64,000 nucleotides of DNA from Flavisolibacter longurius. GTDB lineage: Bacteria; Bacteroidota; Bacteroidia; Chitinophagales; Chitinophagaceae. Position numbers and translations under genes: made by a program. Below are positions 1-64,000 of the stretch, piece by piece; positions within the stretch are counted from its first letter, which is position 1, and each line of letters begins with the position of its first letter. The DNA lies in assembly GCA_014163555.1 (NCBI GenBank), contig JACJGO010000025.1:1-64000 (forward strand), written 5' to 3'. The notes beneath the pieces are model-generated. The model was not told where the DNA came from and did not search any database. It worked only from the letters and a program-made list of their open reading frames with translations.

Positions 1-111
1 TGCCATACCATCAAATCCGTCGAGAACCACTTGTGCCGGGTGCTTAATAAATACTACCACAACAAAAAACTCCTTATTCAACTATGCCAATACCCTTATA
101 CCCGTACCTAA
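1..111 (+). CDS. 3' end of a possible helix-turn-helix regulator (partial)
   Basis: An open frame enters from the left edge in frame 1 and stops with TAA at 109-111, giving 36 residues. The segment TIKSVENHLCRVLNK resembles the recognition helix of sigma-70 region 4 or LuxR-type HTH domains (compare the common form KTVENHL.RAL). The tail after it is short and lysine-rich, as is usual at the end of ECF sigma factors. The upstream part is outside the window, so the family is a guess from one helix, and it could be spurious. Confidence 0.4.
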   Translation, partial: CHTIKSVENHLCRVLNKYYHNKKLLIQLCQYPYTRT

Positions 112-127
112 TAAGTGAAAACAGTAT

Positions 128-156
128 AAGTCTCCCCTTCAGGGGGACAGGGGGAG
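128..156 (+). repeat. C-rich dispersed repeat, copy 1
   Basis: The sequence AAGTCTCCCCTTCAGGGGG continues into ACAGGGGGAG. Near-identical copies occur at 9703-9735 (reverse) and 9958-9990 (forward), and a variant at 36609-36634. The core CCCCTTCAGGGG is an imperfect palindrome. The other two forward/reverse copies sit at gene ends. Confidence 0.85.
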
Positions 157-285
157 AAATAAAGAATCCCCTGTAGAAACAGAGGATGTTGATTAGGACA
201 TTGCATACCCGGTTATGGCAATCGGGAAGCCTCTTTAATATTTTTTTCGGCAGTAAATCGGTTTTGGAAAGAAAAAATGGGTTTG

Positions 286-317
286 AAAAAAAAGTGCCCC
301 GCTAAGAATAGCAGGGC
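286..317 (-). terminator. rho-independent terminator of the hybrid sensor kinase
   Basis: On the minus strand a 9-bp stem (GCCCTGCTA with TAGCGGGGC, one T-G wobble) closes a 4-nt loop and is followed by eight T. It lies about 205 bases past the kinase stop codon at 523, with no gene between. Confidence 0.75.
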
Positions 318-522
318 TTCACCCTTAACCATACGAAACCAAGTTCTTGAATATTTTTAATCGGTCGATGTAGTGTTTCGATTGACAATGTAAAAATAGC
401 CTGCCCCTGTTTTATTTTCGATGGCCTTTCGGCGAAACCCAATAAACTATCGGTTCAAATAACAGACGTATCGCCAAAGTATAAAGTTGGCAGTAAGGGG
501 TATCAGGGCAACGAAGGTTTTG

Positions 523-2715
<2,193 letters not shown>

Positions 2716-2747
2716 GAAAGGCTGCCGAATATACAAAATTCAAATTT

Positions 2748-2942
2748 TCAGGAACCGGTTGGGCGTGAAGAAATTATAGAACGTTTGTAAAAGCGGATCA
2801 GGAAGTAGAGGCAAACCACGGAAACCAGCAGGCTTCCACCAATCACCCAGCCCCGTTTTTGGGTAATCACCTCGGTGAGGAAATAGTATTCACCCACGAT
2901 CAAAAGCGATAACAGCACAATAAAAACTACAAATCGTTTCAT
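2748..2942 (-). CDS. small two-helix membrane protein
   Basis: A 64-residue protein starting MKRFVVFIVLLSLLIVGEYY. Two hydrophobic helices (about residues 4-22 and 34-51) are joined by a short polar loop (TEVITQKRG), and the C-terminus is basic. The longer open frame begins at 3035, but the residues before Met at 2942 look non-coding. It lies 32 bases upstream of the hybrid kinase gene on the same strand and is probably cotranscribed. I recognise no family. It could be a small regulator of the kinase or an unrelated membrane protein. Confidence 0.6.
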   Translation of the reverse strand: MKRFVVFIVLLSLLIVGEYYFLTEVITQKRGWVIGGSLLVSVVCLYFLIRFYKRSIISSRPTGS

Positions 2943-3179
2943 GGTGTTTGTAAGAAAAATGGCAGTAACGGGTGCTGCCGCCTGTTCATTCTGTCGATTC
3001 CGGGTAACGAATAGATTCGGTCGCGGTTTTAACACAGGATACTAGTTTTGGTTGCGAACCAATATGGAAGCTGTAAAAGGGTTACGGATTGAATATGTTG
3101 CCTTTAACAGAAAGATATTGGTGAGTACAGGACGAAAATAGCAGTCGGCTTTCCGATGTTTTTAATTGTTAGGCTAAAT

Positions 3180-3202
3180 AAAAAAAGCCTTCGGCGAAGG
3201 CT
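3180..3202 (-). terminator. terminator of the LytTR regulator
   Basis: The minus strand reads AGCCTTCGCCGAAGGCT followed by a run of T. The stem is perfect. It is 188 bases past the stop of the LytTR gene, and the intervening space is filled by the repeat element at 3232-3387. Confidence 0.8.
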
Positions 3203-3231
3203 AGGTTTACTACGATGAACAAAGAAGGTAA

Positions 3232-3387
3232 ACGTGAGAGGTTGGACGTCAAACGTGAAAAAGGTATGAGTTCACAAGTTCACGGGTTCACTCGTTCACA
3301 AGTTAAAAACACACCAACAGCCTACAGTAAGTCAGATTGAAATTTTGATGATCTGCCGTTTCACGTCTGACATCTCACATTTGACGC
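3232..3387. repeat. inverted heptamer arrays with a nested octamer array
   Basis: Left arm 3232-3259 holds four 7-bp words (ACGTGAG, AGGTTGG, ACGTCAA, ACGTGAA). Right arm 3360-3387 read in reverse holds GCGTCAA, ATGTGAG, ATGTCAG, ACGTGAA. Between them, 3270-3301 is four 8-bp words with the core GTTCAC (GTTCACAA twice, GTTCACGG, GTTCACTC). The right arm ends two bases before the stop of the LytTR gene, so the unit sits between the stop codon and the terminator. Confidence 0.85.
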
Positions 3388-3389
3388 CT

Positions 3390-4085
3390 CTACAGCAGGT
3401 TCAACCGCTTGTTCAAATTTGCCTTATGCGTATCGGCAACGGGGATGGTCGTTTTGCCAATGGTGATGGTGCCTTCCTGGATAAAATCAATCTTATTGAT
3501 GGCAACAATATAACTGCGGTGCACCCGTAAGAATTTGCTGGCAGGAAGTTTTTCCTCGATGGATTTTAGGGTCGCATGCACCACATGAAACTTCTGCGGC
3601 GTGTGCACTTTTACATAATCGCCCATCGCCTCGAGAAACATAATATCGTCGATGGATATGCGTTTGAGCATGCCGTTGTCTTTCACAAACACAAAGCTCT
3701 GCTCTTCTATTTTGACTTCTTCTTTATTGCTGTCCAGTGTTTCCTGGGCTTTTTCCACGGCCTGCAGTAGGCGTGCCTGCGAAACCGGTTTTACCAGGTA
3801 ATCCACTACGTTCAGCTCAAAGGCTTCTACGGCGTAGTCTTTTTTTGCGGTGGTGAAAATGATGAGGGGTTTTTTGTTGCCCAGTTTTTTTATCAGGTCA
3901 ATACCGCTGATGTCAGGCATTTCGATATCCAGGAACAGAAGGTCAATCTGGTTTGCGCCTAACTGGTTGTAGGCTTCCATGGCATTGGCACATTCGGAAA
4001 CGATTTCCAACGACTGAATCTGGCTTACCAACTGTTTCAGCGCCATTCGGGCCATCTTATTATCATCAACAATTAAACACTTCAT
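3390..4085 (-). CDS. LytTR-family response regulator
   Basis: A 231-residue regulator. The N-terminal receiver begins MKCLIVDDNKMARMAL, with the acidic pocket DD, the phospho-Asp in LLFLDIEMPD and the conserved Lys in YLVKPV. The C-terminal LytTR DNA-binding domain follows from about residue 130 (FVFVKDNGMLKRI, then HRSYIVAINKID). ATG at 4085 was chosen because the receiver starts exactly there; the open frame extends to 4166 without recognisable sequence. LytTR regulators usually pair with a LytS-type histidine kinase, and none is adjacent here. The stop is directly followed by a word-repeat element. Confidence 0.95.
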   Translation of the reverse strand: MKCLIVDDNKMARMALKQLVSQIQSLEIVSECANAMEAYNQLGANQIDLLFLDIEMPDISGIDLIKKLGNKKPLIIFTTAKKDYAVEAFELNVVDYLVKPVSQARLLQAVEKAQETLDSNKEEVKIEEQSFVFVKDNGMLKRISIDDIMFLEAMGDYVKVHTPQKFHVVHATLKSIEEKLPASKFLRVHRSYIVAINKIDFIQEGTITIGKTTIPVADTHKANLNKRLNLL

Positions 4086-4316
4086 AGCTAAGGGGTATGA
4101 ACAAATATAGGAATAGAAGCGAAAAACCAAAAACCCAATAATCAAATGCAAAAGATTAAAAATCATTTTTATATGAAAGGTGCTGGGAGTATAGCAAGGA
4201 TCGTTTCAGGCTGAAGAAAACAATTCATCTTGCTGGCTCTTTTCCTAATTTCAATTTTGAATTCGCATTGGTCAGCAGCAGCAACGATTCTCAACCAAAA
4301 TACCTTGCAGGCAATT

Positions 4317-5951
4317 ATGAATAGTATCACGGGCAATCTGGTGGATTTGCACCAGCAAAAAATCTATCCTGCCGATATCAGTATCGATGGCGGCCGCATT
4401 GTGGCCATACACCCGGCAAGCCGGCCGGAGGGGAATTTGCCCTTCATTCTTCCGGGATTTGTCGATGCACATGTGCACATTGAAAGCTCGATGTTGATAC
4501 CATCCGAATTTGCCCGGCTGGCGGTTGTACATGGAACTGTAGCCACGGTTAGCGACCCGCATGAAATTGCCAATGTGTGCGGCAGCAAGGGCGTAGAGTT
4601 TATGATCGAAAATGGAAAGACTGTTCCGTTCAAGTTCAATTTTGGGGCACCCAGTTGTGTGCCGGCCACGGTGTTTGAAACCGCTGGTGCAGCACTTGAC
4701 AGTAAGGCTGTGGAAGACTTATTACACCGTGAGGATGTGCTTTACCTGAGCGAAATGATGAATTTTCCCGGTGTTCTGCATGGCGATACGGAGGTGATGA
4801 AAAAAATTGCTGCGGCAAAGAAATGGAACAAGCCGGTGGATGGTCATGCCCCGGGATTGCGGGGAGAAGCGGCAAAACAATACATTGATGCCGGCATCTC
4901 CACCGATCACGAATGTTTTACCGCAGAAGAAGCGCTGGACAAACTGCAGTATGGCATGAAAATCCTGATCCGCGAAGGCAGTGCTGCAAAAAACTTCGAT
5001 GCCCTGATTTCCTTGTTACAGGATCATCCCGACGCGATGATGTTTTGTACCGACGACATGCATCCCGACAGCCTGGTGTTGGGACATATCAACCGCCTGT
5101 GTGCAAGAGCCGTTGCCAGAGGCATTGATGTATTCAAGGTATTGCAGGCCGCCTGTGTCAATCCTGTAATGCATTACAAATTAAAAGTGGGCCTGTTGCG
5201 GCAGAACGATTTTGCAGATTTTATTCTGGTAAAAGACCTGGCCAACTTTGAAGTGCTGCAAACCTATATCAATGGCCAACTGGTAGCTGACAACGGAACG
5301 TCGCGGATTGAACGAAAGCCTTTACCGCTTGGTAGCGTGGTAAATAATTTTCACTGTCAGCCAAAGCTTCCGGCCGATTTTGCCGTGCCCTTTACCAACC
5401 AGGAAAAAATACCCGTGATTGAAGCACTCGACGGACAACTGATTACTAACCAGGTTTTTGCTGCGCCCAAAGTTGAAGCCGGAGACATTGTGTCCGACAC
5501 GGCTAACGATGTATTGAAAATTGTTGTGGTGAACCGTTATAAAAATGCTCCTGTAGCCAAAGGATTTATCCGGAATTTTGGATTGAAGGCAGGTGCTATT
5601 GCTTCTTCCGTGGCGCATGACTCGCACAACATTGTAGCCGTGGGTGTGGATGACGAAACCATCTGCCGCGCAGTGAACCTGGTCATTGAAAAGGAGGGAG
5701 GCGTGAGTTGTGTGGGTGATGAAAAAATGGTGGTTGCACTTCCGGTTGGTGGCCTCATGAGCACTGATGATGGCTACGTTGTTGCCAAGGACTATGCAGC
5801 CATCGACAAGGCCGCGAAAGCGCTGGGTAGTACATTGTCAGCGCCTTTTATGACGCTTTCCTTTATGGCCTTGCTGGTAATCCCGCACCTGAAACTCAGT
5901 GATCTTGGATTGTTTGATGGCGATTCGTTCCGGTTTGTAGAACCGCTTTAG
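4317..5951 (+). CDS. ade: adenine deaminase
   Basis: A 544-residue metal-dependent hydrolase of the amidohydrolase superfamily, converting adenine to hypoxanthine and ammonia in purine salvage. The metal motif HVHIESSM is in [13 protein letters not shown] near residue 57. A later His (DGHAPG) and the catalytic Asp region (CTDDMHPD) follow, and the C-terminal adenine-deaminase domain has [12 protein letters not shown]. The ATG at 4317 fits the family start ([12 protein letters not shown]). The open frame reaches 4230 but that stretch is not homologous. It is divergent from the LytTR gene. Confidence 0.95.
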
Positions 5952-6011
5952 CCGCATCGATGGCTGTTTCAAAGGTTATTGTATTGTAGTATATTTATAG
6001 AAACCAATACG

Positions 6012-6800
6012 ATGGCCGACAATTTCTTTTTGGTGCTGGCCGCCATTTTGTTGCTGCCGGTGATTCCTGCTTACATTATCTACAAATTTTTACCTGCCAG
6101 CGATACGGATGTCAGTGGTCCTTACAAAGGACTTTCGTTAAAACTGAAAGGTGCATTTGCCGGCTATTTTTTACTGGTAATCGTAGGGCTAGCGCTACAA
6201 TACACGGTGATGAATAACCGGCAGCAAAAAGAGATTGAAGCCCTGCAGCGGTACGTATCACAAAAAGACGCTTCCATCAGGCAATTGCAAGCGCAGATTG
6301 CAGCATCGGCCAATCCAGTGATCGACTGGCATATAAAAGGCATGGTGCAACCCGTGAAGGAGGGCACCCGCTTTTTTTACGATGATGGTACAACCCGTAA
6401 CGATCCTGATGGGAGTTTTGACCTGATCAAGCGGGCCATTGCCAAGGAAGGAAAGGCGTCCCCGCCCAAATGGGTTTGTGTATACAACAACAACACCGGC
6501 TTCCGGGTTGTTAGTCTGAACCGGGATGTCAATCATCCCGACATTGCCGCTTTCAACGTGGAGTTTGATGATCAGAAACACGAGATCAGGATCCAGCGTC
6601 CCATCGATATCAACAGCATGGAAAAGGACAGCATTGTAGCTGTAGCCAATTTCATTGAAAAGAACCCAGCATTGAAAGCGCAGGTGCAACAAATTGAACC
6701 GGCCCTGCTGCCAAAGGCAGATAAGATCAGGGAAGAACGACTACTGAACAAAGCAGCCTTGCAAAAACTTACCAATACGCAGCTTCAACGCAACCCGTAA
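6012..6800 (+). CDS. uncharacterised membrane-anchored coiled-coil protein
   Basis: A 262-residue protein with two membrane helices in the first 70 residues (LAAILLLPVIPAYIIYKFL and GYFLLVIVGLALQYTV), then a short coiled coil (QQKEIEALQRYVSQKDASIRQLQAQIA) and a soluble C-terminal domain (about 110-262). The domain has the pattern of a beta-rich fold with IDWHIKGMVQP and FFYDDGTTRNDPDG. I do not recognise the family. The ATG at 6012 follows a region without other starts. It lies 60 bases after ade on the same strand and converges on anmK. A GCCATTG/CAATGGC stem lies just past its stop. Confidence 0.75.
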   Translation: MADNFFLVLAAILLLPVIPAYIIYKFLPASDTDVSGPYKGLSLKLKGAFAGYFLLVIVGLALQYTVMNNRQQKEIEALQRYVSQKDASIRQLQAQIAASANPVIDWHIKGMVQPVKEGTRFFYDDGTTRNDPDGSFDLIKRAIAKEGKASPPKWVCVYNNNTGFRVVSLNRDVNHPDIAAFNVEFDDQKHEIRIQRPIDINSMEKDSIVAVANFIEKNPALKAQVQQIEPALLPKADKIREERLLNKAALQKLTNTQLQRNP

Positions 6801-6839
6801 AGCCATTGTCATTTGGTGATTGCCAATGGCCCATTGAGC

Positions 6840-7922
6840 TTACGCTTCCTGCCCTATCCATAAGGCGCCTCCAATGCTGTCACGCTGTGCCCCGGTAACC
6901 GACGAAAGAACAGTATATTCCTGCCGCCAGCGTAACACGCCGATAAAGGCCATGATCAGTGCTTCTTTGTATTGCACCAGGGCCGCATCCGGCACAACCA
7001 CCGAAACATTCAGTGGTGTCAGAGATTCCGTCAGGCGTTGAATCAGAAACGTATTGAAGGCACCACCACCAGTCACCAGCAGTTTGGCATCGGTAGCCTC
7101 AGGTACTTTTATGGCGGCTGTGATCTGTTGTACGATATGCTCAACATAAGTTCGCAAAGCATCGGCAGTGGAAAGGCCGAAGGATTCTACCAGCGGGAAC
7201 ACTTCGTCGGTACCAAACTGGTTGGCCAGTGATTTCGGGTAGGCCTGACCGTAATATGGAAGGTTGTTTAACTGTTGCAACAGATCATCCTGTATCTGGC
7301 CGCTGCTGGCCAGGCTGCCACCGGCATCATATTCCTTTCCCTCTTTTGCTACAAGCATGTTCAGTACACGGTTGGCGGGACAAATGTCATAGGCAATGTA
7401 GGCATCACCGTTTTTGAACGAAAGATTGGCAATGCCACCAAGGTTCAAATAATAATCGTAGTCTTTGAGCAGATATTTTTCGCCAATGGGTACAATGGGA
7501 GCACCCTGCCCGCCAAAGGCCACATCAAGGGCCCGAAGATCGCTTACCACCGGCAGTCCGGTTTCGGCAGCAATGGCAGCGCCATCGCCAATTTGCGCCG
7601 TCATCTTCGGCGGTACATGAAAGGTTGTATGCCCATGCGAAGCAATCAGTCCTACTTTGAATTGCAGGTTATGAGCCTCCACAAACCGAAGCACTTCTTT
7701 TCCCAGGTAATGTCCATATTCGGTGTGCAATAGGTGGTAGTCCAATGCAGGCAACGAAGTGGCCATTTGAAGCTTTTGTTTCCATTGGTCGGTGTACGGA
7801 TAACAGTCGGCCGCCACGATCTCGAAATTCCAGGCGCCACTCTGGTGAAAAAACTCGGCAAACACAATATCCAATCCATCCAGCGAACTTCCGCTCATCA
7901 GGCCAATAGCTCTGTATAACAT
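6840..7922 (-). CDS. anmK: anhydro-N-acetylmuramic acid kinase
   Basis: A 360-residue kinase that cleaves and phosphorylates 1,6-anhydro-MurNAc to MurNAc-6-phosphate in cell-wall recycling. The N-terminus has the nucleotide motif GLMSGSSLDGLDIV, and the middle has the sugar-site region ASHGHTTFHVPP, GDGAAIAAETGLPVVSDLR and LNLGGIANLS. Near the C-terminus VTGGGAFNTFL is the second nucleotide motif. Length matches the family. It is divergent from upp, with 56 bases between starts. Confidence 0.96.
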   Translation of the reverse strand: MLYRAIGLMSGSSLDGLDIVFAEFFHQSGAWNFEIVAADCYPYTDQWKQKLQMATSLPALDYHLLHTEYGHYLGKEVLRFVEAHNLQFKVGLIASHGHTTFHVPPKMTAQIGDGAAIAAETGLPVVSDLRALDVAFGGQGAPIVPIGEKYLLKDYDYYLNLGGIANLSFKNGDAYIAYDICPANRVLNMLVAKEGKEYDAGGSLASSGQIQDDLLQQLNNLPYYGQAYPKSLANQFGTDEVFPLVESFGLSTADALRTYVEHIVQQITAAIKVPEATDAKLLVTGGGAFNTFLIQRLTESLTPLNVSVVVPDAALVQYKEALIMAFIGVLRWRQEYTVLSSVTGAQRDSIGGALWIGQEA

Positions 7923-7949
7923 AATTTCTGATTTCTGATTTTCGAACTC

Positions 7950-7958
7950 TAATTTCGC
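7950..7958 (+). promoter_or_regulatory. candidate -7 box for upp
   Basis: TAATTTCGC matches the Bacteroidota -7 consensus TAnnTTTG with one change and lies 20 bases before the upp start. The sequence just upstream (7924 onwards) is built of 7-bp words (ATTTCTG twice, then ATTTTCG), so a small word array occupies the place of the -33 element. Confidence 0.45.
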
Positions 7959-7978
7959 GAAGGTAGAAATTCAAAGCA

Positions 7979-8629
7979 ATGGTGATCAATCTAAGCAAAG
8001 AACATTCGCTGGTAAGCAATTGGGTAGCAGAGTTGCGTGACGTAACCATCCAAGGCGACCGGATGCGTTTCCGGCGCAACCTGGAACGAATTGGTGAAGT
8101 GGCTGCTTTTGAAATCAGCCGCCGGTTGCCTTACGTGGAAAAAGAAATTCAAACCCCCTTGGGTACCGCCGTTTGCGAAGTGCTGGAAGAGCAGCCGGTA
8201 CTCACCACCATCCTGCGAGCCGGCCTTGCCCTGCACAATGGCCTGCTCAGTTATTTTGACAAAGCCGACAATGCCTTTGTATCAGCATACCGCAAGCACA
8301 GGCCTGATGGCAGCTTTGAGATCATGCTCGAATATCTTTCCTGCCCCGAAATTGAAGGCCGTACGCTGATCATCTCTGACCCCATGCTTGCCACCGGTGC
8401 TTCGCTGGTAAAAACAATCGAATACCTGAAAGAAGAAGGAACTCCCAAGTCCATTCACATTGTTACGGCCATTGCCTGCACGGTAGGCATTGAATTTTTG
8501 CGCCTGCATGTTCCGGAGGCCACAATCTGGTGTGGCGCCATCGATGACGAATTGACAGCAAAGGGTTATATCGTTCCCGGATTGGGCGATGCCGGCGATC
8601 TGGCATTTGGAACAAAAGTTCAGTCCTGA
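7979..8629 (+). CDS. upp: uracil phosphoribosyltransferase
   Basis: A 216-residue enzyme making UMP from uracil and PRPP. The PRPP-binding loop is ISDPMLATGASL (about residues 126-137). The uracil-site segment near the C-terminus is GYIVPGLGDAGDLAFGT. The dimer region TILRAGLALHNGLLSYF is typical. Length is as expected. It is a pyrimidine-salvage gene next to the cell-wall recycling kinase, with no evident operon. Confidence 0.96.
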   Translation: MVINLSKEHSLVSNWVAELRDVTIQGDRMRFRRNLERIGEVAAFEISRRLPYVEKEIQTPLGTAVCEVLEEQPVLTTILRAGLALHNGLLSYFDKADNAFVSAYRKHRPDGSFEIMLEYLSCPEIEGRTLIISDPMLATGASLVKTIEYLKEEGTPKSIHIVTAIACTVGIEFLRLHVPEATIWCGAIDDELTAKGYIVPGLGDAGDLAFGTKVQS

Positions 8630-8691
8630 CAAAATAATTCTTCCGAATCAGCACTTTTTTTCCTTAATTTACTCTCACTTTCGTATCACAA

Positions 8692-9702
8692 ATGAGAAAA
8701 ACTGTCTGCTTTATCGTGCTTATTGCTGTGTGGAAATTGGCAAGTGCCCAGGATCCCAACTTCTCACAGTTCTTTGCTTCGCCGCTAACCCTGAACCCTG
8801 CTTTGACAGGTAAATTCGATGGTGTGATCCGCGTGGCGGGGAACTATCGTAACCAGTGGCCAACTATCAACAATGCCTTTACCACTTATACGGCTTCCCT
8901 GGATGCCGGCATCTTAAAAAACAACATTCCGCAGTTCGACCAGTTTGGTGTGGGTGTGCTGGCCTTTTCCGACAAAAGCGGCAACGGCGCCCTGCAGAAT
9001 AATTTCCTTGGAATTTCTACAGCGTATCACAAAGCGCTGGATGAAAACGGCTACAATCAGTTTGGGCTGGGCTTCCAGGGAACCTTTGTCAGCAAAACAC
9101 TTAACGTAAACGGCCTTCATTTTGAAGACATGCTGCGATCGGATGGCTTTACCGGTATTACAACCGAATCATTTTCCAGTTCCAGCATGAACGTTTCTTA
9201 CTTTGACCTGAACGTAGGGATGTTGTTCAACGGTTCAACCGATGGTTCCAACAACTATTATGTGGGGGCCTCCATGTATCATATCACCCGCCCAAAAGAA
9301 ACCTTCCAGGAAGGAAATTATATCAAAGACCCCAGGGTAACCCTGCAGGCCGGTGGTATGCTTCCCCTGGCTGAAGACAATGCCGTTCACTTCAGCGCCA
9401 TTCACAGCCGGCAGGCCGGTGCCGTGAATACAGTGTTTGGCGGTGCGTATATGCTGAACTTGAACAACGATCCGGAGCGGATCACCAATCTTTATCTCGG
9501 TAGCTGGTTTCGTCTCGGCGATGCAGCCATTCCATACATCGGCCTGGAAATTGGCTCACTGCGATTTGGTGGCAGTTACGATGTGAATACGTCTTCACTG
9601 AAGCCGGGGTCGAACATGCGTGGCGGGGCTGAGTTCTCGCTGATCTATGTAAAACAGCCAAGCGATCCGTATGCGAAAAAGCTGAACTGTCCGAAGTTTT
9701 AA
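8692..9702 (+). CDS. type IX secretion system membrane protein, PorP/SprF family
   Basis: A 336-residue outer-membrane beta-barrel protein. A signal peptide (MRKTVCFIVLIAVWKLASAQ) is followed by the family hallmark DPNFSQFFASPLTLNPALTG and repeated beta-strand patterns rich in aromatic residues. In known systems these proteins anchor type IX secretion or gliding partners, often a neighbouring gene with a C-terminal gliding-type domain. No such partner is adjacent here, so this is an orphan copy. Its stop codon is immediately followed by a C-rich repeat. Confidence 0.95.
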   Translation: MRKTVCFIVLIAVWKLASAQDPNFSQFFASPLTLNPALTGKFDGVIRVAGNYRNQWPTINNAFTTYTASLDAGILKNNIPQFDQFGVGVLAFSDKSGNGALQNNFLGISTAYHKALDENGYNQFGLGFQGTFVSKTLNVNGLHFEDMLRSDGFTGITTESFSSSSMNVSYFDLNVGMLFNGSTDGSNNYYVGASMYHITRPKETFQEGNYIKDPRVTLQAGGMLPLAEDNAVHFSAIHSRQAGAVNTVFGGAYMLNLNNDPERITNLYLGSWFRLGDAAIPYIGLEIGSLRFGGSYDVNTSSLKPGSNMRGGAEFSLIYVKQPSDPYAKKLNCPKF

Positions 9703-9735
9703 GCTCCCCCCTGTCTCCCTGAAGGGGAGACTTAG
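9703..9735 (-). repeat. C-rich dispersed repeat, copy 2 (inverted)
   Basis: This begins on the base after the PorP/SprF stop codon. Read in reverse it is CTAAGTCTCCCCTTCAGGG followed by AGACAGGGGGGAG, one base different from copies 1 and 3. With the forward copy at 9958-9990 it forms an inverted pair around 220 bases of non-coding DNA. Confidence 0.85.
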
Positions 9736-9763
9736 GTTTAATAAACTGTTTTTCTTCTATCAT

Positions 9764-9780
9764 TTTTTTAGCAATACTTT
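9764..9780. repeat. 17-bp sequence shared with the four-helix-bundle cassette
   Basis: TTTTTTAGCAATACTTT occurs here and again at 20387-20403, where it runs into the stop codon of the four-helix-bundle gene. Here no gene remains, so this may be the remnant of a similar cassette. Confidence 0.6.
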
Positions 9781-9790
9781 TCTACTAATA

Positions 9791-9821
9791 AAAAATGCCT
9801 GTTCAAAGAGCAGGCATTTTT
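9791..9821. terminator. bidirectional terminator between PorP/SprF and the DASS carrier genes
   Basis: AAAAATGCCTG and CAGGCATTTTT form an 11-bp stem with a 9-nt loop, with A/T runs on both sides. It lies between two convergent genes and can serve both. Confidence 0.85.
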
Positions 9822-9957
9822 CTTTCTGTACTAAGCTGAAGTGCTACTATGAATCTTCCGTTGCGTCAAACGTTTGTACGGCTTGTAATTCTATTCAGCA
9901 AAAAGGCAAATACAGTCTGTTGTAAGAAGTATTGAAAACACAAAAGGTTTTATCGAT

Positions 9958-9990
9958 CTAAGTCTCCCCTTCAGGGGGACAGGGGGAAAA
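9958..9990 (+). repeat. C-rich dispersed repeat, copy 3, supplying a stop codon
   Basis: CTAAGTCTCCCCTTCAGGGG continues into GACAGGGGGAAAA. The last codons and the TGA stop (9971-9973) of the DASS carrier lie inside it; its C-terminal residues FPLSP are repeat-encoded. Confidence 0.85.
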
Positions 9991-11455
9991 TCCTGGGCAG
10001 CAGGAGCCAGCAAAACAGTGTAATCAGGATCACTGAAATAATGTTCATGATAAAGCCCACTCTTGTCATGTGCTTTAACTTGATATAACCACTGGAGAAG
10101 GCAATGGCATTAGGCGGTGTGCCCATGGGCAGCATGCTGGCACAGGAAGCCGCCAGTGTCATGGGAATACCCAGAATAAGCGGATGGATCTGCGCTGCTT
10201 CTGCCAGTCCGCTTACCACTGGTGCAAATACAATCACCTGCGCCACATTGCTCATAACTTCCGAAACAAAAAGCGAAATAACCGTTACCAGAAAAATCAG
10301 CATCAACGTGCTAAAACCAAACTGCGCAAACCATTTGCCCAATTGTTCAATCAGGCCGACATTTTCCAGTGCTGTGGCCAGCGCAATGCCGCCGCCAAAA
10401 AGCAGGAGGATACCCCAGGCCATTTTGCTGGTATCGCTCCATTCCAGCAGGCTTTCTCCTTTTTTCTCCGCCGGTGTAACGAAGAGAGCCGTTGCTCCCA
10501 TGATGGCGATCATGTTGTCATCCAGTTTCAGCGGGCTTATGCTGTTGATCAAATCTTTTGTGATCCAAAGCAGGGCTGTTACCAGGAAGATGGCGAACAC
10601 TCTTTTTTCCGGTTTCGTAAACGGACCCAGGGTTGCCAGTTCCTTATTAATGATGTCTCCCGTGGCACTGTCATTTTTCATGCTGTTGGGATAAAGCCAC
10701 TTCACCATCACCAGGTATAAAATACCCATCAACAGCAAGGAAAGCGGTAAGCAAAGCAGCACCCAGTCTGCAAAGGCAATGGTGTCGTTGTAGCGTTTGT
10801 TATAAAAGCCGGCAAACGCCACGTTTGGAGGTGTGCCAATGATGGTAGCAACCCCTCCGAAATTGGAGGCCAGAGCAATGGCGATCATGATGGACATGGC
10901 AAAATTGGCCATGCCTTTTTTACCTGCATGGTTTTCTTCCATCACCTTCACAACCGATAAGGCAATAGGAAACATCATCATGGTTGTGGCTGTGTTGCTC
11001 AGCCACATGCTGATGGCACCGGTGGAAATAATAAAACCCAGGATGATGCGGTCGCCGCTGGTGCCGGTCAATCGAACAATATTCAAGGCAATGCGCCGGT
11101 GCAGGTTCCATTTTTCAATGGCAAGCCCCAGCATAAAACCACCCATAAATAAAAAGATGACCGGGTTGGCATATGACGTTGCCGTAGCAGCGATGGGCGC
11201 AATTCCAAACAGGGGAAAAAGGATCAGCGGCAGCAAGGCCACTACCGGCATGGGCAGGGCTTCCGTTACCCACAAGCCAATCATCAGCGTAGCAAAGGCA
11301 ATGACCAGTGCGGCCTTTGGTTCAACACCAAACGGATTCAATAAGTAAACAGCAATGGCTGCAATAACACAGAGTAGCGCTAAGACCTGTCTGGAAAACT
11401 GTACTGGCAATGGGAAAATTTTTGCCGAAGTAAGATTGCAAAAACCAGAAATCAA
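9971..11455 (-). CDS. SLC13/DASS-family sodium-coupled carboxylate carrier
   Basis: About 494 residues with roughly a dozen membrane helices. Typical DASS motifs are visible: LWVTEALPMPVVALLPLILFP near the start, SNTATTMMMFPIAL (SNT motif) in the middle, a second repeat with SEVMSNVAQV, and a C-terminal MLPMGTPPNAIAFSSG. Members import di- or tricarboxylates or sulfate with sodium; the substrate cannot be read here. The reading frame begins with TTG at 11455, overlapping the stop of the glycosylase gene (TTGA). An internal TTG is an alternative start. The stop codon is provided by the C-rich repeat. Confidence 0.92.
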   Translation of the reverse strand: MISGFCNLTSAKIFPLPVQFSRQVLALLCVIAAIAVYLLNPFGVEPKAALVIAFATLMIGLWVTEALPMPVVALLPLILFPLFGIAPIAATATSYANPVIFLFMGGFMLGLAIEKWNLHRRIALNIVRLTGTSGDRIILGFIISTGAISMWLSNTATTMMMFPIALSVVKVMEENHAGKKGMANFAMSIMIAIALASNFGGVATIIGTPPNVAFAGFYNKRYNDTIAFADWVLLCLPLSLLLMGILYLVMVKWLYPNSMKNDSATGDIINKELATLGPFTKPEKRVFAIFLVTALLWITKDLINSISPLKLDDNMIAIMGATALFVTPAEKKGESLLEWSDTSKMAWGILLLFGGGIALATALENVGLIEQLGKWFAQFGFSTLMLIFLVTVISLFVSEVMSNVAQVIVFAPVVSGLAEAAQIHPLILGIPMTLAASCASMLPMGTPPNAIAFSSGYIKLKHMTRVGFIMNIISVILITLFCWLLLPRIFPLSP

Positions 11456-12096
11456 AAATTGAGTTTTCCGTTGCGGATAGCTGGTTTTTTACTTGTTGCT
11501 TTTCGTCCGCTGACATACGGATTGTTTTTCAGGTAAAACCGGTAATGCCATTCGGCGTGTTCGCCGGCATAATCCACACCAATCCGAGACGAAGAAACAA
11601 TGTCCTCATCCTTTACAACAAAGCCGTCATCGGCAATAAAAAGTTCACTGCTTGTCAGATCCAATCCGCATTGCGATGTATGAAAACCAAACGCTTTGCC
11701 CACCCGTCCCGGCCCGCTGGTGATGGAATGGTCCCAGGTTTTTTTCCCGGTGCGCTGCAGCATGATCTCTTTTCCTTCTATCGGTTCCACCGCCCGGATC
11801 AAAATCGCATGCGGCACGCCTTCTTTCGCTGTTACAATGTTGAACATCTGGTGAATGCCGTAGCAGAGATATACATAGGCTCGTCCGCCTTTTTGAAACA
11901 TAACCTCCGTTCGATCTGTCCGGCCTTTGGAAGCATGGGAAGCCCGGTCCTGTTCACCGGCATAGGCTTCTGTTTCCACAATGCGTCCGGATGTGATCTC
12001 TCCTCCCCATGCCGTGACCAGCACTTTGCCAAGCAGTTCCTTAGCAAGGGCAACCACATCATCCTGTAGGTAAAAAGCGATCGGAAGTTTTTTCAT
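11452..12096 (-). CDS. DNA-3-methyladenine glycosylase (AAG/MPG family)
   Basis: A 214-residue base-excision repair enzyme that removes alkylated purines. Family motifs are LAKELLGKVLV, IVETEAYAGEQDRASHA (catalytic Glu in VETEAY), RTDRTEVMFQKGGRAYVYLCYGIH and ILIRAVEP. Length fits the AAG family. It overlaps the downstream carrier gene by 4 bases, so the two are probably cotranslated. Upstream lies an octamer word array (12105-12144) starting nine bases from the ATG. Confidence 0.95.
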   Translation of the reverse strand: MKKLPIAFYLQDDVVALAKELLGKVLVTAWGGEITSGRIVETEAYAGEQDRASHASKGRTDRTEVMFQKGGRAYVYLCYGIHQMFNIVTAKEGVPHAILIRAVEPIEGKEIMLQRTGKKTWDHSITSGPGRVGKAFGFHTSQCGLDLTSSELFIADDGFVVKDEDIVSSSRIGVDYAGEHAEWHYRFYLKNNPYVSGRKATSKKPAIRNGKLNF

Positions 12097-12104
12097 ACAC
12101 GATC

Positions 12105-12214
12105 AGTTCACGAGTTTACAAGGTCACCTGTTCACTTGTTCATAAATTGCGCCAACCCAAACGGTGAATCAACTTCGCACGAATGTCCACTGACCATTCA
12201 CCATTCACCTTTCC
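12105..12214. repeat. octamer array plus inverted heptamer array
   Basis: 12105-12144 contains five 8-bp words (AGTTCACG, AGTTTACA, AGGTCACC, TGTTCACT, TGTTCATA). 12187-12214 contains four 7-bp words (CCACTGA, CCATTCA, CCATTCA, CCTTTCC). This fills the space between two divergent genes and must overlap their promoters. Confidence 0.75.
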
Positions 12215-12242
12215 CGTATATTTACCGCTTTAAATCTAAGGC

Positions 12243-13031
12243 TTGCTCAAGGAAATCATCATTGCCATACAGTCCTTTTTCGAAGCACACACCTTTATCC
12301 GCAAGCACCGGCTGTGGAAGTGGATCCTGATTCCGGGAATCATTTACGCTGTACTTTTTATGGTGGGAATGTACACCTTCTGGAATTCTTCCGATGCTGC
12401 TGTTACCTGGTTGAGCCGGCGCATTGGGCTGGAAGCCTGGTTGCAAAAAGAACGCAGCGAGTGGTTAAGTTTTTTCTTTGTGATGGTCGGGCTGATTTTG
12501 CGCCTGATCCTGGTGTTCTTTTATTTTTCGCTTTTCAAGTTTTTGTTCCTCATCATTGGCTCGCCGGTGTTTGCGTATTTAAGCGAAAAAACATCGAGCA
12601 TTATCGAAGGGAAGGATTTTCCGTTTTCTACATCACAATTACTAAAAGATATCTGGCGTGGCATTCGGGTGGCCCTGCGCAATGCGGTATGGCAAACCGT
12701 GTATGTCATCTCCATCCTGCTGCTTTCGCTGGTGCCGGTAGTGGGGTGGGTAACTCCGCTGGTCGGGCTTTTTATTGAATGTTATTATTATGGTTTTTCC
12801 ATGCTGGATTATAGCCTGGAACGAAACCGTATATCCCCGGCCGCCAGCATTGATTATATCGGTCATCACAAAGGCCTCGCCATCGGCAATGGCCTGATGT
12901 TTTACCTGATGCATGGATTGATTATTGTTGGCTGGGTGTTGGCGCCAGCGTACGCCGTGGTGGCCGCAACTCTTAGCTTGTACAAAGTACAGGAGCCTGT
13001 GATCCGCTATGAAGCGGGCATTGTTCGATGA
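12243..13031 (+). CDS. EI24/CysZ-like membrane protein
   Basis: A 262-residue protein with four to five membrane helices. An amphipathic N-terminus (KEIIIAIQSFFEAHTFIRKHRLWKWILIPG) is followed by helices at about 30-52, 82-113, 150-180 and 215-245. The pattern LIIGSPVFAYLSEKTSSIIEG is characteristic of the EI24 domain shared with CysZ sulfate transporters. The start is TTG at 12243, the only start after an in-frame stop at 12237. Transport of sulfate or a role in cell-envelope traffic are both possible. Confidence 0.85.
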   Translation: MLKEIIIAIQSFFEAHTFIRKHRLWKWILIPGIIYAVLFMVGMYTFWNSSDAAVTWLSRRIGLEAWLQKERSEWLSFFFVMVGLILRLILVFFYFSLFKFLFLIIGSPVFAYLSEKTSSIIEGKDFPFSTSQLLKDIWRGIRVALRNAVWQTVYVISILLLSLVPVVGWVTPLVGLFIECYYYGFSMLDYSLERNRISPAASIDYIGHHKGLAIGNGLMFYLMHGLIIVGWVLAPAYAVVAATLSLYKVQEPVIRYEAGIVR

Positions 13032-13086
13032 ACAAGAGTGATTGCCTTCAGCCACCACAGACCATAAATAACAAACGTTTCTTCTC

Positions 13087-13791
13087 ATGCCTGCTACCGT
13101 TTATTTGATTCCAACCGTATTATCAGAAGGTGTAACGGAACCTTTGCCGGCTTACCTGCTGGATGCGGTAAAGGCCTGTTCTGTGTTTTTTGTGGAAGAC
13201 GAACGCACCGCAAGGCGGTACCTTAAACTTCTCTGGAAGGAGATGGTGATCGATAATTACGAGTGGTTCGACATGAAGAAGATGACGCCTGAAACTTCCT
13301 CTTCTTTTCTGCAAAAATTGAAGGAACAAAAAACCATCGGCATTATCAGTGAAGCCGGCTGCCCGGGAGTAGCCGATCCGGGGCAGGCCCTTGTGCACCT
13401 GGCCCAGCAAAAAAGCGCCATCGTAAAACCATTGGTTGGACCGAATTCCATTTTGCTGGCCCTGATGGCCAGTGGCATGAATGGGCAGCGGTTCCAGTTT
13501 GTCGGATATCTGCCCATCGACAATGGCGAGCGGGCAAAAGCCATTAAAGCACTGGAAGCCGAATCCAGACAAAAATCCTGTACGCAGATCTTCATTGAAA
13601 CACCTTACCGAAACAATCAAATGCTGGAAACACTCATCAAAACCTGTCAGCCGCAAACACAGCTCTGCGTTGCTGCCGACCTAACTGGTAAGGAAGAAAT
13701 GGTGCAAACCAAAACGGCACAACAGTGGAAAACTGCACTTCCGCAGCTACACAAGCGGCCGGTGATTTTTTTGCTGTATGCACAAGGATAA
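13087..13791 (+). CDS. RsmI-like SAM-dependent methyltransferase
   Basis: A 234-residue protein of the tetrapyrrole (corrin/porphyrin) methylase fold. It begins MPATVYLIPTVLSEG, contains FFVEDERTARRYLK, the conserved GIISEAGCPGVADPG loop, VGPNSILLALMASG, and FIETPYRNNQML. These are the landmarks of the RsmI branch (2'-O-methylation of C1402 in 16S rRNA). It is shorter than E. coli RsmI (286 residues) and lacks the C-terminal HTH-like extension, as is common in Bacteroidota, so the exact substrate is less certain. Confidence 0.88.
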   Translation: MPATVYLIPTVLSEGVTEPLPAYLLDAVKACSVFFVEDERTARRYLKLLWKEMVIDNYEWFDMKKMTPETSSSFLQKLKEQKTIGIISEAGCPGVADPGQALVHLAQQKSAIVKPLVGPNSILLALMASGMNGQRFQFVGYLPIDNGERAKAIKALEAESRQKSCTQIFIETPYRNNQMLETLIKTCQPQTQLCVAADLTGKEEMVQTKTAQQWKTALPQLHKRPVIFLLYAQG

Positions 13792-13841
13792 GGGAATACA
13801 ACAACACCAGAAACAATCTTTCCGGTTCCCTTTTCTGTGCC

Positions 13842-13850
13842 TACATTTGC
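13842..13850 (+). promoter_or_regulatory. Bacteroidota-type -7 box for purA
   Basis: TACATTTGC is a perfect match to TAnnTTTGC, 17 bases before the purA start codon. No strong -33 TTTG is seen at the normal distance. Confidence 0.65.
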
Positions 13851-13867
13851 CGCGCAATTAAAAGAAT

Positions 13868-15130
13868 ATGGTAGATGTAATTCTGGGCCTGCAATGGGGC
13901 GATGAAGGCAAGGGAAAAATTGTTGATTACTTTGCTTCGCAATACGACATCATTGCCCGCTTCCAGGGCGGACCCAATGCCGGGCATACCTTGTATGTCG
14001 GCGATAAAAAGATCGTTTTACACCAGATTCCTTCCGGTGTTTTTCATGAACAAACCGTGAACCTGATTGGCAATGGCGTAGTGCTGGATGCAGTGACGCT
14101 GCGCAAAGAAGCGGATAAGGTTGCTGAATTTGGTATTGACCTTAAGAAAAACCTTTTCATTTCAGAACGGACGCACCTGATTCTGCCTACGCACCGGGCA
14201 TTGGACAAGGCGGCAGAAATGTCGAAAGGTGAGGGCAAGATCGGTTCTACGCTGAAAGGCATTGGCCCTGCTTACATGGACAAAACCGGTCGCAATGCTC
14301 TACGGGTTGGTGATCTGCTGCACAAAAGTTTTACCCAGCAATACATCAAACTTCGGTTGAAGCACCAGAAGCTATTGGACAACTATAATTTTAACGAAGA
14401 CATTTCAGCCTGGGAAGAAGAGTTTTTCGATGCCATTGAGTTTTTAAAATCGCTCAATATTGTCAACGGTGAATACTTCATCAACAACAAAATTTCGCAG
14501 GGCAAAAGAGTCCTGGCCGAAGGCGCCCAGGGCAGCATGCTGGATATCGATTTTGGAACCTTCCCGTTTGTCACATCCAGCAATACCATCTCTGCCGGAG
14601 TATGCAATGGCTTAGGCGTAGCACCACAAAAAATTCGCGAAGTGATTGGCGTAAGCAAAGCCTACTGCACCCGTGTGGGCGGTGGTCCTTTCCCCACCGA
14701 ACTGGAAGACGAAACCGGCGAAAAGCTGCGGAAAATAGGAAACGAGTTTGGCGCTACAACCGGTCGGCCCCGTCGTTGCGGCTGGATGGACCTTGTGGCG
14801 CTTCATTATGCCTGCATGCTGAATGGTTGTACACAAATTGTAATGACCAAGGCTGATGTGCTGGATGCCTTCGAAGAACTGAACGTTTGCACGTCTTACA
14901 AAATTGATGGCAAGGAGACCGCCGAAATTCCATTCCAGATGACACACAACAAAATTGAGCCGGTGTATAAGTCATTCAAGGGCTGGAATACCGACAGCAC
15001 GGCCATAAAAGAAGCTGCCGACCTGCCAGGTGAAATGAAAGATTATGTAGCTTACCTGAATAGTGTTTTGGGATGCGAAGTAAAGTACATTTCAAACGGT
15101 CCGGGTCGCGATCAGATTGTAAAAATTTAA
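13868..15130 (+). CDS. purA: adenylosuccinate synthase
   Basis: A 420-residue GTP-dependent enzyme joining IMP and aspartate, the first step from IMP to AMP. It shows the P-loop GDEGKGKIVDYFA at residues 11-24, GPNAGHTLYV, GSTLKGIGPAYMDK, EGAQGSMLDIDFGTFPFVTSS, GVSKAYCTRVGGGPFPTE and TGRPRRCGWMD. Length is as expected. A good -7 promoter box lies just upstream. Together with ade, upp and guaA in this window it covers nucleotide salvage and synthesis. Confidence 0.97.
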   Translation: MVDVILGLQWGDEGKGKIVDYFASQYDIIARFQGGPNAGHTLYVGDKKIVLHQIPSGVFHEQTVNLIGNGVVLDAVTLRKEADKVAEFGIDLKKNLFISERTHLILPTHRALDKAAEMSKGEGKIGSTLKGIGPAYMDKTGRNALRVGDLLHKSFTQQYIKLRLKHQKLLDNYNFNEDISAWEEEFFDAIEFLKSLNIVNGEYFINNKISQGKRVLAEGAQGSMLDIDFGTFPFVTSSNTISAGVCNGLGVAPQKIREVIGVSKAYCTRVGGGPFPTELEDETGEKLRKIGNEFGATTGRPRRCGWMDLVALHYACMLNGCTQIVMTKADVLDAFEELNVCTSYKIDGKETAEIPFQMTHNKIEPVYKSFKGWNTDSTAIKEAADLPGEMKDYVAYLNSVLGCEVKYISNGPGRDQIVKI

Positions 15131-15206
15131 GGCGAAAAAAAACTTGGTAAAATTTGGCGGTTTGCCACTCTTAAATAAATTTTACACCGCTAATCAGGAT
15201 ATAGTT

Positions 15207-15593
15207 ATGGCAGAAATATTAGTTGAGGAAATCTCCTCTGGAACAACCTTACTGGATACGTTACTGGCACAGGCTAAAGGCCGTTCTCCGAAAAAGAAAA
15301 CGGAAGACGACGACGATGATCTGGACGAAGATGTAGCCCCGAAAAAAGGCGGAAAAAAGGCAGCAGATGATGATGTAGATGATGATGACGATGATCTGGA
15401 CGGGGAAGAAGAGGACGATGACAACTGGGATCCAGATTTTGAAGAATTCGATGTGCCCAAGTCAAGAAAAGGAAAAGGGAAGGCGGATGAAGAAGAGGAC
15501 GATGATTTCAAAATCGAAGAGGAAGAAGATTTCAGCGACATGGATCCGTTTACGGGTGGCAGCGGCTTCGATGATGACGAAGAAGATTATTAA
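15207..15593 (+). CDS. highly acidic low-complexity protein
   Basis: A 128-residue protein. A short ordered N-terminus (MAEILVEEISSGTTLLDTLLAQAKG) is followed by long runs of Asp and Glu broken by Lys-Lys-Gly segments, ending SGFDDDEEDY. ATG at 15207 was chosen; the open frame extends to a TTG at 15144 within purA-proximal sequence. The composition resembles acidic tails of RNA polymerase delta or of nucleic-acid chaperones, but there is no domain to prove it. It lies between purA and pabB on the same strand, six bases before pabB, so it is very probably translated. Confidence 0.75.
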   Translation: MAEILVEEISSGTTLLDTLLAQAKGRSPKKKTEDDDDDLDEDVAPKKGGKKAADDDVDDDDDDLDGEEEDDDNWDPDFEEFDVPKSRKGKGKADEEEDDDFKIEEEEDFSDMDPFTGGSGFDDDEEDY

Positions 15594-15599
15594 ATTTAC

Positions 15600-16877
15600 A
15601 TGCATACAGACCTGGCGTCCTGCACTTTTCCCATTGCCGATCTCCCAGGTCTAAAGAAAAAAGTGTTGAACTGGTTACGACCGTTCAGCACTTTTTGTTT
15701 TTTGGACAATCAGCAGTACCCTACAACCTCACACGAAGCGGAATGTTTGATTGGCGCCGGTGTGAAGGAATGGGTGCAAACAGAAAACATTCAGGATGCA
15801 GATGTATTTTTCCAAAAGGCAAAATGGCTTTTCGGGCATCTGTCGTATGACCTGAAAGTTCAGTTGCACGGCTTGTCCACCGCAAAAGAAGACCCGATTG
15901 GTTTTTCGCTGTACTGCTTTTTTGTACCTCAGGTTGTTCTGGAACTAAAACAGGGCTCACTCACGATCTATGCAGAAGAGCCTGCAGTAATCTTTCAGCA
16001 GATCTCAGCACAGCCGGAAAAGAAGGATACTTTTTCTCCGCCCCGTCTTCAAATCAACCCTGTAATGAGCAGGGACGCATACCTGCAAAACGTAAAGGCA
16101 TTACAGGCTCATATCCTGCGGGGCGATTGTTACGAGATTAATTTTTGCCAAGCGTTTTTTGCGGAGAACATTTTATTGGATCCTTTTGTCATTTTCCAGA
16201 ATCTAATGACGGTTTCGCCCAATCCTTTTTCAGCGTTGTATCGCCTGGAGGATAAATTCCTGCTTTGTGCGAGCCCGGAGCGATTCCTGGCCAAGCGCGG
16301 CAACCGTCTCATTTCGCAGCCCATTAAAGGCACCAGTAAAAGAAATTTGCAAAACAGTGTTCACGACCAGCAATTAAGGCAGGCGCTACGGATGAGTGCA
16401 AAAGAACAGTCGGAGAATGTGATGGTAGTAGATCTCGTACGAAATGATCTAACCAAAATCTGCAAGCCTGCCACCGTGGCTGTAGATGAGCTGTTTGGCA
16501 TTTACTCCTTTCCGCAGGTACACCAGATGATTTCAACCATAAGCGGCGAAATAAAGGAGAATGTGACGTTTTCAGAGATACTGAAAGCTACCTTCCCTAT
16601 GGGTTCTATGACTGGTGCACCCAAACTGCGTGTCATGCAATTGATTGATGAATACGAGCCAACTGCCAGGGGGCTTTTTTCAGGGTCGGTCGGCTACAAA
16701 ACACCGGACGGTGATTTTGACTTTAATGTCGTGATCCGAAGCATCCTGTATAATCAAACGCAGCAATACCTTTCTTACCTCGTCGGCTCCGGAATCACTT
16801 TCTATTGCAATGCAGAGCAGGAATGGGAAGAGTGCATGCTGAAAGCAGAAGCGATTAAAAAAGTGCTTTCCGTTTAG
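15600..16877 (+). CDS. pabB: aminodeoxychorismate synthase component I
   Basis: A 425-residue chorismate-binding enzyme for 4-amino-4-deoxychorismate, the precursor of p-aminobenzoate and folate. The C-terminal half carries YEINFCQAFF, SPERFLAKRGNRLISQPIKGT, DLVRNDL, and GSMTGAPKLRVMQLIDEYE. The Lys in PIKGT is the nucleophile typical of PabB; anthranilate synthase has Ala there. It starts 6 bases after the acidic-protein gene. The glutamine amidotransferase partner is not in this window. Confidence 0.9.
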   Translation: MHTDLASCTFPIADLPGLKKKVLNWLRPFSTFCFLDNQQYPTTSHEAECLIGAGVKEWVQTENIQDADVFFQKAKWLFGHLSYDLKVQLHGLSTAKEDPIGFSLYCFFVPQVVLELKQGSLTIYAEEPAVIFQQISAQPEKKDTFSPPRLQINPVMSRDAYLQNVKALQAHILRGDCYEINFCQAFFAENILLDPFVIFQNLMTVSPNPFSALYRLEDKFLLCASPERFLAKRGNRLISQPIKGTSKRNLQNSVHDQQLRQALRMSAKEQSENVMVVDLVRNDLTKICKPATVAVDELFGIYSFPQVHQMISTISGEIKENVTFSEILKATFPMGSMTGAPKLRVMQLIDEYEPTARGLFSGSVGYKTPDGDFDFNVVIRSILYNQTQQYLSYLVGSGITFYCNAEQEWEECMLKAEAIKKVLSV

Positions 16878-16975
16878 TTTGTAGAAAGATGATTTAATCT
16901 ATAGAATATTTATCCCCGAATCGTTTTTCAAGGGATTTTGCCCATTTCGCTACGAAGGATTTTTCTGTTTTAGTG

Positions 16976-17006
16976 ATCTCCTTTGTGCCTCTGTGACATT
17001 GAGGTT
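16976..17006. repeat. solitary repeat of the GxxExxY-cassette type
   Basis: CTCCTTTGTGCCTCTGTGAC followed by ATTGAGGTT. It has the same octamer-like wording (CTCTGTG, CTCC) as the arms around the GxxExxY gene (58557-59038) and the hairpin at 26430-26495. It lies immediately upstream of the terminator of the lytic transglycosylase gene. Confidence 0.45.
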
Positions 17007-17007
17007 C

Positions 17008-17041
17008 AAAAAAAAGTGCTGACTGAAAACAGCCAGCACTT
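17008..17041 (-). terminator. terminator of the lytic transglycosylase gene
   Basis: On the minus strand AAGTGCTGGCTG and CAGTCAGCACTT pair over 12 bp with one mismatch around a 4-nt loop, followed by eight T. It lies 22 bases after the stop. Confidence 0.85.
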
Positions 17042-17062
17042 CCTGCTTAGGTGGAAATAAGT

Positions 17063-18079
17063 TTATCCTTTGATAGTTCCTAGCAGCATACCAACGGATT
17101 GCTGCAGAATCTGAATTTTTGCATCTCTGAACGCGGTCATTTTATCATTCGGCAGACGCAGATCGTAATTGCCTTTTGCCGACAGTTGCTTATCAAAATT
17201 CGGGTTCAGCTTATTGAACTCAGTAAGATTCATTTGCAGAACTTTTGCAATAGCTTTTGAGTAATACTTCCCCGAAATGTTCTGCATAGCCAGCGAGGCA
17301 TCGGTTGTAGGCACATTGGCGTAGTCAGCCAGCAGCTTTGCCGTTTCATCCTTGGTCAGGGTTGTCAGTCCGCCTTCCCCTTCCATGATGTAATGCGTGG
17401 CAATGAACTTCTTTACATGTGTACGGCTTTCTGCAGGTAAATGATACTGCAGGTCCCAGAAGTTACGGCTGCCGCTGCGTTTGATGGCGGTATTCACCTT
17501 GCCGGGACCACCATTATACGCTGCTATCACCAACAGCCAGTCTTCGTACAGATCGTAGAGGTAGGCCAGGTAACGGGCAGCTGCATACGTACTCTTGTAA
17601 TAATCACGGCGCTCATCAATCTTACCGTTTACACGCAGCCCCAGATCACGGGCGGTTTCGGGCATCAGTTGCCAGGGGCCGCCGGCGCCTTTTACAGATG
17701 TGGCTGATGTTTTCAGTTCTGATTCAATAACCGCCAGATATTTAAGTTCGGTGGGCAGTGCTCTTTTTTCCAGAGCTGTTTCAATGATGCTGAAATAACG
17801 TTTGCCGGTGACTTTCAATCGTTCCAGGTTGTCGCCTTCTTTGTCCATGTAGTCTTCAATAAAGGCTACGGCTTTCGGGTTCAATCTGCCTAAGTGAAAA
17901 TTGCTTTCAGAAGTCTCGTCAAAAAGGTTTTTAAAGCCTTCTTTCGGGTTTCCTCTCAGAAGCTGGTTGGTGTCCGTGGTGTCAGTTTGTGTGGTTGCTT
18001 TGCCCGTAGGGGTGGCGGCTGCATAATCCTTTATTAAAAATGAAACAAGGATGGTAGCCAACAATAAAAGTTTGTTCAT
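17063..18079 (-). CDS. lytic transglycosylase (SLT domain, MltD-like)
   Basis: A 338-residue exported murein hydrolase. A signal peptide (MNKLLLLATILVSFLIKDYAAA) precedes an SLT domain with the catalytic Glu in YLAVIESELKTSATS, then GAGGPWQLMPETARDLGL and AAYNGGPGKVN. The C-terminal 60 residues (YYSKAIAKVLQMNLTEFNKLNPNF) look like one LysM-type module for glycan binding. ATG at 18079 was preferred to the adjoining GTG at 18082. It sits downstream of gatA, tatA and rplS on the same strand. Confidence 0.92.
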   Translation of the reverse strand: MNKLLLLATILVSFLIKDYAAATPTGKATTQTDTTDTNQLLRGNPKEGFKNLFDETSESNFHLGRLNPKAVAFIEDYMDKEGDNLERLKVTGKRYFSIIETALEKRALPTELKYLAVIESELKTSATSVKGAGGPWQLMPETARDLGLRVNGKIDERRDYYKSTYAAARYLAYLYDLYEDWLLVIAAYNGGPGKVNTAIKRSGSRNFWDLQYHLPAESRTHVKKFIATHYIMEGEGGLTTLTKDETAKLLADYANVPTTDASLAMQNISGKYYSKAIAKVLQMNLTEFNKLNPNFDKQLSAKGNYDLRLPNDKMTAFRDAKIQILQQSVGMLLGTIKG

Positions 18080-18135
18080 CACAAAAATTGTGTTTTAGAA
18101 GGGTGAACCAAATCGCACTGAAATCTTACTCGCCT

Positions 18136-19554
18136 TTATTGTTGCATCATCAGTTGATGCGAAAAGCGTTGCAAAGATACCTCATTACGGGGAGAAGAGA
18201 GGACTTGTAATCCAAAAGGAAGGTTAGAAGAGTGTTTAAAAACTGGTAAAGAAGAAGCGGGCACACCCGTTAAATTGGCAAAAACGGTAAAAATATCGCC
18301 CATGTACATGGCCAGTTTATCCTGATTTTTATCGCCGATTTTATATGCAACCGACGGTGCATTTGGGGCTATAATAAAATCGAACTGATTGAAAATCAAT
18401 TCTGTTTGTTGTCTGAGCAACTGCCGAACCTGCTGCGCTTTTTGGTAGTAAGCGTCATAGTAACCGGCACTCAAGACAAAGGTGCCAAGCATGATTCTTC
18501 GCTTGACCTCGCTTCCAAAGCCGTTTTTACGATTTTGTTGATAAAATTTGGCAAGTTCTTGATCTTCCTCATGCGAATTTTTACCATACCGGATACCATC
18601 GTAACGGGAAAGATTGCTGGAAGCCTCGGCTGTGGTAAGAATATAATAGGTAGGAACGATGTATTCAGTAAGGGAAAAAGATACCGGTTCCACCGTATGG
18701 CCTTCGGCTTTTAGCTGCTCCAGTTTATCCTTTATGGCCAATGAAATCTCCAAGTCAATGGAAGGGTGTTCTATCCATTCGGGGAAGTAAGCAATGCGGT
18801 ATTTATTTGTGTCACTGCTGGAAAGATCAATTTTTTCTGGAAATTGGTTAATAGCTGTGCTGTCGTAGTCATCTGGTCCTGCAATAACTTCCAAAACAAC
18901 AGAAGCATCGGCTACCGACTTTGCCAATACACCAATGACATCAAAGGAGGAAGCGTACGCGATCAGGCCATGGCGTGAAACCCGGCCGTAAGAAGGCTTA
19001 AAACCAACAATACCGCAGAAATCGGCTGGCAGGCGAACCGATCCACCTGTATCGCTGCCTAAAGCCGCCATGCACAAACCGGCACTGACAGCGGCTGCAC
19101 TTCCACCGGAGGAACCACCCGGTACATGCGCCGTGTTGATAGGATTATTCGTTGGACCGTAAAATGAGTTTTCGTTGGTAGAGCCCATGCCAAACTCGTC
19201 GCAATTCTGTCGGCCAATAATGATAACACCTTCGGCCAGTAAGCGTTCAACAGCCGTGGCGGAGTAAACAGAGGTAAAGTTTTGCAGAATGCCGGAAGCG
19301 GCTGAGATCTGGTGATCTTTATAGCAGATGTTATCCTTGATGCCGATGACTACACCATGTAATTTGCCTTTTTTCTCCGAACGGTCCAGTGCACGGGCAC
19401 GCTGAAGTGCTTCTTCAGCAAAAACTTCTACAAAGGCATTAAGGGAAGACTGTTCGTCGATGCGGGAAAGAAAGTGTCGTACCGCCTGCTCGCAGGTGGT
19501 ACGACCGCTATGTAAATCTGTCTGATATTGTTCAATGGAAGTAAACTGGAACAA
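18136..19554 (-). CDS. gatA: Asp/Glu-tRNA amidotransferase subunit A
   Basis: A 472-residue amidase that releases ammonia from glutamine for transamidation of Glu-tRNA(Gln) or Asp-tRNA(Asn). The Ser-cisSer-Lys triad is visible: Lys in VIGIKDNI, and the serines in the Gly/Ser-rich signature HVPGGSSGGSAAAVSAG with SDTGGSVRLPA. The start appears to be TTG at 19554; no upstream ATG is in frame. It is 29 bases after tatA. Subunits B and C are not in the window. Confidence 0.94.
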   Translation of the reverse strand: MFQFTSIEQYQTDLHSGRTTCEQAVRHFLSRIDEQSSLNAFVEVFAEEALQRARALDRSEKKGKLHGVVIGIKDNICYKDHQISAASGILQNFTSVYSATAVERLLAEGVIIIGRQNCDEFGMGSTNENSFYGPTNNPINTAHVPGGSSGGSAAAVSAGLCMAALGSDTGGSVRLPADFCGIVGFKPSYGRVSRHGLIAYASSFDVIGVLAKSVADASVVLEVIAGPDDYDSTAINQFPEKIDLSSSDTNKYRIAYFPEWIEHPSIDLEISLAIKDKLEQLKAEGHTVEPVSFSLTEYIVPTYYILTTAEASSNLSRYDGIRYGKNSHEEDQELAKFYQQNRKNGFGSEVKRRIMLGTFVLSAGYYDAYYQKAQQVRQLLRQQTELIFNQFDFIIAPNAPSVAYKIGDKNQDKLAMYMGDIFTVFANLTGVPASSLPVFKHSSNLPFGLQVLSSPRNEVSLQRFSHQLMMQQ

Positions 19555-19583
19555 ATCCCTGAAATCGGAAGGTGGGTGGAAGA

Positions 19584-19790
19584 TTACGCTTGCGTAGAAG
19601 AAGTGCTGGAGGTACGCTCTTTTTCAGTAGCGCCTTCTTCAATTTCCTTTTTCACGGTGTTTTTGGCATCGTTAAATTCACGAACGCCACGACCCAGACC
19701 ACGCATCAGCTCGGGAATTTTTTTACCACCAAACAGCAGCAGGATGATGATGGCGATAATCAGAATCTCATTGAAACCTAAAGGGCCCAT
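19584..19790 (-). CDS. tatA: twin-arginine translocase subunit TatA
   Basis: A 68-residue protein with the TatA/E hallmark: a short N-terminal membrane helix ([15 protein letters not shown]), the [20 protein letters not shown] amphipathic helix, and a charged tail. It forms the pore of the Tat protein-export system. It lies between rplS and gatA on the same strand, after the rplS terminator. Confidence 0.95.
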
Positions 19791-19877
19791 AATATGGATT
19801 TAATAAATGAATGAATTGAAAACAAAGGTATTCCAAAAATACGGTTACGAGGCGATCAAATTCTTCCTAAATAAAAA

Positions 19878-19903
19878 AAGCGTCCTGTTTGGGCAGGACG
19901 CTT
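19878..19903 (-). terminator. terminator of rplS
   Basis: AAGCGTCCTG and CAGGACGCTT form a 10-bp stem with a 6-nt loop; on the minus strand a run of seven T follows. It is 20 bases past the rplS stop. Confidence 0.9.
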
Positions 19904-19922
19904 GTCAATATAGTGAATAAGC

Positions 19923-20294
19923 TTAGGCTGTTTTTGTAGCCACGGCTCTTTTCTTTTCCTGGATACGGGCTGATTTACCGCTGCGTTCACGCTGGTAATA
20001 CAGCTTCGCACGGCGTACACGACCGGATTTGTTCAACACTACGCTTTCGATGTTGGGAGAGAAGAAAGGGAACAATCTTTCTACACCAATACCGTCAGAA
20101 ATTTTACGAACTGTGAAAGTAGCTGTTGCGCCTTCACCTTGTAATTTGATCACATCACCACGGAAGGACTGGATACGCTCTTTGTTTCCTTCAATGATAC
20201 GGTAGTTTACGGTAACGTTGTCACCGGCTTTGAACTTTGGTAAGCTCTTTTTATTGGTTAACTGTTCGTGTACAAATGCAACAGCGGGATTCAT
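19923..20294 (-). CDS. rplS: 50S ribosomal protein L19
   Basis: A 123-residue ribosomal protein at the 30S-50S interface. It begins MNPAVAFVHEQL and contains KFKAGDNVTVNYRIIEGNKERIQSF, the SDGIGVERLFPFFSPNIESV core and RRAKLYYQRERSGKSARI. The C-terminus has a short basic extension common in Bacteroidota. It has its own promoter (20313-20345) and terminator, so it is monocistronic here, not joined to trmD and rpsP. Confidence 0.97.
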   Translation of the reverse strand: MNPAVAFVHEQLTNKKSLPKFKAGDNVTVNYRIIEGNKERIQSFRGDVIKLQGEGATATFTVRKISDGIGVERLFPFFSPNIESVVLNKSGRVRRAKLYYQRERSGKSARIQEKKRAVATKTA

Positions 20295-20312
20295 GACTCA
20301 AAATTTAGGACG

Positions 20313-20345
20313 GCAAAGGTAGGAGTGTGGGGCGAATGTTCCAAA
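20313..20345 (-). promoter_or_regulatory. promoter of rplS
   Basis: On the minus strand a -33 TTTG (20342-20345) and a -7 TACCTTTGC (20313-20321) are separated by 20 bases, which matches the Bacteroidota sigma consensus. The left repeat arm of the four-helix-bundle cassette starts only six bases further upstream. Confidence 0.75.
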
Positions 20346-20402
20346 GTTTTTTTGAGCCGTGAGCCGCGAGCCGTGAGCTTTGAGCCTTTTTTAGCAATAC
20401 TT

Positions 20403-20756
20403 TCAGGTATTGAGCCTGCTTTTAAAGGCAATCAGCATTTTTTCCTCTTCATCCAGATCCTGCAGAAGCTGTGTTTGCAAATCGTTGTTGCCCAAACCAA
20501 CCTGCTGCGCAATTAAGAGCTGGGTTTCCAACTCAAAACAGGATCCAAGCGAAATCTCAACAAAACGGGCATAATCTTTATCGCTTGTTCTGCTGCTGCC
20601 TTCTGCAATGTTTGAAGGAATGGAAACGGCTGCTCTGGTTATTTGGGAGCTAAGCCCGAACTTTTCTTCTTTTGGTAGCGTGGCAGAAAACCGAAATGTG
20701 TTAACAGCAATAGCAAAGCCTTTTTGCCAAACTTTAAGCTGCTTAAAATTTTTCAT
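20403..20756 (-). CDS. four-helix-bundle protein (23S rRNA intervening-sequence type)
   Basis: A 117-residue small protein of the S23/IVP family. Family landmarks are KNFKQLKVWQKGF at the start, FGLSSQITRAAVSIPSNIAEGSSR in the centre, and GSCFELETQLLIAQQVG. Relatives are encoded inside intervening sequences of 23S rRNA genes or near diversity-generating retroelements (the Avd protein), and form pentameric bundles that bind nucleic acid. Here there is neither an rRNA gene nor a reverse transcriptase. Instead the gene lies between inverted heptamer arrays. ATG at 20756 fits the family start. Its function is unknown. Confidence 0.9.
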   Translation of the reverse strand: MKNFKQLKVWQKGFAIAVNTFRFSATLPKEEKFGLSSQITRAAVSIPSNIAEGSSRTSDKDYARFVEISLGSCFELETQLLIAQQVGLGNNDLQTQLLQDLDEEEKMLIAFKSRLNT

Positions 20757-20798
20757 TTTTCCTCTTAAACTAAAGCATATAACTACCATTTTAAAGAA

Positions 20799-20830
20799 AA
20801 AGCCAATGAACAAGGTTGCTCATTGGCTTT
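20799..20830. terminator. hairpin terminator inside the four-helix-bundle cassette
   Basis: AAAGCCAATGA and TCATTGGCTTT form an 11-bp stem with a 10-nt loop and A/T runs on both sides. On the minus strand it could end rny transcription. If so, the right repeat arm was inserted between the rny stop and its terminator. Confidence 0.75.
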
Positions 20831-20899
20831 TTATCTATTGTTTAAAAATGAACCTTTTGCTCACAGCTCAAGGCTCACAGCTATTAGCTCACAGCTTCC

Positions 20900-22465
20900 C
20901 TATCTCGCCACATTCACCGCCCGCTTCTCCCGGATCACCGTCACCTTGATCTGTCCCGGGTAGGTCATCTCGGTTTGGATCTTCTGGGCAATGTCAAAGG
21001 AAAGGCGTTCGCTTTCGTTATCGGTTACCTTATCGGCTTCCACAATCACCCGCAGCTCACGGCCGGCCTGGATAGCATAAGCTTTCTCCACACCGTTATA
21101 GGCTTGGGCCAGGTTCTCGAGGTCTTTGATACGCTGCAGGTACTGCTGCATAATCTCGCGGCGGGCTCCCGGACGGGCACCGGAAATAGCATCACAGGCT
21201 TGCACGATGGGAGAAATTACGTATTGCATTTCCATCTCGTCGTGGTGAGCACCGATGGCATTAACCACAGCCGGGTTCTCTCCATATTTTTCCGCCAGTT
21301 TCGCACCCAGCAGGGCGTGGCTCAATTCTGTTTCCTCATCGGGCACTTTACCAATGTCGTGCAGCAGACCGGCTCGTTTGGCAAGTTTGGGGTTCAGTCC
21401 CAGTTCGGAGGCCATTATACCACACAGGTTGGCTACCTCACGACTGTGCATCAATAGGTTTTGCCCGTAGGAAGAGCGGAAACGCATCTTACCCACCAGG
21501 CGAACCAGTTCTTTGTGCAAGCCATGAATACCCAGCTCTATCACGGTACGTTCACCAATTTCCATGATCTGCTCTTCCAGTTGGCGCTTGGTCTTTTCTA
21601 CCACTTCCTCAATACGGGCCGGGTGAATACGGCCGTCGGTAACCAGGCGCTGTAAGCTCAGGCGGGCAATCTCCCTGCGGAGCGGGTCGAAGCAAGAAAG
21701 AATTATGGCCTCCGGCGTATCATCTACGATCAGGTCCACACCGGTAGCCGCTTCAATGGCGCGGATGTTCCGGCCTTCGCGGCCAATGATCTGGCCTTTG
21801 ATCTCGTCGCTTTCGAGGTTGAACACCGTAATGGCGTTTTCAATGGCCTGTTCGGCGGCGGTACGCTGGATGGACTGGATAATGATTTTGCGGGCTTCTT
21901 TGTTGGCTTTTTGCTTGGCCTCGTCAATGATCTCCTGCTGCAGGCCAATGGCTTGCGAGTGGGCTTCCTGCTTCAGGCTTTCCACCAGTTGGGCCTTGGC
22001 TTCTTCGGCGGTGAGGTTAGCCAGTTTTTCCAGGCGGCGGGTGTGCTCTTCCTGGTGCTTTTCCAACTCGGCCTGTTTTACGCCAACCACTTCCAACTGG
22101 CGGTTCAGGTTTTCTTTGATGGTATTGTTCTCTTTGACCTGGCGCTCCAACTGCTCGGTCTTTTGGTTGATCGACTGCTCTTTTTGACGAAGACGGTTCT
22201 CGCTTTCGCCCAGTTTGCGGTTGCGTTCCAGCACCTCTTTGTCGTGTTCCGCTTTTAATTGAACAAACTTTTCTTTCGCCGCCAGCTCTTTTTCTTTCCG
22301 AACCGTTTCGGCTCTTAATTCGGCCTCTTTAATCAGGTTCTGTGCATGCAGCTCGGCTTCATCTACTTTCTTTTTCGTGTCTTTGGCAAAGATGAATTTA
22401 CCCGCTATAATGCCCACCAGCAGGGCCACAACGGAAATGATCAGGGTAACTATGCTGAGTTCCAT
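20900..22465 (-). CDS. rny: ribonuclease Y
   Basis: A 521-residue membrane-tethered endoribonuclease for mRNA decay. An N-terminal membrane helix ([23 protein letters not shown]) leads into a long coiled coil (about 30-200), a KH domain ([25 protein letters not shown]) and an HD domain with [20 protein letters not shown] and HHDEME. Length is typical. A TATCTTCGC promoter-like box (22530-22538, minus) precedes it. The stop touches the last word of a repeat arm. Confidence 0.96.
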
Positions 22466-22611
22466 TAATAGATTTTTTAAGTGTTTTATTTATGTACAAT
22501 CTTCTCATTCCGACAGATTTGTCAGGAGGGCGAAGATAGAAAAACGGAGTGGAATTTAAGCAAGGATGCTGAGGGTGGTAGAGGTGGAAATAAATTTGCA
22601 GGGATGAAGTG

Positions 22612-23124
22612 ATGAAAGAGCTGAATGTTGAACGACATCCTTTTACCGCTTTTATCCCGCAAAAAATCCGCTGCCTGATCCTGGGAAGCTTTCCGGGAAA
22701 GGAACAAACCAGGGGTGGACTGGATGATACCGCCTGGTTTTACGGTGCCCCGCTGAACCAGTTCTGGCGCATCCTGGCAAAAGCCTATGGGCGGGAACTA
22801 AAAACTAGAAGCGATAAGCAAACACTTTTTGAGGAGGCCGGCATTGGCATAACGGACATTTTTAAATCGGTGATAAGGTTAAGCGGAAGCAACCTGGATG
22901 AAAACCTCCAGATAGAAGAGCACAATTGGGACGTCATTGAAGCGATTCTAAAAAAGCACAAACCCCAGGTGCTTTGCACCAGCCGCTTTGTTGAGAAGGA
23001 ATTTAAAAAGCAGTTCCCGGCTTACCCGGTAGATGTACTGCCCTCGCCATCGCCGCGGTATTTTAAGCTGACGATTGATCAAAAGGCCGAGATCTATAAA
23101 CAAAAACTGCCGGCGGTAGATTAG
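22612..23124 (+). CDS. uracil-DNA glycosylase superfamily protein (DNA-deoxyinosine glycosylase type)
   Basis: A 170-residue DNA-repair enzyme. The N-terminal motif CLILGSFPGKEQ is the active-site segment of family 6 (hypoxanthine-DNA glycosylase) members, followed by WFYGAPLNQFWRIL and GIGITDIFKSVIR. The C-terminal VDVLPSPSPRYF corresponds to the minor-groove intercalation loop. ATG at 22612 is used; the GTG immediately before it is less likely. It lies alone on the plus strand between rny and zapA. Hypoxanthine specificity is inferred from the motif only. Confidence 0.85.
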   Translation: MKELNVERHPFTAFIPQKIRCLILGSFPGKEQTRGGLDDTAWFYGAPLNQFWRILAKAYGRELKTRSDKQTLFEEAGIGITDIFKSVIRLSGSNLDENLQIEEHNWDVIEAILKKHKPQVLCTSRFVEKEFKKQFPAYPVDVLPSPSPRYFKLTIDQKAEIYKQKLPAVD

Positions 23125-23142
23125 ACCAAACAGGCCTGAACG

Positions 23143-23433
23143 TTAAGGCTGAAGCGCCCCATCAATCATCTTTTCCAGCGTTTGCAGGCGGCTGCTTACA
23201 TTGTCCATGTTCACCTGGTTGGAGATGGCAGCATTCTGTTCAGTTGCAAACCACACCAGCACCATGGCAATATAATCCTGCATATCTTTTCCGGCAAAGG
23301 CAGTTTTGAATTCCACGATTTTGTCATTGATGGTCTTTGCCGTTTTCCGCACCACTTCCTCATCCTTGGGTTGGATGCGGATGCGATAGGTTCTGTCGCC
23401 AATAACGAGGTTGAGAGGAATGAGTTCATCCAT
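23143..23433 (-). CDS. zapA: cell division protein ZapA
   Basis: A 96-residue FtsZ-ring stabiliser. It shows the globular N-terminus LIPLNLVIGDRTYRIRIQPKDEEVVRKTAKTIN and a C-terminal helix for tetramerisation. ATG at 23433 was chosen; codons upstream (to 23463) are made of word-repeat sequence (23434-23513). It forms a minus-strand set with the coiled-coil protein and pheT, separated by that repeat, so the zapA leader is entirely repeat-derived. Confidence 0.88.
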   Translation of the reverse strand: MDELIPLNLVIGDRTYRIRIQPKDEEVVRKTAKTINDKIVEFKTAFAGKDMQDYIAMVLVWFATEQNAAISNQVNMDNVSSRLQTLEKMIDGALQP

Positions 23434-23513
23434 GGTAGTGAGTTGTGAGTGATGAGTGGTCAATTATGACGGAGTCGTTCTATACTCACCATTCACAACT
23501 CACCACTCATTGG
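23434..23513. repeat. inverted heptamer arrays forming the zapA leader
   Basis: Left words TAGTGAG, TTGTGAG, TGATGAG (23436-23456). Right arm 23484-23511, read in reverse, has CAATGAG, TGGTGAG, TTGTGAA, TGGTGAG. The loop is about 25 bases. The element fills the whole interval between the stop of the coiled-coil gene (23514) and the ATG of zapA. The core TGAG resembles the words of the four-helix-bundle cassette. Confidence 0.85.
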
Positions 23514-23798
23514 TTACTCGCTTAAATAGGCTATAGCCTTATCAATTTCTTTGATGTATTGGGCCAGCTTGCGTTCAAAAACCTTTTTGTCCGCTTCGGT
23601 CATTTCGCCGGCAGCCAGTTTTAAAATGGCTACCTGCTGCTGCAGTTCGTCCATCCTTTCCTTTGTAGCCGCTTCCGACTTCCGGGCCAGTGCCAAGTCT
23701 TCCTGCAGCTTCTTATTTTCCCGCTGCAGGCGGGCATGTTGTTGCAACAATTGCTGCAATTTTTCGGTGAGAGCGGTAAACTGCTGGTCAACGGTCAT
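23514..23798 (-). CDS. small coiled-coil protein between pheT and zapA
   Basis: A 94-residue all-helical protein with heptads for nearly its whole length (about residues 5-60, LTEKLQQLLQQHARLQRENKKLQEDL). A more globular end follows (MTEADKKVFERKLAQYIKEIDKAIAYLSE). It overlaps pheT by four bases (ATGA) and precedes zapA, so it may be a ZapB-like division partner. That is inference from position and coiled coil only; there is no sequence match I can claim. Confidence 0.75.
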   Translation of the reverse strand: MTVDQQFTALTEKLQQLLQQHARLQRENKKLQEDLALARKSEAATKERMDELQQQVAILKLAAGEMTEADKKVFERKLAQYIKEIDKAIAYLSE

Positions 23799-26215
23799 GC
23801 CTTGCGAATTTCAGCGCCAAGGGTTTTTTCAAGAGTGCTCATGATCTTGCCCATCCAGCTGTCAATTTCCTTGTCGGTGAGAGTTTTTTCCTCGTCGAGA
23901 AAGGTAAAGTTGACCGCCAGCGATTTTTTATCAGCCCCCAGCTTTTCACTTTCGAAAATATCAAACAGCCGCACGTCCTGCAATTGGCCGATACGCAGTT
24001 TTTTGATCTGTTCCGGGATCTCGCCATAGGCCATTGATTTGGGAACCACCATGGCCAAGTCTCTTTCTACAGCCGGGAATTTTGAAATTTCCCTGAACTG
24101 TACTTTGCGGCTAGCCACCTGCATCAGCTTATCCCAATAGAGGTCGGCGTAAATAATCGGTTGCTTGCTTTCGAATTTTTGCGCCAAGGCTTTTTTCACA
24201 ACACCCATCTCCGCGACTTTATTCCTGCCAATATACCCCACCAGCGAAGCGTCGAAATCCTTGCTTTCACCTTTTTCAAACGTGATGCCTTTGATGTTGA
24301 GGGCTGTCAACAACGCGGTAACAACGCCTTTAATAAAATAGATGTCGGTTGCCGGAACCTTACCCTTCCAGCCTGTTTCGGTAAGCTGGCCCGTTGCGTA
24401 GAGGCAAAGATGATTCGTCTCTTCGTAGCTGCCCACACCGCTGGTGCTGTAGGTTTTGCCGAACTCGAACAGGCGCAGGTTGCTGTTCTTGCGGTTCAGG
24501 TTAAAGCCAATTACTTCCAGTGCCGTTTGCAGCATGGAAGGCCGCAGCATGTTTAGTTCACTACTGAGATTATTCAACAACTTTACCGAATTGCTCAGTT
24601 CTTCTTCAGTGAAATAAGCTGCATTCGTAATAGAGTTCGTCAGGATTTCGGAAAAGCCGGCACCGGTCAGGATGCCCGAAACCTTTTCTTTCAGCCGTTC
24701 GCTTTTGTCATCTTCTTCAATCGAAGGGGTAATGGTAATGGCCGAAGGGATTTCGATATTGTCCAGCCCATCAATGCGCAGGATCTCTTCCACCACATCA
24801 GCCGGGATGCTTACATCGGGTTTGTGATGCGGCACTTGCAATACAATCGATTCATCATTATCGTTTACCACACTAAACTGCAGGCTTTCCAGAATGGTGC
24901 GAACCGTTTCGCGGGGATATTGTTTGCCACTGAGCTTGCGCAAATAAGCGTATGAAAAGGTTAGCTCTTTCTTTTCTACCGGTGATGGATAAACGTCAAT
25001 GAGATCAGAAGCAATGCTGCCACCGCCAATCTCTTTGATCAGCATGGCCGCACGTTTTAGTACATTCACCGTATTGGAAATGTCCACGCCTTTCTCAAAA
25101 CGGGTGGCTGCATCGGTACGCAATCCATGACGGAATGATGTTTTGCGAATAAATGTGGGGTTGAACCAGGCACTTTCCAGGAAGATGTTGGTGGTGCTAT
25201 CCGTAACACCGCTGTGCAGGCCACCAAACACACCGCCAATGCACATGGGTGAATCCGCATCGCAGATCATCAGGTCCTCGCTGCTCAACTTCCGCTCTTT
25301 TTCATCAAGGGTAGTGAAAGGTGTGCCTTCGGGCAGGGTTTTTACCAACACTTTTTTACCGCCGATCTGGTCATAGTCGAAGGCATGCAGCGGCTGGCCG
25401 GTTTCGTGCTGGATAAAATTGGTAATGTCAACAATATTATTGATTGGGCGAAGGCCGATGGCTTTCAGTCGCTCCTGCATCCACTTGGGAGAAGGGCCCA
25501 CTTTGACACCGCTGATGCATACACCGGAATACCTTTTGCAGGCATCGGTGTTTTCGATGGTAACAGTAATGTCGAGCCAAGGCTGGTCAACCGCAAAGGC
25601 CACCTCCGGAATCACCGGTTTGGCTTCGACTTTATCGTGGTGCGAAAGATAAGCACAAACATCACGGGCCACACCCCAATGGCTCATGGCATCCATGCGG
25701 TTGGGCGTCAGGCCAATTTCATAAATGTTATCACTAAAAGGTTTGAAATACTCCGCCGCAGTGGTGCCAACCGGTGCATCTTCGGGCAGCACCAGTATCC
25801 CGGCATGGGAGGTGCCCAGGCCAATTTCGTCTTCGGCGCAGATCATGCCATAACTTTCTACGCCGCGGATCTTGGCCACTTTCATCGTCAGCGGCTCGCC
25901 GGTGGTGGGGTATATGGTGGTGCCAACGGTGGCTACCACTACTTTTTGGCCGGTGGCCACATTGGGAGCGCCGCAAACCACCTGCAGCGGTTCGCCGCCA
26001 ACCGTCACTTTGGTCACCTTTAATTTATCGGCGTTGGGGTGCTGCTGCACGTCGAGCACTTCACCCAGCACCAGGCCTTGCAGCCCGCCTTTTACTTCTT
26101 CAAAAGCTTCCATTTTTTCTACTTCCAGTCCAATGGAAGTCAGGATATGGGAGAGCCGTTCGGGGTCAATACGCACAGGCAGGTATTCGCTTAGCCAATT
26201 ATAAGAAATGGTCAT
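23795..26215 (-). CDS. pheT: phenylalanyl-tRNA synthetase beta subunit
   Basis: An 806-residue subunit of the alpha2-beta2 synthetase charging tRNA(Phe). Visible parts are the N-terminal MTISYNWLSEYLP, a tRNA-binding OB domain (about 40-150, VCGAPNVATGQKVVVATVG), B3/4 editing domain, B5 region (KPDVSIPADVVEEILRIDGLDNI) and the C-terminal FDX-ACB anticodon-binding domain (ISKFPAVERDLAMVVP). The alpha subunit gene is not here, so pheS and pheT are unlinked, as in many Bacteroidota. The promoter has an unusual tandem array at the -33 position. Confidence 0.97.
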   Translation of the reverse strand: MTISYNWLSEYLPVRIDPERLSHILTSIGLEVEKMEAFEEVKGGLQGLVLGEVLDVQQHPNADKLKVTKVTVGGEPLQVVCGAPNVATGQKVVVATVGTTIYPTTGEPLTMKVAKIRGVESYGMICAEDEIGLGTSHAGILVLPEDAPVGTTAAEYFKPFSDNIYEIGLTPNRMDAMSHWGVARDVCAYLSHHDKVEAKPVIPEVAFAVDQPWLDITVTIENTDACKRYSGVCISGVKVGPSPKWMQERLKAIGLRPINNIVDITNFIQHETGQPLHAFDYDQIGGKKVLVKTLPEGTPFTTLDEKERKLSSEDLMICDADSPMCIGGVFGGLHSGVTDSTTNIFLESAWFNPTFIRKTSFRHGLRTDAATRFEKGVDISNTVNVLKRAAMLIKEIGGGSIASDLIDVYPSPVEKKELTFSYAYLRKLSGKQYPRETVRTILESLQFSVVNDNDESIVLQVPHHKPDVSIPADVVEEILRIDGLDNIEIPSAITITPSIEEDDKSERLKEKVSGILTGAGFSEILTNSITNAAYFTEEELSNSVKLLNNLSSELNMLRPSMLQTALEVIGFNLNRKNSNLRLFEFGKTYSTSGVGSYEETNHLCLYATGQLTETGWKGKVPATDIYFIKGVVTALLTALNIKGITFEKGESKDFDASLVGYIGRNKVAEMGVVKKALAQKFESKQPIIYADLYWDKLMQVASRKVQFREISKFPAVERDLAMVVPKSMAYGEIPEQIKKLRIGQLQDVRLFDIFESEKLGADKKSLAVNFTFLDEEKTLTDKEIDSWMGKIMSTLEKTLGAEIRKA

Positions 26216-26238
26216 TGATCGCTTTTATTTAAGAGTGG

Positions 26239-26247
26239 GCAAAGATA
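26239..26247 (-). promoter_or_regulatory. -7 box of the pheT promoter
   Basis: The minus strand reads TATCTTTGC, a perfect TAnnTTTGC, 24 bases before the pheT start. The expected -33 TTTG position falls inside the AGTTTGG tandem array that begins seven bases further upstream. Confidence 0.65.
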
Positions 26248-26253
26248 AAAGAC

Positions 26254-26311
26254 AGTTTGGAGTTTGGAGTTTGGAGTTTGGAGTTTGGAGTTTGGAGTTT
26301 GGAGTTTGGAG
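26254..26311. repeat. eight perfect tandem copies of AGTTTGG
   Basis: Eight exact 7-bp copies occupy 26254-26309, followed by AG. It is the only perfectly uniform array in the window and it has no inverted partner. It lies directly upstream of the pheT -7 box. Confidence 0.95.
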
Positions 26312-26348
26312 AAAACTCTTGAAGATAGAAATGGATGGTTCTGTATTT

Positions 26349-26412
26349 ACTCCGAAGGAGTGCTGTGTTTATAGAAAATAATAGTGAAGATGACAACGGT
26401 TCCGAAGGAGCC
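26349..26412. repeat. short CCGAAGG palindromes
   Basis: ACTCCGAAGGAGT (26349-26361) and GGTTCCGAAGGAGCC (26398-26412) are two small palindromes with the shared core TCCGAAGGAG, separated by about 36 A/T-rich bases. They resemble the palindromes at 36378-36392 and 36449-36465 and look like a remnant of a non-coding repeat element. Confidence 0.55.
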
Positions 26413-26429
26413 ACGTATTTCTGATGGAA

Positions 26430-26495
26430 CCATGGCGGCACAGGGGCACAGAGGATCGCTGTGTTCCCCAGTGATCTCCCTGTCTCTGTGGTTTA
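26430..26495. repeat. empty inverted repeat of the GxxExxY-cassette type
   Basis: GCACAGGGGCACAGAGGATC and, in reverse, CCACAGAGACAGGGAGATC form arms around a loop of about 20 bases. The words (CAGAGA, GGGAGA) are those of the 37-bp arms at 58557-58593 and 59002-59038. No gene is enclosed. A 63-codon open frame across it is a shadow of the repeat. Confidence 0.6.
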
Positions 26496-26731
26496 AAATG
26501 CTGAATAGAATTCCTGAACGCACAAGTGTGCGACGCAACAGAAGCCAATTAGGTATTCTGCAGCCGGCACCATAAAAAATTATCAACATTACCCCATTTT
26601 TCTATTTATCTCCTGAGAATCAACTGCTTTTTGGATATGCTGGCAGCTGAAAATGCCCGATATCCGTTACCGGGCTTAAACTGTTATCCTTTCCAAACGG
26701 CCAAATAAACCGCGGTCTTTTTCCGCACAAA

Positions 26732-26866
26732 AACTTGTGCACAACTGTCCGCCGGATGCTAAAAAAATTGGAATTTTGTGCATTGCATTAGCACCAATGT
26801 GAATGGAGGCGCCTATCCTGTTGATAACTTGTGCACAGGGCTGTGGATTAATTTAATTGTTATCAA
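26732..26866. promoter_or_regulatory. cluster of DnaA-box-like and inverted motifs upstream of dnaB
   Basis: AACTTGTGCACA occurs exactly twice (26732-26743 and 26826-26837). TGTGGATTA, one base from the reverse DnaA box, follows at 26843. TTGATAAC (26821-26828) and GTTATCAA (26859-26866) are inverted around it. The cluster lies 140-270 bases before dnaB. It may be a DnaA-responsive promoter or an initiation site; neither is proven. Confidence 0.4.
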
Positions 26867-27003
26867 ATCGTTAGGCGGGATTGGCAAGGCTTACATTCGT
26901 TAACTGACTTTGGGAAACGTACGGATTGCTCGCCACCACCACTCATCCTGCGCTTCGGACCTCCAATAGTCGCTGCTGGTTCTTCAATGCTAAACGAAGT
27001 TGT

Positions 27004-28548
27004 ATGGATATAACGAATCTTAACCGGGATAAGAAGAGAGGACGGAAAACACCGCTGGACCTGAGCACGATGGTGTATGGCAAAGTGCCGCCGCAGGCAC
27101 GAGACCTGGAAGAAGCCGTGCTGGGTGCGATCATGCTCGAAAAAGGGGCCTTTGATACCGTGGCTGAAATCCTGAAATCGGAATGTTTTTATGTGGATGC
27201 GCACCAGCGCATCTTCAGGGCCATGAAAAGCCTGTCCAACAAAAGCCAGCCCATTGACATGCTGACGGTGGTGGAAGAACTTCGTTCCAACGAAGAACTG
27301 GACGTGGTGGGCGGACCTTATTACGTGACCAAGCTAACCAATGCGGTTACCTCTTCGGCGCACATTGAGGCCCACTCGCGGATCATCCTGCAAAAATTCA
27401 TTCAGCGGGAACTGATCCGCATCAGCGGGGAGATTATTTCGGATGCTTACGAAGACAGCACCGACGTCTTCGACCTGCTGGATGATGCCGAGAGCAAAAT
27501 CTACCAGGTTACTTCGGAGCACCTGCGCAACTCGGTGGAAACCATCGATACCGTTCTGGTAAAAACCATCCAGCGCATTGAGGATATGCGCAACCGCAAC
27601 GACGAATTTACCGGTGTGCCCAGTGGCTTTTCTCACCTCGATAAAATTACCTACGGCTGGCAGAACACGGATTTGATCATCCTCGCCGCACGTCCTTCGG
27701 TAGGTAAAACAGCCTTTGCCCTGAACCTGGCCCGCAACGCGGCGCTGCATCCTACCAAGCCTACACCGGTAGCGGTGTTCTCGCTGGAGATGAGTGCAGC
27801 TCAGTTGGTGCAGCGGATTCTTTCTGCCGAAAGCGAGATCATGCTGGAAAAGATTGCCCGGGGTAAGATGGAAGACTACGAGATGGAGCAGTTGTACAAA
27901 AAAGGTATCCAGCGACTGGCCGATGCAAAACTCTTTATTGACGATACGGCCTCGCTGAACATTTTTGAACTCCGTGCTAAGTGCCGGCGCCTGAAAAATG
28001 CCCACAACATTGGCCTCATCATCATCGACTACCTGCAGTTGATGAGTGGTGTGGGCGAAGGAAAAAATACCAACCGCGAACAAGAAATTTCCAACATTTC
28101 GCGAAGCTTGAAAGGGCTGGCCAAGGAATTACAAGTGCCGGTGATTGCCCTTTCGCAGTTAAGCCGTGAGGTGGAAAAACGGAAAGACGGCAACAAGATG
28201 CCACAGCTTTCGGATCTGCGGGAATCGGGTGCCATCGAGCAGGATGCAGACATGGTTTGTTTTATTTACCGCCCGGAATACCACGAGATCAACCAGAATG
28301 AAATGGGCGAAAGCGTGAAGGGTGAAACCCACCTGCGGATTGCCAAGCACCGTAACGGTTCGCTGGAAAACCTGAAATTCCGGGCCCGCCTGGAGATCCA
28401 GAAATTTTTTGAAGACAATGGCGACGAATTCGGCGGTGGATTCTCTATGCCACCCAACTGGAAGCCGGTGACCGATACCGAGGGTCCGAAGCTCTACATC
28501 CAAACCGGCAGCAAGATGAATGACATGGATGACGATGATCCTTTCTAA
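27004..28548 (+). CDS. dnaB: replicative DNA helicase
   Basis: A 514-residue hexameric helicase that unwinds the fork and recruits primase. An N-terminal domain (PPQARDLEEAVLGAIMLEKGAFDTV) is followed by a RecA-like core with Walker A ARPSVGKTAFALNLARNAA, FSLEMSAAQLVQRIL, Walker B IGLIIIDYLQLMSG, and SQLSREVEKRKD then LRESGAIEQDADMV. ATG at 27004 is preferred; the open frame begins at 26926. No intein is present. A long hairpin built of repeat words starts two bases after the stop. Confidence 0.96.
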   Translation: MDITNLNRDKKRGRKTPLDLSTMVYGKVPPQARDLEEAVLGAIMLEKGAFDTVAEILKSECFYVDAHQRIFRAMKSLSNKSQPIDMLTVVEELRSNEELDVVGGPYYVTKLTNAVTSSAHIEAHSRIILQKFIQRELIRISGEIISDAYEDSTDVFDLLDDAESKIYQVTSEHLRNSVETIDTVLVKTIQRIEDMRNRNDEFTGVPSGFSHLDKITYGWQNTDLIILAARPSVGKTAFALNLARNAALHPTKPTPVAVFSLEMSAAQLVQRILSAESEIMLEKIARGKMEDYEMEQLYKKGIQRLADAKLFIDDTASLNIFELRAKCRRLKNAHNIGLIIIDYLQLMSGVGEGKNTNREQEISNISRSLKGLAKELQVPVIALSQLSREVEKRKDGNKMPQLSDLRESGAIEQDADMVCFIYRPEYHEINQNEMGESVKGETHLRIAKHRNGSLENLKFRARLEIQKFFEDNGDEFGGGFSMPPNWKPVTDTEGPKLYIQTGSKMNDMDDDDPF

Positions 28549-28549
28549 G

Positions 28550-28619
28550 ACAAAGAGATAAAAAGGGAAAAGGAGGTAAAAGAGGGAAATGTCGCTCTTT
28601 TACCTCCTTTTCTCTTTGT
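28550..28619. repeat. long purine-rich inverted repeat after dnaB (possible terminator)
   Basis: AAAAGGAGGTAAAAGAG (28568-28584) pairs perfectly with 28595-28611 around a 10-nt loop. ACAAAGAG (28550-28557) pairs with 28612-28619 beyond a bulge. Parts read as 7-bp words (AAGGGAA, AAGGAGG). It starts two bases after the dnaB stop and could end transcription, though the T-rich tract is in the stem. Confidence 0.8.
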
Positions 28620-28636
28620 AAGTACACCCTGCGTCG

Positions 28637-28667
28637 TTTGGTAATTCTCCTCTTAGCGTAGCTTCGC
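28637..28667 (+). promoter_or_regulatory. promoter of rsmE, predicting a leaderless transcript
   Basis: TTTG (28637-28640), an 18-base spacer, then TAGCTTCGC (28659-28667). The ATG begins at 28671, about where transcription would start, so the mRNA may lack a leader. Confidence 0.55.
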
Positions 28668-28670
28668 AGC

Positions 28671-29384
28671 ATGGCACTTCCGTATTTTTTTGTTGAGGAT
28701 TTGGGTGAAAAAATGATTCAACTGGATGAGGATACTTCAAAGCACGCCATCGGTGTGTTGCGCATGGAAAGGGGAGAGGACGTGTTGCTCACCGATGGAA
28801 GGGGAAGCAAGGCCAGAGCCGCCATTGTTGATGATAACCGCAAGCGCTGCGTGGTGGAAATTGTTTCTGTTGCGAAAGACGAAGAGAAAGTCCCGCATGT
28901 TACAATTGCGATCTCTATTGTAAAAAATGCATCCCGCTTTGAATGGTTCCTGGAAAAAGCAACCGAGATTGGTGTCAGCGAAATTATTCCTCTGCTTTGC
29001 GATCGTACCGAAAAAGAAAAGTTCCGCTACGACAGAATGAAAGGAATTTTGATCAGTGCCATGTTACAATCACAACAAACCTGGTTGCCCGTTTTGCATC
29101 AGCCTACAGCATTTACAGAAGTAGTGAAGAATAGTGTACAAGGGCAAAAGTTTATAGCTCATTGTCTTCCCGAACAAAAGAGTCAACTGTCATCTGCCAT
29201 CCGCCATCCCTCATCCCTCATTCTCATTGGCCCAGAAGGTGATTTCACTCCTGCAGAAATAAGTGCGGCATTGGAACATCATTTCACACCTGTTGCTTTA
29301 GGCAATACAAGACTGCGCACGGAAACGGCCGGCCTTGTAGCTGCTACCTTGCTGATGAATGTTTCTGCTGAAAAAGAAGAATAA
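28671..29384 (+). CDS. rsmE: 16S rRNA (uracil-1498-N3)-methyltransferase
   Basis: A 237-residue SPOUT-class enzyme. The N-terminal PUA-like part (FFVEDLGEKMIQLDEDTSKHAIGVLRMERG) is followed by the trefoil-knot methylase with KNASRFEWFLEKATEIGV, LCDRTEKEKF, and near the end LILIGPEGDFTPAEI and LGNTRLRTETAG for SAM binding. Just before LILIGPEGD the segment LSSAIRHPSS is encoded by a heptamer array (29188-29222). It converges with pyrD; the two stop codons are adjacent with no gap. Confidence 0.94.
   Translation: MALPYFFVEDLGEKMIQLDEDTSKHAIGVLRMERGEDVLLTDGRGSKARAAIVDDNRKRCVVEIVSVAKDEEKVPHVTIAISIVKNASRFEWFLEKATEIGVSEIIPLLCDRTEKEKFRYDRMKGILISAMLQSQQTWLPVLHQPTAFTEVVKNSVQGQKFIAHCLPEQKSQLSSAIRHPSSLILIGPEGDFTPAEISAALEHHFTPVALGNTRLRTETAGLVAATLLMNVSAEKEE
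29188..29222 (+). repeat. half heptamer element inside rsmE
   Basis: Five 7-bp words (TGTCATC, TGCCATC, CGCCATC, CCTCATC, CCTCATT) are read in frame as SSAIRHPSS. This is the same frame and nearly the same peptide as the right arms of the elements in pyrD (SSFIRHPSS) and nrdJ (SSAIGHPSS). No left arm is recognisable upstream. Confidence 0.85.
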
Positions 29385-30476
29385 TTACCGCAAACCCTTG
29401 CTGATATTTTTTACGATGGTTGGCCCTTCATAAATAAAGCCCGTCCAAACTTCAATCAGGGAGGCGCCGCCTGCAATTTTCTCTGCGGCATCCCTGGCAG
29501 TAAAGATGCCGCCGGAGCCAATCACTGGAAGGGTGCCGCCGGTTTTTTGGTGAATGTATTGCAAGACTTCTGTGCTGCGTTGTGTTACGGGTTTTCCACT
29601 TAAGCCACCGGCGCCAATGGCGTTGATTTCTCCATCCTCTGTTTGTAAACCCTCCCGACTGATGGTCGTGTTGGTAGCTACAAGTCCATCAAGGTTGATC
29701 TCTTTTGCCAAATCAATTACATCATCAATTTGTGCTTCTGTAAGGTCCGGAGCAATCTTCAGCAAGATGGGGCGCTGTATAGAAAACGTTTTGTTCAGGT
29801 CCTGCAGGTGTGTCAGGATTTTTTTCAGCGCATCTTTTTCCTGCAGTTCGCGCAGTCCCGGTGTATTGGGGGAGCTTACATTCACCACAAAAAAATCAAC
29901 AAAGGGATGCAGTGCACGAAAGCAGATCTCGTAATCTTTCCAGGCTTCTTCATTCGGTGTCACTTTATTCTTGCCAATATTTCCTCCAATGATTAAGGAT
30001 GATGGATGACGGATGAAGGATGACTGTGTATGACGTTTGCTGTCATCCGTCATCTGCCATCTGCCATCTTTTTTCCGCCACTCCTTCAATCGTTTTGCTA
30101 CAGCGTCCACCCCATCGTTGTTAAAGCCCATTCGGTTGATGAGCGCTTTGTCTTTTGGCAGGCGAAACAGGCGGGGTTTTTCATTTCCCTCCTGTGGTCG
30201 TGGGGTAACCGTTCCGATTTCCACAAAACCAAAACCCAAGGTTTCCAGCTCACGCAGATATTTTGCATTCTTGTCAAAGCCTGCACCCAGTCCAATACGA
30301 TTGGGAAAAGTAAGACCAAAGGCTGTAAACGGTGCACTTTGCGCCGGTGCAAAAAAACGCTTCAGCCCATTGCGCACCGGTTGTAATGCACATAACAGGC
30401 GAAGTCCGTTCATAGAAAAATGGTGTGCGGTTTCTGCCGGAAGCAGAAATAAAATGCGGCGTAAAGCGTGGTACAT
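29385..30476 (-). CDS. pyrD: quinone-dependent dihydroorotate dehydrogenase, with a 24-residue repeat insertion
   Basis: A 363-residue class 2 enzyme oxidising dihydroorotate to orotate at the membrane. The N-terminal helices (ALRRILFLLPAETAHHFSMNGL) fit quinone access. FMN and substrate motifs are FPNRIGLGAGFDKNA, GFVEIGTVTP, GGNIGKNK, NVSSPNTPGLR, LVATNTT and VIGSGGIFTARDA. Between KRLKEWRKK and LIIGGNIGKNK lies an extra segment (DGRWQMTDDSKRHTQSS then FIRHPSS) encoded by the 72-bp palindrome at 29997-30068. Without it the length (339) matches E. coli PyrD (336). The frame is intact, so the enzyme is probably active. Confidence 0.95.
   Translation of the reverse strand: MYHALRRILFLLPAETAHHFSMNGLRLLCALQPVRNGLKRFFAPAQSAPFTAFGLTFPNRIGLGAGFDKNAKYLRELETLGFGFVEIGTVTPRPQEGNEKPRLFRLPKDKALINRMGFNNDGVDAVAKRLKEWRKKDGRWQMTDDSKRHTQSSFIRHPSSLIIGGNIGKNKVTPNEEAWKDYEICFRALHPFVDFFVVNVSSPNTPGLRELQEKDALKKILTHLQDLNKTFSIQRPILLKIAPDLTEAQIDDVIDLAKEINLDGLVATNTTISREGLQTEDGEINAIGAGGLSGKPVTQRSTEVLQYIHQKTGGTLPVIGSGGIFTARDAAEKIAGGASLIEVWTGFIYEGPTIVKNISKGLR
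29997..30068 (-). repeat. 72-bp in-frame palindromic element inside pyrD
   Basis: Four heptamers on one side (29997-30024: GGATGAT, GGATGAC, GGATGAA, GGATGAC), a 16-nt loop (30025-30040), and four on the other (30041-30068: TGTCATC, CGTCATC, TGCCATC, TGCCATC). Total length is exactly 24 codons. The same architecture is in nrdJ at 48248-48319. Confidence 0.93.
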
Positions 30477-30549
30477 GGGCTGCGAAGATAGAGGGAAAGA
30501 ACGGTTGAATTTTTGGAATGAAAAATGGTATTCTTGTCAAAATGTTTAG

Positions 30550-31137
30550 ATGCAAAAGCTAACTGTTGTTCTACTTACTCTCTCTGTACTGTTTGGGCAT
30601 GCACAGAAAACCACCGACCCGCAACTGACCAACCGGTTGAAGGAATATTTTGTCCTTAGCAAAAACCTGGAGATGGACAAAGCCATGGATTATATGCACC
30701 CGAAGTTGTTCACGATTGCGCCCAAAGAGCAACTGGTAGCAGCCATGGATGCAGCCTTCAACAACCCGGAAATGAAAATATCCTTTGACAGCATGGCTAT
30801 TGTGGCCATCAGTCCTGCGTTCAAATCAGGTGCGGCCACGTACCGCAAAGTGGATTATTTTATGTCCATGCACATTGCTTTAAGCGATTCGCTGGATCTG
30901 GAAAATCCGGAACTGGCAGCCGCCATGCAGGCATCTTTTCAAAAAGGGTTTCCGGGAAAAAAGATTTCGGTGCAAACAGAAACCAACAGCATTCATGTAG
31001 CAGGAAAAGAGCTATTGTTTGCCATCAAAGATCCTCAGGTTATCCAATGGATGTTCCTGGGATATGACCGGAAAAATCAGCAACTGGTGGAGCGCCTTTT
31101 TCCAAAAGCCGTACGACAGCATTTTAAACTTTTGTAG
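30550..31137 (+). CDS. exported protein of unknown function
   Basis: A 195-residue protein with a clear signal peptide (MQKLTVVLLTLSVLFGHAQ). The mature part begins with helices (LTNRLKEYFVLSKNLEMDKAMDYMHPKLFTIAPKEQL) and then shows alternating strands, suggesting an NTF2- or cystatin-like fold, but I cannot assign a family. It is divergent from pyrD, and 58 bases upstream of the thiolase gene on the same strand. Confidence 0.75.
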   Translation: MQKLTVVLLTLSVLFGHAQKTTDPQLTNRLKEYFVLSKNLEMDKAMDYMHPKLFTIAPKEQLVAAMDAAFNNPEMKISFDSMAIVAISPAFKSGAATYRKVDYFMSMHIALSDSLDLENPELAAAMQASFQKGFPGKKISVQTETNSIHVAGKELLFAIKDPQVIQWMFLGYDRKNQQLVERLFPKAVRQHFKLL

Positions 31138-31195
31138 GAAGGTTGTTGATGCAACTATTTAGTTTTTCCCGTATCTTCCCTTTATAATTTTTGGT

Positions 31196-32371
31196 ATGCA
31201 AGAAGCGTATATCGTAGCCGGCTACAGAACGGCGGTTGGAAAAGCAAAACGCGGCGGCTTCCGGTTTTACCGGCCCGACGACCTGGCCATTGATGTAATC
31301 AAAGGGCTGCTGGCCAGCGTGCCGCAACTGGATCAAAAAAGAGTAGATGATGTCATTGTAGGCAATGCGGTTCCGGAAGCGGAACAGGGTCTGCAGGTGG
31401 GGCGGATTATTGCCGCAAGAGCCCTGGGCTTTGACGTGCCGGGCATGACGATAAACCGGTACTGCGCCTCTGGTCTGGAAACCATCGCCATTGCTACGGC
31501 CAAGATCCGCATGGGAATGGCCGACTGCATTGTGGCGGGTGGTACTGAAAGTATGAGCCTTGTGCCAACGGCCGGTTGGAAAACCGTTCCGGCCTACTCC
31601 ATTGCCAAGGACGAACCCGATTATTACCTGAGCATGGGCCTTACGGCCGAAGCGGTGGCCAAAGAATACAATGTAAGCCGCGATGCGCAGGACGAATTTG
31701 CGTATCATTCACACCAGAAAGCCCTGAAGGCCATTGAAGGCGGCTATTTTAAAGAAGGCATTCTGCCCATTGAAGTAGAACAGGTGTTTGTAAACGAAAA
31801 GGGTAAAAAAGAAACAAGAAAATATACGGTGGATACCGATGAAGGTCCCCGTGCCGATACTTCACCTGAGGCCCTGGCTAAACTAAAACCGGTTTTTGCT
31901 GCCGCTGGATCGGTCACGGCCGGTAACTCCTCGCAAACCTCCGACGGCGCTGCCTTTGTGCTGGTAATGAGCGAACGAATGGTAAAAGAACTGAACATAC
32001 AACCCATTGGAAGGTTAGTGGCCTGCGCATCTGCCGGTGTACATCCCCGCATTATGGGCATTGGTCCGGTGGCTGCGATTCCTAAAGTTTTAAAACAATC
32101 CGGCATGAACCTGGGCCAGATTGACCTGGTAGAACTGAACGAGGCTTTCGCTTCACAATCCATTGCGGTTATTCGAGAAGCAGGCTTAAATCCCGAAACC
32201 GTCAACATCAACGGTGGTGCTATTGCACTGGGACATCCCCTGGGTTGTACCGGCGCTAAATTAACCATTCAAAACTTGCACGACCTAAAGCGTACCGGAA
32301 AAAAATACGGAATGGTAACCGCCTGTGTGGGTGGAGGCCAGGGCATTGCCGGTATTCTGGAACGGTTATAA
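31196..32371 (+). CDS. acetyl-CoA C-acyltransferase (thiolase)
   Basis: A 391-residue thiolase that cleaves 3-ketoacyl-CoA or condenses acyl-CoA units. The acylated Cys is in INRYCASGLETIAIA near residue 90. The substrate loop GGTESMSLVP, the His of NINGGAIALGHPLGCTGAKL, and the second Cys in ACVGGGQGIAGIL are all present, so the triad is complete. The sequence is closest in pattern to FadA-type degradative thiolases. No beta-oxidation partner is adjacent in the window. Confidence 0.93.
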   Translation: MQEAYIVAGYRTAVGKAKRGGFRFYRPDDLAIDVIKGLLASVPQLDQKRVDDVIVGNAVPEAEQGLQVGRIIAARALGFDVPGMTINRYCASGLETIAIATAKIRMGMADCIVAGGTESMSLVPTAGWKTVPAYSIAKDEPDYYLSMGLTAEAVAKEYNVSRDAQDEFAYHSHQKALKAIEGGYFKEGILPIEVEQVFVNEKGKKETRKYTVDTDEGPRADTSPEALAKLKPVFAAAGSVTAGNSSQTSDGAAFVLVMSERMVKELNIQPIGRLVACASAGVHPRIMGIGPVAAIPKVLKQSGMNLGQIDLVELNEAFASQSIAVIREAGLNPETVNINGGAIALGHPLGCTGAKLTIQNLHDLKRTGKKYGMVTACVGGGQGIAGILERL

Positions 32372-32504
32372 AACCAGTTGCGAAAAAGAATGTTCATTCG
32401 CAGGATTTGGGTGGTGAATATTGGTGGATAAATGAATAGTAATTATTTAACATGGGTTCGGTAGAAATAATGTAAATTCGTTGGACCACCAACCACCACG
32501 TTTT

Positions 32505-32921
32505 ATGAACACCACCACTACTGCGGATGCTACCATCCTCTATATTGACGATGATAGCGATGACTGTCTTTTTTTACAAACCTCCCTGGCAGATGCGGGC
32601 AATACCATGAAGCTTATTTGTAGCAACAGCGGTGAGGAAGCAATTGCCTATCTCAATTCAATTGACCCTTCATCTCTTCCCCGGCTCATTGTATTGGACC
32701 TGAATATGCCTCGCTGGGACGGTCGTCGCACCTTGCATTACTTAAAGTCGCAGCCTCGCCTGGCAGCTATTCCGGTGATTGTTTTATCCACATCGGAAAG
32801 CAAGCAGGACAAAGATGCCTGTGCCATGTTGGGTGCCGCTTCCTATCTGAAAAAACCTTTCCACTTCGAAGGGTATAAAAACATCATTGCCGATTTTGAT
32901 AGGTACCTGCAAGCTTCTTAA
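32505..32921 (+). CDS. single-domain response regulator
   Basis: A 138-residue stand-alone receiver of the Rcp1-like group. It has ILYIDDDSDDCLFLQ (acidic pocket), phospho-Asp in LIVLDLNMPRWDGRRTL, VLSTSE and YLKKPFHFE (conserved Lys). No output domain. Such proteins work in phosphorelays, often with phytochrome-like kinases; the partner is not in the window. ATG at 32505 fits the domain start; the TTG at 32481 is less likely. Confidence 0.92.
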   Translation: MNTTTTADATILYIDDDSDDCLFLQTSLADAGNTMKLICSNSGEEAIAYLNSIDPSSLPRLIVLDLNMPRWDGRRTLHYLKSQPRLAAIPVIVLSTSESKQDKDACAMLGAASYLKKPFHFEGYKNIIADFDRYLQAS

Positions 32922-33022
32922 TTAAACGGTTTGCTTTGCTTTTGTGATGCCAGCAGACTAAAAGGTTCGTGTCTCATTTGTTAAGAACCTTCGGTAAAAA
33001 CGTTCCGTTCCCTGTTTCACTT

Positions 33023-33031
33023 TATTTTTGC
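33023..33031 (+). promoter_or_regulatory. -7 box of the His-rich protein/TonB receptor operon
   Basis: TATTTTTGC matches TAnnTTTGC exactly, 44 bases before the GTG start of the small periplasmic protein. No riboswitch or Fur-like palindrome is evident. Confidence 0.55.
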
Positions 33032-33074
33032 AACAACCGTTCATTTTTTAACTGGACAGGTTGCCGCTATTCCC

Positions 33075-33413
33075 GTGCAAAAAAGAGGTGTCATACAAAA
33101 AGCGATAGCCGTTTTGCTGCTGGTGGTTTTTGCCATCACGGTCACTCCCGGCCATCTTTTTCATGATGCCCTGACAACGCATACCGACGAACAGGTTTGC
33201 CGGGACCAGGACAAGTCCTTGCCCCATTTTCACAATCCCACGTATCACTGTTCGTTCGATGAACTGGTAATAACGGCTCCATTTCTTGGCGATGTTTTTC
33301 ACCCGGAGGTGCAACAGCCTTCGTTCGAAATTTCGCAGCCGGTTTATTTTCTTCAATTTCAGTTTCCGTCCACATTCCGGTACACAGAGAGCCGTGGACC
33401 GCCATTGACCTGA
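33075..33413 (+). CDS. small His-rich exported protein before a TonB receptor
   Basis: A 112-residue protein with an N-terminal hydrophobic segment (IAVLLLVVFAITVTPG) and a mature part rich in His and Cys (GHLFHDALTTHTDEQVC, LPHFHNPTYHC). The start is GTG at 33075. Such small metal-ligand-rich proteins often precede TonB receptors for zinc or copper in Bacteroidota, so a metal-related role is plausible. It is 56 bases upstream of the receptor gene and probably cotranscribed. I do not recognise a named domain. Confidence 0.65.
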   Translation: MQKRGVIQKAIAVLLLVVFAITVTPGHLFHDALTTHTDEQVCRDQDKSLPHFHNPTYHCSFDELVITAPFLGDVFHPEVQQPSFEISQPVYFLQFQFPSTFRYTESRGPPLT

Positions 33414-33469
33414 TTTACGTTTTTCGCTGCCTCTTCTTACTTATTTAAAACGATTAAATCATTGGATCA

Positions 33470-35857
33470 ATGAATAAATTCTTGATTGTTATCCCTTTTC
33501 TGTTGAGTGCTGCCCTGGGTTTTGCGCAGCCGTCCGCCCGTATCAATTTAACTGGTAAAGTTACCGATGCCCATACCGGTGAGCCTTTGCCCGGCGCTTC
33601 CGTATTTATGGCCGATATCCGTATTGGCGCTACAGCCGATTCATTGGGCAATTACCGATTCAACAACCTTCCGGCAGGTCACCATACCATCGAGGTTTCG
33701 TATGCAGGTTTTAATTCGCAGGTTATCCATATTGATGTTTTCTCCAGTATGGTGAAAAACTTTGCCATTGCCCCTTCTGTAACCGAGCAGGCAGGTGTAA
33801 CCATAACAGGAGTGGCGCATGCTACCACACTGCGTGATGCACCCATTCCGGTATCCGTAATGCGGCGCCAGGAAATGTTACAGACACCTGCCACAAATAT
33901 TATCGATCTTATCTCCCGTCAACCGGGAGTAGCACAGGTTAGTACCGGCCCTGCAGTATCCAAGCCGGTGATTCGCGGATTGGGTTTCAACCGCGTGGTA
34001 GTGATTAATGACGGTGTTCGGCAGGAAGGGCAACAATGGGGTGCCGAACATGGTATCGAGATTGACGAACTGAGTGTGCAGCGGGCCGAAGTGCTGAAAG
34101 GCCCTTCCTCCCTGATGTACGGCAGCGATGCGCTGGCCGGTGTGGTAAACTTTGTGACCAACGTGCCGGTGCCCGAAGGAACGGTTCGGGGAAATATTCT
34201 GGCCAATTACCAGTCCAACAATGCGTTGGTAGGACTCAACGGAAACATTGCCGGCCACCTGAACGGGTTTAACTGGAATGCCTATATCACCAACCGCTCG
34301 GCAAGAGATTACCAGAATCGCTACGATGGCCGCGTACTGAACTCCCGGTTCCAGGAAACCAATTACGGCGGTTATGTAGGGCTGAACAAAAGCTGGGGAT
34401 TTAGTCACCTGATCTTTAGTGCCCTGAACCAGGATATGGGTATGGTAGAAGGCGACCGCGATGATGCCACCGGGCAGTTTCTTGTTTATCCGGAATCAGC
34501 GCTGGAACGTGTGGCTACAAAGAGTGATTTCAACAGCCGCACACCTTTGGTGCCATTTCAAAATGTACGGCACTACAAATTGGTAAGCGATAACAACTTC
34601 AATATTGGTCGCAGCCGGTTGAAGATTAACCTTTCATACCAGAACAATTTACGCAAGGAGCTTGGTGAAGTGGAACATGCCGATGAACCCCACCTGTTTT
34701 TCGATCTGAAAACGCTTGGCTATAACCTTCAATGGACACTGCCACAAAAAAAGGACTGGCAAACCACAGTTGGCGTCAGCGGTATGCAGCAGGCTAACAC
34801 CAACAAGGGCGAAGAAGCCATTATACCAGATTACAGCCTCTTTGACGCCGGTGCGTTTGTATTTATGCAGCGTTTCTTTACGCAAACAACGCTGACCGGC
34901 GGACTGCGGTTTGACAACCGGTCCATTTCATCGAAAGAAACGATGGAGCACGGGCATGAGAAATTCCAACCCTTTTCCCGGAATTTTTCCAACTTCTCCG
35001 GTAGCGCCGGTATCAGTTATCACCCGGTTGAAAAGCTGACGCTAAAGGCCAACCTGGCAAGAGGCTTCCGGGCACCAACGCTGTCTGAACTGGCGGCGAA
35101 CGGCGGACACGAAGGCACCAACCGATTCGAGTATGGCGAACGTGACCTTCGCTCCGAAAAAAGCCTGCAGGCCGATGCTGGCGTGGTGGTGGATGCCGTT
35201 CATTTCAGCTTATCGGTTAATGCATTTTACAACCGTATCAATGATTTTATTTTTTACCAGCGCCTGCAAAGCCAGGCCGGAGGCGACTCGCTGGTGACCG
35301 ATCATGGCGAAACCTTGCAGGCATTTGCTTATAACCAGCGGGATGCAAAGCTGGCCGGTGTTGAAGTACAGTTGGACCTGCACCCGCATCCACTGGACTG
35401 GCTACATTTTGAAAATACATTTTCGTTTGTGCGTGGCCGTTTTGATGAGGCGCTGGATGGCAGCAATAATTTGCCGCTGATACCAGCGGCCCGCCTGAAC
35501 AGCGAGTTGCGTTTTGATTTGAAAAAAGCGGGAAAAAGCCTGCGGAACCTTTATTTTCTGATGGAAGCTAATTCTGTTTTTGAGCAAACCAAGGCGTTTA
35601 CAGGATACAATACCGAATCCAGCACACCGGGTTATGTTTTACTGAACAGCGGTATGGGTGCCGACCTGGTTTCGCGTAAAGGAACCACGCTGGCCAGTCT
35701 TCATTTTGCTGTGAACAATCTTACCGACAAAGCCTACCAGGATCACCTGAGCCGGCTAAAGTATACGGCAGTGAACCAGGTTACCGGCCGGCAGGGGGTG
35801 TTCAACATGGGTCGTAATTTTTCGGTGAAGTTGAATGTGCCGATTAATTTTTTGTAG
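33470..35857 (+). CDS. TonB-dependent receptor (ZnuD-like) with CarboxypepD-regulatory-like domain
   Basis: A 795-residue outer-membrane receptor. Signal peptide (MNKFLIVIPFLLSAALGFAQ), an N-terminal beta-sandwich (LTGKVTDAHTGEPLPGASVF), a plug (ATNIIDLISRQPGVAQVSTG, KPVIRGLGFNRVVVINDGVR, RAEVLKGPSSLMYGSDALAGVVNF) and a 22-strand-type barrel ending with aromatic FSVKLNVPINFL. His-rich segments such as HGHEKFQPFSRNFS, plus the upstream His-rich protein, favour a metal or metal-complex ligand, but this is inference. A terminator follows at 35941-35969. Confidence 0.93.
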   Translation: MNKFLIVIPFLLSAALGFAQPSARINLTGKVTDAHTGEPLPGASVFMADIRIGATADSLGNYRFNNLPAGHHTIEVSYAGFNSQVIHIDVFSSMVKNFAIAPSVTEQAGVTITGVAHATTLRDAPIPVSVMRRQEMLQTPATNIIDLISRQPGVAQVSTGPAVSKPVIRGLGFNRVVVINDGVRQEGQQWGAEHGIEIDELSVQRAEVLKGPSSLMYGSDALAGVVNFVTNVPVPEGTVRGNILANYQSNNALVGLNGNIAGHLNGFNWNAYITNRSARDYQNRYDGRVLNSRFQETNYGGYVGLNKSWGFSHLIFSALNQDMGMVEGDRDDATGQFLVYPESALERVATKSDFNSRTPLVPFQNVRHYKLVSDNNFNIGRSRLKINLSYQNNLRKELGEVEHADEPHLFFDLKTLGYNLQWTLPQKKDWQTTVGVSGMQQANTNKGEEAIIPDYSLFDAGAFVFMQRFFTQTTLTGGLRFDNRSISSKETMEHGHEKFQPFSRNFSNFSGSAGISYHPVEKLTLKANLARGFRAPTLSELAANGGHEGTNRFEYGERDLRSEKSLQADAGVVVDAVHFSLSVNAFYNRINDFIFYQRLQSQAGGDSLVTDHGETLQAFAYNQRDAKLAGVEVQLDLHPHPLDWLHFENTFSFVRGRFDEALDGSNNLPLIPAARLNSELRFDLKKAGKSLRNLYFLMEANSVFEQTKAFTGYNTESSTPGYVLLNSGMGADLVSRKGTTLASLHFAVNNLTDKAYQDHLSRLKYTAVNQVTGRQGVFNMGRNFSVKLNVPINFL

Positions 35858-35865
35858 AGTCAACC

Positions 35866-35900
35866 AAGCCCCCACCTAACCTTCCCCGACGGGGAGGAAC
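35866..35900. repeat. C-rich repeat variant after the TonB receptor
   Basis: AAGCCCCCACCTAACCTTCC followed by CCGACGGGGAGGAAC. It belongs to the same class as the repeats at 61539-61573 and 61665-61700 and begins nine bases after the receptor stop codon, before its terminator. Confidence 0.65.
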
Positions 35901-35940
35901 AGCTAAAGCACAGCGCCTTGCTTTTGCACGATACGATTTT

Positions 35941-35973
35941 AAGCCTCTGCCAGTTTTTGGCAGAGGCTTTTTG
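35941..35973 (+). terminator. terminator of the TonB receptor gene
   Basis: AAGCCTCTGCCA and TGGCAGAGGCTT form a 12-bp stem with a 5-nt loop, followed by TTTGTTTTG. It is 84 bases past the stop, with a C-rich repeat between. Confidence 0.9.
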
Positions 35974-36030
35974 TTTTGGGTGGTAACAAAGATTTTTCTG
36001 CTGTGGATATGACAACTATTATTTTTAGAA

Positions 36031-36061
36031 CTGCCACCGGCGGTGAGGACACCGCCGGCAG
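36031..36061. repeat. GC-rich palindrome
   Basis: CTGCC..CCGGCGGT and ACCGCCGGCAG pair around a short loop (GAGGAC). It has no T run, so it is not a terminator. Confidence 0.55.
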
Positions 36062-36151
36062 ATGACCTTAAGAATGGCTGCGCATCAAAAGGCATTTATT
36101 GTAATTCACGAAATGGTGTAACCGCTTCGGGATGAAATGACAAACTTGTAG

Positions 36152-36470
36152 GTGGATGTTCGACCCCTACGGGGTCGAGGTTGTTTCTCTGCACCCTTTT
36201 CCACCGGTTGCACCGGTGGCTATTCAGGTTTGGCCCCTTCGGGGCCCGGAAGGTAAAATCAAGTCTTGGGTAATCAATCCAGATTATTGAGGGATAAATC
36301 CAGTTGCTGGTAGAGAAGAATGTTTCGTCATAATAGGTCAGGTGTACATGAAGATTTTATTAAATGCCTCTCACAATAAGCCCGAAGGGCTTTCCTGTAA
36401 ATAGCGACGGGTATAAAACCGGGCGAAAGAATGCACAAGAAGAAACCAGAACCTCGAAGGGGTTCCCTGT
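36152..36470. mobile_element. non-coding MITE-like element with multiple hairpins
   Basis: About 320 bases with no ORF but five palindromes: CGACCCCTACGGGGTCG (36161), CCACCGGTTGCACCGGTGG (36201), GGCCCCTTCGGGGCC (36232), AAGCCCGAAGGGCTT (36378) and GAACCTCGAAGGGGTTC (36449). The two ends share CGAGGTT in inverted orientation followed by TTTC. It resembles a non-autonomous palindromic element. No target duplication could be recognised. The rest of 35858-36580 holds no gene. Confidence 0.5.
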
Positions 36471-36580
36471 TTACAATACCCCTATTGGCTAATCGTAATA
36501 CTTAAAAATGCATTTGTAATTCACTTGTATAAACGTCCTCCTCCCATTTAAAATGCACAAAACACAACCGCATCGTATTG

Positions 36581-38392
36581 CTAAAGCTGGGCTGGTGCGG
36601 CAGCCACTCCTCCCCCTGAGGCGGACAGGGGGCCTGTCTTTCTCTCTCCAATCTGCTGCCGCCACATGGCATAATACAACCCTTTTTCTTCCAGCAAACT
36701 TTCATGGGTGCCGGTTTCAATGATCTCACCCCTTTCCAGCACGTAAATTCTATCGGCATGCATAATGGTAGAGAGACGGTGTGCAATAAGAATGGTGACC
36801 TGGTTTTGCAGCGAGGAAACATTGCGGATGGTTTTGCCGATCTCTTCTTCGGTCAGCGAATCCAGGGCGGATGTGGCTTCATCAAAAATGAGCAGGGCCG
36901 GTTTGCGGATAAGGGCCCGGGCAATGGAAAGGCGCTGCTTTTCGCCCCCCGATAATTTCAATCCGCCTTCACCAATCATGGTGTCAATGCCTTTTTCGGC
37001 CCGTTGCACAAGGTTCTGACAGGAGGCTTTGTACAGTGCATCCAGCAAGTCTTCTTCCGTAGCAGCCGGGTTTACAAACAGTAAATTTTCCCGGATGGTA
37101 CCGCTAAACAATTGTGTATCCTGCGTTACAAATCCAATCTGCTTGCGCAGGTCATCGAACTGGATATTGTTTTCATCCAGTCCATTGTAAAATATATTGC
37201 CTTCAGCTGGGCGATAGAGACCAACCAATAATTTCATCAGTGTAGTTTTGCCCGATCCTGATGGACCCACAAAGGCAATGGTTTCGCCTTTTTGCGTTTG
37301 AAAGCTGATATTGTCGATGGCCTTGTGTTGCGCCGTCTGGTGTTTAAAGGAAACCTTCCTGAATTCCAGTGTTTGCACAGCCCCCAGGTGTTTGGGTTGC
37401 ACCGGTTCGGCTTCCGGCTTTTTCAGCATGAGAGACTCGAAATTATTCAGCGACGCTTCGGCCTCGCGGTAGTTCAGCAAAATGTTGCCGATGTCCTGCA
37501 GCGGACCAAATACAAAAAACGAAAAGATCTGCATCGTTGCCAGTTGACCGGCCGTCAGTTCGCCTTGGTACACTACCCATAACAACATAAAAAGAATTAC
37601 CTGGCGCAGAGTATTTACAAAGGTTCCCTGCACAAATGAAATGGAGCGGATGCGTTTTACCTTGGTCAGTTCCAGTCCCAGGATCTTGTACGTATTTTTA
37701 TTCAGCCGCTCCACTTCCTGGCCGGTCAGGCCAAGGCTTTTTACCAGTTCAATGTTGCGCAGGCTTTCGGTAGTGGTGCCAGCCAATGAGGTGGTTTGCG
37801 CTACAATGGTTTTTTGAATGGTTTTTACCTTTTTACTCAGCAGGTTGGAGATCACCACCAGCATTATAATGCCGCCAAAATAAATGATGGGCAGCGACCA
37901 GTGAATGCGGGCCGCAAAAATGGCTACGAACACAATGCCCACGATGACGGTGAAAAGGATGTTTACAAACGAGTTCATGAACTTTTCTGTATCGGTACGC
38001 ACCTTTTGCAATATGCTAAGGGTTTCGCCACTGCGCTGGTCTTCAAATTCCTGGTAGGGCAGGCGCATCGCATGTTTCAGGCCATCGGTAAATACCTTGG
38101 CGCCAAACTTCTGCTGGATTACATTCAAAAAATAATCCTGGAAGTTTTTAGCAATCCGGCTGATCATGGCCACGCCGATGGATGCACCCAATAAACTCAG
38201 CACCGGACCGGCAAAACTCCAGAAGAATGAAGGATAGGTCGTTCTGTTTTGTGTGTATTGTGTAGCCAGGTCAATCAACCGGCCAAAGATGATCGGATCT
38301 ACCAGCGAAAATCCAATGTTCATGGCCGCCAGAAACAATACCAAAAACACCAGCCCTTTGTGTGGCTTCAGATACGTATACAGGATCTTCAT
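36581..38392 (-). CDS. ABC exporter, fused membrane and ATPase domains
   Basis: A 603-residue half-transporter of the MsbA/lipid-peptide exporter class. The first 310 residues have six membrane helices. The ATPase has Walker A FVGPSGSGKTTLMKLL, Q-loop FVTQDTQLFSG, signature LSGGEKQRLSIARAL, Walker B LLIFDEATSALD and the H-loop AHRLSTI. It starts 16 bases downstream of a glycosyltransferase gene, in a run of three minus-strand genes, so it probably exports a glycan or glycolipid. The last 16 residues (PLSASGGG onward) come from a C-rich repeat. Confidence 0.94.
   Translation of the reverse strand: MKILYTYLKPHKGLVFLVLFLAAMNIGFSLVDPIIFGRLIDLATQYTQNRTTYPSFFWSFAGPVLSLLGASIGVAMISRIAKNFQDYFLNVIQQKFGAKVFTDGLKHAMRLPYQEFEDQRSGETLSILQKVRTDTEKFMNSFVNILFTVIVGIVFVAIFAARIHWSLPIIYFGGIIMLVVISNLLSKKVKTIQKTIVAQTTSLAGTTTESLRNIELVKSLGLTGQEVERLNKNTYKILGLELTKVKRIRSISFVQGTFVNTLRQVILFMLLWVVYQGELTAGQLATMQIFSFFVFGPLQDIGNILLNYREAEASLNNFESLMLKKPEAEPVQPKHLGAVQTLEFRKVSFKHQTAQHKAIDNISFQTQKGETIAFVGPSGSGKTTLMKLLVGLYRPAEGNIFYNGLDENNIQFDDLRKQIGFVTQDTQLFSGTIRENLLFVNPAATEEDLLDALYKASCQNLVQRAEKGIDTMIGEGGLKLSGGEKQRLSIARALIRKPALLIFDEATSALDSLTEEEIGKTIRNVSSLQNQVTILIAHRLSTIMHADRIYVLERGEIIETGTHESLLEEKGLYYAMWRQQIGERKTGPLSASGGGVAAAPAQL
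36609..36634 (+). repeat. C-rich repeat variant coding the ABC exporter C-terminus
   Basis: CCTCCCCCTGAGGCGGACAG followed by GGGGCC. It is a variant of copies 1-3 (128, 9703, 9958). Here it is read through in the minus-strand frame as GPLSASGGG, and translation ends 28 bases beyond it. Confidence 0.7.
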
Positions 38393-38408
38393 TCTGTAAA
38401 GCTAAGGC

Positions 38409-39323
38409 CTAGAGCCGTTTTTGGTATGGCGCTATTTTCCAGCCTTTGCCCTGTACGGTTTTAAACAGGCGTTGCAGAAAGGGAAGCTCCTCGTAAGCAT
38501 TTTTTTCCTGCTGAATGGCCATTGCATCCATGAGGTGCATCTTTTTGATCAGGTTGGGAATACTTTCTTCGCCGTTAAGGGTAAAAAAAGTTTTTAATAA
38601 CTGGCGAAACTCTTTCAGGTTCCAGTAATGGGCGACCCGGTGATCGGCTGTTTTAACGGTGCCGCTTTTCTGCAAACAGTAACTAAAGGAAAACTGCTCG
38701 GCAATGTGTTTGGGAAACTTTTCATACACCACATCGGTCAGTGCCAGTACATCCTGAAGCACCGCTTTGTGACGACTGTTTAAACCTACCACACCGGCAT
38801 TGTACATCTGCAGGCTTTTGTCGAACTGCACCTGCTGGTTGTTGTAGACGAGCGGTGTGGTGGACAGAAACCGCTCCCATTTGTAAAAGGATGGGTTCTC
38901 ACCCTTGTTGATGGCGCCTTCGTATTGGTGCATGTAAAAGCTGCCATTTTCCAGGTCGTTAAGCACAGGTTCAATGGAATCTGTGAGATAGGTATCGGTA
39001 TCGCAATACAGCACATTGCCTTCAAAGCCGGCCAGAAAGTCGATCAGCATTTCAATCTTCAGGCGATGCACAAAGTTGCTCTGGCCCCGCCAGCGTTGTG
39101 CTGTTTCGGTGGTCAGCGGCTGTATGTGGAGGTGGTGAAAAAAAGGAGCGAAGTCTGAAAACACTGCCGGCGTATCGGTATAAATCACAAGGCCTGTACC
39201 AGCCGGTGGCGTAAGGTTGTATACCTGCAGGTATTTAAGAAGTGAGTACCGGCACTCATTGGTATAATCGGTTCCGCCATAAGCCTGGTAAAGAATTGCG
39301 TTTTGCATGTGCTGGTTTCTCAT
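38409..39323 (-). CDS. glycosyltransferase-like protein (GT-A fold)
   Basis: A 304-residue protein with AILYQAYGGTDYTNECRYSLL near the start and the metal-binding DxD-type motif GNVLYCDTDTYLTD near residue 120. It also has YNAGVVGLNSRHKAVLQDV, typical of nucleotide-sugar-dependent transferases. The ATG overlaps the stop of the GT25 gene (TAATG), indicating coupled translation; an alternative ATG is at 39308. It lies 16 bases before the ABC exporter. Donor and acceptor sugars cannot be read. Confidence 0.8.
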   Translation of the reverse strand: MRNQHMQNAILYQAYGGTDYTNECRYSLLKYLQVYNLTPPAGTGLVIYTDTPAVFSDFAPFFHHLHIQPLTTETAQRWRGQSNFVHRLKIEMLIDFLAGFEGNVLYCDTDTYLTDSIEPVLNDLENGSFYMHQYEGAINKGENPSFYKWERFLSTTPLVYNNQQVQFDKSLQMYNAGVVGLNSRHKAVLQDVLALTDVVYEKFPKHIAEQFSFSYCLQKSGTVKTADHRVAHYWNLKEFRQLLKTFFTLNGEESIPNLIKKMHLMDAMAIQQEKNAYEELPFLQRLFKTVQGKGWKIAPYQKRL

Positions 39324-40096
39324 TAATGGTTAATGTAGGATACAGAAGTAGTGCCAACCTGGTATTGCTGGTTGATGATCTTCGGTTGAATGATGTATGC
39401 CTTCACCAACGCATTGGTGGCGGCATGGGCCAGGAGGTTATCCGGAAAAAAACTGATCGGCGTTTGCAGTTGCAGTAAAGTTTTGGCCCCCGAAAGAGTA
39501 AGGCCGTAAGCATGCGTACAATCGTGGTAACCGGCTTTGGAAACATACAGTCCCATTTTTTTCGGGTAAAGATTGCGAATGGTGGTGTGCGAATAATTCA
39601 GGCCACCAAACATGCGCTGCAAATGATACACAGCCTTTTTCAGCGGGGCTGTTGCCGGTACGGTTTCTTTTTCGGCAAAACCAAGATAGAGCAACTCCCA
39701 GTCGGCAGGAAGTTCAGCAAGAGCAGCCGGCCAAACAGCCACTGTATTTTGATCAATCACCACATCATCTTCCAGGATCAGCACTCTTTGGTATCCTTCA
39801 GTAAGAATGGTTTTATACACCTCCACGTGGCTCCATGAACAACCGATCATACCAGGTGGCATCGGTTTGCCGTAACGGTGGTGTTTACGGGCCAGGGCAC
39901 TATTGTAGATCCCCTGCTTCTCCAGCTCTTCCACCAAAAAATCCTGTTTGTCTTTTCCGTAAAAAAGTTTATAATCCAAGCCTTCCAGTTCTTTTTGCAG
40001 ATGGGCATGCCGGTCGGTGGCACGCCGGAGCGTAATGACAAATACCATGTCAAAAAACTGGTTGATCTGCGAAAAAAAAGTGGACACATTGTTCAT
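39323..40096 (-). CDS. glycosyltransferase family 25 protein
   Basis: A 257-residue transferase of the LOS/LPS galactosyltransferase type. Motifs are FVITLRRATDRHAHLQKEL near the start, GMIGCSWSHVEVYKTI, and the DxD-like VLILEDDVVIDQ, followed by ELLYLGF and GLTLSGAKTLL. ATG at 40096 was chosen (MNNVSTFFSQINQFFDMVFV); the frame extends to 40234 without homology. It is the first gene of the three-gene minus-strand set and divergent from the GT4 gene at 40324. Confidence 0.88.
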   Translation of the reverse strand: MNNVSTFFSQINQFFDMVFVITLRRATDRHAHLQKELEGLDYKLFYGKDKQDFLVEELEKQGIYNSALARKHHRYGKPMPPGMIGCSWSHVEVYKTILTEGYQRVLILEDDVVIDQNTVAVWPAALAELPADWELLYLGFAEKETVPATAPLKKAVYHLQRMFGGLNYSHTTIRNLYPKKMGLYVSKAGYHDCTHAYGLTLSGAKTLLQLQTPISFFPDNLLAHAATNALVKAYIIQPKIINQQYQVGTTSVSYINH

Positions 40097-40323
40097 GCAG
40101 CAGGATTTTCTTCTTCCGGCAGTTGCAAAACTTGTTATTTTTCTTATTAAGTGCAGCTGCGGTTGGGATTGCGAAGATACATTGCCAAAACGTTTCGTTG
40201 ACATTGGCACAACCATACGCACAGCATCCATCAATTGTAACGGCCATCGATACCAGATTTCATGTTAGAATAAAAAAATGAGCCTATTTTTCCGCCTTAT
40301 TCCGGTTATTTTCTGACAAGTAC

Positions 40324-41460
40324 ATGAAGTCTGTTTTATTTATTTCCCTGATGAATGGCGGTGCCTGGGGCGGCAGCGAGGAGCTTTGGTTTCAAACGGC
40401 GCTGTATGCGGCCCGGAACGGCTATACCGTAGGCTGCGCCTTTTACGAATGGCCGCAAAAACAGGAACGGATCGACCAGTTGCGAAAAGCCGGTTGTACC
40501 CTGTATTTATTCAGCAACAAGGGTCGGCAAAAAAGAAGCCTGCTGGAGCGGTTGCAATACAAAATCACCAAGCGTAAGGTGCGATATTTTGCCAATCACC
40601 TGCCCCTTGCTGCATACGATCTTACCGTGATCAATTTGGGCTATCTCGAAATTATCGATCATTACTGGAAAGGTTTTTACAAGCATGTGCGCAACTATGC
40701 CTTGCTTTTTCATGTGCACGATGAAGCCGACACCATCAAAGAGAAACGAAAAGACCTCCTGCGAAAATGGGTGAAAGGCGCAACGCACAACCTCTTTGCT
40801 TCGATGCGTACCAAACAATTTTTGGAAAGAGAACTGGCCATCGAAGTTCCGAACACCGATACGTTAATTAATCCGATCTCCTTTAAAGCCCCGAATGAAC
40901 TTACGCCATATCCGCCGCTGCAAAACGGCAACTATGTTTTTGTGATGCTGGCTACCTTGGACACCCGGCGCAAAGCGCAGGACAATCTCATCTCGGCACT
41001 GTCCACACCCAAATGGAAAGAACGAAACTGGCAGTTGCATCTGTATGGCGGCGGTCTTGATAAGCAAAAGTTGCAGGCACAAGTTGCCGAAGCTGACATG
41101 GGCGAAAAAATTATTGTAATGGGACACACCTCCGATGTACGGGCTGCGCTGTCAGATACTCATTTGCTCTTGCAGGTCACTCACATTGACGCCATGCCGC
41201 TAGCCGTTATGGAAGCGTTGGCCATGAGCAGACCCTTGGCCGTAAGCAATGTAGGCGATATGCCGTTGTGGGTAGAGGAAGGCATAAACGGCTGGATCAG
41301 TGAAAATGCTGCCATTGAGCAGATCGATGCAATTCTGGAAAAGGCCTGGCAGGCCCGGGATCGTTGGGAAGACATGGGCAGGGCTTCCTTTCAACTCTTC
41401 AAAGAAAAATTTCCGCCCGTTCCGGAAGCCCATTTCCTGAAACAGTTAGGTCTTTCTTAA
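40324..41460 (+). CDS. glycosyltransferase family 4 protein, copy A
   Basis: A 378-residue GT-B enzyme. The N-terminal acceptor domain begins MKSVLFISLMNGGAWGGSEE. The C-terminal donor domain has FVMLATLDTRRKAQDNLI, GHTSDVRAALSDTHLLLQ, and the Glu-containing AMPLAVMEALAMSRPLAVSNVGDMPLWVEEGINGW, typical of GT4 retaining transferases. A paralogue 324 bases downstream shares blocks of identical DNA (139, 59 and 80 bases) separated by strongly diverged DNA. Probably acts on a surface glycan with the neighbouring transferases. Confidence 0.93.
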   Translation: MKSVLFISLMNGGAWGGSEELWFQTALYAARNGYTVGCAFYEWPQKQERIDQLRKAGCTLYLFSNKGRQKRSLLERLQYKITKRKVRYFANHLPLAAYDLTVINLGYLEIIDHYWKGFYKHVRNYALLFHVHDEADTIKEKRKDLLRKWVKGATHNLFASMRTKQFLERELAIEVPNTDTLINPISFKAPNELTPYPPLQNGNYVFVMLATLDTRRKAQDNLISALSTPKWKERNWQLHLYGGGLDKQKLQAQVAEADMGEKIIVMGHTSDVRAALSDTHLLLQVTHIDAMPLAVMEALAMSRPLAVSNVGDMPLWVEEGINGWISENAAIEQIDAILEKAWQARDRWEDMGRASFQLFKEKFPPVPEAHFLKQLGLS

Positions 41461-41783
41461 GTAAAGTTTGTTGCTGACAAAATGTTGTTTTCAACAATTC
41501 GCAAAACAGTTGCCTTGGCTTTAAATAGAAAATTCTTCTTTTTCCGTCACACGGAAACAGAAGAAGAAATTCTGTTTATTTTCCTTCAGTTTCATAAATG
41601 AAAATCTTAGCAACGATATAGTCTGTTTGTATTTCTGTGAATGAAATGGGTGCAGCTCACGTATTGAATCATCGTGAATAAAACTTCACTCAAAAGAGCG
41701 GTATCAAAAATTTTATTTTGATTTTCGGTTGAAAGCCAGAATAACTTTACTTTTCAGGCCTTTTTTAAAATAGCAACAAACAG
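41461..41783. other. intergenic region between the duplicated GT4 genes
   Basis: About 320 A/T-rich bases without an ORF. TTTTG at 41716 and TAACTTTA at 41742, 21 bases apart, may form a weak promoter for copy B. The identity between the two copies begins exactly at the ATG, so this spacer is not part of the duplicated block. Confidence 0.4.
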
Positions 41784-42917
41784 ATGAAGTCTGTTTTATT
41801 TATTTCCCTGATGAATGGCGGTGCCTGGGGCGGCAGCGAGGAGCTTTGGTTTCAAACGGCGCTGTATGCGGCCCGGAACGGCTATACCGTAGGCTGCGCC
41901 TTTTACGAATGGCCGCAAAAACGGGAGCGCATACAGCAACTCCGTGAAGCAGGTTGCCAATTGTACATATTCCCAAACCATGGTAAGGACAAGGGAAATT
42001 TTTTCGAATACCAGTATTATAAACTGACAAAGCGATGGGTAAAATGGTATGCGTATAATCTGCCCTTTTCCAAATACGACAAGGTTGTGATCAACCTTGG
42101 TCACCTGGAGATTCTGGAATATCACTGGAAGCGTTTTTACACTCGCCTGAACAAATACACCCTGCTGTTTCATGTGTACGACGATAATGATCATGTATGG
42201 GAAAAACGAAAAGAAAATCTTCGACAGTGGTTGTTGCGGGCAGAGCATACTCTTTTGGCATCGGCACGCATTAAACCCTTCCTCGAAAGGGAAACTGGCA
42301 TCGAAGTTCCGAACACCGATACGTTAATTAATCCGATCTCCTTTAAAGCCCCGAATGGACTTACGTCATATCCGCGGCTGCAAAACGGCAACTATGTTTT
42401 TGTAATGCTGGCTACCTTGGACACAAGGCGCAAAGCGCAGGACAACCTCATCACAGCCCTTTCTGCACCCAAATGGAAAGAACGAAACTGGCAATTAAAA
42501 TTCTACGGCGGTGGTGAAGCGGAGCATCGGTTGAAGAACCAGATCGCCACTGCAGGCATGGACGGAAAAATTTCTGTAGAAGGCCATACGAAAGATGTAA
42601 AAGGCGTTCTGCAGGACGCACATCTTCTTTTACAGATGACGCATATCGATGCGATGCCGCTAGCCGTTATGGAAGCGTTGGCCATGAGCAGACCCTTGGC
42701 CGTAAGCAATGTAGGCGATATGCCGTTGTGGGTGGAAGAGGGTGTGAATGGTTGGATCAGCGAAAATGCATCCATCGAACAGATCGATGCGATTCTGGAA
42801 AAGGCCTGGCAGGCCCGCGATCGTTGGGAAGACATGGGTAGGGCTTCCTTTCAAATCTTCAAAGAAAAATTTCCGCCCGTTCCGGAAGCGTACCTGCTGG
42901 AACAATTAAACCGATAA
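41784..42917 (+). CDS. glycosyltransferase family 4 protein, copy B
   Basis: A 377-residue paralogue of the preceding gene. It has the same N-terminus (MKSVLFISLMNGGAWGGSEE), TRRKAQDNLI, and the donor-site region AMPLAVMEALAMSRPLAVSNVGDMPLWVEEGVNGW. Residues about 47-170 and 210-285 differ strongly from copy A, including the parts that should contact the acceptor. The identical blocks suggest gene conversion while the acceptor part diversified. It converges on the FkbM gene, 16 bases away. Confidence 0.93.
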   Translation: MKSVLFISLMNGGAWGGSEELWFQTALYAARNGYTVGCAFYEWPQKRERIQQLREAGCQLYIFPNHGKDKGNFFEYQYYKLTKRWVKWYAYNLPFSKYDKVVINLGHLEILEYHWKRFYTRLNKYTLLFHVYDDNDHVWEKRKENLRQWLLRAEHTLLASARIKPFLERETGIEVPNTDTLINPISFKAPNGLTSYPRLQNGNYVFVMLATLDTRRKAQDNLITALSAPKWKERNWQLKFYGGGEAEHRLKNQIATAGMDGKISVEGHTKDVKGVLQDAHLLLQMTHIDAMPLAVMEALAMSRPLAVSNVGDMPLWVEEGVNGWISENASIEQIDAILEKAWQARDRWEDMGRASFQIFKEKFPPVPEAYLLEQLNR

Positions 42918-42933
42918 CGGCAAGTCAATCGTT

Positions 42934-43680
42934 CTATTCGGCCGGCCACTGTTCATTGGTAAACACCACGTTTTCACCAGCCACTTCAAACGAAAAATCA
43001 AACTGGTTGATGGTTTTGAAAACGGCTTTGGAAGAGCCTTTTTTCATGCGGTCGTGCATTTCTACAATCAGTACCCTGACCTTGGGGAGCCATTGCTCAT
43101 AGTCGTGGGAAAAGATTTCTTTTTCCGAGCCTTCCACATCCAGCTTCAGCAGGTCAACGGTTGGCCAGCCCATCTTCGCCAGGATATCACCAATACTCAA
43201 TGCCGGTACAGCACCCGGCGTATCGGGAGACGTTTCTTCAACCACTAACCCATTGTCGCCATGGCCAATATCCTTTACCAGCAGGTGCCCTGTTTTTGGC
43301 CATATGCCCGCCTGGATCGGTTGAATGTTGGGGTAGGCACCCGTATTGCGCCGAAGCATTTCAAAGTTTCCGCTATCAGGCTCCAGGGTCACAATGGTCG
43401 CTTCGGGATATTGTGTGGCCCAAAACGCCGCGGTTAATCCAATGTTACCGCCGCCGTCAATAATCGTCTTTGGTGTAAATGGAAATGAAATATCATAGGA
43501 CTTTCGCAAAATGACTTCTTCATAAGTGAAAAAATCAAAAAGATTGTCTTTACGAAGACTGAACGGCTCCCGCAGGATCGGTGTGCGCCAGTTGCTGTAA
43601 TCTCCTTTTTTGATCTTCCGGCGCAGTTTATAGGCTTCAAAAAAAGGCAGGTACTGGTCTAAATATTTGAATTGTCTCAT
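42934..43680 (-). CDS. FkbM-family methyltransferase
   Basis: A 248-residue SAM-dependent O-methyltransferase. The SAM site is TIIDGGGNIGLTAAFWA with acidic EPD in VTLEPDSGNFEMLRRN. The family core VDLLKLDVEGSEKEIF and VLIVEMHDR follows. FkbM members methylate sugars or secondary metabolites. Placed beside five glycan genes, it probably methylates a glycan hydroxyl (inference). Confidence 0.92.
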   Translation of the reverse strand: MRQFKYLDQYLPFFEAYKLRRKIKKGDYSNWRTPILREPFSLRKDNLFDFFTYEEVILRKSYDISFPFTPKTIIDGGGNIGLTAAFWATQYPEATIVTLEPDSGNFEMLRRNTGAYPNIQPIQAGIWPKTGHLLVKDIGHGDNGLVVEETSPDTPGAVPALSIGDILAKMGWPTVDLLKLDVEGSEKEIFSHDYEQWLPKVRVLIVEMHDRMKKGSSKAVFKTINQFDFSFEVAGENVVFTNEQWPAE

Positions 43681-43763
43681 GCTGCTATGCTGGAACGAAG
43701 TTATTGATTCAGGAGAAAGATGTTCATAACGCTTTGTTGCATAGAAAAGAGTTGCTGTAAATT

Positions 43764-45311
43764 TTACCCCGCCCAGCCTTCTCTATCCAAACTCCGGTAC
43801 TGGATCGCTTCGGCCAGGTGTTCAATCTTAATCTCACTGCTTTCGGCCAGATCCGCAATTGTACGGGATACTTTTAAAATGCGGTCGTAGGCCCTGGCGG
43901 AAAGGTTCAACCGTTCCATAGCCGTCTTTAATAAGTTCTGTCCGGGTGTGGAAATAACACAGATCTCCTTCAACATTTTGCTGCTCATTTGCGCATTGCA
44001 ATAAATGCCGTTTTGTTCTTTGTACCGCTCCTGCTGAATTTCTCTTGCCTTGATCACTTTTTCGCGAATGGCTGCTGATGTTTCCTGCGGCTTCAGGGTG
44101 GACAGTTCGCTGAACGGAACCGGCGTTACTTCCACATGCAGGTCAATGCGGTCGAGCAGGGGACCGGAAATTTTATTCAGGTATTTCTGTACAGCGCCGG
44201 GTGGACAGGTACACTGCTTTTCCGGGTGATTGTAGTATCCGCAGGGGCAGGGGTTCATGGAAGCGATGAGCATAAACGAAGCGGGAAAATCTACGGCTAC
44301 CTTTGCCCGTGAGATGGTAATGCGCCGCTCTTCCATTGGCTGCCGCATCACTTCCAGCACCGTGCGTTTAAATTCGGGAAGCTCATCCAGGAAAAGAACG
44401 CCGTTGTGCGCCAGCGAAATTTCGCCGGGTTGTGGCACACCGCCGCCGCCGACAAGTCCCGCATCACTTATGGTATGGTGCGGACTGCGAAACGGCCGCT
44501 TTGCAATCAGGGTTGTGTTCTCCAGTAACTTGCCTGCCACCGAATGAATCTTGGTGGTCTCCAACGCTTCGTGCAGCGAGAGTGGGGGAAGAATGGTGGG
44601 CAGGCGCTTGGCCAGCATGGTTTTGCCGGCGCCGGGCGGACCGATCAAAATGGCATTATGCCCGCCCGCCGCAGCAATCTCCAGGGCCCGTTTGATGTTT
44701 TCCTGTCCTTTTACATCGGCAAAATCAATCTCAAAATCGTACTGCGAGTCAAAAAACTCTTCCCTCGTGTTGACTGTTACCGGCTGCAGGCTTTGTTCCC
44801 CGCTTTCAAAAAACTCGATCACCTCGCGAATGTGCTTGACACCGTACACCGCCAGGTTGTTTACCATACCGGCCTCTCTTGCATTGGCAATGGGAACGAT
44901 CAATCCTTTAAAGCCCTCTTTTCTTGCCTGGATGGCAATGGGCAGTGCTCCTTTGATGGGCCGTACTTCGCCATCGAGGCTTAGTTCACCCATAATAATA
45001 TAACGGTCGATGGCCTCGCCATTTTTCATTTGCTTGATGGCCGACAGGATGCCCACGGCAATGGGCAGGTCAAAAGCGGTCCCGCTTTTTTTAATGTCGG
45101 CCGGCGCCAGGTTTACCAGCACCCGGGTGCGGGCCATTTCCTTGCCAATGCATTTAAATGTGCTTTCAATGCGCTGCATGCTTTCTTTGACGGCATTGTC
45201 GGCCAGGCCCACAATAAGAGAGCCGGTGTTGGAGCCCATCCAGTTTACTTCCACGGTAATGGTGATGGCTTCTACGCCGTAAACCGCGCTGCCAAAGGTT
45301 TTTACAAGCAT
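43764..45311 (-). CDS. YifB/ComM-family Mg-chelatase-like AAA+ ATPase
   Basis: A 515-residue protein. An N-terminal Lon-protease-like domain (TITVEVNWMGSNTGSLIVGLADNAVKES) precedes an AAA+ Mg-chelatase core with Walker A LIGPPGAGKTMLAKRLPTILPP and Walker B NGVLFLDELPEFKR. The C-terminal part has NPCPCGYYNHPEKQCTCPP, with cysteines, and LSARAYDRILKVSRTIADL. ComM in naturally competent bacteria is a branch-migration helicase acting in DNA integration; YifB in others is uncharacterised. It is divergent from nrdJ. Confidence 0.94.
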   Translation of the reverse strand: MLVKTFGSAVYGVEAITITVEVNWMGSNTGSLIVGLADNAVKESMQRIESTFKCIGKEMARTRVLVNLAPADIKKSGTAFDLPIAVGILSAIKQMKNGEAIDRYIIMGELSLDGEVRPIKGALPIAIQARKEGFKGLIVPIANAREAGMVNNLAVYGVKHIREVIEFFESGEQSLQPVTVNTREEFFDSQYDFEIDFADVKGQENIKRALEIAAAGGHNAILIGPPGAGKTMLAKRLPTILPPLSLHEALETTKIHSVAGKLLENTTLIAKRPFRSPHHTISDAGLVGGGGVPQPGEISLAHNGVLFLDELPEFKRTVLEVMRQPMEERRITISRAKVAVDFPASFMLIASMNPCPCGYYNHPEKQCTCPPGAVQKYLNKISGPLLDRIDLHVEVTPVPFSELSTLKPQETSAAIREKVIKAREIQQERYKEQNGIYCNAQMSSKMLKEICVISTPGQNLLKTAMERLNLSARAYDRILKVSRTIADLAESSEIKIEHLAEAIQYRSLDREGWAG

Positions 45312-45459
45312 GCGTAAAGATAGTTTTGGTATTGGGGATTATTAAAGAGACAAATTTTTTCCGCATGATCAAAATTTGTCCCATTGTGTTGAAATCTGTG
45401 GTGCCAATTTTTGTTGCCCCAATTTTTTATTTCTTATAGTAACTGATTCATTTCATTAG

Positions 45460-45642
45460 TTATGCACAGGATGTTTTCCTTTAATGTGAATAAAACTTGG
45501 GTTTCCGGCTAACATATTTGTTTTTTAAGCGGATTCCTGGTTCCAATCCCCATCCTGCCTGCATCTCATTTTTCCGCACATGATTTATCCACCTATGTGC
45601 ATATCTCTGGCCCCTTTTTTTCGACTGGTAAATCTACTTTCG
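45460..45642. promoter_or_regulatory. nrdJ upstream region with DnaA-box-like sites and a -7 box
   Basis: TTATGCACA at 45460-45468 is an exact DnaA box (TTATNCACA). TTATCCACC at 45585-45593 is one base off. TACTTTCG at 45635-45642 fits the -7 consensus with one change, 64 bases before nrdJ. DnaA control of ribonucleotide reductase is known in E. coli; here it is inference. I see no NrdR-box pair and no cobalamin riboswitch in 45312-45705. Confidence 0.4.
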
Positions 45643-45705
45643 TCTTCCCCCGAAACTTTTTTTGAGGACGAAAACCTACTTCAATCAATATAAATTATTC
45701 AGGAC

Positions 45706-48700
45706 ATGGCAAGTGCAAAAAAAACCACAACAAAAGGACTCCGGTTCACCCGGAAGTACACACGTGACGAAGTCAGCGTGTTTGATCTGTTTCAGTACGA
45801 TTACCGTACATCCGTGATCCGAAACCCTAGCGGCGAAGTGGTATTTGAGATGAACAACGTGGAAGTTCCCAAGCAGTGGAGCCAGATTGCCACGGACATC
45901 CTTGCCCAAAAATATTTCCGCAAAGCCGGCGTACCCCAACCCGATGGTTCGCTGGGCCGCGAAACTTCTGTAAAACAAGTGGCACACCGCATGGCCAACT
46001 GCTGGCGGGTGTGGGGCGAAAAGTATGGCTACTTCGCCACCGAACAAGATGCCCAGGTTTTTTACGATGAACTGGTTTATTCTATCCTGAACCAAATGTG
46101 TGTGCCCAACAGCCCGCAGTGGTTTAACACGGGTCTTCACGAAAGCTATGGCATTACCGGCAAGCCCCAGGGTCATTATTATGTAGACCAGGCTGACGGC
46201 CAACTGAAAAAGTCAACCAATGCTTACGAGCGTCCGCAACCCCACGCCTGCTTTATCCTGAGTGTGGAAGACGACCTGGTAGGCGACGGCGGCATCATGG
46301 ACCTTTGGGTTCGGGAAGCCCGCATCTTTAAATACGGTTCCGGTGTAGGAACCAACTATAGCAACATCCGGGGCGAAGGCGAAAAACTGAGCGGCGGTGG
46401 TACCTCTTCGGGCCTCATGTCTTTCCTGAAGATCGGCGACCGTGCAGCCGGTGCTATCAAAAGTGGTGGTACAACACGTCGTGCCGCCAAAATGGTTTGC
46501 CTCGATATCGATCACCCCGAAATTGAGCAGTTTGTTAACTGGAAAGTAGAAGAAGAAAAGAAAGTAGCCGCCCTGATTGAAGCGGGTTATGCTTCCGACT
46601 ACGAAGGCGAAGCCTATCGCACCGTAAGTGGACAAAACTCCAACAACTCCGTTCGGATTCCCAATGAGTTTTTTGAAAAGCTGGAGAAAGGCGAAGACTG
46701 GGAACTGAAAGCCCGTACCGATGGTCGTGTGATGAAAAAAGTTCCGGCCAAAGAACTGTGGAACCAGATCTCTTACGCCGCCTGGCGCTGTGCCGACCCG
46801 GGAACGCAGTACAATACCACCATTAACGAGTGGCATACCTGCCCCGAAGGTGGTGAGATCCGTGCTTCCAACCCTTGCTCGGAGTACATGTTCCTCGACA
46901 ATACGGCTTGTAACCTCGCTTCTGCTAACCTGATCAAGTTCTTCAACTTCGAGAACAATACACTGGATGTAGAAGGCTTTGAGTACGTGTGCCGCCTGTG
47001 GACAACCGTACTGGAAATTTCTGTACTGATGGCGCAGTTCCCATCGAAAGAAGTGGCACAACTGAGCTACGAGTACCGTACGCTGGGTTTGGGTTATGCC
47101 AACCTGGGAACGGTGCTGATGGTAAGCGGTATTCCGTACGACAGCGAAAAGGCAAGAGCCCTTGCTGGTTCTATTACGGCGATTATGACGGGTATTGCTT
47201 ACAAGACGTCTGCAGAAATGGCCGAAGTGCTGGGCGCCTTCCCCCGTTACGAAGAAAACAAGGCCCACATGCTGCGGGTAATGCGCAACCACCGTCTGGC
47301 TGCGTATGATGCCGACAGTTATGAAGGCCTGAGTGTAAAGCCACAAGGCCTGAAAGCACAATATTGCCCCGACTACCTGCTGAAAGCCGCCTGCAAGGCC
47401 TGGGATGATGCAGTGGAACTGGGAGAGAAGTTTGGCTACAGGAATGCGCAGGCAACTGTAATTGCCCCAACCGGCACCATTGGTTTGGTGATGGATTGCG
47501 ATACCACCGGTGTAGAACCTGATTTTGCCCTGGTGAAATTTAAAAAATTGTCTGGTGGCGGTTATTTCAAGATCATCAACCAATCGGTGCCTGTGGCCCT
47601 GAAGAACCTGGGGTATGATGAAAAGCAAACCGACGCAATCATTAAATATGCGGTAGGTGCAGGAACCTTTGCCGGTGCACCGCACATCAACCACCAAACG
47701 CTGAGCGAAAAAGGTTTCATCGCCTCTGAAATTGCCAAGCTGGATAAAGCGGTGGGCAGTGCCTTTGAGATCGGCTTTGTATTTAACGTGTATACCTTGG
47801 GTGAAGAATGCCTGCAGCGCCTTGGCTTCACCCCCGAACAATACTACAACTTTGAGTGGAGCCTGCTGGAAGCACTGGGCTTTACCGACGAGCAGATTGA
47901 AGCTGCCAACGACTATGTCTGCGGAACGATGACGACCGAAGGAGCGCCTTTCCTGAAAGCCGAGCACTACCCGGTGTTTGACTGCGCCAACAAATGTGGT
48001 AAAAAAGGGGAGCGTTACATTCATGCCCATGGCCACATTCGCATGATGGGAGCCGCACAGCCTTTCATTTCCGGTGCCATATCAAAAACCATCAACCTGC
48101 CACACGAAGCAGAAGTGGAAGAAATTGCCGATTCGTATTTACTGAGCTGGCAGTTAGGCCTGAAAGCGTGTGCCCTGTACCGTGATGGTTCTAAGTTGTC
48201 GCAGCCGCTGAGTAACAAGAGCGATAAGAAGAAAAAAGAAGACAAAGCAGATGACAGTACACAGATGACAGAGGAAAACAAAGAGAAAGCACTGTCATCC
48301 GCCATCGGTCATCCATCATCTGACTCCGCCATTGTTGATCTGGGCAAACTGACCATCCAGGAACTGCTGGAAGAAGTGCAAAAACGTGTACAGGCTTCAC
48401 CCGATACGCAACTGAAACGCCAGTTGGCTACCATCGTAGAGCGTCGGTCATTGCCGGCCAAACGCCGTGGCTTTACCCAAAAAGCCAAGATCAACGGGCA
48501 GGCCATCTTTGTTCGCACCGGCGAATACGGTGATGGTACACTGGGTGAGATCTTCATTGACATGGCAAAAGAAGGCGCTACCATGCGTAGTATGCTGAAC
48601 TGTTTTGCCATTGCGGTTTCTGTCGGCCTGCAATACGGTGTGCCGCTGGATGAATACGTGGAGAAATTTGTATTCACCAAGTTCGACCCCGCAGGTTTCG

Positions 48701-49080
48701 TAGAGCATCCGAACATTAAATCATCCACCTCTATTATTGACTTTATCTTCCGCCTGTTGGGTTACGAATACCTGAACCGCACAGACTTGGTGCATGTGCT
48801 GGACAAGCCGGAAGTAAGCAACACCGGTGAAGAGGATTGGGACGAGCCGGTAAAACAGCCTGAGTTGTCAAGCGTACGCGTTGTGGCCAGCACACCACAA
48901 AGTGTGAAAGCACAGGCAGCCGCAACACCCAAAAGCAGCAATGCGCTGGATGCCGTGAATGTGGCAGCCCGCAGCATGCAAAGCGATGCGCCGGCCTGTA
49001 ATACCTGCGGACACATTACCGTTAGAAGTGGAACTTGTTACAAGTGTTTGAACTGCGGTAACAGCATGGGTTGCAGCTAA
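45706..49080 (+). CDS. nrdJ: adenosylcobalamin-dependent (class II) ribonucleotide reductase
   Basis: A 1124-residue enzyme reducing ribonucleotides with a B12 radical, independent of oxygen. It has MCVPNSPQWFNTGL near the start, the substrate and Cys region HACFILSVEDDL, GSGVGTNYSNIRG, NPCSEYMFLDNTACNLASANL with active-site Cys, and ATVIAPTGTIG. The C-terminus has paired cysteines (CNTCGHITVRSGTCYKCLNC) for electron delivery. A hydrophilic linker after LSQPLSNKSDKKKKEDK contains 24 codons of a palindromic repeat (48248-48319). Length fits the large NrdJ class. It is followed by a terminator. Confidence 0.96.
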   Translation: MASAKKTTTKGLRFTRKYTRDEVSVFDLFQYDYRTSVIRNPSGEVVFEMNNVEVPKQWSQIATDILAQKYFRKAGVPQPDGSLGRETSVKQVAHRMANCWRVWGEKYGYFATEQDAQVFYDELVYSILNQMCVPNSPQWFNTGLHESYGITGKPQGHYYVDQADGQLKKSTNAYERPQPHACFILSVEDDLVGDGGIMDLWVREARIFKYGSGVGTNYSNIRGEGEKLSGGGTSSGLMSFLKIGDRAAGAIKSGGTTRRAAKMVCLDIDHPEIEQFVNWKVEEEKKVAALIEAGYASDYEGEAYRTVSGQNSNNSVRIPNEFFEKLEKGEDWELKARTDGRVMKKVPAKELWNQISYAAWRCADPGTQYNTTINEWHTCPEGGEIRASNPCSEYMFLDNTACNLASANLIKFFNFENNTLDVEGFEYVCRLWTTVLEISVLMAQFPSKEVAQLSYEYRTLGLGYANLGTVLMVSGIPYDSEKARALAGSITAIMTGIAYKTSAEMAEVLGAFPRYEENKAHMLRVMRNHRLAAYDADSYEGLSVKPQGLKAQYCPDYLLKAACKAWDDAVELGEKFGYRNAQATVIAPTGTIGLVMDCDTTGVEPDFALVKFKKLSGGGYFKIINQSVPVALKNLGYDEKQTDAIIKYAVGAGTFAGAPHINHQTLSEKGFIASEIAKLDKAVGSAFEIGFVFNVYTLGEECLQRLGFTPEQYYNFEWSLLEALGFTDEQIEAANDYVCGTMTTEGAPFLKAEHYPVFDCANKCGKKGERYIHAHGHIRMMGAAQPFISGAISKTINLPHEAEVEEIADSYLLSWQLGLKACALYRDGSKLSQPLSNKSDKKKKEDKADDSTQMTEENKEKALSSAIGHPSSDSAIVDLGKLTIQELLEEVQKRVQASPDTQLKRQLATIVERRSLPAKRRGFTQKAKINGQAIFVRTGEYGDGTLGEIFIDMAKEGATMRSMLNCFAIAVSVGLQYGVPLDEYVEKFVFTKFDPAGFVEHPNIKSSTSIIDFIFRLLGYEYLNRTDLVHVLDKPEVSNTGEEDWDEPVKQPELSSVRVVASTPQSVKAQAAATPKSSNALDAVNVAARSMQSDAPACNTCGHITVRSGTCYKCLNCGNSMGCS
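48248..48319 (+). repeat. 72-bp in-frame palindromic element inside nrdJ
   Basis: Left arm 48248-48275 (CAGATGA, CAGTACA, CAGATGA, CAGAGGA), a 16-nt loop, and right arm 48292-48319 (CTGTCAT, CCGCCAT, CGGTCAT, CCATCAT). It has the same 28+16+28 layout as the pyrD copy and the same reading frame, encoding QMT..NK.. then SSAIGHPSS. It lies in a Lys/Glu-rich linker. Confidence 0.9.
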
Positions 49081-49171
49081 GATTACATAAGGCTGGCAGG
49101 TAGCACAAACCTGTCAGCTACTTCAAATAACTATGGACGGTAAAACCAACCTATGTTCCTGAACCAACAAG

Positions 49172-49203
49172 AAATCCCGCCACTCAGCGGGATTTTCTTT
49201 TTA
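49172..49203 (+). terminator. terminator of nrdJ
   Basis: AAATCCCGC and GCGGGATTT form a 9-bp stem with a 6-nt loop, followed by TCTTTTTAT. It lies 92 bases past nrdJ and just ahead of the convergent ScyD-like gene. Confidence 0.85.
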
Positions 49204-49223
49204 TAAATTCACCAGGAGTAGCT

Positions 49224-50357
49224 TTATTTACTCAGTGTCACTTTTACAATTTCGCCACCACCGGGAGGCATACCAAAGCCCCAGTTGGAAACATAAAGAT
49301 TGCCATCAGGACCCATCGTCATGCCCGTAGGCAGGTTAAGCCCGGAAACAATCACTTCTTTACTGCCATTGGGTTCTACTTTCACAATGCGACCCGTGCC
49401 GGGTGTAGGGAAAGGCGCACCGCTGGTCATCTCGAGTACGTACATGCGTGACTGCTGGTCGATCACAAGACCGAGAATGGCAGAAAAGCCTGTGGCGATG
49501 GTTTGTATCTTACCCGCAGGGTTCACTTTGTAAATGGCTGATTGCGGCTGAATGGGAAAGGTACCCAGGTTGCCAAAATAAAAATTCCCTTTATAAGCCA
49601 GCGCTGTGGGTACAATATGCCCCTCTGTGGCCGATATGTCGGCTACTTCTGAAATTTGTCCATCCAGGCCTACTTCTACCAATACACCCTGGTTGGGCTC
49701 AACGGCATAAAACGATTTGCCTTTGGTGACCATGCTGTACCAAACGCCTTCCGGCTCAAAATCATCGGCCGGGTTTTCGGCCGGGTTGGCCAGTAACCAG
49801 GCGCCCAAATCGGCAATCAGCGTAGGTGTCCCGTCCGGGTTTATGCGAAAAATACCGTTAGGCATACTCGTTACCCCATGCGAACAGCCTGCACCGGCCA
49901 TCAGCACATAAAGTGTATTGCCCATAAAGGCAACGTCGGAAGGTCCCATGATACTTGGATTTGGCCCGGCGTCCTGGCTGGATGCCAGTTGGTTTGTGAC
50001 TACTGTGCGCTGACCACCCATACTGATTTTGGATACACCGCCACCGGTAGGGCTTCCCGTAAAGGGACCCAGCGGCAGGCCAACCTGTATATCCGGGCAG
50101 ATGCCTGCTGTGGACATGTTCCCGCCGGTGCCGGCTTCGGCAACATACAGGTAACCATCGGGGCCAAATTTCAGCCCGCGGGGATTGTTCAAGCCTTTGT
50201 ACAGAACCGTAACGGAGGCCTGAACCGGTTTCTTTTTGGCAGTCGATAGTTCGTTTTCTGTTGCCTGACTGGCGTCAGGGGCTGCGTCTTTTTTACAGGC
50301 AACAAAGGCAAGGCTGCAAGAGGCGATTAGCGAAAGTGAAAAGAGGATCTTTTTCAT
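49224..50357 (-). CDS. ScyD/ScyE-family lipoprotein with beta-propeller repeats
   Basis: A 377-residue exported lipoprotein. The signal peptide ends in a lipobox (LAFVAC, then KKDAAPDAS). The mature part is made of repeated blades such as GLKFGPDGYLYVAEAG, IFRINPDGTPTLIADLG and GMTMGPDGNLYVSNWG, as in NHL/SMP-30-like propellers. The ScyD/ScyE name comes from cyanobacterial scytonemin loci; the function in Bacteroidota is not known. It converges with nrdJ. Confidence 0.85.
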   Translation of the reverse strand: MKKILFSLSLIASCSLAFVACKKDAAPDASQATENELSTAKKKPVQASVTVLYKGLNNPRGLKFGPDGYLYVAEAGTGGNMSTAGICPDIQVGLPLGPFTGSPTGGGVSKISMGGQRTVVTNQLASSQDAGPNPSIMGPSDVAFMGNTLYVLMAGAGCSHGVTSMPNGIFRINPDGTPTLIADLGAWLLANPAENPADDFEPEGVWYSMVTKGKSFYAVEPNQGVLVEVGLDGQISEVADISATEGHIVPTALAYKGNFYFGNLGTFPIQPQSAIYKVNPAGKIQTIATGFSAILGLVIDQQSRMYVLEMTSGAPFPTPGTGRIVKVEPNGSKEVIVSGLNLPTGMTMGPDGNLYVSNWGFGMPPGGGEIVKVTLSK

Positions 50358-50607
50358 TTCATGCTCCTTTTGTTTAAAAACCGTTTAAAAATAGTGGGGC
50401 TTTTCAGTGGCTATAGCAACAGTAAGAAAGCAGGATTCATGGAGTGGTGAAATGACGTTTCTAAAAAGGCGCGGCCGGCTTCATGGAATATGGAAAGGAT
50501 TGCGTAGTAAAGTAAGAAACATTGTTGTCAAATGAGAAAAATACTTCAGGTGAGGTTTTGTTTCCACTTTAACCTTTCGCTTTTAAGGGATGCCGTAGTT
50601 TTCCTTC

Positions 50608-51162
50608 ATGAAACCCTTGTTGCTTTCATGCCTGCTGTTCTTTTTGCAGGAGCTTCCCGCCCAAAGCCTTGATTACATCAGCGTTCGGAAACAAAACGGG
50701 CGGGCACTTAAAAATTTTTATGCCGGTTCCGACATTCTATTGCAGCAAACCAACGGCGCCTACCTGCAAGGCCCTGTCAAAGCTATTCGTAACGACAGCA
50801 TTTATGTAACGGTGTACGATATACGGTATTATCCCACCCAGTTTGGCACGTATGTAAGAGATACGATTAGCACCACGCATGTAGGCATCCGCCACCAGGA
50901 AATTCAGCGTATTTTTCTCAATCCGCGCAGAGGGTTTTTCAAACGCCTGGGCGGACCCCTGCTCATGATTGGCGGAGGCGGTTACATTGTACTCAATGTC
51001 ATCAACGGGTTGGCTTATGATGGATCCGTCACCGACAGCAAAAATCTGCGTAAACTGGGTACGGCTGCCGGGGCCTTCGGAATTGGTTTTTTGCTGACCA
51101 AGGTTTTTGCAACCGATGGTTTTAGCGGACCAAAACACCAAATTGTTTATGTAGATCTGTAG
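50608..51162 (+). CDS. exported or membrane protein of unknown function
   Basis: A 184-residue protein with a signal peptide (MKPLLLSCLLFFLQELPAQS). A beta-rich region follows (DYISVRKQNGRALKNFYAGSDILLQQTNGAYLQGPVKAIRNDSIYV), then two short hydrophobic segments (GGPLLMIGGGGYIVLNVINGL and GTAAGAFGIGFLLTKVF) that may be membrane helices. I do not recognise the family. It is flanked by about 250 bases upstream and 345 downstream without other plus-strand genes. Confidence 0.75.
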   Translation: MKPLLLSCLLFFLQELPAQSLDYISVRKQNGRALKNFYAGSDILLQQTNGAYLQGPVKAIRNDSIYVTVYDIRYYPTQFGTYVRDTISTTHVGIRHQEIQRIFLNPRRGFFKRLGGPLLMIGGGGYIVLNVINGLAYDGSVTDSKNLRKLGTAAGAFGIGFLLTKVFATDGFSGPKHQIVYVDL

Positions 51163-51331
51163 CGGAGGATTGTCTTTTTTATTGGGCCCAGTTTACTGTT
51201 CATGCATAAAAACCACCGGTTCATGAATTGGTTTTTACGCCTGATGAAAATGGAAGTCCATTTTTTTCCGGAACATCTTCATCTTTGTTTTATCACCACA
51301 ACCCATAAGAAGCCAACCGTATTCTCTTGTT

Positions 51332-51487
51332 CTATGTAGGTATGAAATGCACAACTTGTGCACCCGGTGCGATGAAAATGTCTGCAGGCTTGTAGAACCA
51401 GCCATGCGGGTTTCGTTTCACACAGAGCAGGAATTGGTTGTTGTGAGCTTCAACCAGTAAGTTTTTGTAAAGAAAAATCCCGCTCTT
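51332..51487 (-). pseudogene. possible gene remnant without a start codon
   Basis: An open minus-strand frame of about 50 codons ends with TAG at 51332-51334 and reads protein-like (NNQFLLCVKRNPHGWFY then KPADIFIAPGAQVVHFIPT). There is no ATG or GTG, and its 5' side runs into the terminator at 51474-51499 and the end of the next gene. It could be the tail of a decayed gene, or chance. Confidence 0.25.
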
Positions 51488-51499
51488 TAGCGGGATTTT
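51474..51499. terminator. bidirectional terminator
   Basis: AAAATCCCGC and GCGGGATTTT form a 10-bp stem with a 6-nt loop, with T or A runs on both sides. The stem is the same as that of the nrdJ terminator. On the minus strand it follows the small gene at 51508; on the plus strand it is about 310 bases after the gene ending at 51162. Confidence 0.85.
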
Positions 51500-51507
51500 C
51501 TTTTTCG

Positions 51508-51729
51508 TTAAAAGCCCAGTTTACCACCAATATCTCCCATAAAATTATTGGCGCCGCCAGCATCATTGCCCTGCTGGTTTCCGGTAGTGCCCAACACACT
51601 ATCAATCTGGCCGCCCACCATTGGGTATTTTTGTTTTACAAAATTGGCCACTACACCCAGTACCTGTTGCGCCTTGTCGGCCGGTATGCCTGTTTTTTCA
51701 ACAATTTGATTTACCAGTTCCTGTACCAT
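51508..51729 (-). CDS. small helical protein, copy 1
   Basis: A 73-residue protein: VQELVNQIVEKTGIPADKAQQVLGVVANFVKQKYPMVGGQIDS followed by a Gly/Asn/Gln-rich end. The pattern AQQVL..V..FV..KYPM..G..(D/N)S is shared with the 60-residue protein at 55241-55423, so the two are paralogues on either side of two secreted-protein genes. The fold is probably a three-helix bundle, resembling DUF2267- or DUF937-like proteins, but I cannot assign one. Confidence 0.75.
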   Translation of the reverse strand: MVQELVNQIVEKTGIPADKAQQVLGVVANFVKQKYPMVGGQIDSVLGTTGNQQGNDAGGANNFMGDIGGKLGF

Positions 51730-51786
51730 AAAATTTCGTTTGTTCTAAGGTACAAAAGAAACCCGCTTTTTCTTCTTCTGTCCTCT

Positions 51787-54237
51787 TTACCGGCCCCGGC
51801 CGGACGCCTGTTCTTTCTTTACAAAATCCCGCAGGTAACTGCAACGGTTATACGTATACTGGTAGAATTTGGTGTTGCCGAAGCTTTTTTTAAACGCCGC
51901 AAACAGCGGATTGTTTTGAAAACGCTGCTGCGCTTCCGTTTCTGCTTTTTCATAGGCTTCATATGTGGGATAGTCGCCATAGGATGGAAACACCACCTGC
52001 CGTTGCGCACATTTGGCGACCATAAACAAGCAAGCAGCTTTGAACTCTTTGTTAGAGGCGGCTTCATAGGCTTTCTGGTACCAGGCTTTTGCCGTATGAA
52101 CACCGTAGTACTCTTTCTGCCAGGGCAGTGGGTAGTTACCATTATTCCAGTCGCCACCGCTGCGATAAAAAGCCACCGCCTGCCAACTATTGCCATAATA
52201 ACTCATGTTGTATAACGCCGATGCATACTGGTAATAAAGCCGGGATGGGTCAGTTCCTTTTGTTACGGCTTTGATCTTATTTTGCAGCTCCAGCAGTTTT
52301 TTGGCCAGCGTCAGCTTTGTGTATAGCACCGGTACCGATTTATTGAACCGCTGCCAGTCGTTCAGGTAATCGAAAAACGGATCCATATTAATGGTGTAAG
52401 TTTTGTCGGTTTTATAATTGTAACGTTCTTCTGTCAGGGGTTGTGCTTTGCCGGCCTTGCTTAGCCATTCAATGGCCTTTGTATAATCACGATCACGCAG
52501 GTGCGAGGTACCGATCACATCGATCACGTCATCCTGCCGAATGGAAGCAAGCCGCACCAGGAATTTTTCTGTTGCCGTTTTGGGAGCTGTCATCAGGGTA
52601 TACAACTGCAACAGGCTTTCCGTGCTCATTTCATCCCTTGCATACCAAATGGCGGTAGGAGAAGAATAGTTGTAATCATTGCTTCTTCTCTTTACCAGGA
52701 AGATTAGGTCAGACAGTCCATAGGCCAATGCGGCTCTTGCCGTGTCGCCCTGTTGTTCGTACCGCTGCGCCAGCACCTGCGAAAAAAAGTTGCGGCAGAA
52801 GATCTCGTATTCCCGGTCTTCCCTGGCTTTTTGCACCAGCCATTGAAAGGAGGGAAGCAATTGCGCTTCCCGCTCTTTCGTGATGATTTTGTCTTCGTTG
52901 GCAGCTACCAGCAGGGTAACCAATTGCAACTGTGTTTTTATTTTTTCATTGCCGGCGGCTGCGTTGGCAAGAATGGCCCTGGCACCGGTATAATCCTTTG
53001 CCATAAAACGCAGGTAGGCGGCACCGGCCGCATATAAGCCTTGTTGTTTTACGGCTTTATCCTGCGCCAGTTTTTCAAAAAACAGGGCTGTTTTTTTCAC
53101 CTGTGCCAATCCCGCTGCACGGCTTTGCGTGGCCGTACTGTCGTCACGAAAGGTATAGGAAACATAAAGTTGCTTGCCGCCTTTTTCCGCTGATAACTGT
53201 GGTGTGAAGTACTGTTCTTCCAGCTTATGAATTTCCCGGGTGGCAAGCAAAGAGAGCAAAGGTGATGAAGGCTGGAGTGAATACACCGCTTCCAAAATAG
53301 GCAGCTGGTAATCGGTGCCGTGCATGCCAAACATTGCCATCATGGTGGCTTTCTCCTCAGTGGTTTTGCACTGCGCAGTATAGGAGCCAACCAGGTCCTG
53401 GTTACAAAAATCGCTGGCCCATAAAAAGCCGGTGTAAGCCATTTTTTTATTCCGGTCAGAAAGCGTGAATGCTTTGCTATAGGCATAAGCGGCTTCTTTT
53501 AAGTTACCTGTTCGAAACAAGCTGCCGGCTTTATACGAAAGAGCAAGGTTGATAACGGTGGAAGATGAGTTGCCGGAAAAGTACTCGTCGTACCAGAGAA
53601 TACAGTCTGCATGGCGATTATTGTAAAACGCCAACTTGCAACGCTGAAAAGCCCATTTGTCTTTCAGGAACGGATCCTCAGCTTTTGCATAGGCTTCATT
53701 TGCTTCGGCAATAAAACGGTTGATCTGTAAACTGTCTTTTGGTGTTGCTTCCCATTCGGCAGGATTGCTGATCGCTGCTGTCCTTTTTACAAATTGCAGG
53801 TACCGGACGGCATCGCTTTTTTTGGTATTGGTAAAATGCTGCGCCACAGTGTTCCGCTGCCAGCGTTGCGGCAGGGCTTTGCCGGTGCGGATGCTTTCGG
53901 CCATTGCCTTTAGGTCTTCTTCTTTGGAAAAATAAACCAGTTGAATGGCATCGTCCAGGGAAGAAGACTTGCCATACACCTTCCACTCATTTGCAATCGC
54001 CGGATCAACGCCTGCCAGCGAATCATCCGGTTCACTCCACCAATTGTCCTCATCATAAAACTTGAGCAGCGAGGTGTAATAAAACGGCTCGTATTCGGGA
54101 CCAGCGCCGGCACTGTTGCTGAAGAACGACGTAAAATAATCGTGCGGGTCTTCCGTGGGGCCGCAGGTAATGCCATTGCCGGGAAACAGCGTGGCGGCGG
54201 CACTAGTGCAGGCTATGATAAAGGTCTTCCAGTTCAT
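51787..54237 (-). CDS. large exported protein with helical (TPR-like) repeats
   Basis: An 816-residue protein. A signal peptide (MNWKTFIIACTSAAATLFPGNG) precedes CGPTEDPHDYFTSFFSN and a long all-helical region. Repeats look like tetratricopeptide units (SYKAGSLFRTGNLKEAAYAYSKAF; GAAYLRFMAKDYTGARAILANAA; SHLRDRDYTKAIEWLSKAGKA). The C-terminal part is rich in Tyr and Trp. The start at 54237 overlaps the upstream lipoprotein gene by 35 bases, so they are cotranscribed. Function unknown; a binding or scaffold role for a surface complex is possible. Confidence 0.8.
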   Translation of the reverse strand: MNWKTFIIACTSAAATLFPGNGITCGPTEDPHDYFTSFFSNSAGAGPEYEPFYYTSLLKFYDEDNWWSEPDDSLAGVDPAIANEWKVYGKSSSLDDAIQLVYFSKEEDLKAMAESIRTGKALPQRWQRNTVAQHFTNTKKSDAVRYLQFVKRTAAISNPAEWEATPKDSLQINRFIAEANEAYAKAEDPFLKDKWAFQRCKLAFYNNRHADCILWYDEYFSGNSSSTVINLALSYKAGSLFRTGNLKEAAYAYSKAFTLSDRNKKMAYTGFLWASDFCNQDLVGSYTAQCKTTEEKATMMAMFGMHGTDYQLPILEAVYSLQPSSPLLSLLATREIHKLEEQYFTPQLSAEKGGKQLYVSYTFRDDSTATQSRAAGLAQVKKTALFFEKLAQDKAVKQQGLYAAGAAYLRFMAKDYTGARAILANAAAGNEKIKTQLQLVTLLVAANEDKIITKEREAQLLPSFQWLVQKAREDREYEIFCRNFFSQVLAQRYEQQGDTARAALAYGLSDLIFLVKRRSNDYNYSSPTAIWYARDEMSTESLLQLYTLMTAPKTATEKFLVRLASIRQDDVIDVIGTSHLRDRDYTKAIEWLSKAGKAQPLTEERYNYKTDKTYTINMDPFFDYLNDWQRFNKSVPVLYTKLTLAKKLLELQNKIKAVTKGTDPSRLYYQYASALYNMSYYGNSWQAVAFYRSGGDWNNGNYPLPWQKEYYGVHTAKAWYQKAYEAASNKEFKAACLFMVAKCAQRQVVFPSYGDYPTYEAYEKAETEAQQRFQNNPLFAAFKKSFGNTKFYQYTYNRCSYLRDFVKKEQASGRGR

Positions 54238-55234
54238 GCAGTGTGTAATTGGTGATGGTGTTGCGATCAAGGTGGTATAAAATTACCGAACGTTTTTCCG
54301 GTTTCAGTTTATCGGTAAGCTGCTCAGCACATTTTTTCACAACGGACGCCTCGCTCTTTTCATGGCGCAACCATTGTCCTTTTTTGAAAGCATAACCGTT
54401 GATCGTGGTATCCTGTGTAAACAGGATACGCTCTTGTTTTGCCAGTGCTGCCGGCGGCGAAAAATCCCTGACCAGGCCTTTATATCGATCGCCTTCAAAA
54501 AGCACATACCAATCAAAAATGGGCAGGGCAATATCCAGCGGAAGAGAATAGCTGTCAAGATCGCGGATGTACTTTTTTAGTTCCGCTTCTTCAATGATGG
54601 AATTTTTTGTTTGCGGGTGTCGCAGATTGCCCATGTTGTAACACATCAGCAAGCCACGGTCGGCCGGTGGTATGCCGTTTTGGCTACGGAACTTTACCTG
54701 GTGCAGGCGGATGGTAACCGAGAGTGTTTTGTCCTGAAAGAAGGCCTGCTTTTTCAACGCATCTAACAGGAAGAAGTACGCCTCTTTTGTTTTGGCTGTC
54801 CAGTCGCAATCAATTTGCACTTCGTTGGCAACAGAAAGTTTGTTGTTGGTGGCGATGGAAGAAAGCAGATTGCCAATATTGACAGCCAGTGATTCCAGTT
54901 GTTGCGGCGAGGCTTTTTGCAGCGGTTCCTGTGTAAGAAAAACAACGGGTGTGATAACGATGCTATCGGGTGGAGCCTGTTTAAAAATGCTTTTGGCAAC
55001 CGGTTGTGGCGCACTCTTTTCCCCATTCCATTCAACATCAAAAAATTTTACATTAAGCTGCCGGATAGATAATTGACGGAGTGTTTCTTTTTCTTTTGGT
55101 GAGAGATGAAAAGCCGTCTTCCAGTAATAAAAAGAACGCTGCACGGTTACCGCTTCTTTTTTGTTGCAGGCGCAAAGCAAAAAAAGAAAGACGAAAACAG
55201 TGCAGCGTTCAAAAAAACGAAATGGGTTTACCAA
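54203..55234 (-). CDS. lipoprotein of unknown function, partner of the TPR-like protein
   Basis: A 343-residue protein with a lipoprotein signal (FVFLFLLCAC, then NKKEAVTVQ). The mature part reads RSFYYWKTAFHLSPKEKETL, LNVKFFDVEWNGEK, and VQIDCDWTAKTKEAYFFLLDALK, a pattern seen in TIM-barrel glycosidase-like proteins (strands ending in DVEW, DCDW and FDWYVLF). This is a guess at fold, not function. The start is TTG at 55234, seven bases after the small gene ends. It overlaps the large exported-protein gene downstream. Confidence 0.75.
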   Translation of the reverse strand: MVNPFRFFERCTVFVFLFLLCACNKKEAVTVQRSFYYWKTAFHLSPKEKETLRQLSIRQLNVKFFDVEWNGEKSAPQPVAKSIFKQAPPDSIVITPVVFLTQEPLQKASPQQLESLAVNIGNLLSSIATNNKLSVANEVQIDCDWTAKTKEAYFFLLDALKKQAFFQDKTLSVTIRLHQVKFRSQNGIPPADRGLLMCYNMGNLRHPQTKNSIIEEAELKKYIRDLDSYSLPLDIALPIFDWYVLFEGDRYKGLVRDFSPPAALAKQERILFTQDTTINGYAFKKGQWLRHEKSEASVVKKCAEQLTDKLKPEKRSVILYHLDRNTITNYTLHELEDLYHSLH

Positions 55235-55240
55235 CGATGG

Positions 55241-55423
55241 CTATTTGCCGCCAAACATACTGTTTACGGCGCCAGACAGCATGGGATATTTTTCCAGCAC
55301 AAAACGTTTGATGCTTTCCAATACCTGTTGCGCCTGTTCGTCGCTCAGGTTGGCGTCTGCTTTCAGCCGCTCAGTCAGTTCACTTACCTGTCCTTGTACA
55401 TTGTCTTTGTTCAGTCCAAACAT
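55241..55423 (-). CDS. small helical protein, copy 2
   Basis: A 60-residue protein: MFGLNKDNVQGQVSELTERL continuing to DEQAQQVLESIKRFVLEKYPMLSGAVNSMFGGK. It is a paralogue of the protein at 51508-51729 without the Gly-rich tail. It is the first gene of a tight minus-strand set of three (gap of six bases to the lipoprotein). The interval to clpX upstream is filled by a heptamer element. Confidence 0.75.
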   Translation of the reverse strand: MFGLNKDNVQGQVSELTERLKADANLSDEQAQQVLESIKRFVLEKYPMLSGAVNSMFGGK

Positions 55424-55435
55424 GGGGATTAATTT

Positions 55436-55545
55436 GATAATGAGATAATATGAGAATGTGATAATTGGTTATCGTTGTTGATAAGGAAATGGCCGGCTTT
55501 GTGTGCTGGCCATTATCTCATTAACGAATTCGCTAATTATCACAT
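55436..55545. repeat. A/T-rich inverted heptamer arrays between clpX and a small gene
   Basis: Left words GATAATG, AGATAAT, ATGAGAA, TGTGATA (55436-55463). Right arm 55511-55545, read in reverse, is ATGTGAT, AATTAGC, GAATTCG, TTAATGA, GATAATG. Between them AATGGCC and GGCCATT form a GC-rich hairpin. The right arm ends five bases before the clpX stop codon. Confidence 0.8.
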
Positions 55546-55550
55546 TTGCC

Positions 55551-56795
55551 TTAGGCTACTTTCAGTAAACTCATCTTACTCTTGTCGAATTTGCGCTGGG
55601 CGTATTCGAGATCAAGTGTGAAGTATTTTTCTTTGGAAGATGGCAATTCAAACATGGCGTCTGTAAGAATGCTTTCGCAAATGCTGCGCAAACCCCTTGC
55701 ACCCAGTTTGTATTCGACGGCTTTTTCCACCATAAAGTCAAGCACATCGTCTTCAATATGGAGTTGAATGCCTTCCAGCTCAAACAGGCGCATGTACTGT
55801 TTGATGAGGGCATTCTTCGGTTCTGTCAGGATGGCCCGCAAGGTTGATGCATCCAGCGGATCGAGGTGCGTTACCACCGGCAGACGCCCGAGTAATTCCG
55901 GGATCAGGCCAAAAGCTTTCAGGTCCTGTGCATTTACATAACGCAGCAGGTTCTTTTTCATGGCTTCTTGCTGTGTCTTGTCTACGTTGAAACCAATGGT
56001 GTTGGTTTGCACCCGACGGGCAATAATGCGGTCGATACCATCAAAGGCGCCACCGCAGATGAAAAGAATATTCTGCGTGTTGATCTTGATAAGCTTTTGC
56101 TCGGGGTGCTTGCGGCCTCCCTGTGGTGGCACCAGTACATCGGTACCTTCCAGCAATTTCAGCATGCCTTGCTGTACCCCTTCACCACTAACGTCACGGG
56201 TAATAGAGGGGTTGTCGCTTTTGCGGGCAATCTTGTCAATTTCGTCGATATAAACGATTCCGCGTTCGGCAGCCGCTACATCGTAATTGCAAACCTGTAA
56301 CAAACGGGTCAGGATGCTTTCCACGTCTTCGCCCACATAACCCGCTTCGGTGAATACGGTGGCATCAACAATGGCAAAGGGTACATTCAGCAGTTTGGCA
56401 ATGGTTTTGGCCAGCAGGGTTTTGCCCGTACCGGTTTCACCCACCATCACGATATTGCTTTTTTCTATTTCAATCTCGTCTTTGGGAACGTCTGTCTTGT
56501 ACTGGAGGCGTTTGTAGTGATTGTAAACGGCAACAGCCATTACTTTTTTCGCCTCGTCCTGGCCGATGATATATTCATCCAGGAATTTTTTAACCTCGAC
56601 CGGTTTTTTTACGGTTAGCTTAAAAGCAGAAGGGGCGGCGTTCTTTTCATCCCGAACCATGAGCTCCTGTTCAATGATCTCCCGGGCATGATCCACACAG
56701 TTCTCGCAAATATGTCCTTCCTGCCCGGCAATCAGGATGCGTACTTCATCCCGGCTGCGGCCACAGAACGAACAATGTAAAATATTTTTCGCCAT
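55551..56795 (-). CDS. clpX: ATP-dependent protease ATP-binding subunit ClpX
   Basis: A 414-residue AAA+ unfoldase feeding substrates to ClpP. The N-terminal zinc finger is [15 protein letters not shown], Walker A is [15 protein letters not shown], Walker B is [14 protein letters not shown], and the sensor region [12 protein letters not shown] is near the end. ATG at 56795 was chosen over an upstream frame start at 56810. It forms a locus with two clpP genes upstream on the same strand, but has its own -7 box, so separate control is likely. Confidence 0.97.
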
Positions 56796-56853
56796 GTTGG
56801 TTGTTATCAAATGTTAGAATCCAAAAACAGCCCAAAAGCTGCATTCAAAGCGA

Positions 56854-56861
56854 CAAAAATA
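56854..56861 (-). promoter_or_regulatory. -7 box of clpX
   Basis: The minus strand reads TATTTTTG, a perfect TAnnTTTG, 58 bases before the clpX start. Confidence 0.5.
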
Positions 56862-57026
56862 GAAAATTCAATTCTGGGAAAAGAATAGGACGGCGTTGAT
56901 TTATAGGAATCTTATGAGAAAAGGGGAATAATTAAAGCAAAACGTCAAAACGCAGCCCGGGCAAAGGAACAGGTTTGACTGTTCGGCCGGCTGAATTTTG
57001 ACGTTTCAAATGGTTTGCGCCGCGGG

Positions 57027-57698
57027 TCAGATCATCTTTGTCAGGATCTTGTCCACAATTCCATACTCAATGCTTCTCTCTGCATCCATCCAGAAATCGC
57101 GTTCAAAATCTTTGCGAACCCGCTCAACGGTCTGACCGGTGTTCTCGGCCAGGAGGCGGGCCCCCATTTCCTTGGTACGCAGGATTTGCTCAGCATGAAT
57201 CTCCATATCGGCACTTACCGCCTGAATGTGTCCACCCAGTGAAGGCTGGTGAATCATCACCTCGCCATGCGGGAAAATATAGCGTTTGCCTTTTTCGCCG
57301 CCGCTCAGCAGGATGCTCCCCATCGAGGCCGCCAGTCCCATACAGATGGTGCTAACCGGGGAGGAGATCAGCTTCATGGTGTCGTAGATGACCATACCGC
57401 TAGTGACGGAGCCACCCGGGCTGCTGATGTAAAACTTGATCTCTTTGCCGGGTGCATCGGCTTCCAGCAGGAGAAGTTTGGTAACAACATCCTTGGCTGA
57501 TTTGTCATCTACCACACCCCAGAGATAAATGGCACGGGTTTCAAAAAAATATTTTTCAAGGCGTTTATAGAGCATGCGGGTGTCCACTTCGGCCCGCTCT
57601 TCTTTTTCTTCTTCACCGGGATCAGGTTCTCCAGGAACACCGGGCTCGGGTTGCATGGTATGCAGGTAACGGTTCGTCAAGATTTCTGAAAAACTCAT
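57027..57698 (-). CDS. clpP: ATP-dependent Clp protease proteolytic subunit (ClpP, paralogue 2)
   Basis: A 223-residue serine protease subunit. The catalytic Ser is in GLAASMGSILLS, His in EVMIHQPSLGG, and Asp in FERDFWMDAERSIEYG, so the triad is complete. The N-terminal 35 residues include a Pro/Glu-rich stretch (MQPEPGVPGEPDPGEEEKEE) absent from the first paralogue and from E. coli ClpP; it may alter the axial gate or docking. It lies 73 bases downstream of the other clpP. Confidence 0.94.
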   Translation of the reverse strand: MSFSEILTNRYLHTMQPEPGVPGEPDPGEEEKEERAEVDTRMLYKRLEKYFFETRAIYLWGVVDDKSAKDVVTKLLLLEADAPGKEIKFYISSPGGSVTSGMVIYDTMKLISSPVSTICMGLAASMGSILLSGGEKGKRYIFPHGEVMIHQPSLGGHIQAVSADMEIHAEQILRTKEMGARLLAENTGQTVERVRKDFERDFWMDAERSIEYGIVDKILTKMI

Positions 57699-57771
57699 CG
57701 TATAACTTCTTTTAGGTTTAAGATTCTATTTCCGTCAACAAACAAAATGCTTGATCTTGTTTTCCGACCTC

Positions 57772-58467
57772 TTACTGGTCTTTTTTCTCTTTGCGTGGAT
57801 TGGTCAGCAGCACTTCGTCTACCAGCCCGTACTCTTTCGCCTCGGGAGCCGTCATCCAGTAGTCACGGGTCAGATCTTCTTCCACACGTTCTACGGTTTG
57901 ATCGGAATGATTGCTGTAGATCTCGTAGAGTTCCCGCTTTATCTTTTTCACTTCCCGCACGGTGATTTCAATGTCGGTTGCCTGTCCGCCGATGGCGCCG
58001 CTGGGTTGATGCAGCATCACTCGGGAGTGCTTCAGGGCAGCCCTTTTGCCTTTGGTACCGGCACAGAGCAACAGCGATCCCATGGAAGCCGCCATGCCAA
58101 TGCAGATGGTGGCCACATCGGGAGTTACGTATTGCATGGTATCGTATATACCCAGGCCGGCATATACGCTGCCGCCGGGAGAGTTGATGTACATATTGAT
58201 GTCGCGGGTGCGGTCGGTGCTGTCAAGGAACAGCAATTGCGCGGTGATGATGTTGGCCACTTCATCATTGATGGGATACCCTAGGAAAATGATGCGGTCC
58301 ATCATCAGGCGACTGTACACGTCCATGACAGCCACGTTCATCGGACGCTCTTCAATGATATTCGGTGTAAGGCCGGTGACAAGATGCTTAGTATAACTAT
58401 CTAGCGTGTTACTCGAAATCCCCTTGTGCTTTACGGCATATTTTTCAAATTCTGATGGAAAACTCAT
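57772..58467 (-). CDS. clpP: ATP-dependent Clp protease proteolytic subunit (ClpP, paralogue 1)
   Basis: A 231-residue subunit. The triad is visible: Ser in GMAASMGSLLLC, His in RVMLHQPSGAIGG and Asp in LTRDYWMTAPEAKEYG. The N-terminus has ERPMNVAVMDVYSRLMMDRIIFLG, close to canonical ClpP but with an extra 20-residue lead (VKHKGISSNTLDSYTKHLV). Two clpP genes before clpX suggest a hetero-tetradecamer, as described for other bacteria with paired ClpPs. Confidence 0.95.
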   Translation of the reverse strand: MSFPSEFEKYAVKHKGISSNTLDSYTKHLVTGLTPNIIEERPMNVAVMDVYSRLMMDRIIFLGYPINDEVANIITAQLLFLDSTDRTRDINMYINSPGGSVYAGLGIYDTMQYVTPDVATICIGMAASMGSLLLCAGTKGKRAALKHSRVMLHQPSGAIGGQATDIEITVREVKKIKRELYEIYSNHSDQTVERVEEDLTRDYWMTAPEAKEYGLVDEVLLTNPRKEKKDQ

Positions 58468-58556
58468 GTTCGTCTGTATTAGTTTATTGGCAATTTAATG
58501 GAAGGTAGGCTTACAAATACCAGGCCCGGCGCAAAAACCGGACATTTTGGCTGCGA

Positions 58557-59038
58557 ACCGCAGAGAACGGGAGAAGCAGAGGCTTTCGCAGAGAAATCTT
58601 GTTTATTTTTCAGTGCGACCACTACTAACTTGAATTCACTTGGGGAATCATTCTGGATGCTTCTATAACAGTTCACCGTGAGTTGGGACCCTGGCTTTTG
58701 GAATCTGCATACGAATTGGCACTGATGCAGGAGTTGATAGAGAAAGACTTATTGGTGAGAAGGCAAGTTCCAGTGCCACTAACTTATAAGGGTGTCAACC
58801 TTGGCAAGGCTTACGAAATCGATCTTCTGGTAGAAGATGAAATAATTGTAGAAATCAAAGCTGTTTTGGAGATGCACCCCATCTATATGGCTCAAATCAT
58901 CACCTATTTAAAATTGTATAAAAAGAAATTAGGTTACCTGATAAACTTCAATGAGACATTGTTGAAAAACGGCTTCAAAAGAGTTGTCTATAACATATAA
59001 CCTCTGCGAAACCCTCTGCTTCTCCCGTTCTCTGCGGT
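58557..59038. mobile_element. cassette: 37-bp inverted repeats around a GxxExxY gene
   Basis: Left arm 58557-58593 (ACCGCAGAGAACGGGAGAAG onward) and right arm 59002-59038 are reverse complements with one mismatch in 37 bases. The arms contain 8-bp words (CGCAGAGA, ACGGGAGA, AGCAGAGG). The right arm starts one base after the stop codon of the enclosed gene. Related empty hairpins or solitary arms lie at 26430-26495 and 16976-17006. No target duplication was recognised. Confidence 0.75.
58683..59000 (+). CDS. GxxExxY protein (probably with a damaged start)
   Basis: About 105 residues of the GxxExxY family (small PD-(D/E)XK-like nuclease fold). Landmarks are GPWLLESAYELALMQELI, VPLTYKGVNLGKAYEIDLLVED and IIVEIKAV, with acidic and Lys residues in EIDLLVEDEIIVEIK typical of that fold. 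The first Gly of the signature is Trp here. Family homology continues upstream in the same frame (ILDASITVHRELG, from about 58650), but no ATG is in frame and the expected N-terminal part (LNSLGE) lies in another frame. This suggests a frameshift near 58648. The TTG at 58683 is only a formal start. Confidence 0.7.
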   Translation: MGPWLLESAYELALMQELIEKDLLVRRQVPVPLTYKGVNLGKAYEIDLLVEDEIIVEIKAVLEMHPIYMAQIITYLKLYKKKLGYLINFNETLLKNGFKRVVYNI

Positions 59039-59083
59039 AAACCCTCGGAACAGCATTTGCAACACTCTCCCCAAATTCAATTT

Positions 59084-59854
59084 ATGTTCATTCCGATAGG
59101 CGATGATAACAGGGACAGGCGAACAACTCCATACATCAATTATCTTTTTATAGGTATCAATTTACTGGTATTTGTTTTTTTACAGGGCATGGGCAACAAT
59201 CTCAATTTCACATTTGCCTATGCCACGGTGCCGGCGGAGATACTTACCGGCAACGATATTGTTTCCGACTCCAAAGTGTTCCGGGATGCCCTTACCGGCG
59301 AACGGGTGACCATGCCCGGACTGCAGCCTACCAACATTCCTGTTTATCTAACCCTGGTCACCTCTATGTTTATGCACGGTGGCTGGGCGCATCTTTTAGG
59401 GAATATGTTGTTCCTGATGGTCTTCGGCGACAATATTGAAGACGCCATGGGACACCGCCGCTATTTTTATTTTTATCTTCTTTGTGGTGTATTGGCGGGC
59501 CTCAGTCATGTATTTACCTCCGCGTTTACAGAGCAAAGTATTTACATACCCAGTTTAGGGGCATCGGGTGCTGTTTCCGGTGTAATGGGCGGCTATATGA
59601 TGTTGTTTCCCACTAGGTCCGTACACATGTGGATCTTCTTTTTTATTACGTCCGTTCCAGCATTTTTGGCAGTGGGCATCTGGTTCGTGTTTCAGGTTAT
59701 CAATGGGATGGGCATGCTGGGCGGCGAAGAGTCGGCTGGCGGTGTAGCCTATGCTGCGCATATCGGTGGCTTTATTGCCGGCTTCCTGCTGATCCGGGTT
59801 TTTGCCAAACGGCGACAGGTGCAATTAATAAAGGAAGAGGAAGCGTCCTGGTAA
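59084..59854 (+). CDS. rhomboid-family intramembrane serine protease
   Basis: A 256-residue membrane protease with six to seven helices. Motifs are TPYINYLFIGINLLVFVFLQ, the loop FMHGGWAHLLGNMLFLMVFGDNIED, catalytic Ser in SLGASGAVSGVMGGYM, and catalytic His in AYAAHIGGFIAGF. ATG at 59084 fits the family start (MFIPIGDDN); the frame begins at 59057. Its 3' end overlaps the convergent lipid-kinase gene by 30 bases. It follows the GxxExxY cassette. Confidence 0.94.
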   Translation: MFIPIGDDNRDRRTTPYINYLFIGINLLVFVFLQGMGNNLNFTFAYATVPAEILTGNDIVSDSKVFRDALTGERVTMPGLQPTNIPVYLTLVTSMFMHGGWAHLLGNMLFLMVFGDNIEDAMGHRRYFYFYLLCGVLAGLSHVFTSAFTEQSIYIPSLGASGAVSGVMGGYMMLFPTRSVHMWIFFFITSVPAFLAVGIWFVFQVINGMGMLGGEESAGGVAYAAHIGGFIAGFLLIRVFAKRRQVQLIKEEEASW

Positions 59855-60673
59855 ACATTCAATGGCAAATTCGGTTGCCGAAAAGGCTTCACCATCCGCA
59901 TGGGCGGGTACCTCCTGCAGGGCTTTCACGACTACCATCGAGGATTTGACATAAGTGATGAACGGAAGGTTGAGATGGGCACCTTTTTCGATCAGCGGCA
60001 GGTAACGAAGCCGGAGCAAAGGGTGAATGCGGCCAACAATATTCGTGTCTAGCTGTCCATCGTTTACCAGGCTTTGCGGACTGACCTGGAAGCCGCCGCC
60101 ATACCGTTTGCCATTGGCAACGGAAATCATAAAACATTTTTTGCCCCAGTTGAAGTCTGCGGTGCTGACGGCACAGAGAAATGATCGGTACCGGAAAATA
60201 TTCTTCAGGATCGTGAGCAGATAGGATGTTTTGCCAGCCCGCTTTTTTTTTCCTGAAAGATCCGCCACCACCTTTCCATCAAACCCAATTCCAATACCAT
60301 TGATGAAAAGTTTGCGGTTGCAGAGCCCTGCATCCACCGGCTGCGGCACTGCTTTCAGCACCCGGTCTACCTGTTCTTTAGTGGACAGGTTGCCGTATAA
60401 CAGCCAGTGAAAATCGTTGCCGGTACCGCCTTTGAAAATAGCCAGAGGAAGTTTACTCTGCGGGTAACAATTGATAAAATAATTGAGGGTACCATCGCCA
60501 CCTACGATCCAGGCTTCCATTATATCCATCCAATCCGTTGGCCAGTTGTTGGTAAAAACGGTATACCTGATTTTTTTCTGTTGCAGAATAGCCTCTATGT
60601 CAATTGCAAGTGATCGGGCTTTTGCGTGAAAGGGATTGACAAGTATTGCAATGTTCTTTTCCGTTAGCTCCAT
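59825..60673 (-). CDS. diacylglycerol kinase-family lipid kinase
   Basis: A 282-residue cytosolic kinase of the DgkB/YegS type. Motifs are IAILVNPFHAKARS, the nucleotide-binding AWIVGGDGTLNYFIN, LAIFKGGTGNDFHW, and FINGIGIGFDGKV; the C-terminal part has DGQLDTNIVGR and ADGEAF. It phosphorylates a lipid alcohol, perhaps diacylglycerol or a sphingoid base; the substrate cannot be told. ATG at 60673 was chosen over upstream starts to 60703. Confidence 0.92.
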   Translation of the reverse strand: MELTEKNIAILVNPFHAKARSLAIDIEAILQQKKIRYTVFTNNWPTDWMDIMEAWIVGGDGTLNYFINCYPQSKLPLAIFKGGTGNDFHWLLYGNLSTKEQVDRVLKAVPQPVDAGLCNRKLFINGIGIGFDGKVVADLSGKKKRAGKTSYLLTILKNIFRYRSFLCAVSTADFNWGKKCFMISVANGKRYGGGFQVSPQSLVNDGQLDTNIVGRIHPLLRLRYLPLIEKGAHLNLPFITYVKSSMVVVKALQEVPAHADGEAFSATEFAIECLPGRFLFLY

Positions 60674-60764
60674 AAAAAAATGACGCCTCGCAGCGTCATA
60701 CAAATTTGCTTATAATTTTTTTGGAAGCATGTGCAGGGGCTATGAATTGCGTTGAGCAATAACC

Positions 60765-61481
60765 TTACAGTTTCTTCACGCTGCTGGCACCCGAGCTGTT
60801 CTGGCTGATGCTTGGGTTGCCCCGGTAGGCCACGTTGCTGGCACCGGATGCATCAATGTTCAGTTGCTTGTTGGCCGTGATCTCCGCATCGGTAGAACCG
60901 GAAATATCAAGCGAGGTTTCGTCGGTAACAAGATTGAGACATTTCAGCGTGCTGGCGCCGCTGGCTTCCGCTTCAAATTTCGCAGTGCTTCCCCTTAGCT
61001 GCAGGCCGCTGGAGCCCGAAAGGTCCACCTGCAATGACGACACGGCCAGGTCCATTTCGATTTCGCTGGCACCGCTGGCACCAAGCTCCAGTGTGTTGCC
61101 GTTGATCTTGTTTTCGCCAATCACTTTGGACGCTCCTGATACTTCGATCGAACGGAATTCGGGTGCCGACACATGCACCACTACCATATCATCGGAAGGC
61201 TGCAGGTTGTAGCCTTTTTTGGGCTGGATCACCAGCGTGTTGCCGTCTTTAAAGACATCGAGGTATTCCAACAGGTTTTCATCGGTTTCTATACGAACAG
61301 TATGGTTACCGTCCTGGCGTACCCTTACTTCCACGGCGCCACCGGCATCAATGCTGTTGAAGCTGCCCAGGTCGCGACTAATGTTCACAATATTTCCATT
61401 GCCGCGAACTCTTTCGCCACCAAAAAAGCGGCAGGAAGTAAAAAGCGTAGCGGCCAGTAAAACAAAAACAAATGGCTTCAT
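60765..61481 (-). CDS. DUF2807 (head GIN domain) lipoprotein
   Basis: A 238-residue exported lipoprotein. The signal ends in LLAATLFTSC followed by RFFGGERVRGNGNIV. The rest is a right-handed beta-helix of short repeated strands (SIEVSGASKVIGENKINGNTLELGASGASEIEMDL; SSLQVDLSGSSGLQLRG), with the Ser-Gly-Ala-Ser steps typical of DUF2807. ATG at 61481; the longer frame upstream covers a C-rich repeat. Function unknown; probably a surface or periplasmic adhesin-like module. Confidence 0.9.
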   Translation of the reverse strand: MKPFVFVLLAATLFTSCRFFGGERVRGNGNIVNISRDLGSFNSIDAGGAVEVRVRQDGNHTVRIETDENLLEYLDVFKDGNTLVIQPKKGYNLQPSDDMVVVHVSAPEFRSIEVSGASKVIGENKINGNTLELGASGASEIEMDLAVSSLQVDLSGSSGLQLRGSTAKFEAEASGASTLKCLNLVTDETSLDISGSTDAEITANKQLNIDASGASNVAYRGNPSISQNSSGASSVKKL

Positions 61482-61538
61482 GAATGAAATGGTTTTGGTA
61501 TAAGACCACCAAGATAAGAAAAAGGTTACAGAGAGGCG

Positions 61539-61573
61539 GCCCACCCTGCCCCTCCCGGTGGGAGGACCCAGGT
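61539..61573 (-). repeat. C-rich repeat, inverted copy before guaA
   Basis: Read in reverse: CACCTGGGTCCTCCCACCGG then GAGGGGCAGGGTGGG. It aligns with the forward copy at 61665-61700. The two form an inverted pair around 91 bases. Confidence 0.65.
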
Positions 61574-61664
61574 GTGTATTACTGCTTTGAATGCGATCAG
61601 TCTGTGTTAAAAGAGTTTGGTTTCGCCGAATAAAAACTGTGGTACAACAAAAGACCCGTAACAC

Positions 61665-61700
61665 CTAAGCCCCTCCACCGGAGGGGGAAGGGGGAGGCTT
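61665..61700 (+). repeat. C-rich repeat, forward copy before guaA
   Basis: CTAAGCCCCTCCACCGGAGG followed by GGGAAGGGGGAGGCTT. Its end lies 9 bases before a TATCTTCGC box (61709-61717) that is only 6 bases from the guaA ATG, so the repeat occupies the place of the guaA -33 element. Confidence 0.7.
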
Positions 61701-61722
61701 CTTCTCCTTATCTTCGCAGCGC

Positions 61723-63261
61723 ATGACAGAAAAAATTATCATCCTCGATTTTGGCTCCCAGTACACGCAACTGATTGCCCGTGCCGTTCGCGAGGCTAAT
61801 GTGTACTGCGAGATCGTTCCGTTTTCCAAAAAGCTTACCTACGATCCTTCGGTGAAAGGCGTTATCCTTTCCGGCTCGCCATTTTCGGTGAACGATGCCG
61901 AGGCACCGGAGGTCAACGTGTTTGAATATAGTCAGCAAACACCCGTACTGGGCATTTGTTACGGCGCACAGCTTACTGCCAAGCAGTTTGGTGGCAAGGT
62001 AGAGCGCAGCAGTAAACGCGAATACGGCCGTGCCATTTTGCACCCCAGCCAGGAGGATACGCTGTTGGCAGGACTGATCCCGGCCTCGCAGGTTTGGATG
62101 AGTCATGGCGATACCATTCTGGAAATGCCCCAGGGCTTCGAAATTTTAGCGACTACTGACAGTATCCCGGTGGCGGCGTTCAGGCACAAGGAGGATACCT
62201 CGCATAAACCGTTATATGGGTTGCAGTTTCATCCCGAGGTCTATCATTCCATCGAGGGTAAAAAAATCCTGAAAAACTTTTTGGTCAACATCTGTGGCTG
62301 TAGCCAGGACTGGACGCCGGCCCACTTTATTACCGATACCATTGCTTCGCTGAAAGAACAGATTGGTGAAGAAAAAGTGGTAATGGCCATCAGTGGCGGC
62401 GTGGATTCTACCGTTGCGGCAACGCTGATCAGCTGCGCCATTGGCGATAACCTGCACTGCATTTTTGTAGACAACGGCGTGTTGCGCAAAGATGAATTTG
62501 AAACCGTTCTGGCCACTTACCAACAGTTAGGCTTAAACGTAAAAGGCATCGATGCCAAAAAAGATTTTTATAAAAAACTGAAAGGAAAAACCGATCCGGA
62601 AAAAAAGCGCAAAGCCATCGGCAAACTTTTTATCGACATCTTCCAGGAAGAAGCCAAAAAAATAAAAGGCGTTACCCTGCTGGGACAGGGTACCATCTAC
62701 CCTGATGTGATTGAAAGCGTATCGGTGCACGGTCCTTCGGTTACCATCAAGTCGCACCACAACGTAGGTGGTCTTCCGAAGAAAATGCATCTGGGCCTGA
62801 TTGAACCGCTTCGCTCTCTTTTTAAAGATGAAGTAAGAAAAGTTGGCCTGGAATTGGGTATTCCCGAGGAACTGATCCAGCGCCATCCTTTCCCCGGACC
62901 CGGTTTGGCTATCCGCATTCTGGGTGAGGTCACAGAAGAAAAGGTAGACCTTTTGCAACGTGCCGACGACATTTATGTTAAAGCCCTGAAGGCCCACAAC
63001 CTCTATGCAACGGTTTGGCAGGCCGGCGCCATCTTACTGCCGGTACGCAGCGTGGGTGTGATGGGAGATGAGCGGACCTACGAGTTTACGGTAGCCCTGC
63101 GGGCTGTGACCAGTGTGGATGGCATGACTGCTGACTGGGCGCACTTGCCGTATGATTTCCTGGCCAATGTTTCCAACGAAATCATCAACTCGGTAAGGGG
63201 CATCAACCGCGTGGTGTATGATATCAGCAGCAAGCCACCGGCTACTATCGAATGGGAATAG
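61723..63261 (+). CDS. guaA: GMP synthase (glutamine-hydrolysing)
   Basis: A 512-residue enzyme making GMP from XMP, ATP and glutamine. The N-terminal class I amidotransferase has the nucleophile in [16 protein letters not shown] and the His-Glu pair in LQFHPEVYH. The ATP-pyrophosphatase domain has the P-loop [30 protein letters not shown] and [11 protein letters not shown], and the dimer domain ends [21 protein letters not shown]. All catalytic residues are present. A promoter box just before the ATG suggests a very short leader. Confidence 0.97.
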
Positions 63262-63293
63262 CCGGACCCCATTATCGGACCTAAATGATTCGG

Positions 63294-64000
63294 ATGAAAA
63301 AACTGTATTTGCTTTTTTCTGCTTTTTGCCTGACGATGGCTTCGTTTGATGCGGCCGCCCAACGGCAGAAGATCGCCATCTTTGCCCCGCTTTACCTGGA
63401 CTCAGCGTTTACGCCGACAGGAACCTATCGTTTTAGCAATGCCTTTCCCAAATTTTTAAATCCGGGTGTTGAATTTTACCAGGGCGTCCAACTGGCGCTG
63501 GATTCCCTGCAGAGAATTGGTGCGCCGCTGGAGGTTTTTGTGTACGACACCAAGTCAAGAGCTACTGCGGTGGACCAGAAGATCCGCAGCGCAGAGTTGA
63601 GCGATGTGGATTTGGTGATTGCCCAGTCAAACCCGTATGAAACCCGTCAACTGGCTTCGTTTGCACAAAGCAAAAAAATTCCTTTTGTATCGGCCACGCT
63701 TCCCAACGATGCCGGCGTAAGCAACAATCCCTACTTCGTGGTGCTGAACACCACCCTGCAAGGGCATATCGAAGGTCTTTACCGCATGCTGCAAAAAACA
63801 TATCCGCTTGACAACATTATCCTGTTCAGCAGAAGCGGTCAGCAGGAAGAGGCCATTCGCTCCCATTTTACCGAATACGGAAAAGCAACGGCTTCTATGC
63901 CGCTGAAGATCAAAACGGTTAATCTTGGGGAGACTTTTTCAACGTCGGCGCTTACGGCCCACATGGACAGCACCAAGCGGAATGTAATCATTGCTGGCAG
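63294..64000 (+). CDS. periplasmic-binding-protein-like protein (partial, runs off the window)
   Basis: The open frame starts 32 bases after guaA (ATG at 63294, or 63285 in the same frame) and stays open to the right edge. It has a signal peptide (MKKLYLLFSAFCLTMASFDAAA), then IAIFAPLYLDSAF, FYQGVQLALDSLQRIGAPLEVFVYDTKS and LVIAQSNPYETRQLASFAQSKKIPFVSATLP. These are the first lobes of a type I periplasmic binding fold (branched-chain amino acid receptor-like). In Bacteroidota such proteins next to guaA are not known transport receptors, so the ligand is open. Confidence 0.75.
   Translation, partial: MKKLYLLFSAFCLTMASFDAAAQRQKIAIFAPLYLDSAFTPTGTYRFSNAFPKFLNPGVEFYQGVQLALDSLQRIGAPLEVFVYDTKSRATAVDQKIRSAELSDVDLVIAQSNPYETRQLASFAQSKKIPFVSATLPNDAGVSNNPYFVVLNTTLQGHIEGLYRMLQKTYPLDNIILFSRSGQQEEAIRSHFTEYGKATASMPLKIKTVNLGETFSTSALTAHMDSTKRNVIIAG

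Follow-up and report, generated by a model that had tools for sequence, protein, structure and literature searches.

The Rickettsia palindromic elements (RPE) have been proposed to be moved as whole palindromes by a transposase, and the heptanucleotide repeats of cyanobacteria are named STRR. RPE are described as palindromes of 105-146 bp (PMC2229807), which lie in frame in conserved genes and also between genes and encode a recurrent peptide (PMC2229807, PMC10969869). In the P6b loop of the Nostoc trnL intron, the cited passages report 7-nt repeat motifs on both sides of the stem, and the word classes TDNGATT and NNTGAGT replace each other there at one fixed place (PMC4476775). Further bacterial heptanucleotide repeats are reported from Xanthomonas (GGGAATC), Beggiatoaceae (TAACTGA) and Geobacter metallireducens (GGACCGG), the last with 49 places that hold four heptamers, within and between genes (PMC2700814, PMC4692102, PMC4679880). 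For the over-representation of heptamers in bacteria, the sections cited here offer only a slippage hypothesis for the unit of 7 (PMC4692102, PMC4679880). The tandem repeats of Borgs are reported to evolve fast and to add disordered stretches to proteins (PMC9879509), and the length given for REP sequences is 20-40 bp (PMC3733652). A search of the open-licence PMC literature found no account of such elements in Chitinophagaceae, which is a weak result, the matches being partly unrelated.

Here we analysed a 64,000-nt stretch of a Chitinophagaceae genome (the window), for which Flavisolibacter species are the nearest relatives with a name. The initial annotation had likened a palindrome inside pyrD to RPE, and this likeness, as palindromes lying in frame within genes, was supported. 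We give a probability of about 0.5 to the reading that these are heptamer-armed palindromic repeats, which would occupy fixed, tolerant sites and would owe both their spread and their overwriting to one repeat being copied onto another.

Results

Heptamer-built elements in pyrD, nrdJ and rsmE

The features of the window are listed in Table 1. In pyrD, the palindrome at 29997-30068 had exactly the 28+16+28 bp layout first described for it, 72 bp in total. Its words at 29997-30024 were GGATGAT, GGATGAC, GGATGAA and GGATGAC, while the left arm in gene reading was GATGGCA GATGGCA GATGACG GATGACA, and the complementarity of the two arms was 77% over 30 nt. RNA folding gave a z of -5.3 on the coding strand and -6.5 on the other, and 0 of 200 shuffles equalled either value. 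The element at 48248-48319 in nrdJ, which the initial annotation had taken to be of the same design, indeed repeated the 28+16+28 layout; its left arm was degraded, however, with two clear words left and an arm complementarity of 73% over 22 nt. As a hairpin the nrdJ copy is weak, because folding gave a z of only -1.7 for the coding strand, a value reached by 10 of 200 shuffles, and of -3.7 for the opposite strand, reached by 2 of 200. The rsmE array is a third coding copy in the window that had been missed before. A second, partial nrdJ-like match was found at G000:C20:52355-53050, covering residues 1-232 with 94% identity.

Table 1 Positions of the host genes and repeat elements in the window.
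Feature	Position	Strand	Basis
rsmE (16S rRNA methyltransferase family), host gene	28671..29384	+	ORF + Pfam PF04452, PF20260
rsmE array, right-arm words only, codon phase as in pyrD/nrdJ	29187..29222	+	
pyrD (dihydroorotate dehydrogenase), host gene	29385..30476	-	ORF + Pfam PF01180
pyrD element, arm of four GGATGAN words on + strand (right arm in gene reading)	29997..30024	-	
pyrD element, 16-nt loop	30025..30040	-	
pyrD element, arm of four inverted words (left arm in gene reading)	30041..30068	-	
nrdJ (class II ribonucleotide reductase), host gene	45706..49080	+	ORF + Pfam PF02867, PF08471
nrdJ element, left arm, degraded (GATGACA GTACACA GATGACA)	48248..48275	+	
nrdJ element, 16-nt loop	48276..48291	+	
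nrdJ element, right arm of CATC words	48292..48319	+	

The spacing from NNDG to GGNIG was 41 residues in the window PyrD versus 20-22 in bare PyrD relatives, a net excess of about 19-21 residues. The NrdJ segment between YRDGSK and the GF motif measured 74-91 residues in the 23 loci, out of 26, for which both ends could be located (25 of the 26 were reported, two of these without the end motif), and the window value of 91 corresponds to a net excess of up to 17. The earlier proposal that removal of 24 codons restores normal length therefore held only approximately. Most of the extra stretch was absent from PDB homologues of PyrD, CysS, ValS and LigA.

A repeat family dispersed through the window genome

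Pattern searches, together with inspection of the surroundings, yielded 19 loci of a GATGAC/GTCATC heptamer family in the 5.66-Mb assembly; this list is not exhaustive, as the patterns require intact words, and L055 and L056, which matched with another word, were left out. Seven of the 19 lay in genes, named from Pfam as pyrD, nrdJ, rsmE, valS (L042), cysS (L045), ligA (L050) and a FAD-linked oxidase gene (L041), and the other 12 were judged from ORFs alone to lie outside genes. Both arms were present in 14 loci, with a loop of 15-19 nt in 11 of them and 29-36 nt in three, and with inner boundaries near GATGACA/G...CTG/TCATC (slashes mark the boundaries). Coding elements varied in length, from the 72 bp of pyrD and nrdJ to about 57-90 bp in the others.

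The window contained four four-unit CATC runs at 7-nt spacing, and runs of at least three were absent from 20 mononucleotide shuffles of it. Searching the genome for GATGR..GATGR-gap-YCATC..YCATC gave 11 matches per strand, overlapping and falling in 6 places; the reversed-string control of this order and the opposite arm order each gave 0. Strict period-7 arrays numbered 12 in 400 kb, with 0-3 for the other non-multiple periods and 0 in a Markov simulation. A chance origin was rejected, since shuffles, reversed-string control and simulation were all empty.

Arrays of other heptamer words were also observed. In the window these were a GGAGTTT array at 26253-26312, about 8 units long and perfect or nearly so, and short arrays of ACCATTC at 12193-12213 and GAGCCGT at 20353-20373. 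Long, clean arrays were seen for AACCAAT, with about 19 units (L153 159-292; G000 contig C58 159-292), and for GACTCCT, with about 18 units (L166 about 10376-10509; G000 contig C58 270376-270509).

One architecture at 19 dispersed loci could point to a protein-coding MITE, in which a transposase moves whole palindromes and later decay makes the words differ. The single frame of all seven coding copies and the left arms of nrdJ and L041, unrelated genes that differ here at 1 of 22 bases, would agree with it. Nevertheless, the arms are purely heptamer, sister species carry different heptamer words at one site, and the loops matched at 6.13 of 10 positions versus 5.81 after shuffling (sd 0.09), an excess that includes the shared edges. 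A transposase moving whole elements would be insufficient, because the loops are unrelated and the sites are reused, and we consider this explanation unlikely. Copying of whole elements with their loops received little support as well, the loops being barely above shuffled likeness.

REP-type elements mobilised by RAYT (Y1_Tnp) transposases were also considered, as PF01797 matches were found in 19 of 20 genomes searched, including four in the window genome. However, the same search was positive in 5 of 14 control genomes, so that the presence of such genes is common, and the 10 Y1_Tnp loci inspected (G000, G021, G004) all had no GATGAC array within 3.5 kb; one of the ten (L279) had an array of another word. 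These loci disfavour the RAYT link, which we regard as very improbable.

Stop-free words and the common reading frame

The end phase (H-P/L-S-S) was shared by all seven coding copies, and the left-arm phase by the six with a left arm, so the common frame claimed earlier for pyrD and nrdJ extends to every genic copy found. At equal chance per frame, such agreement has a probability of 1 in 729 (arithmetic). Because 7 and 3 share no factor, the three frames of a heptamer array all yield one cyclic heptapeptide: CGTCATC arrays translate as RHPSSVI and GATGACG arrays as DDG-stop-RMT. Three intact GATGACN words place a TGA in every frame of the left arm, and survival within a gene is therefore restricted to copies in which a word has changed. 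In all five full left arms on the coding strand the second word was altered and frame 0 was open, as it was in the pyrD copy of G004; the six altered words were GATGGCA, GTACACA, GAACACA, GAGGACA, GATTGCA and GAAGACA. Among non-coding left arms (11 loci), frame 0 was open in 3 of 14; L043 was left out of this comparison.

These sequences suggest that selection maintains a stop-free design and that the common frame is its consequence. The initial annotation had offered selection or a frame-favouring insertion mechanism; selection for stop-free copies is sufficient, and a special frame-keeping mechanism is not needed. Perhaps one stop-free lineage was copied among genes, because the left arms of nrdJ and L041 are nearly identical. 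The initial annotation had named genome copies in random frames and lengths as a refutation; random frames were not observed, whereas the lengths of the coding elements did vary, which agrees with it in part.

Fixed sites across Chitinophagaceae

Homologous sites of the family were examined by a lag-7 array test. PyrD site 2 was extracted from 82 of 83 loci and was positive in 30, site 1 in 14 of 82 and site 3 in 16 of the 56 extracted. The NrdJ linker was positive in 6 of 21 (extracted from 26 loci, including one duplicate genome, as G104 and G198 give the same place). Of the CysS linkers, 8 of 14 were positive; from the 27 CysS loci, 14 linkers served for the lag test and 10 for word comparison. 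Lags 5, 6 and 8-13 gave 0-3 positives at the PyrD, NrdJ and CysS sites. In the 85 codons downstream of PyrD site 2, lag 7 was positive in 4 of 82, lag 9 in 8 of 82 and other lags in 0-2. The words seen included AATTACG, ACTCATC, AACTACA, CGACTCC, GACTCAC, GGTCAAT and CAGGCAA. In many species, coding genes thus carry arrays at recurring tolerant sites without loss of frame, and at one site the words differ from species to species. A clean absence of 24 residues in relatives, as foreseen by the initial annotation, was not what we found; instead, PyrD relatives had sites of variable length, often with other heptamer words, and their peptides showed no conservation. At PyrD site 2 of L146 (about 3440-3460), L125 and L090, a CCCGATAGCTATCGGG-like palindrome was observed in frame, either inside the heptamer array or next to it.

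Strict arrays numbered 34 in 80 PyrD genes, of which 33 were stop-free in the sense direction and 25 had an antisense stop; of random sense-stop-free words, about 27% would have an antisense stop. Stretches of 16 genomes held 27 strict arrays in 1.65 Mb, 16 of them within 464 kb of the window genome, and in the same stretches period 12 gave 6 and period 8 gave 5. PyrD is a hot spot for heptamer arrays, far richer than random stretches, and this richness is beyond what copying alone explains. TTCAATA-like words were frequent at PyrD site 1 and recurred in several species (L073-L152 set), which fits plain descent. The GATGR..YCATC pattern was found in 16 of 195 family genomes, some matches being other words, and its control in 1 of 195.

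Many arrays at PyrD site 2 extend into the host codons for L-I-I, as would be expected if each array was born in place from host sequence by local slippage alone, with 7 nt as the favoured slippage unit. Reports of heptamers as the commonest long simple repeats in many bacteria, with slippage as the hypothesis, point the same way (PMC4692102, PMC4679880). Against it stand the occurrence of a single word family at 19 loci in the same genome, the inverted arms in 14 of them and the genome-specific vocabularies; moreover, clean 21-nt growth of the left arm in a gene would add a stop. Slippage as the only process seems to us quite unlikely.

Words replaced in a sister species

The window was collinear with a contig of the sister species F. 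longurius BT320 (G195, the genome of L073), with 97% NrdJ identity between the two. All four coding sites compared were filled in G195, with other words: GAGTTTG with AACTACA-like words in pyrD, CCAGACG with CCAAACC in nrdJ, CACTCAC-like words in rsmE, and GCAGTAG in cysS versus GATGAC in both the window genome and G004. The pyrD of G004 had GATGAC words, with length and frame as in the window. The NrdJ+CysS tree was ((window, G195), G004), with support of 0.999 and 1.000. Sequence comparison thus places the change of the pyrD and cysS words on the G195 branch, because the outgroup G004 has GATGAC words at both genes. In the G195 genome, CGTCATC x3 gave 0 matches and AACTACA x3 gave 49, and CTACTGC x3, which is complementary to the word at its cysS site, gave 75. 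No single alignment of the window with F. longurius spans the array at 20353 or the one at 26253.

Matched arms and genome vocabularies

In 23 PyrD inserts (those shorter than 34 residues were excluded; the 23 are not independent, some being close kin), the halves paired better within species, with a mean of -14.2 versus -9.3 kcal/mol between species, and 0 of 20000 permutations was as good. For 7 of the 23, pairing with the own half did not exceed that with the median foreign half; the two arms are matched in most PyrD inserts. Across 29 genomes the numbers of each word varied widely; CGTCATC x3 was counted in 5, ACTCACG x3 in 17 and AACTACA x3 in 19; reversed-word controls were mostly 0, except in G195, where the control string is an abundant heptamer array. 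With PyrD matches removed, the PyrD word agreed with the genome count for three words (p 0.010, 0.029 and 0.074, one-sided and uncorrected for ancestry). Eight of 14 inspected word-genome groupings came from loose matching (at most 5 mismatches), again uncorrected for ancestry. Words at a site thus tend to match words dispersed in the same genome, with exceptions, as far as these counts indicate.

It is possible, though doubtful, that the genomes of the family keep fixed docking sites, several of them in essential genes, where words are rewritten in trans by a dedicated process that would give each genome its own vocabulary; hairpin-guided conversion or the templated addition of heptamers would be examples.

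G021 has long nested hairpins, and among the 32 arrays in ten of its stretches, 20 lay outside ORFs of at least 120 aa. These hairpins (L282-L291) carry outer GGATGTT words and inner GGATGAC words in both arms. The strong pyrD folds and the occupation of the same sites in many species might suggest a selected function, with the hairpin acting on transcripts, or a useful peptide loop, kept by selection. Yet 52 of 82 PyrD genes fail the site 2 array test, the peptides are not conserved, and the G021 arrays occupy divergent, tandem and convergent spacers alike. We regard such a function as improbable.

Discussion

At about even odds, we favour slippage combined with short-homology copying. Arms would lengthen and shorten through slippage in 7-nt steps, and matched arms would be maintained by mutual copying through the hairpin. 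Through short-homology template switching or conversion, arrays elsewhere in the genome may serve as the source both for seeding new sites and for overwriting old arrays. Within genes, only stop-free, frame-keeping copies would survive, and a benefit to the host would not be required. We infer copying between arrays as the cause of word change; evidence against such copying is the intergenic array at 12193-12213, whose word is identical in the window and F. longurius, and G021, which has a bare PyrD site 2 despite 395 CGTCATC matches.

The loops of PyrD, NrdJ, RsmE and CysS can be seen as natural replicates, in which period and place persist while words change in genes under selection. Strain comparison thus offers a direct test of how heptamer repeats arise and spread and of how proteins grow from repeats. 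The loop insertions in these four proteins are probably derived from repeats and unlikely to be functional domains.

By analogy, the window repeats work like RPE and the heptamer hairpins of Nostoc, although their length sets them apart from the former and their location from the latter, so that they do not qualify as members of either; the comparison with RPE is by description only. Like RPE, the window copies lie in frame in conserved genes with a recurrent peptide and form palindromes with long hairpins, clearly in pyrD and only weakly in nrdJ. Unlike RPE, they measure only about 60-90 bp, their arms are heptamer arrays, and their words switch between species at one site. With REP/RAYT systems they have in common short dispersed hairpins and the presence of Y1_Tnp genes, but the inspected genes had no GATGAC arrays alongside. 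The Borg repeats, likened here by description only, are also fast-evolving and add stretches to proteins, and Borgs are extrachromosomal archaeal elements. As in STRR and other heptanucleotide repeats, tandem 7-nt units occur at many places of the window genome, whereas those repeats are mostly direct repeats of one word and inverted pairs are a minority there. The Nostoc P6b loop shares the heptamer-built stem and the replacement of words at a fixed place; it is an RNA loop in the cyanobacterial group I intron of tRNA-Leu, while the window repeats are found in spacers and protein-coding genes of Bacteroidota and use many words.
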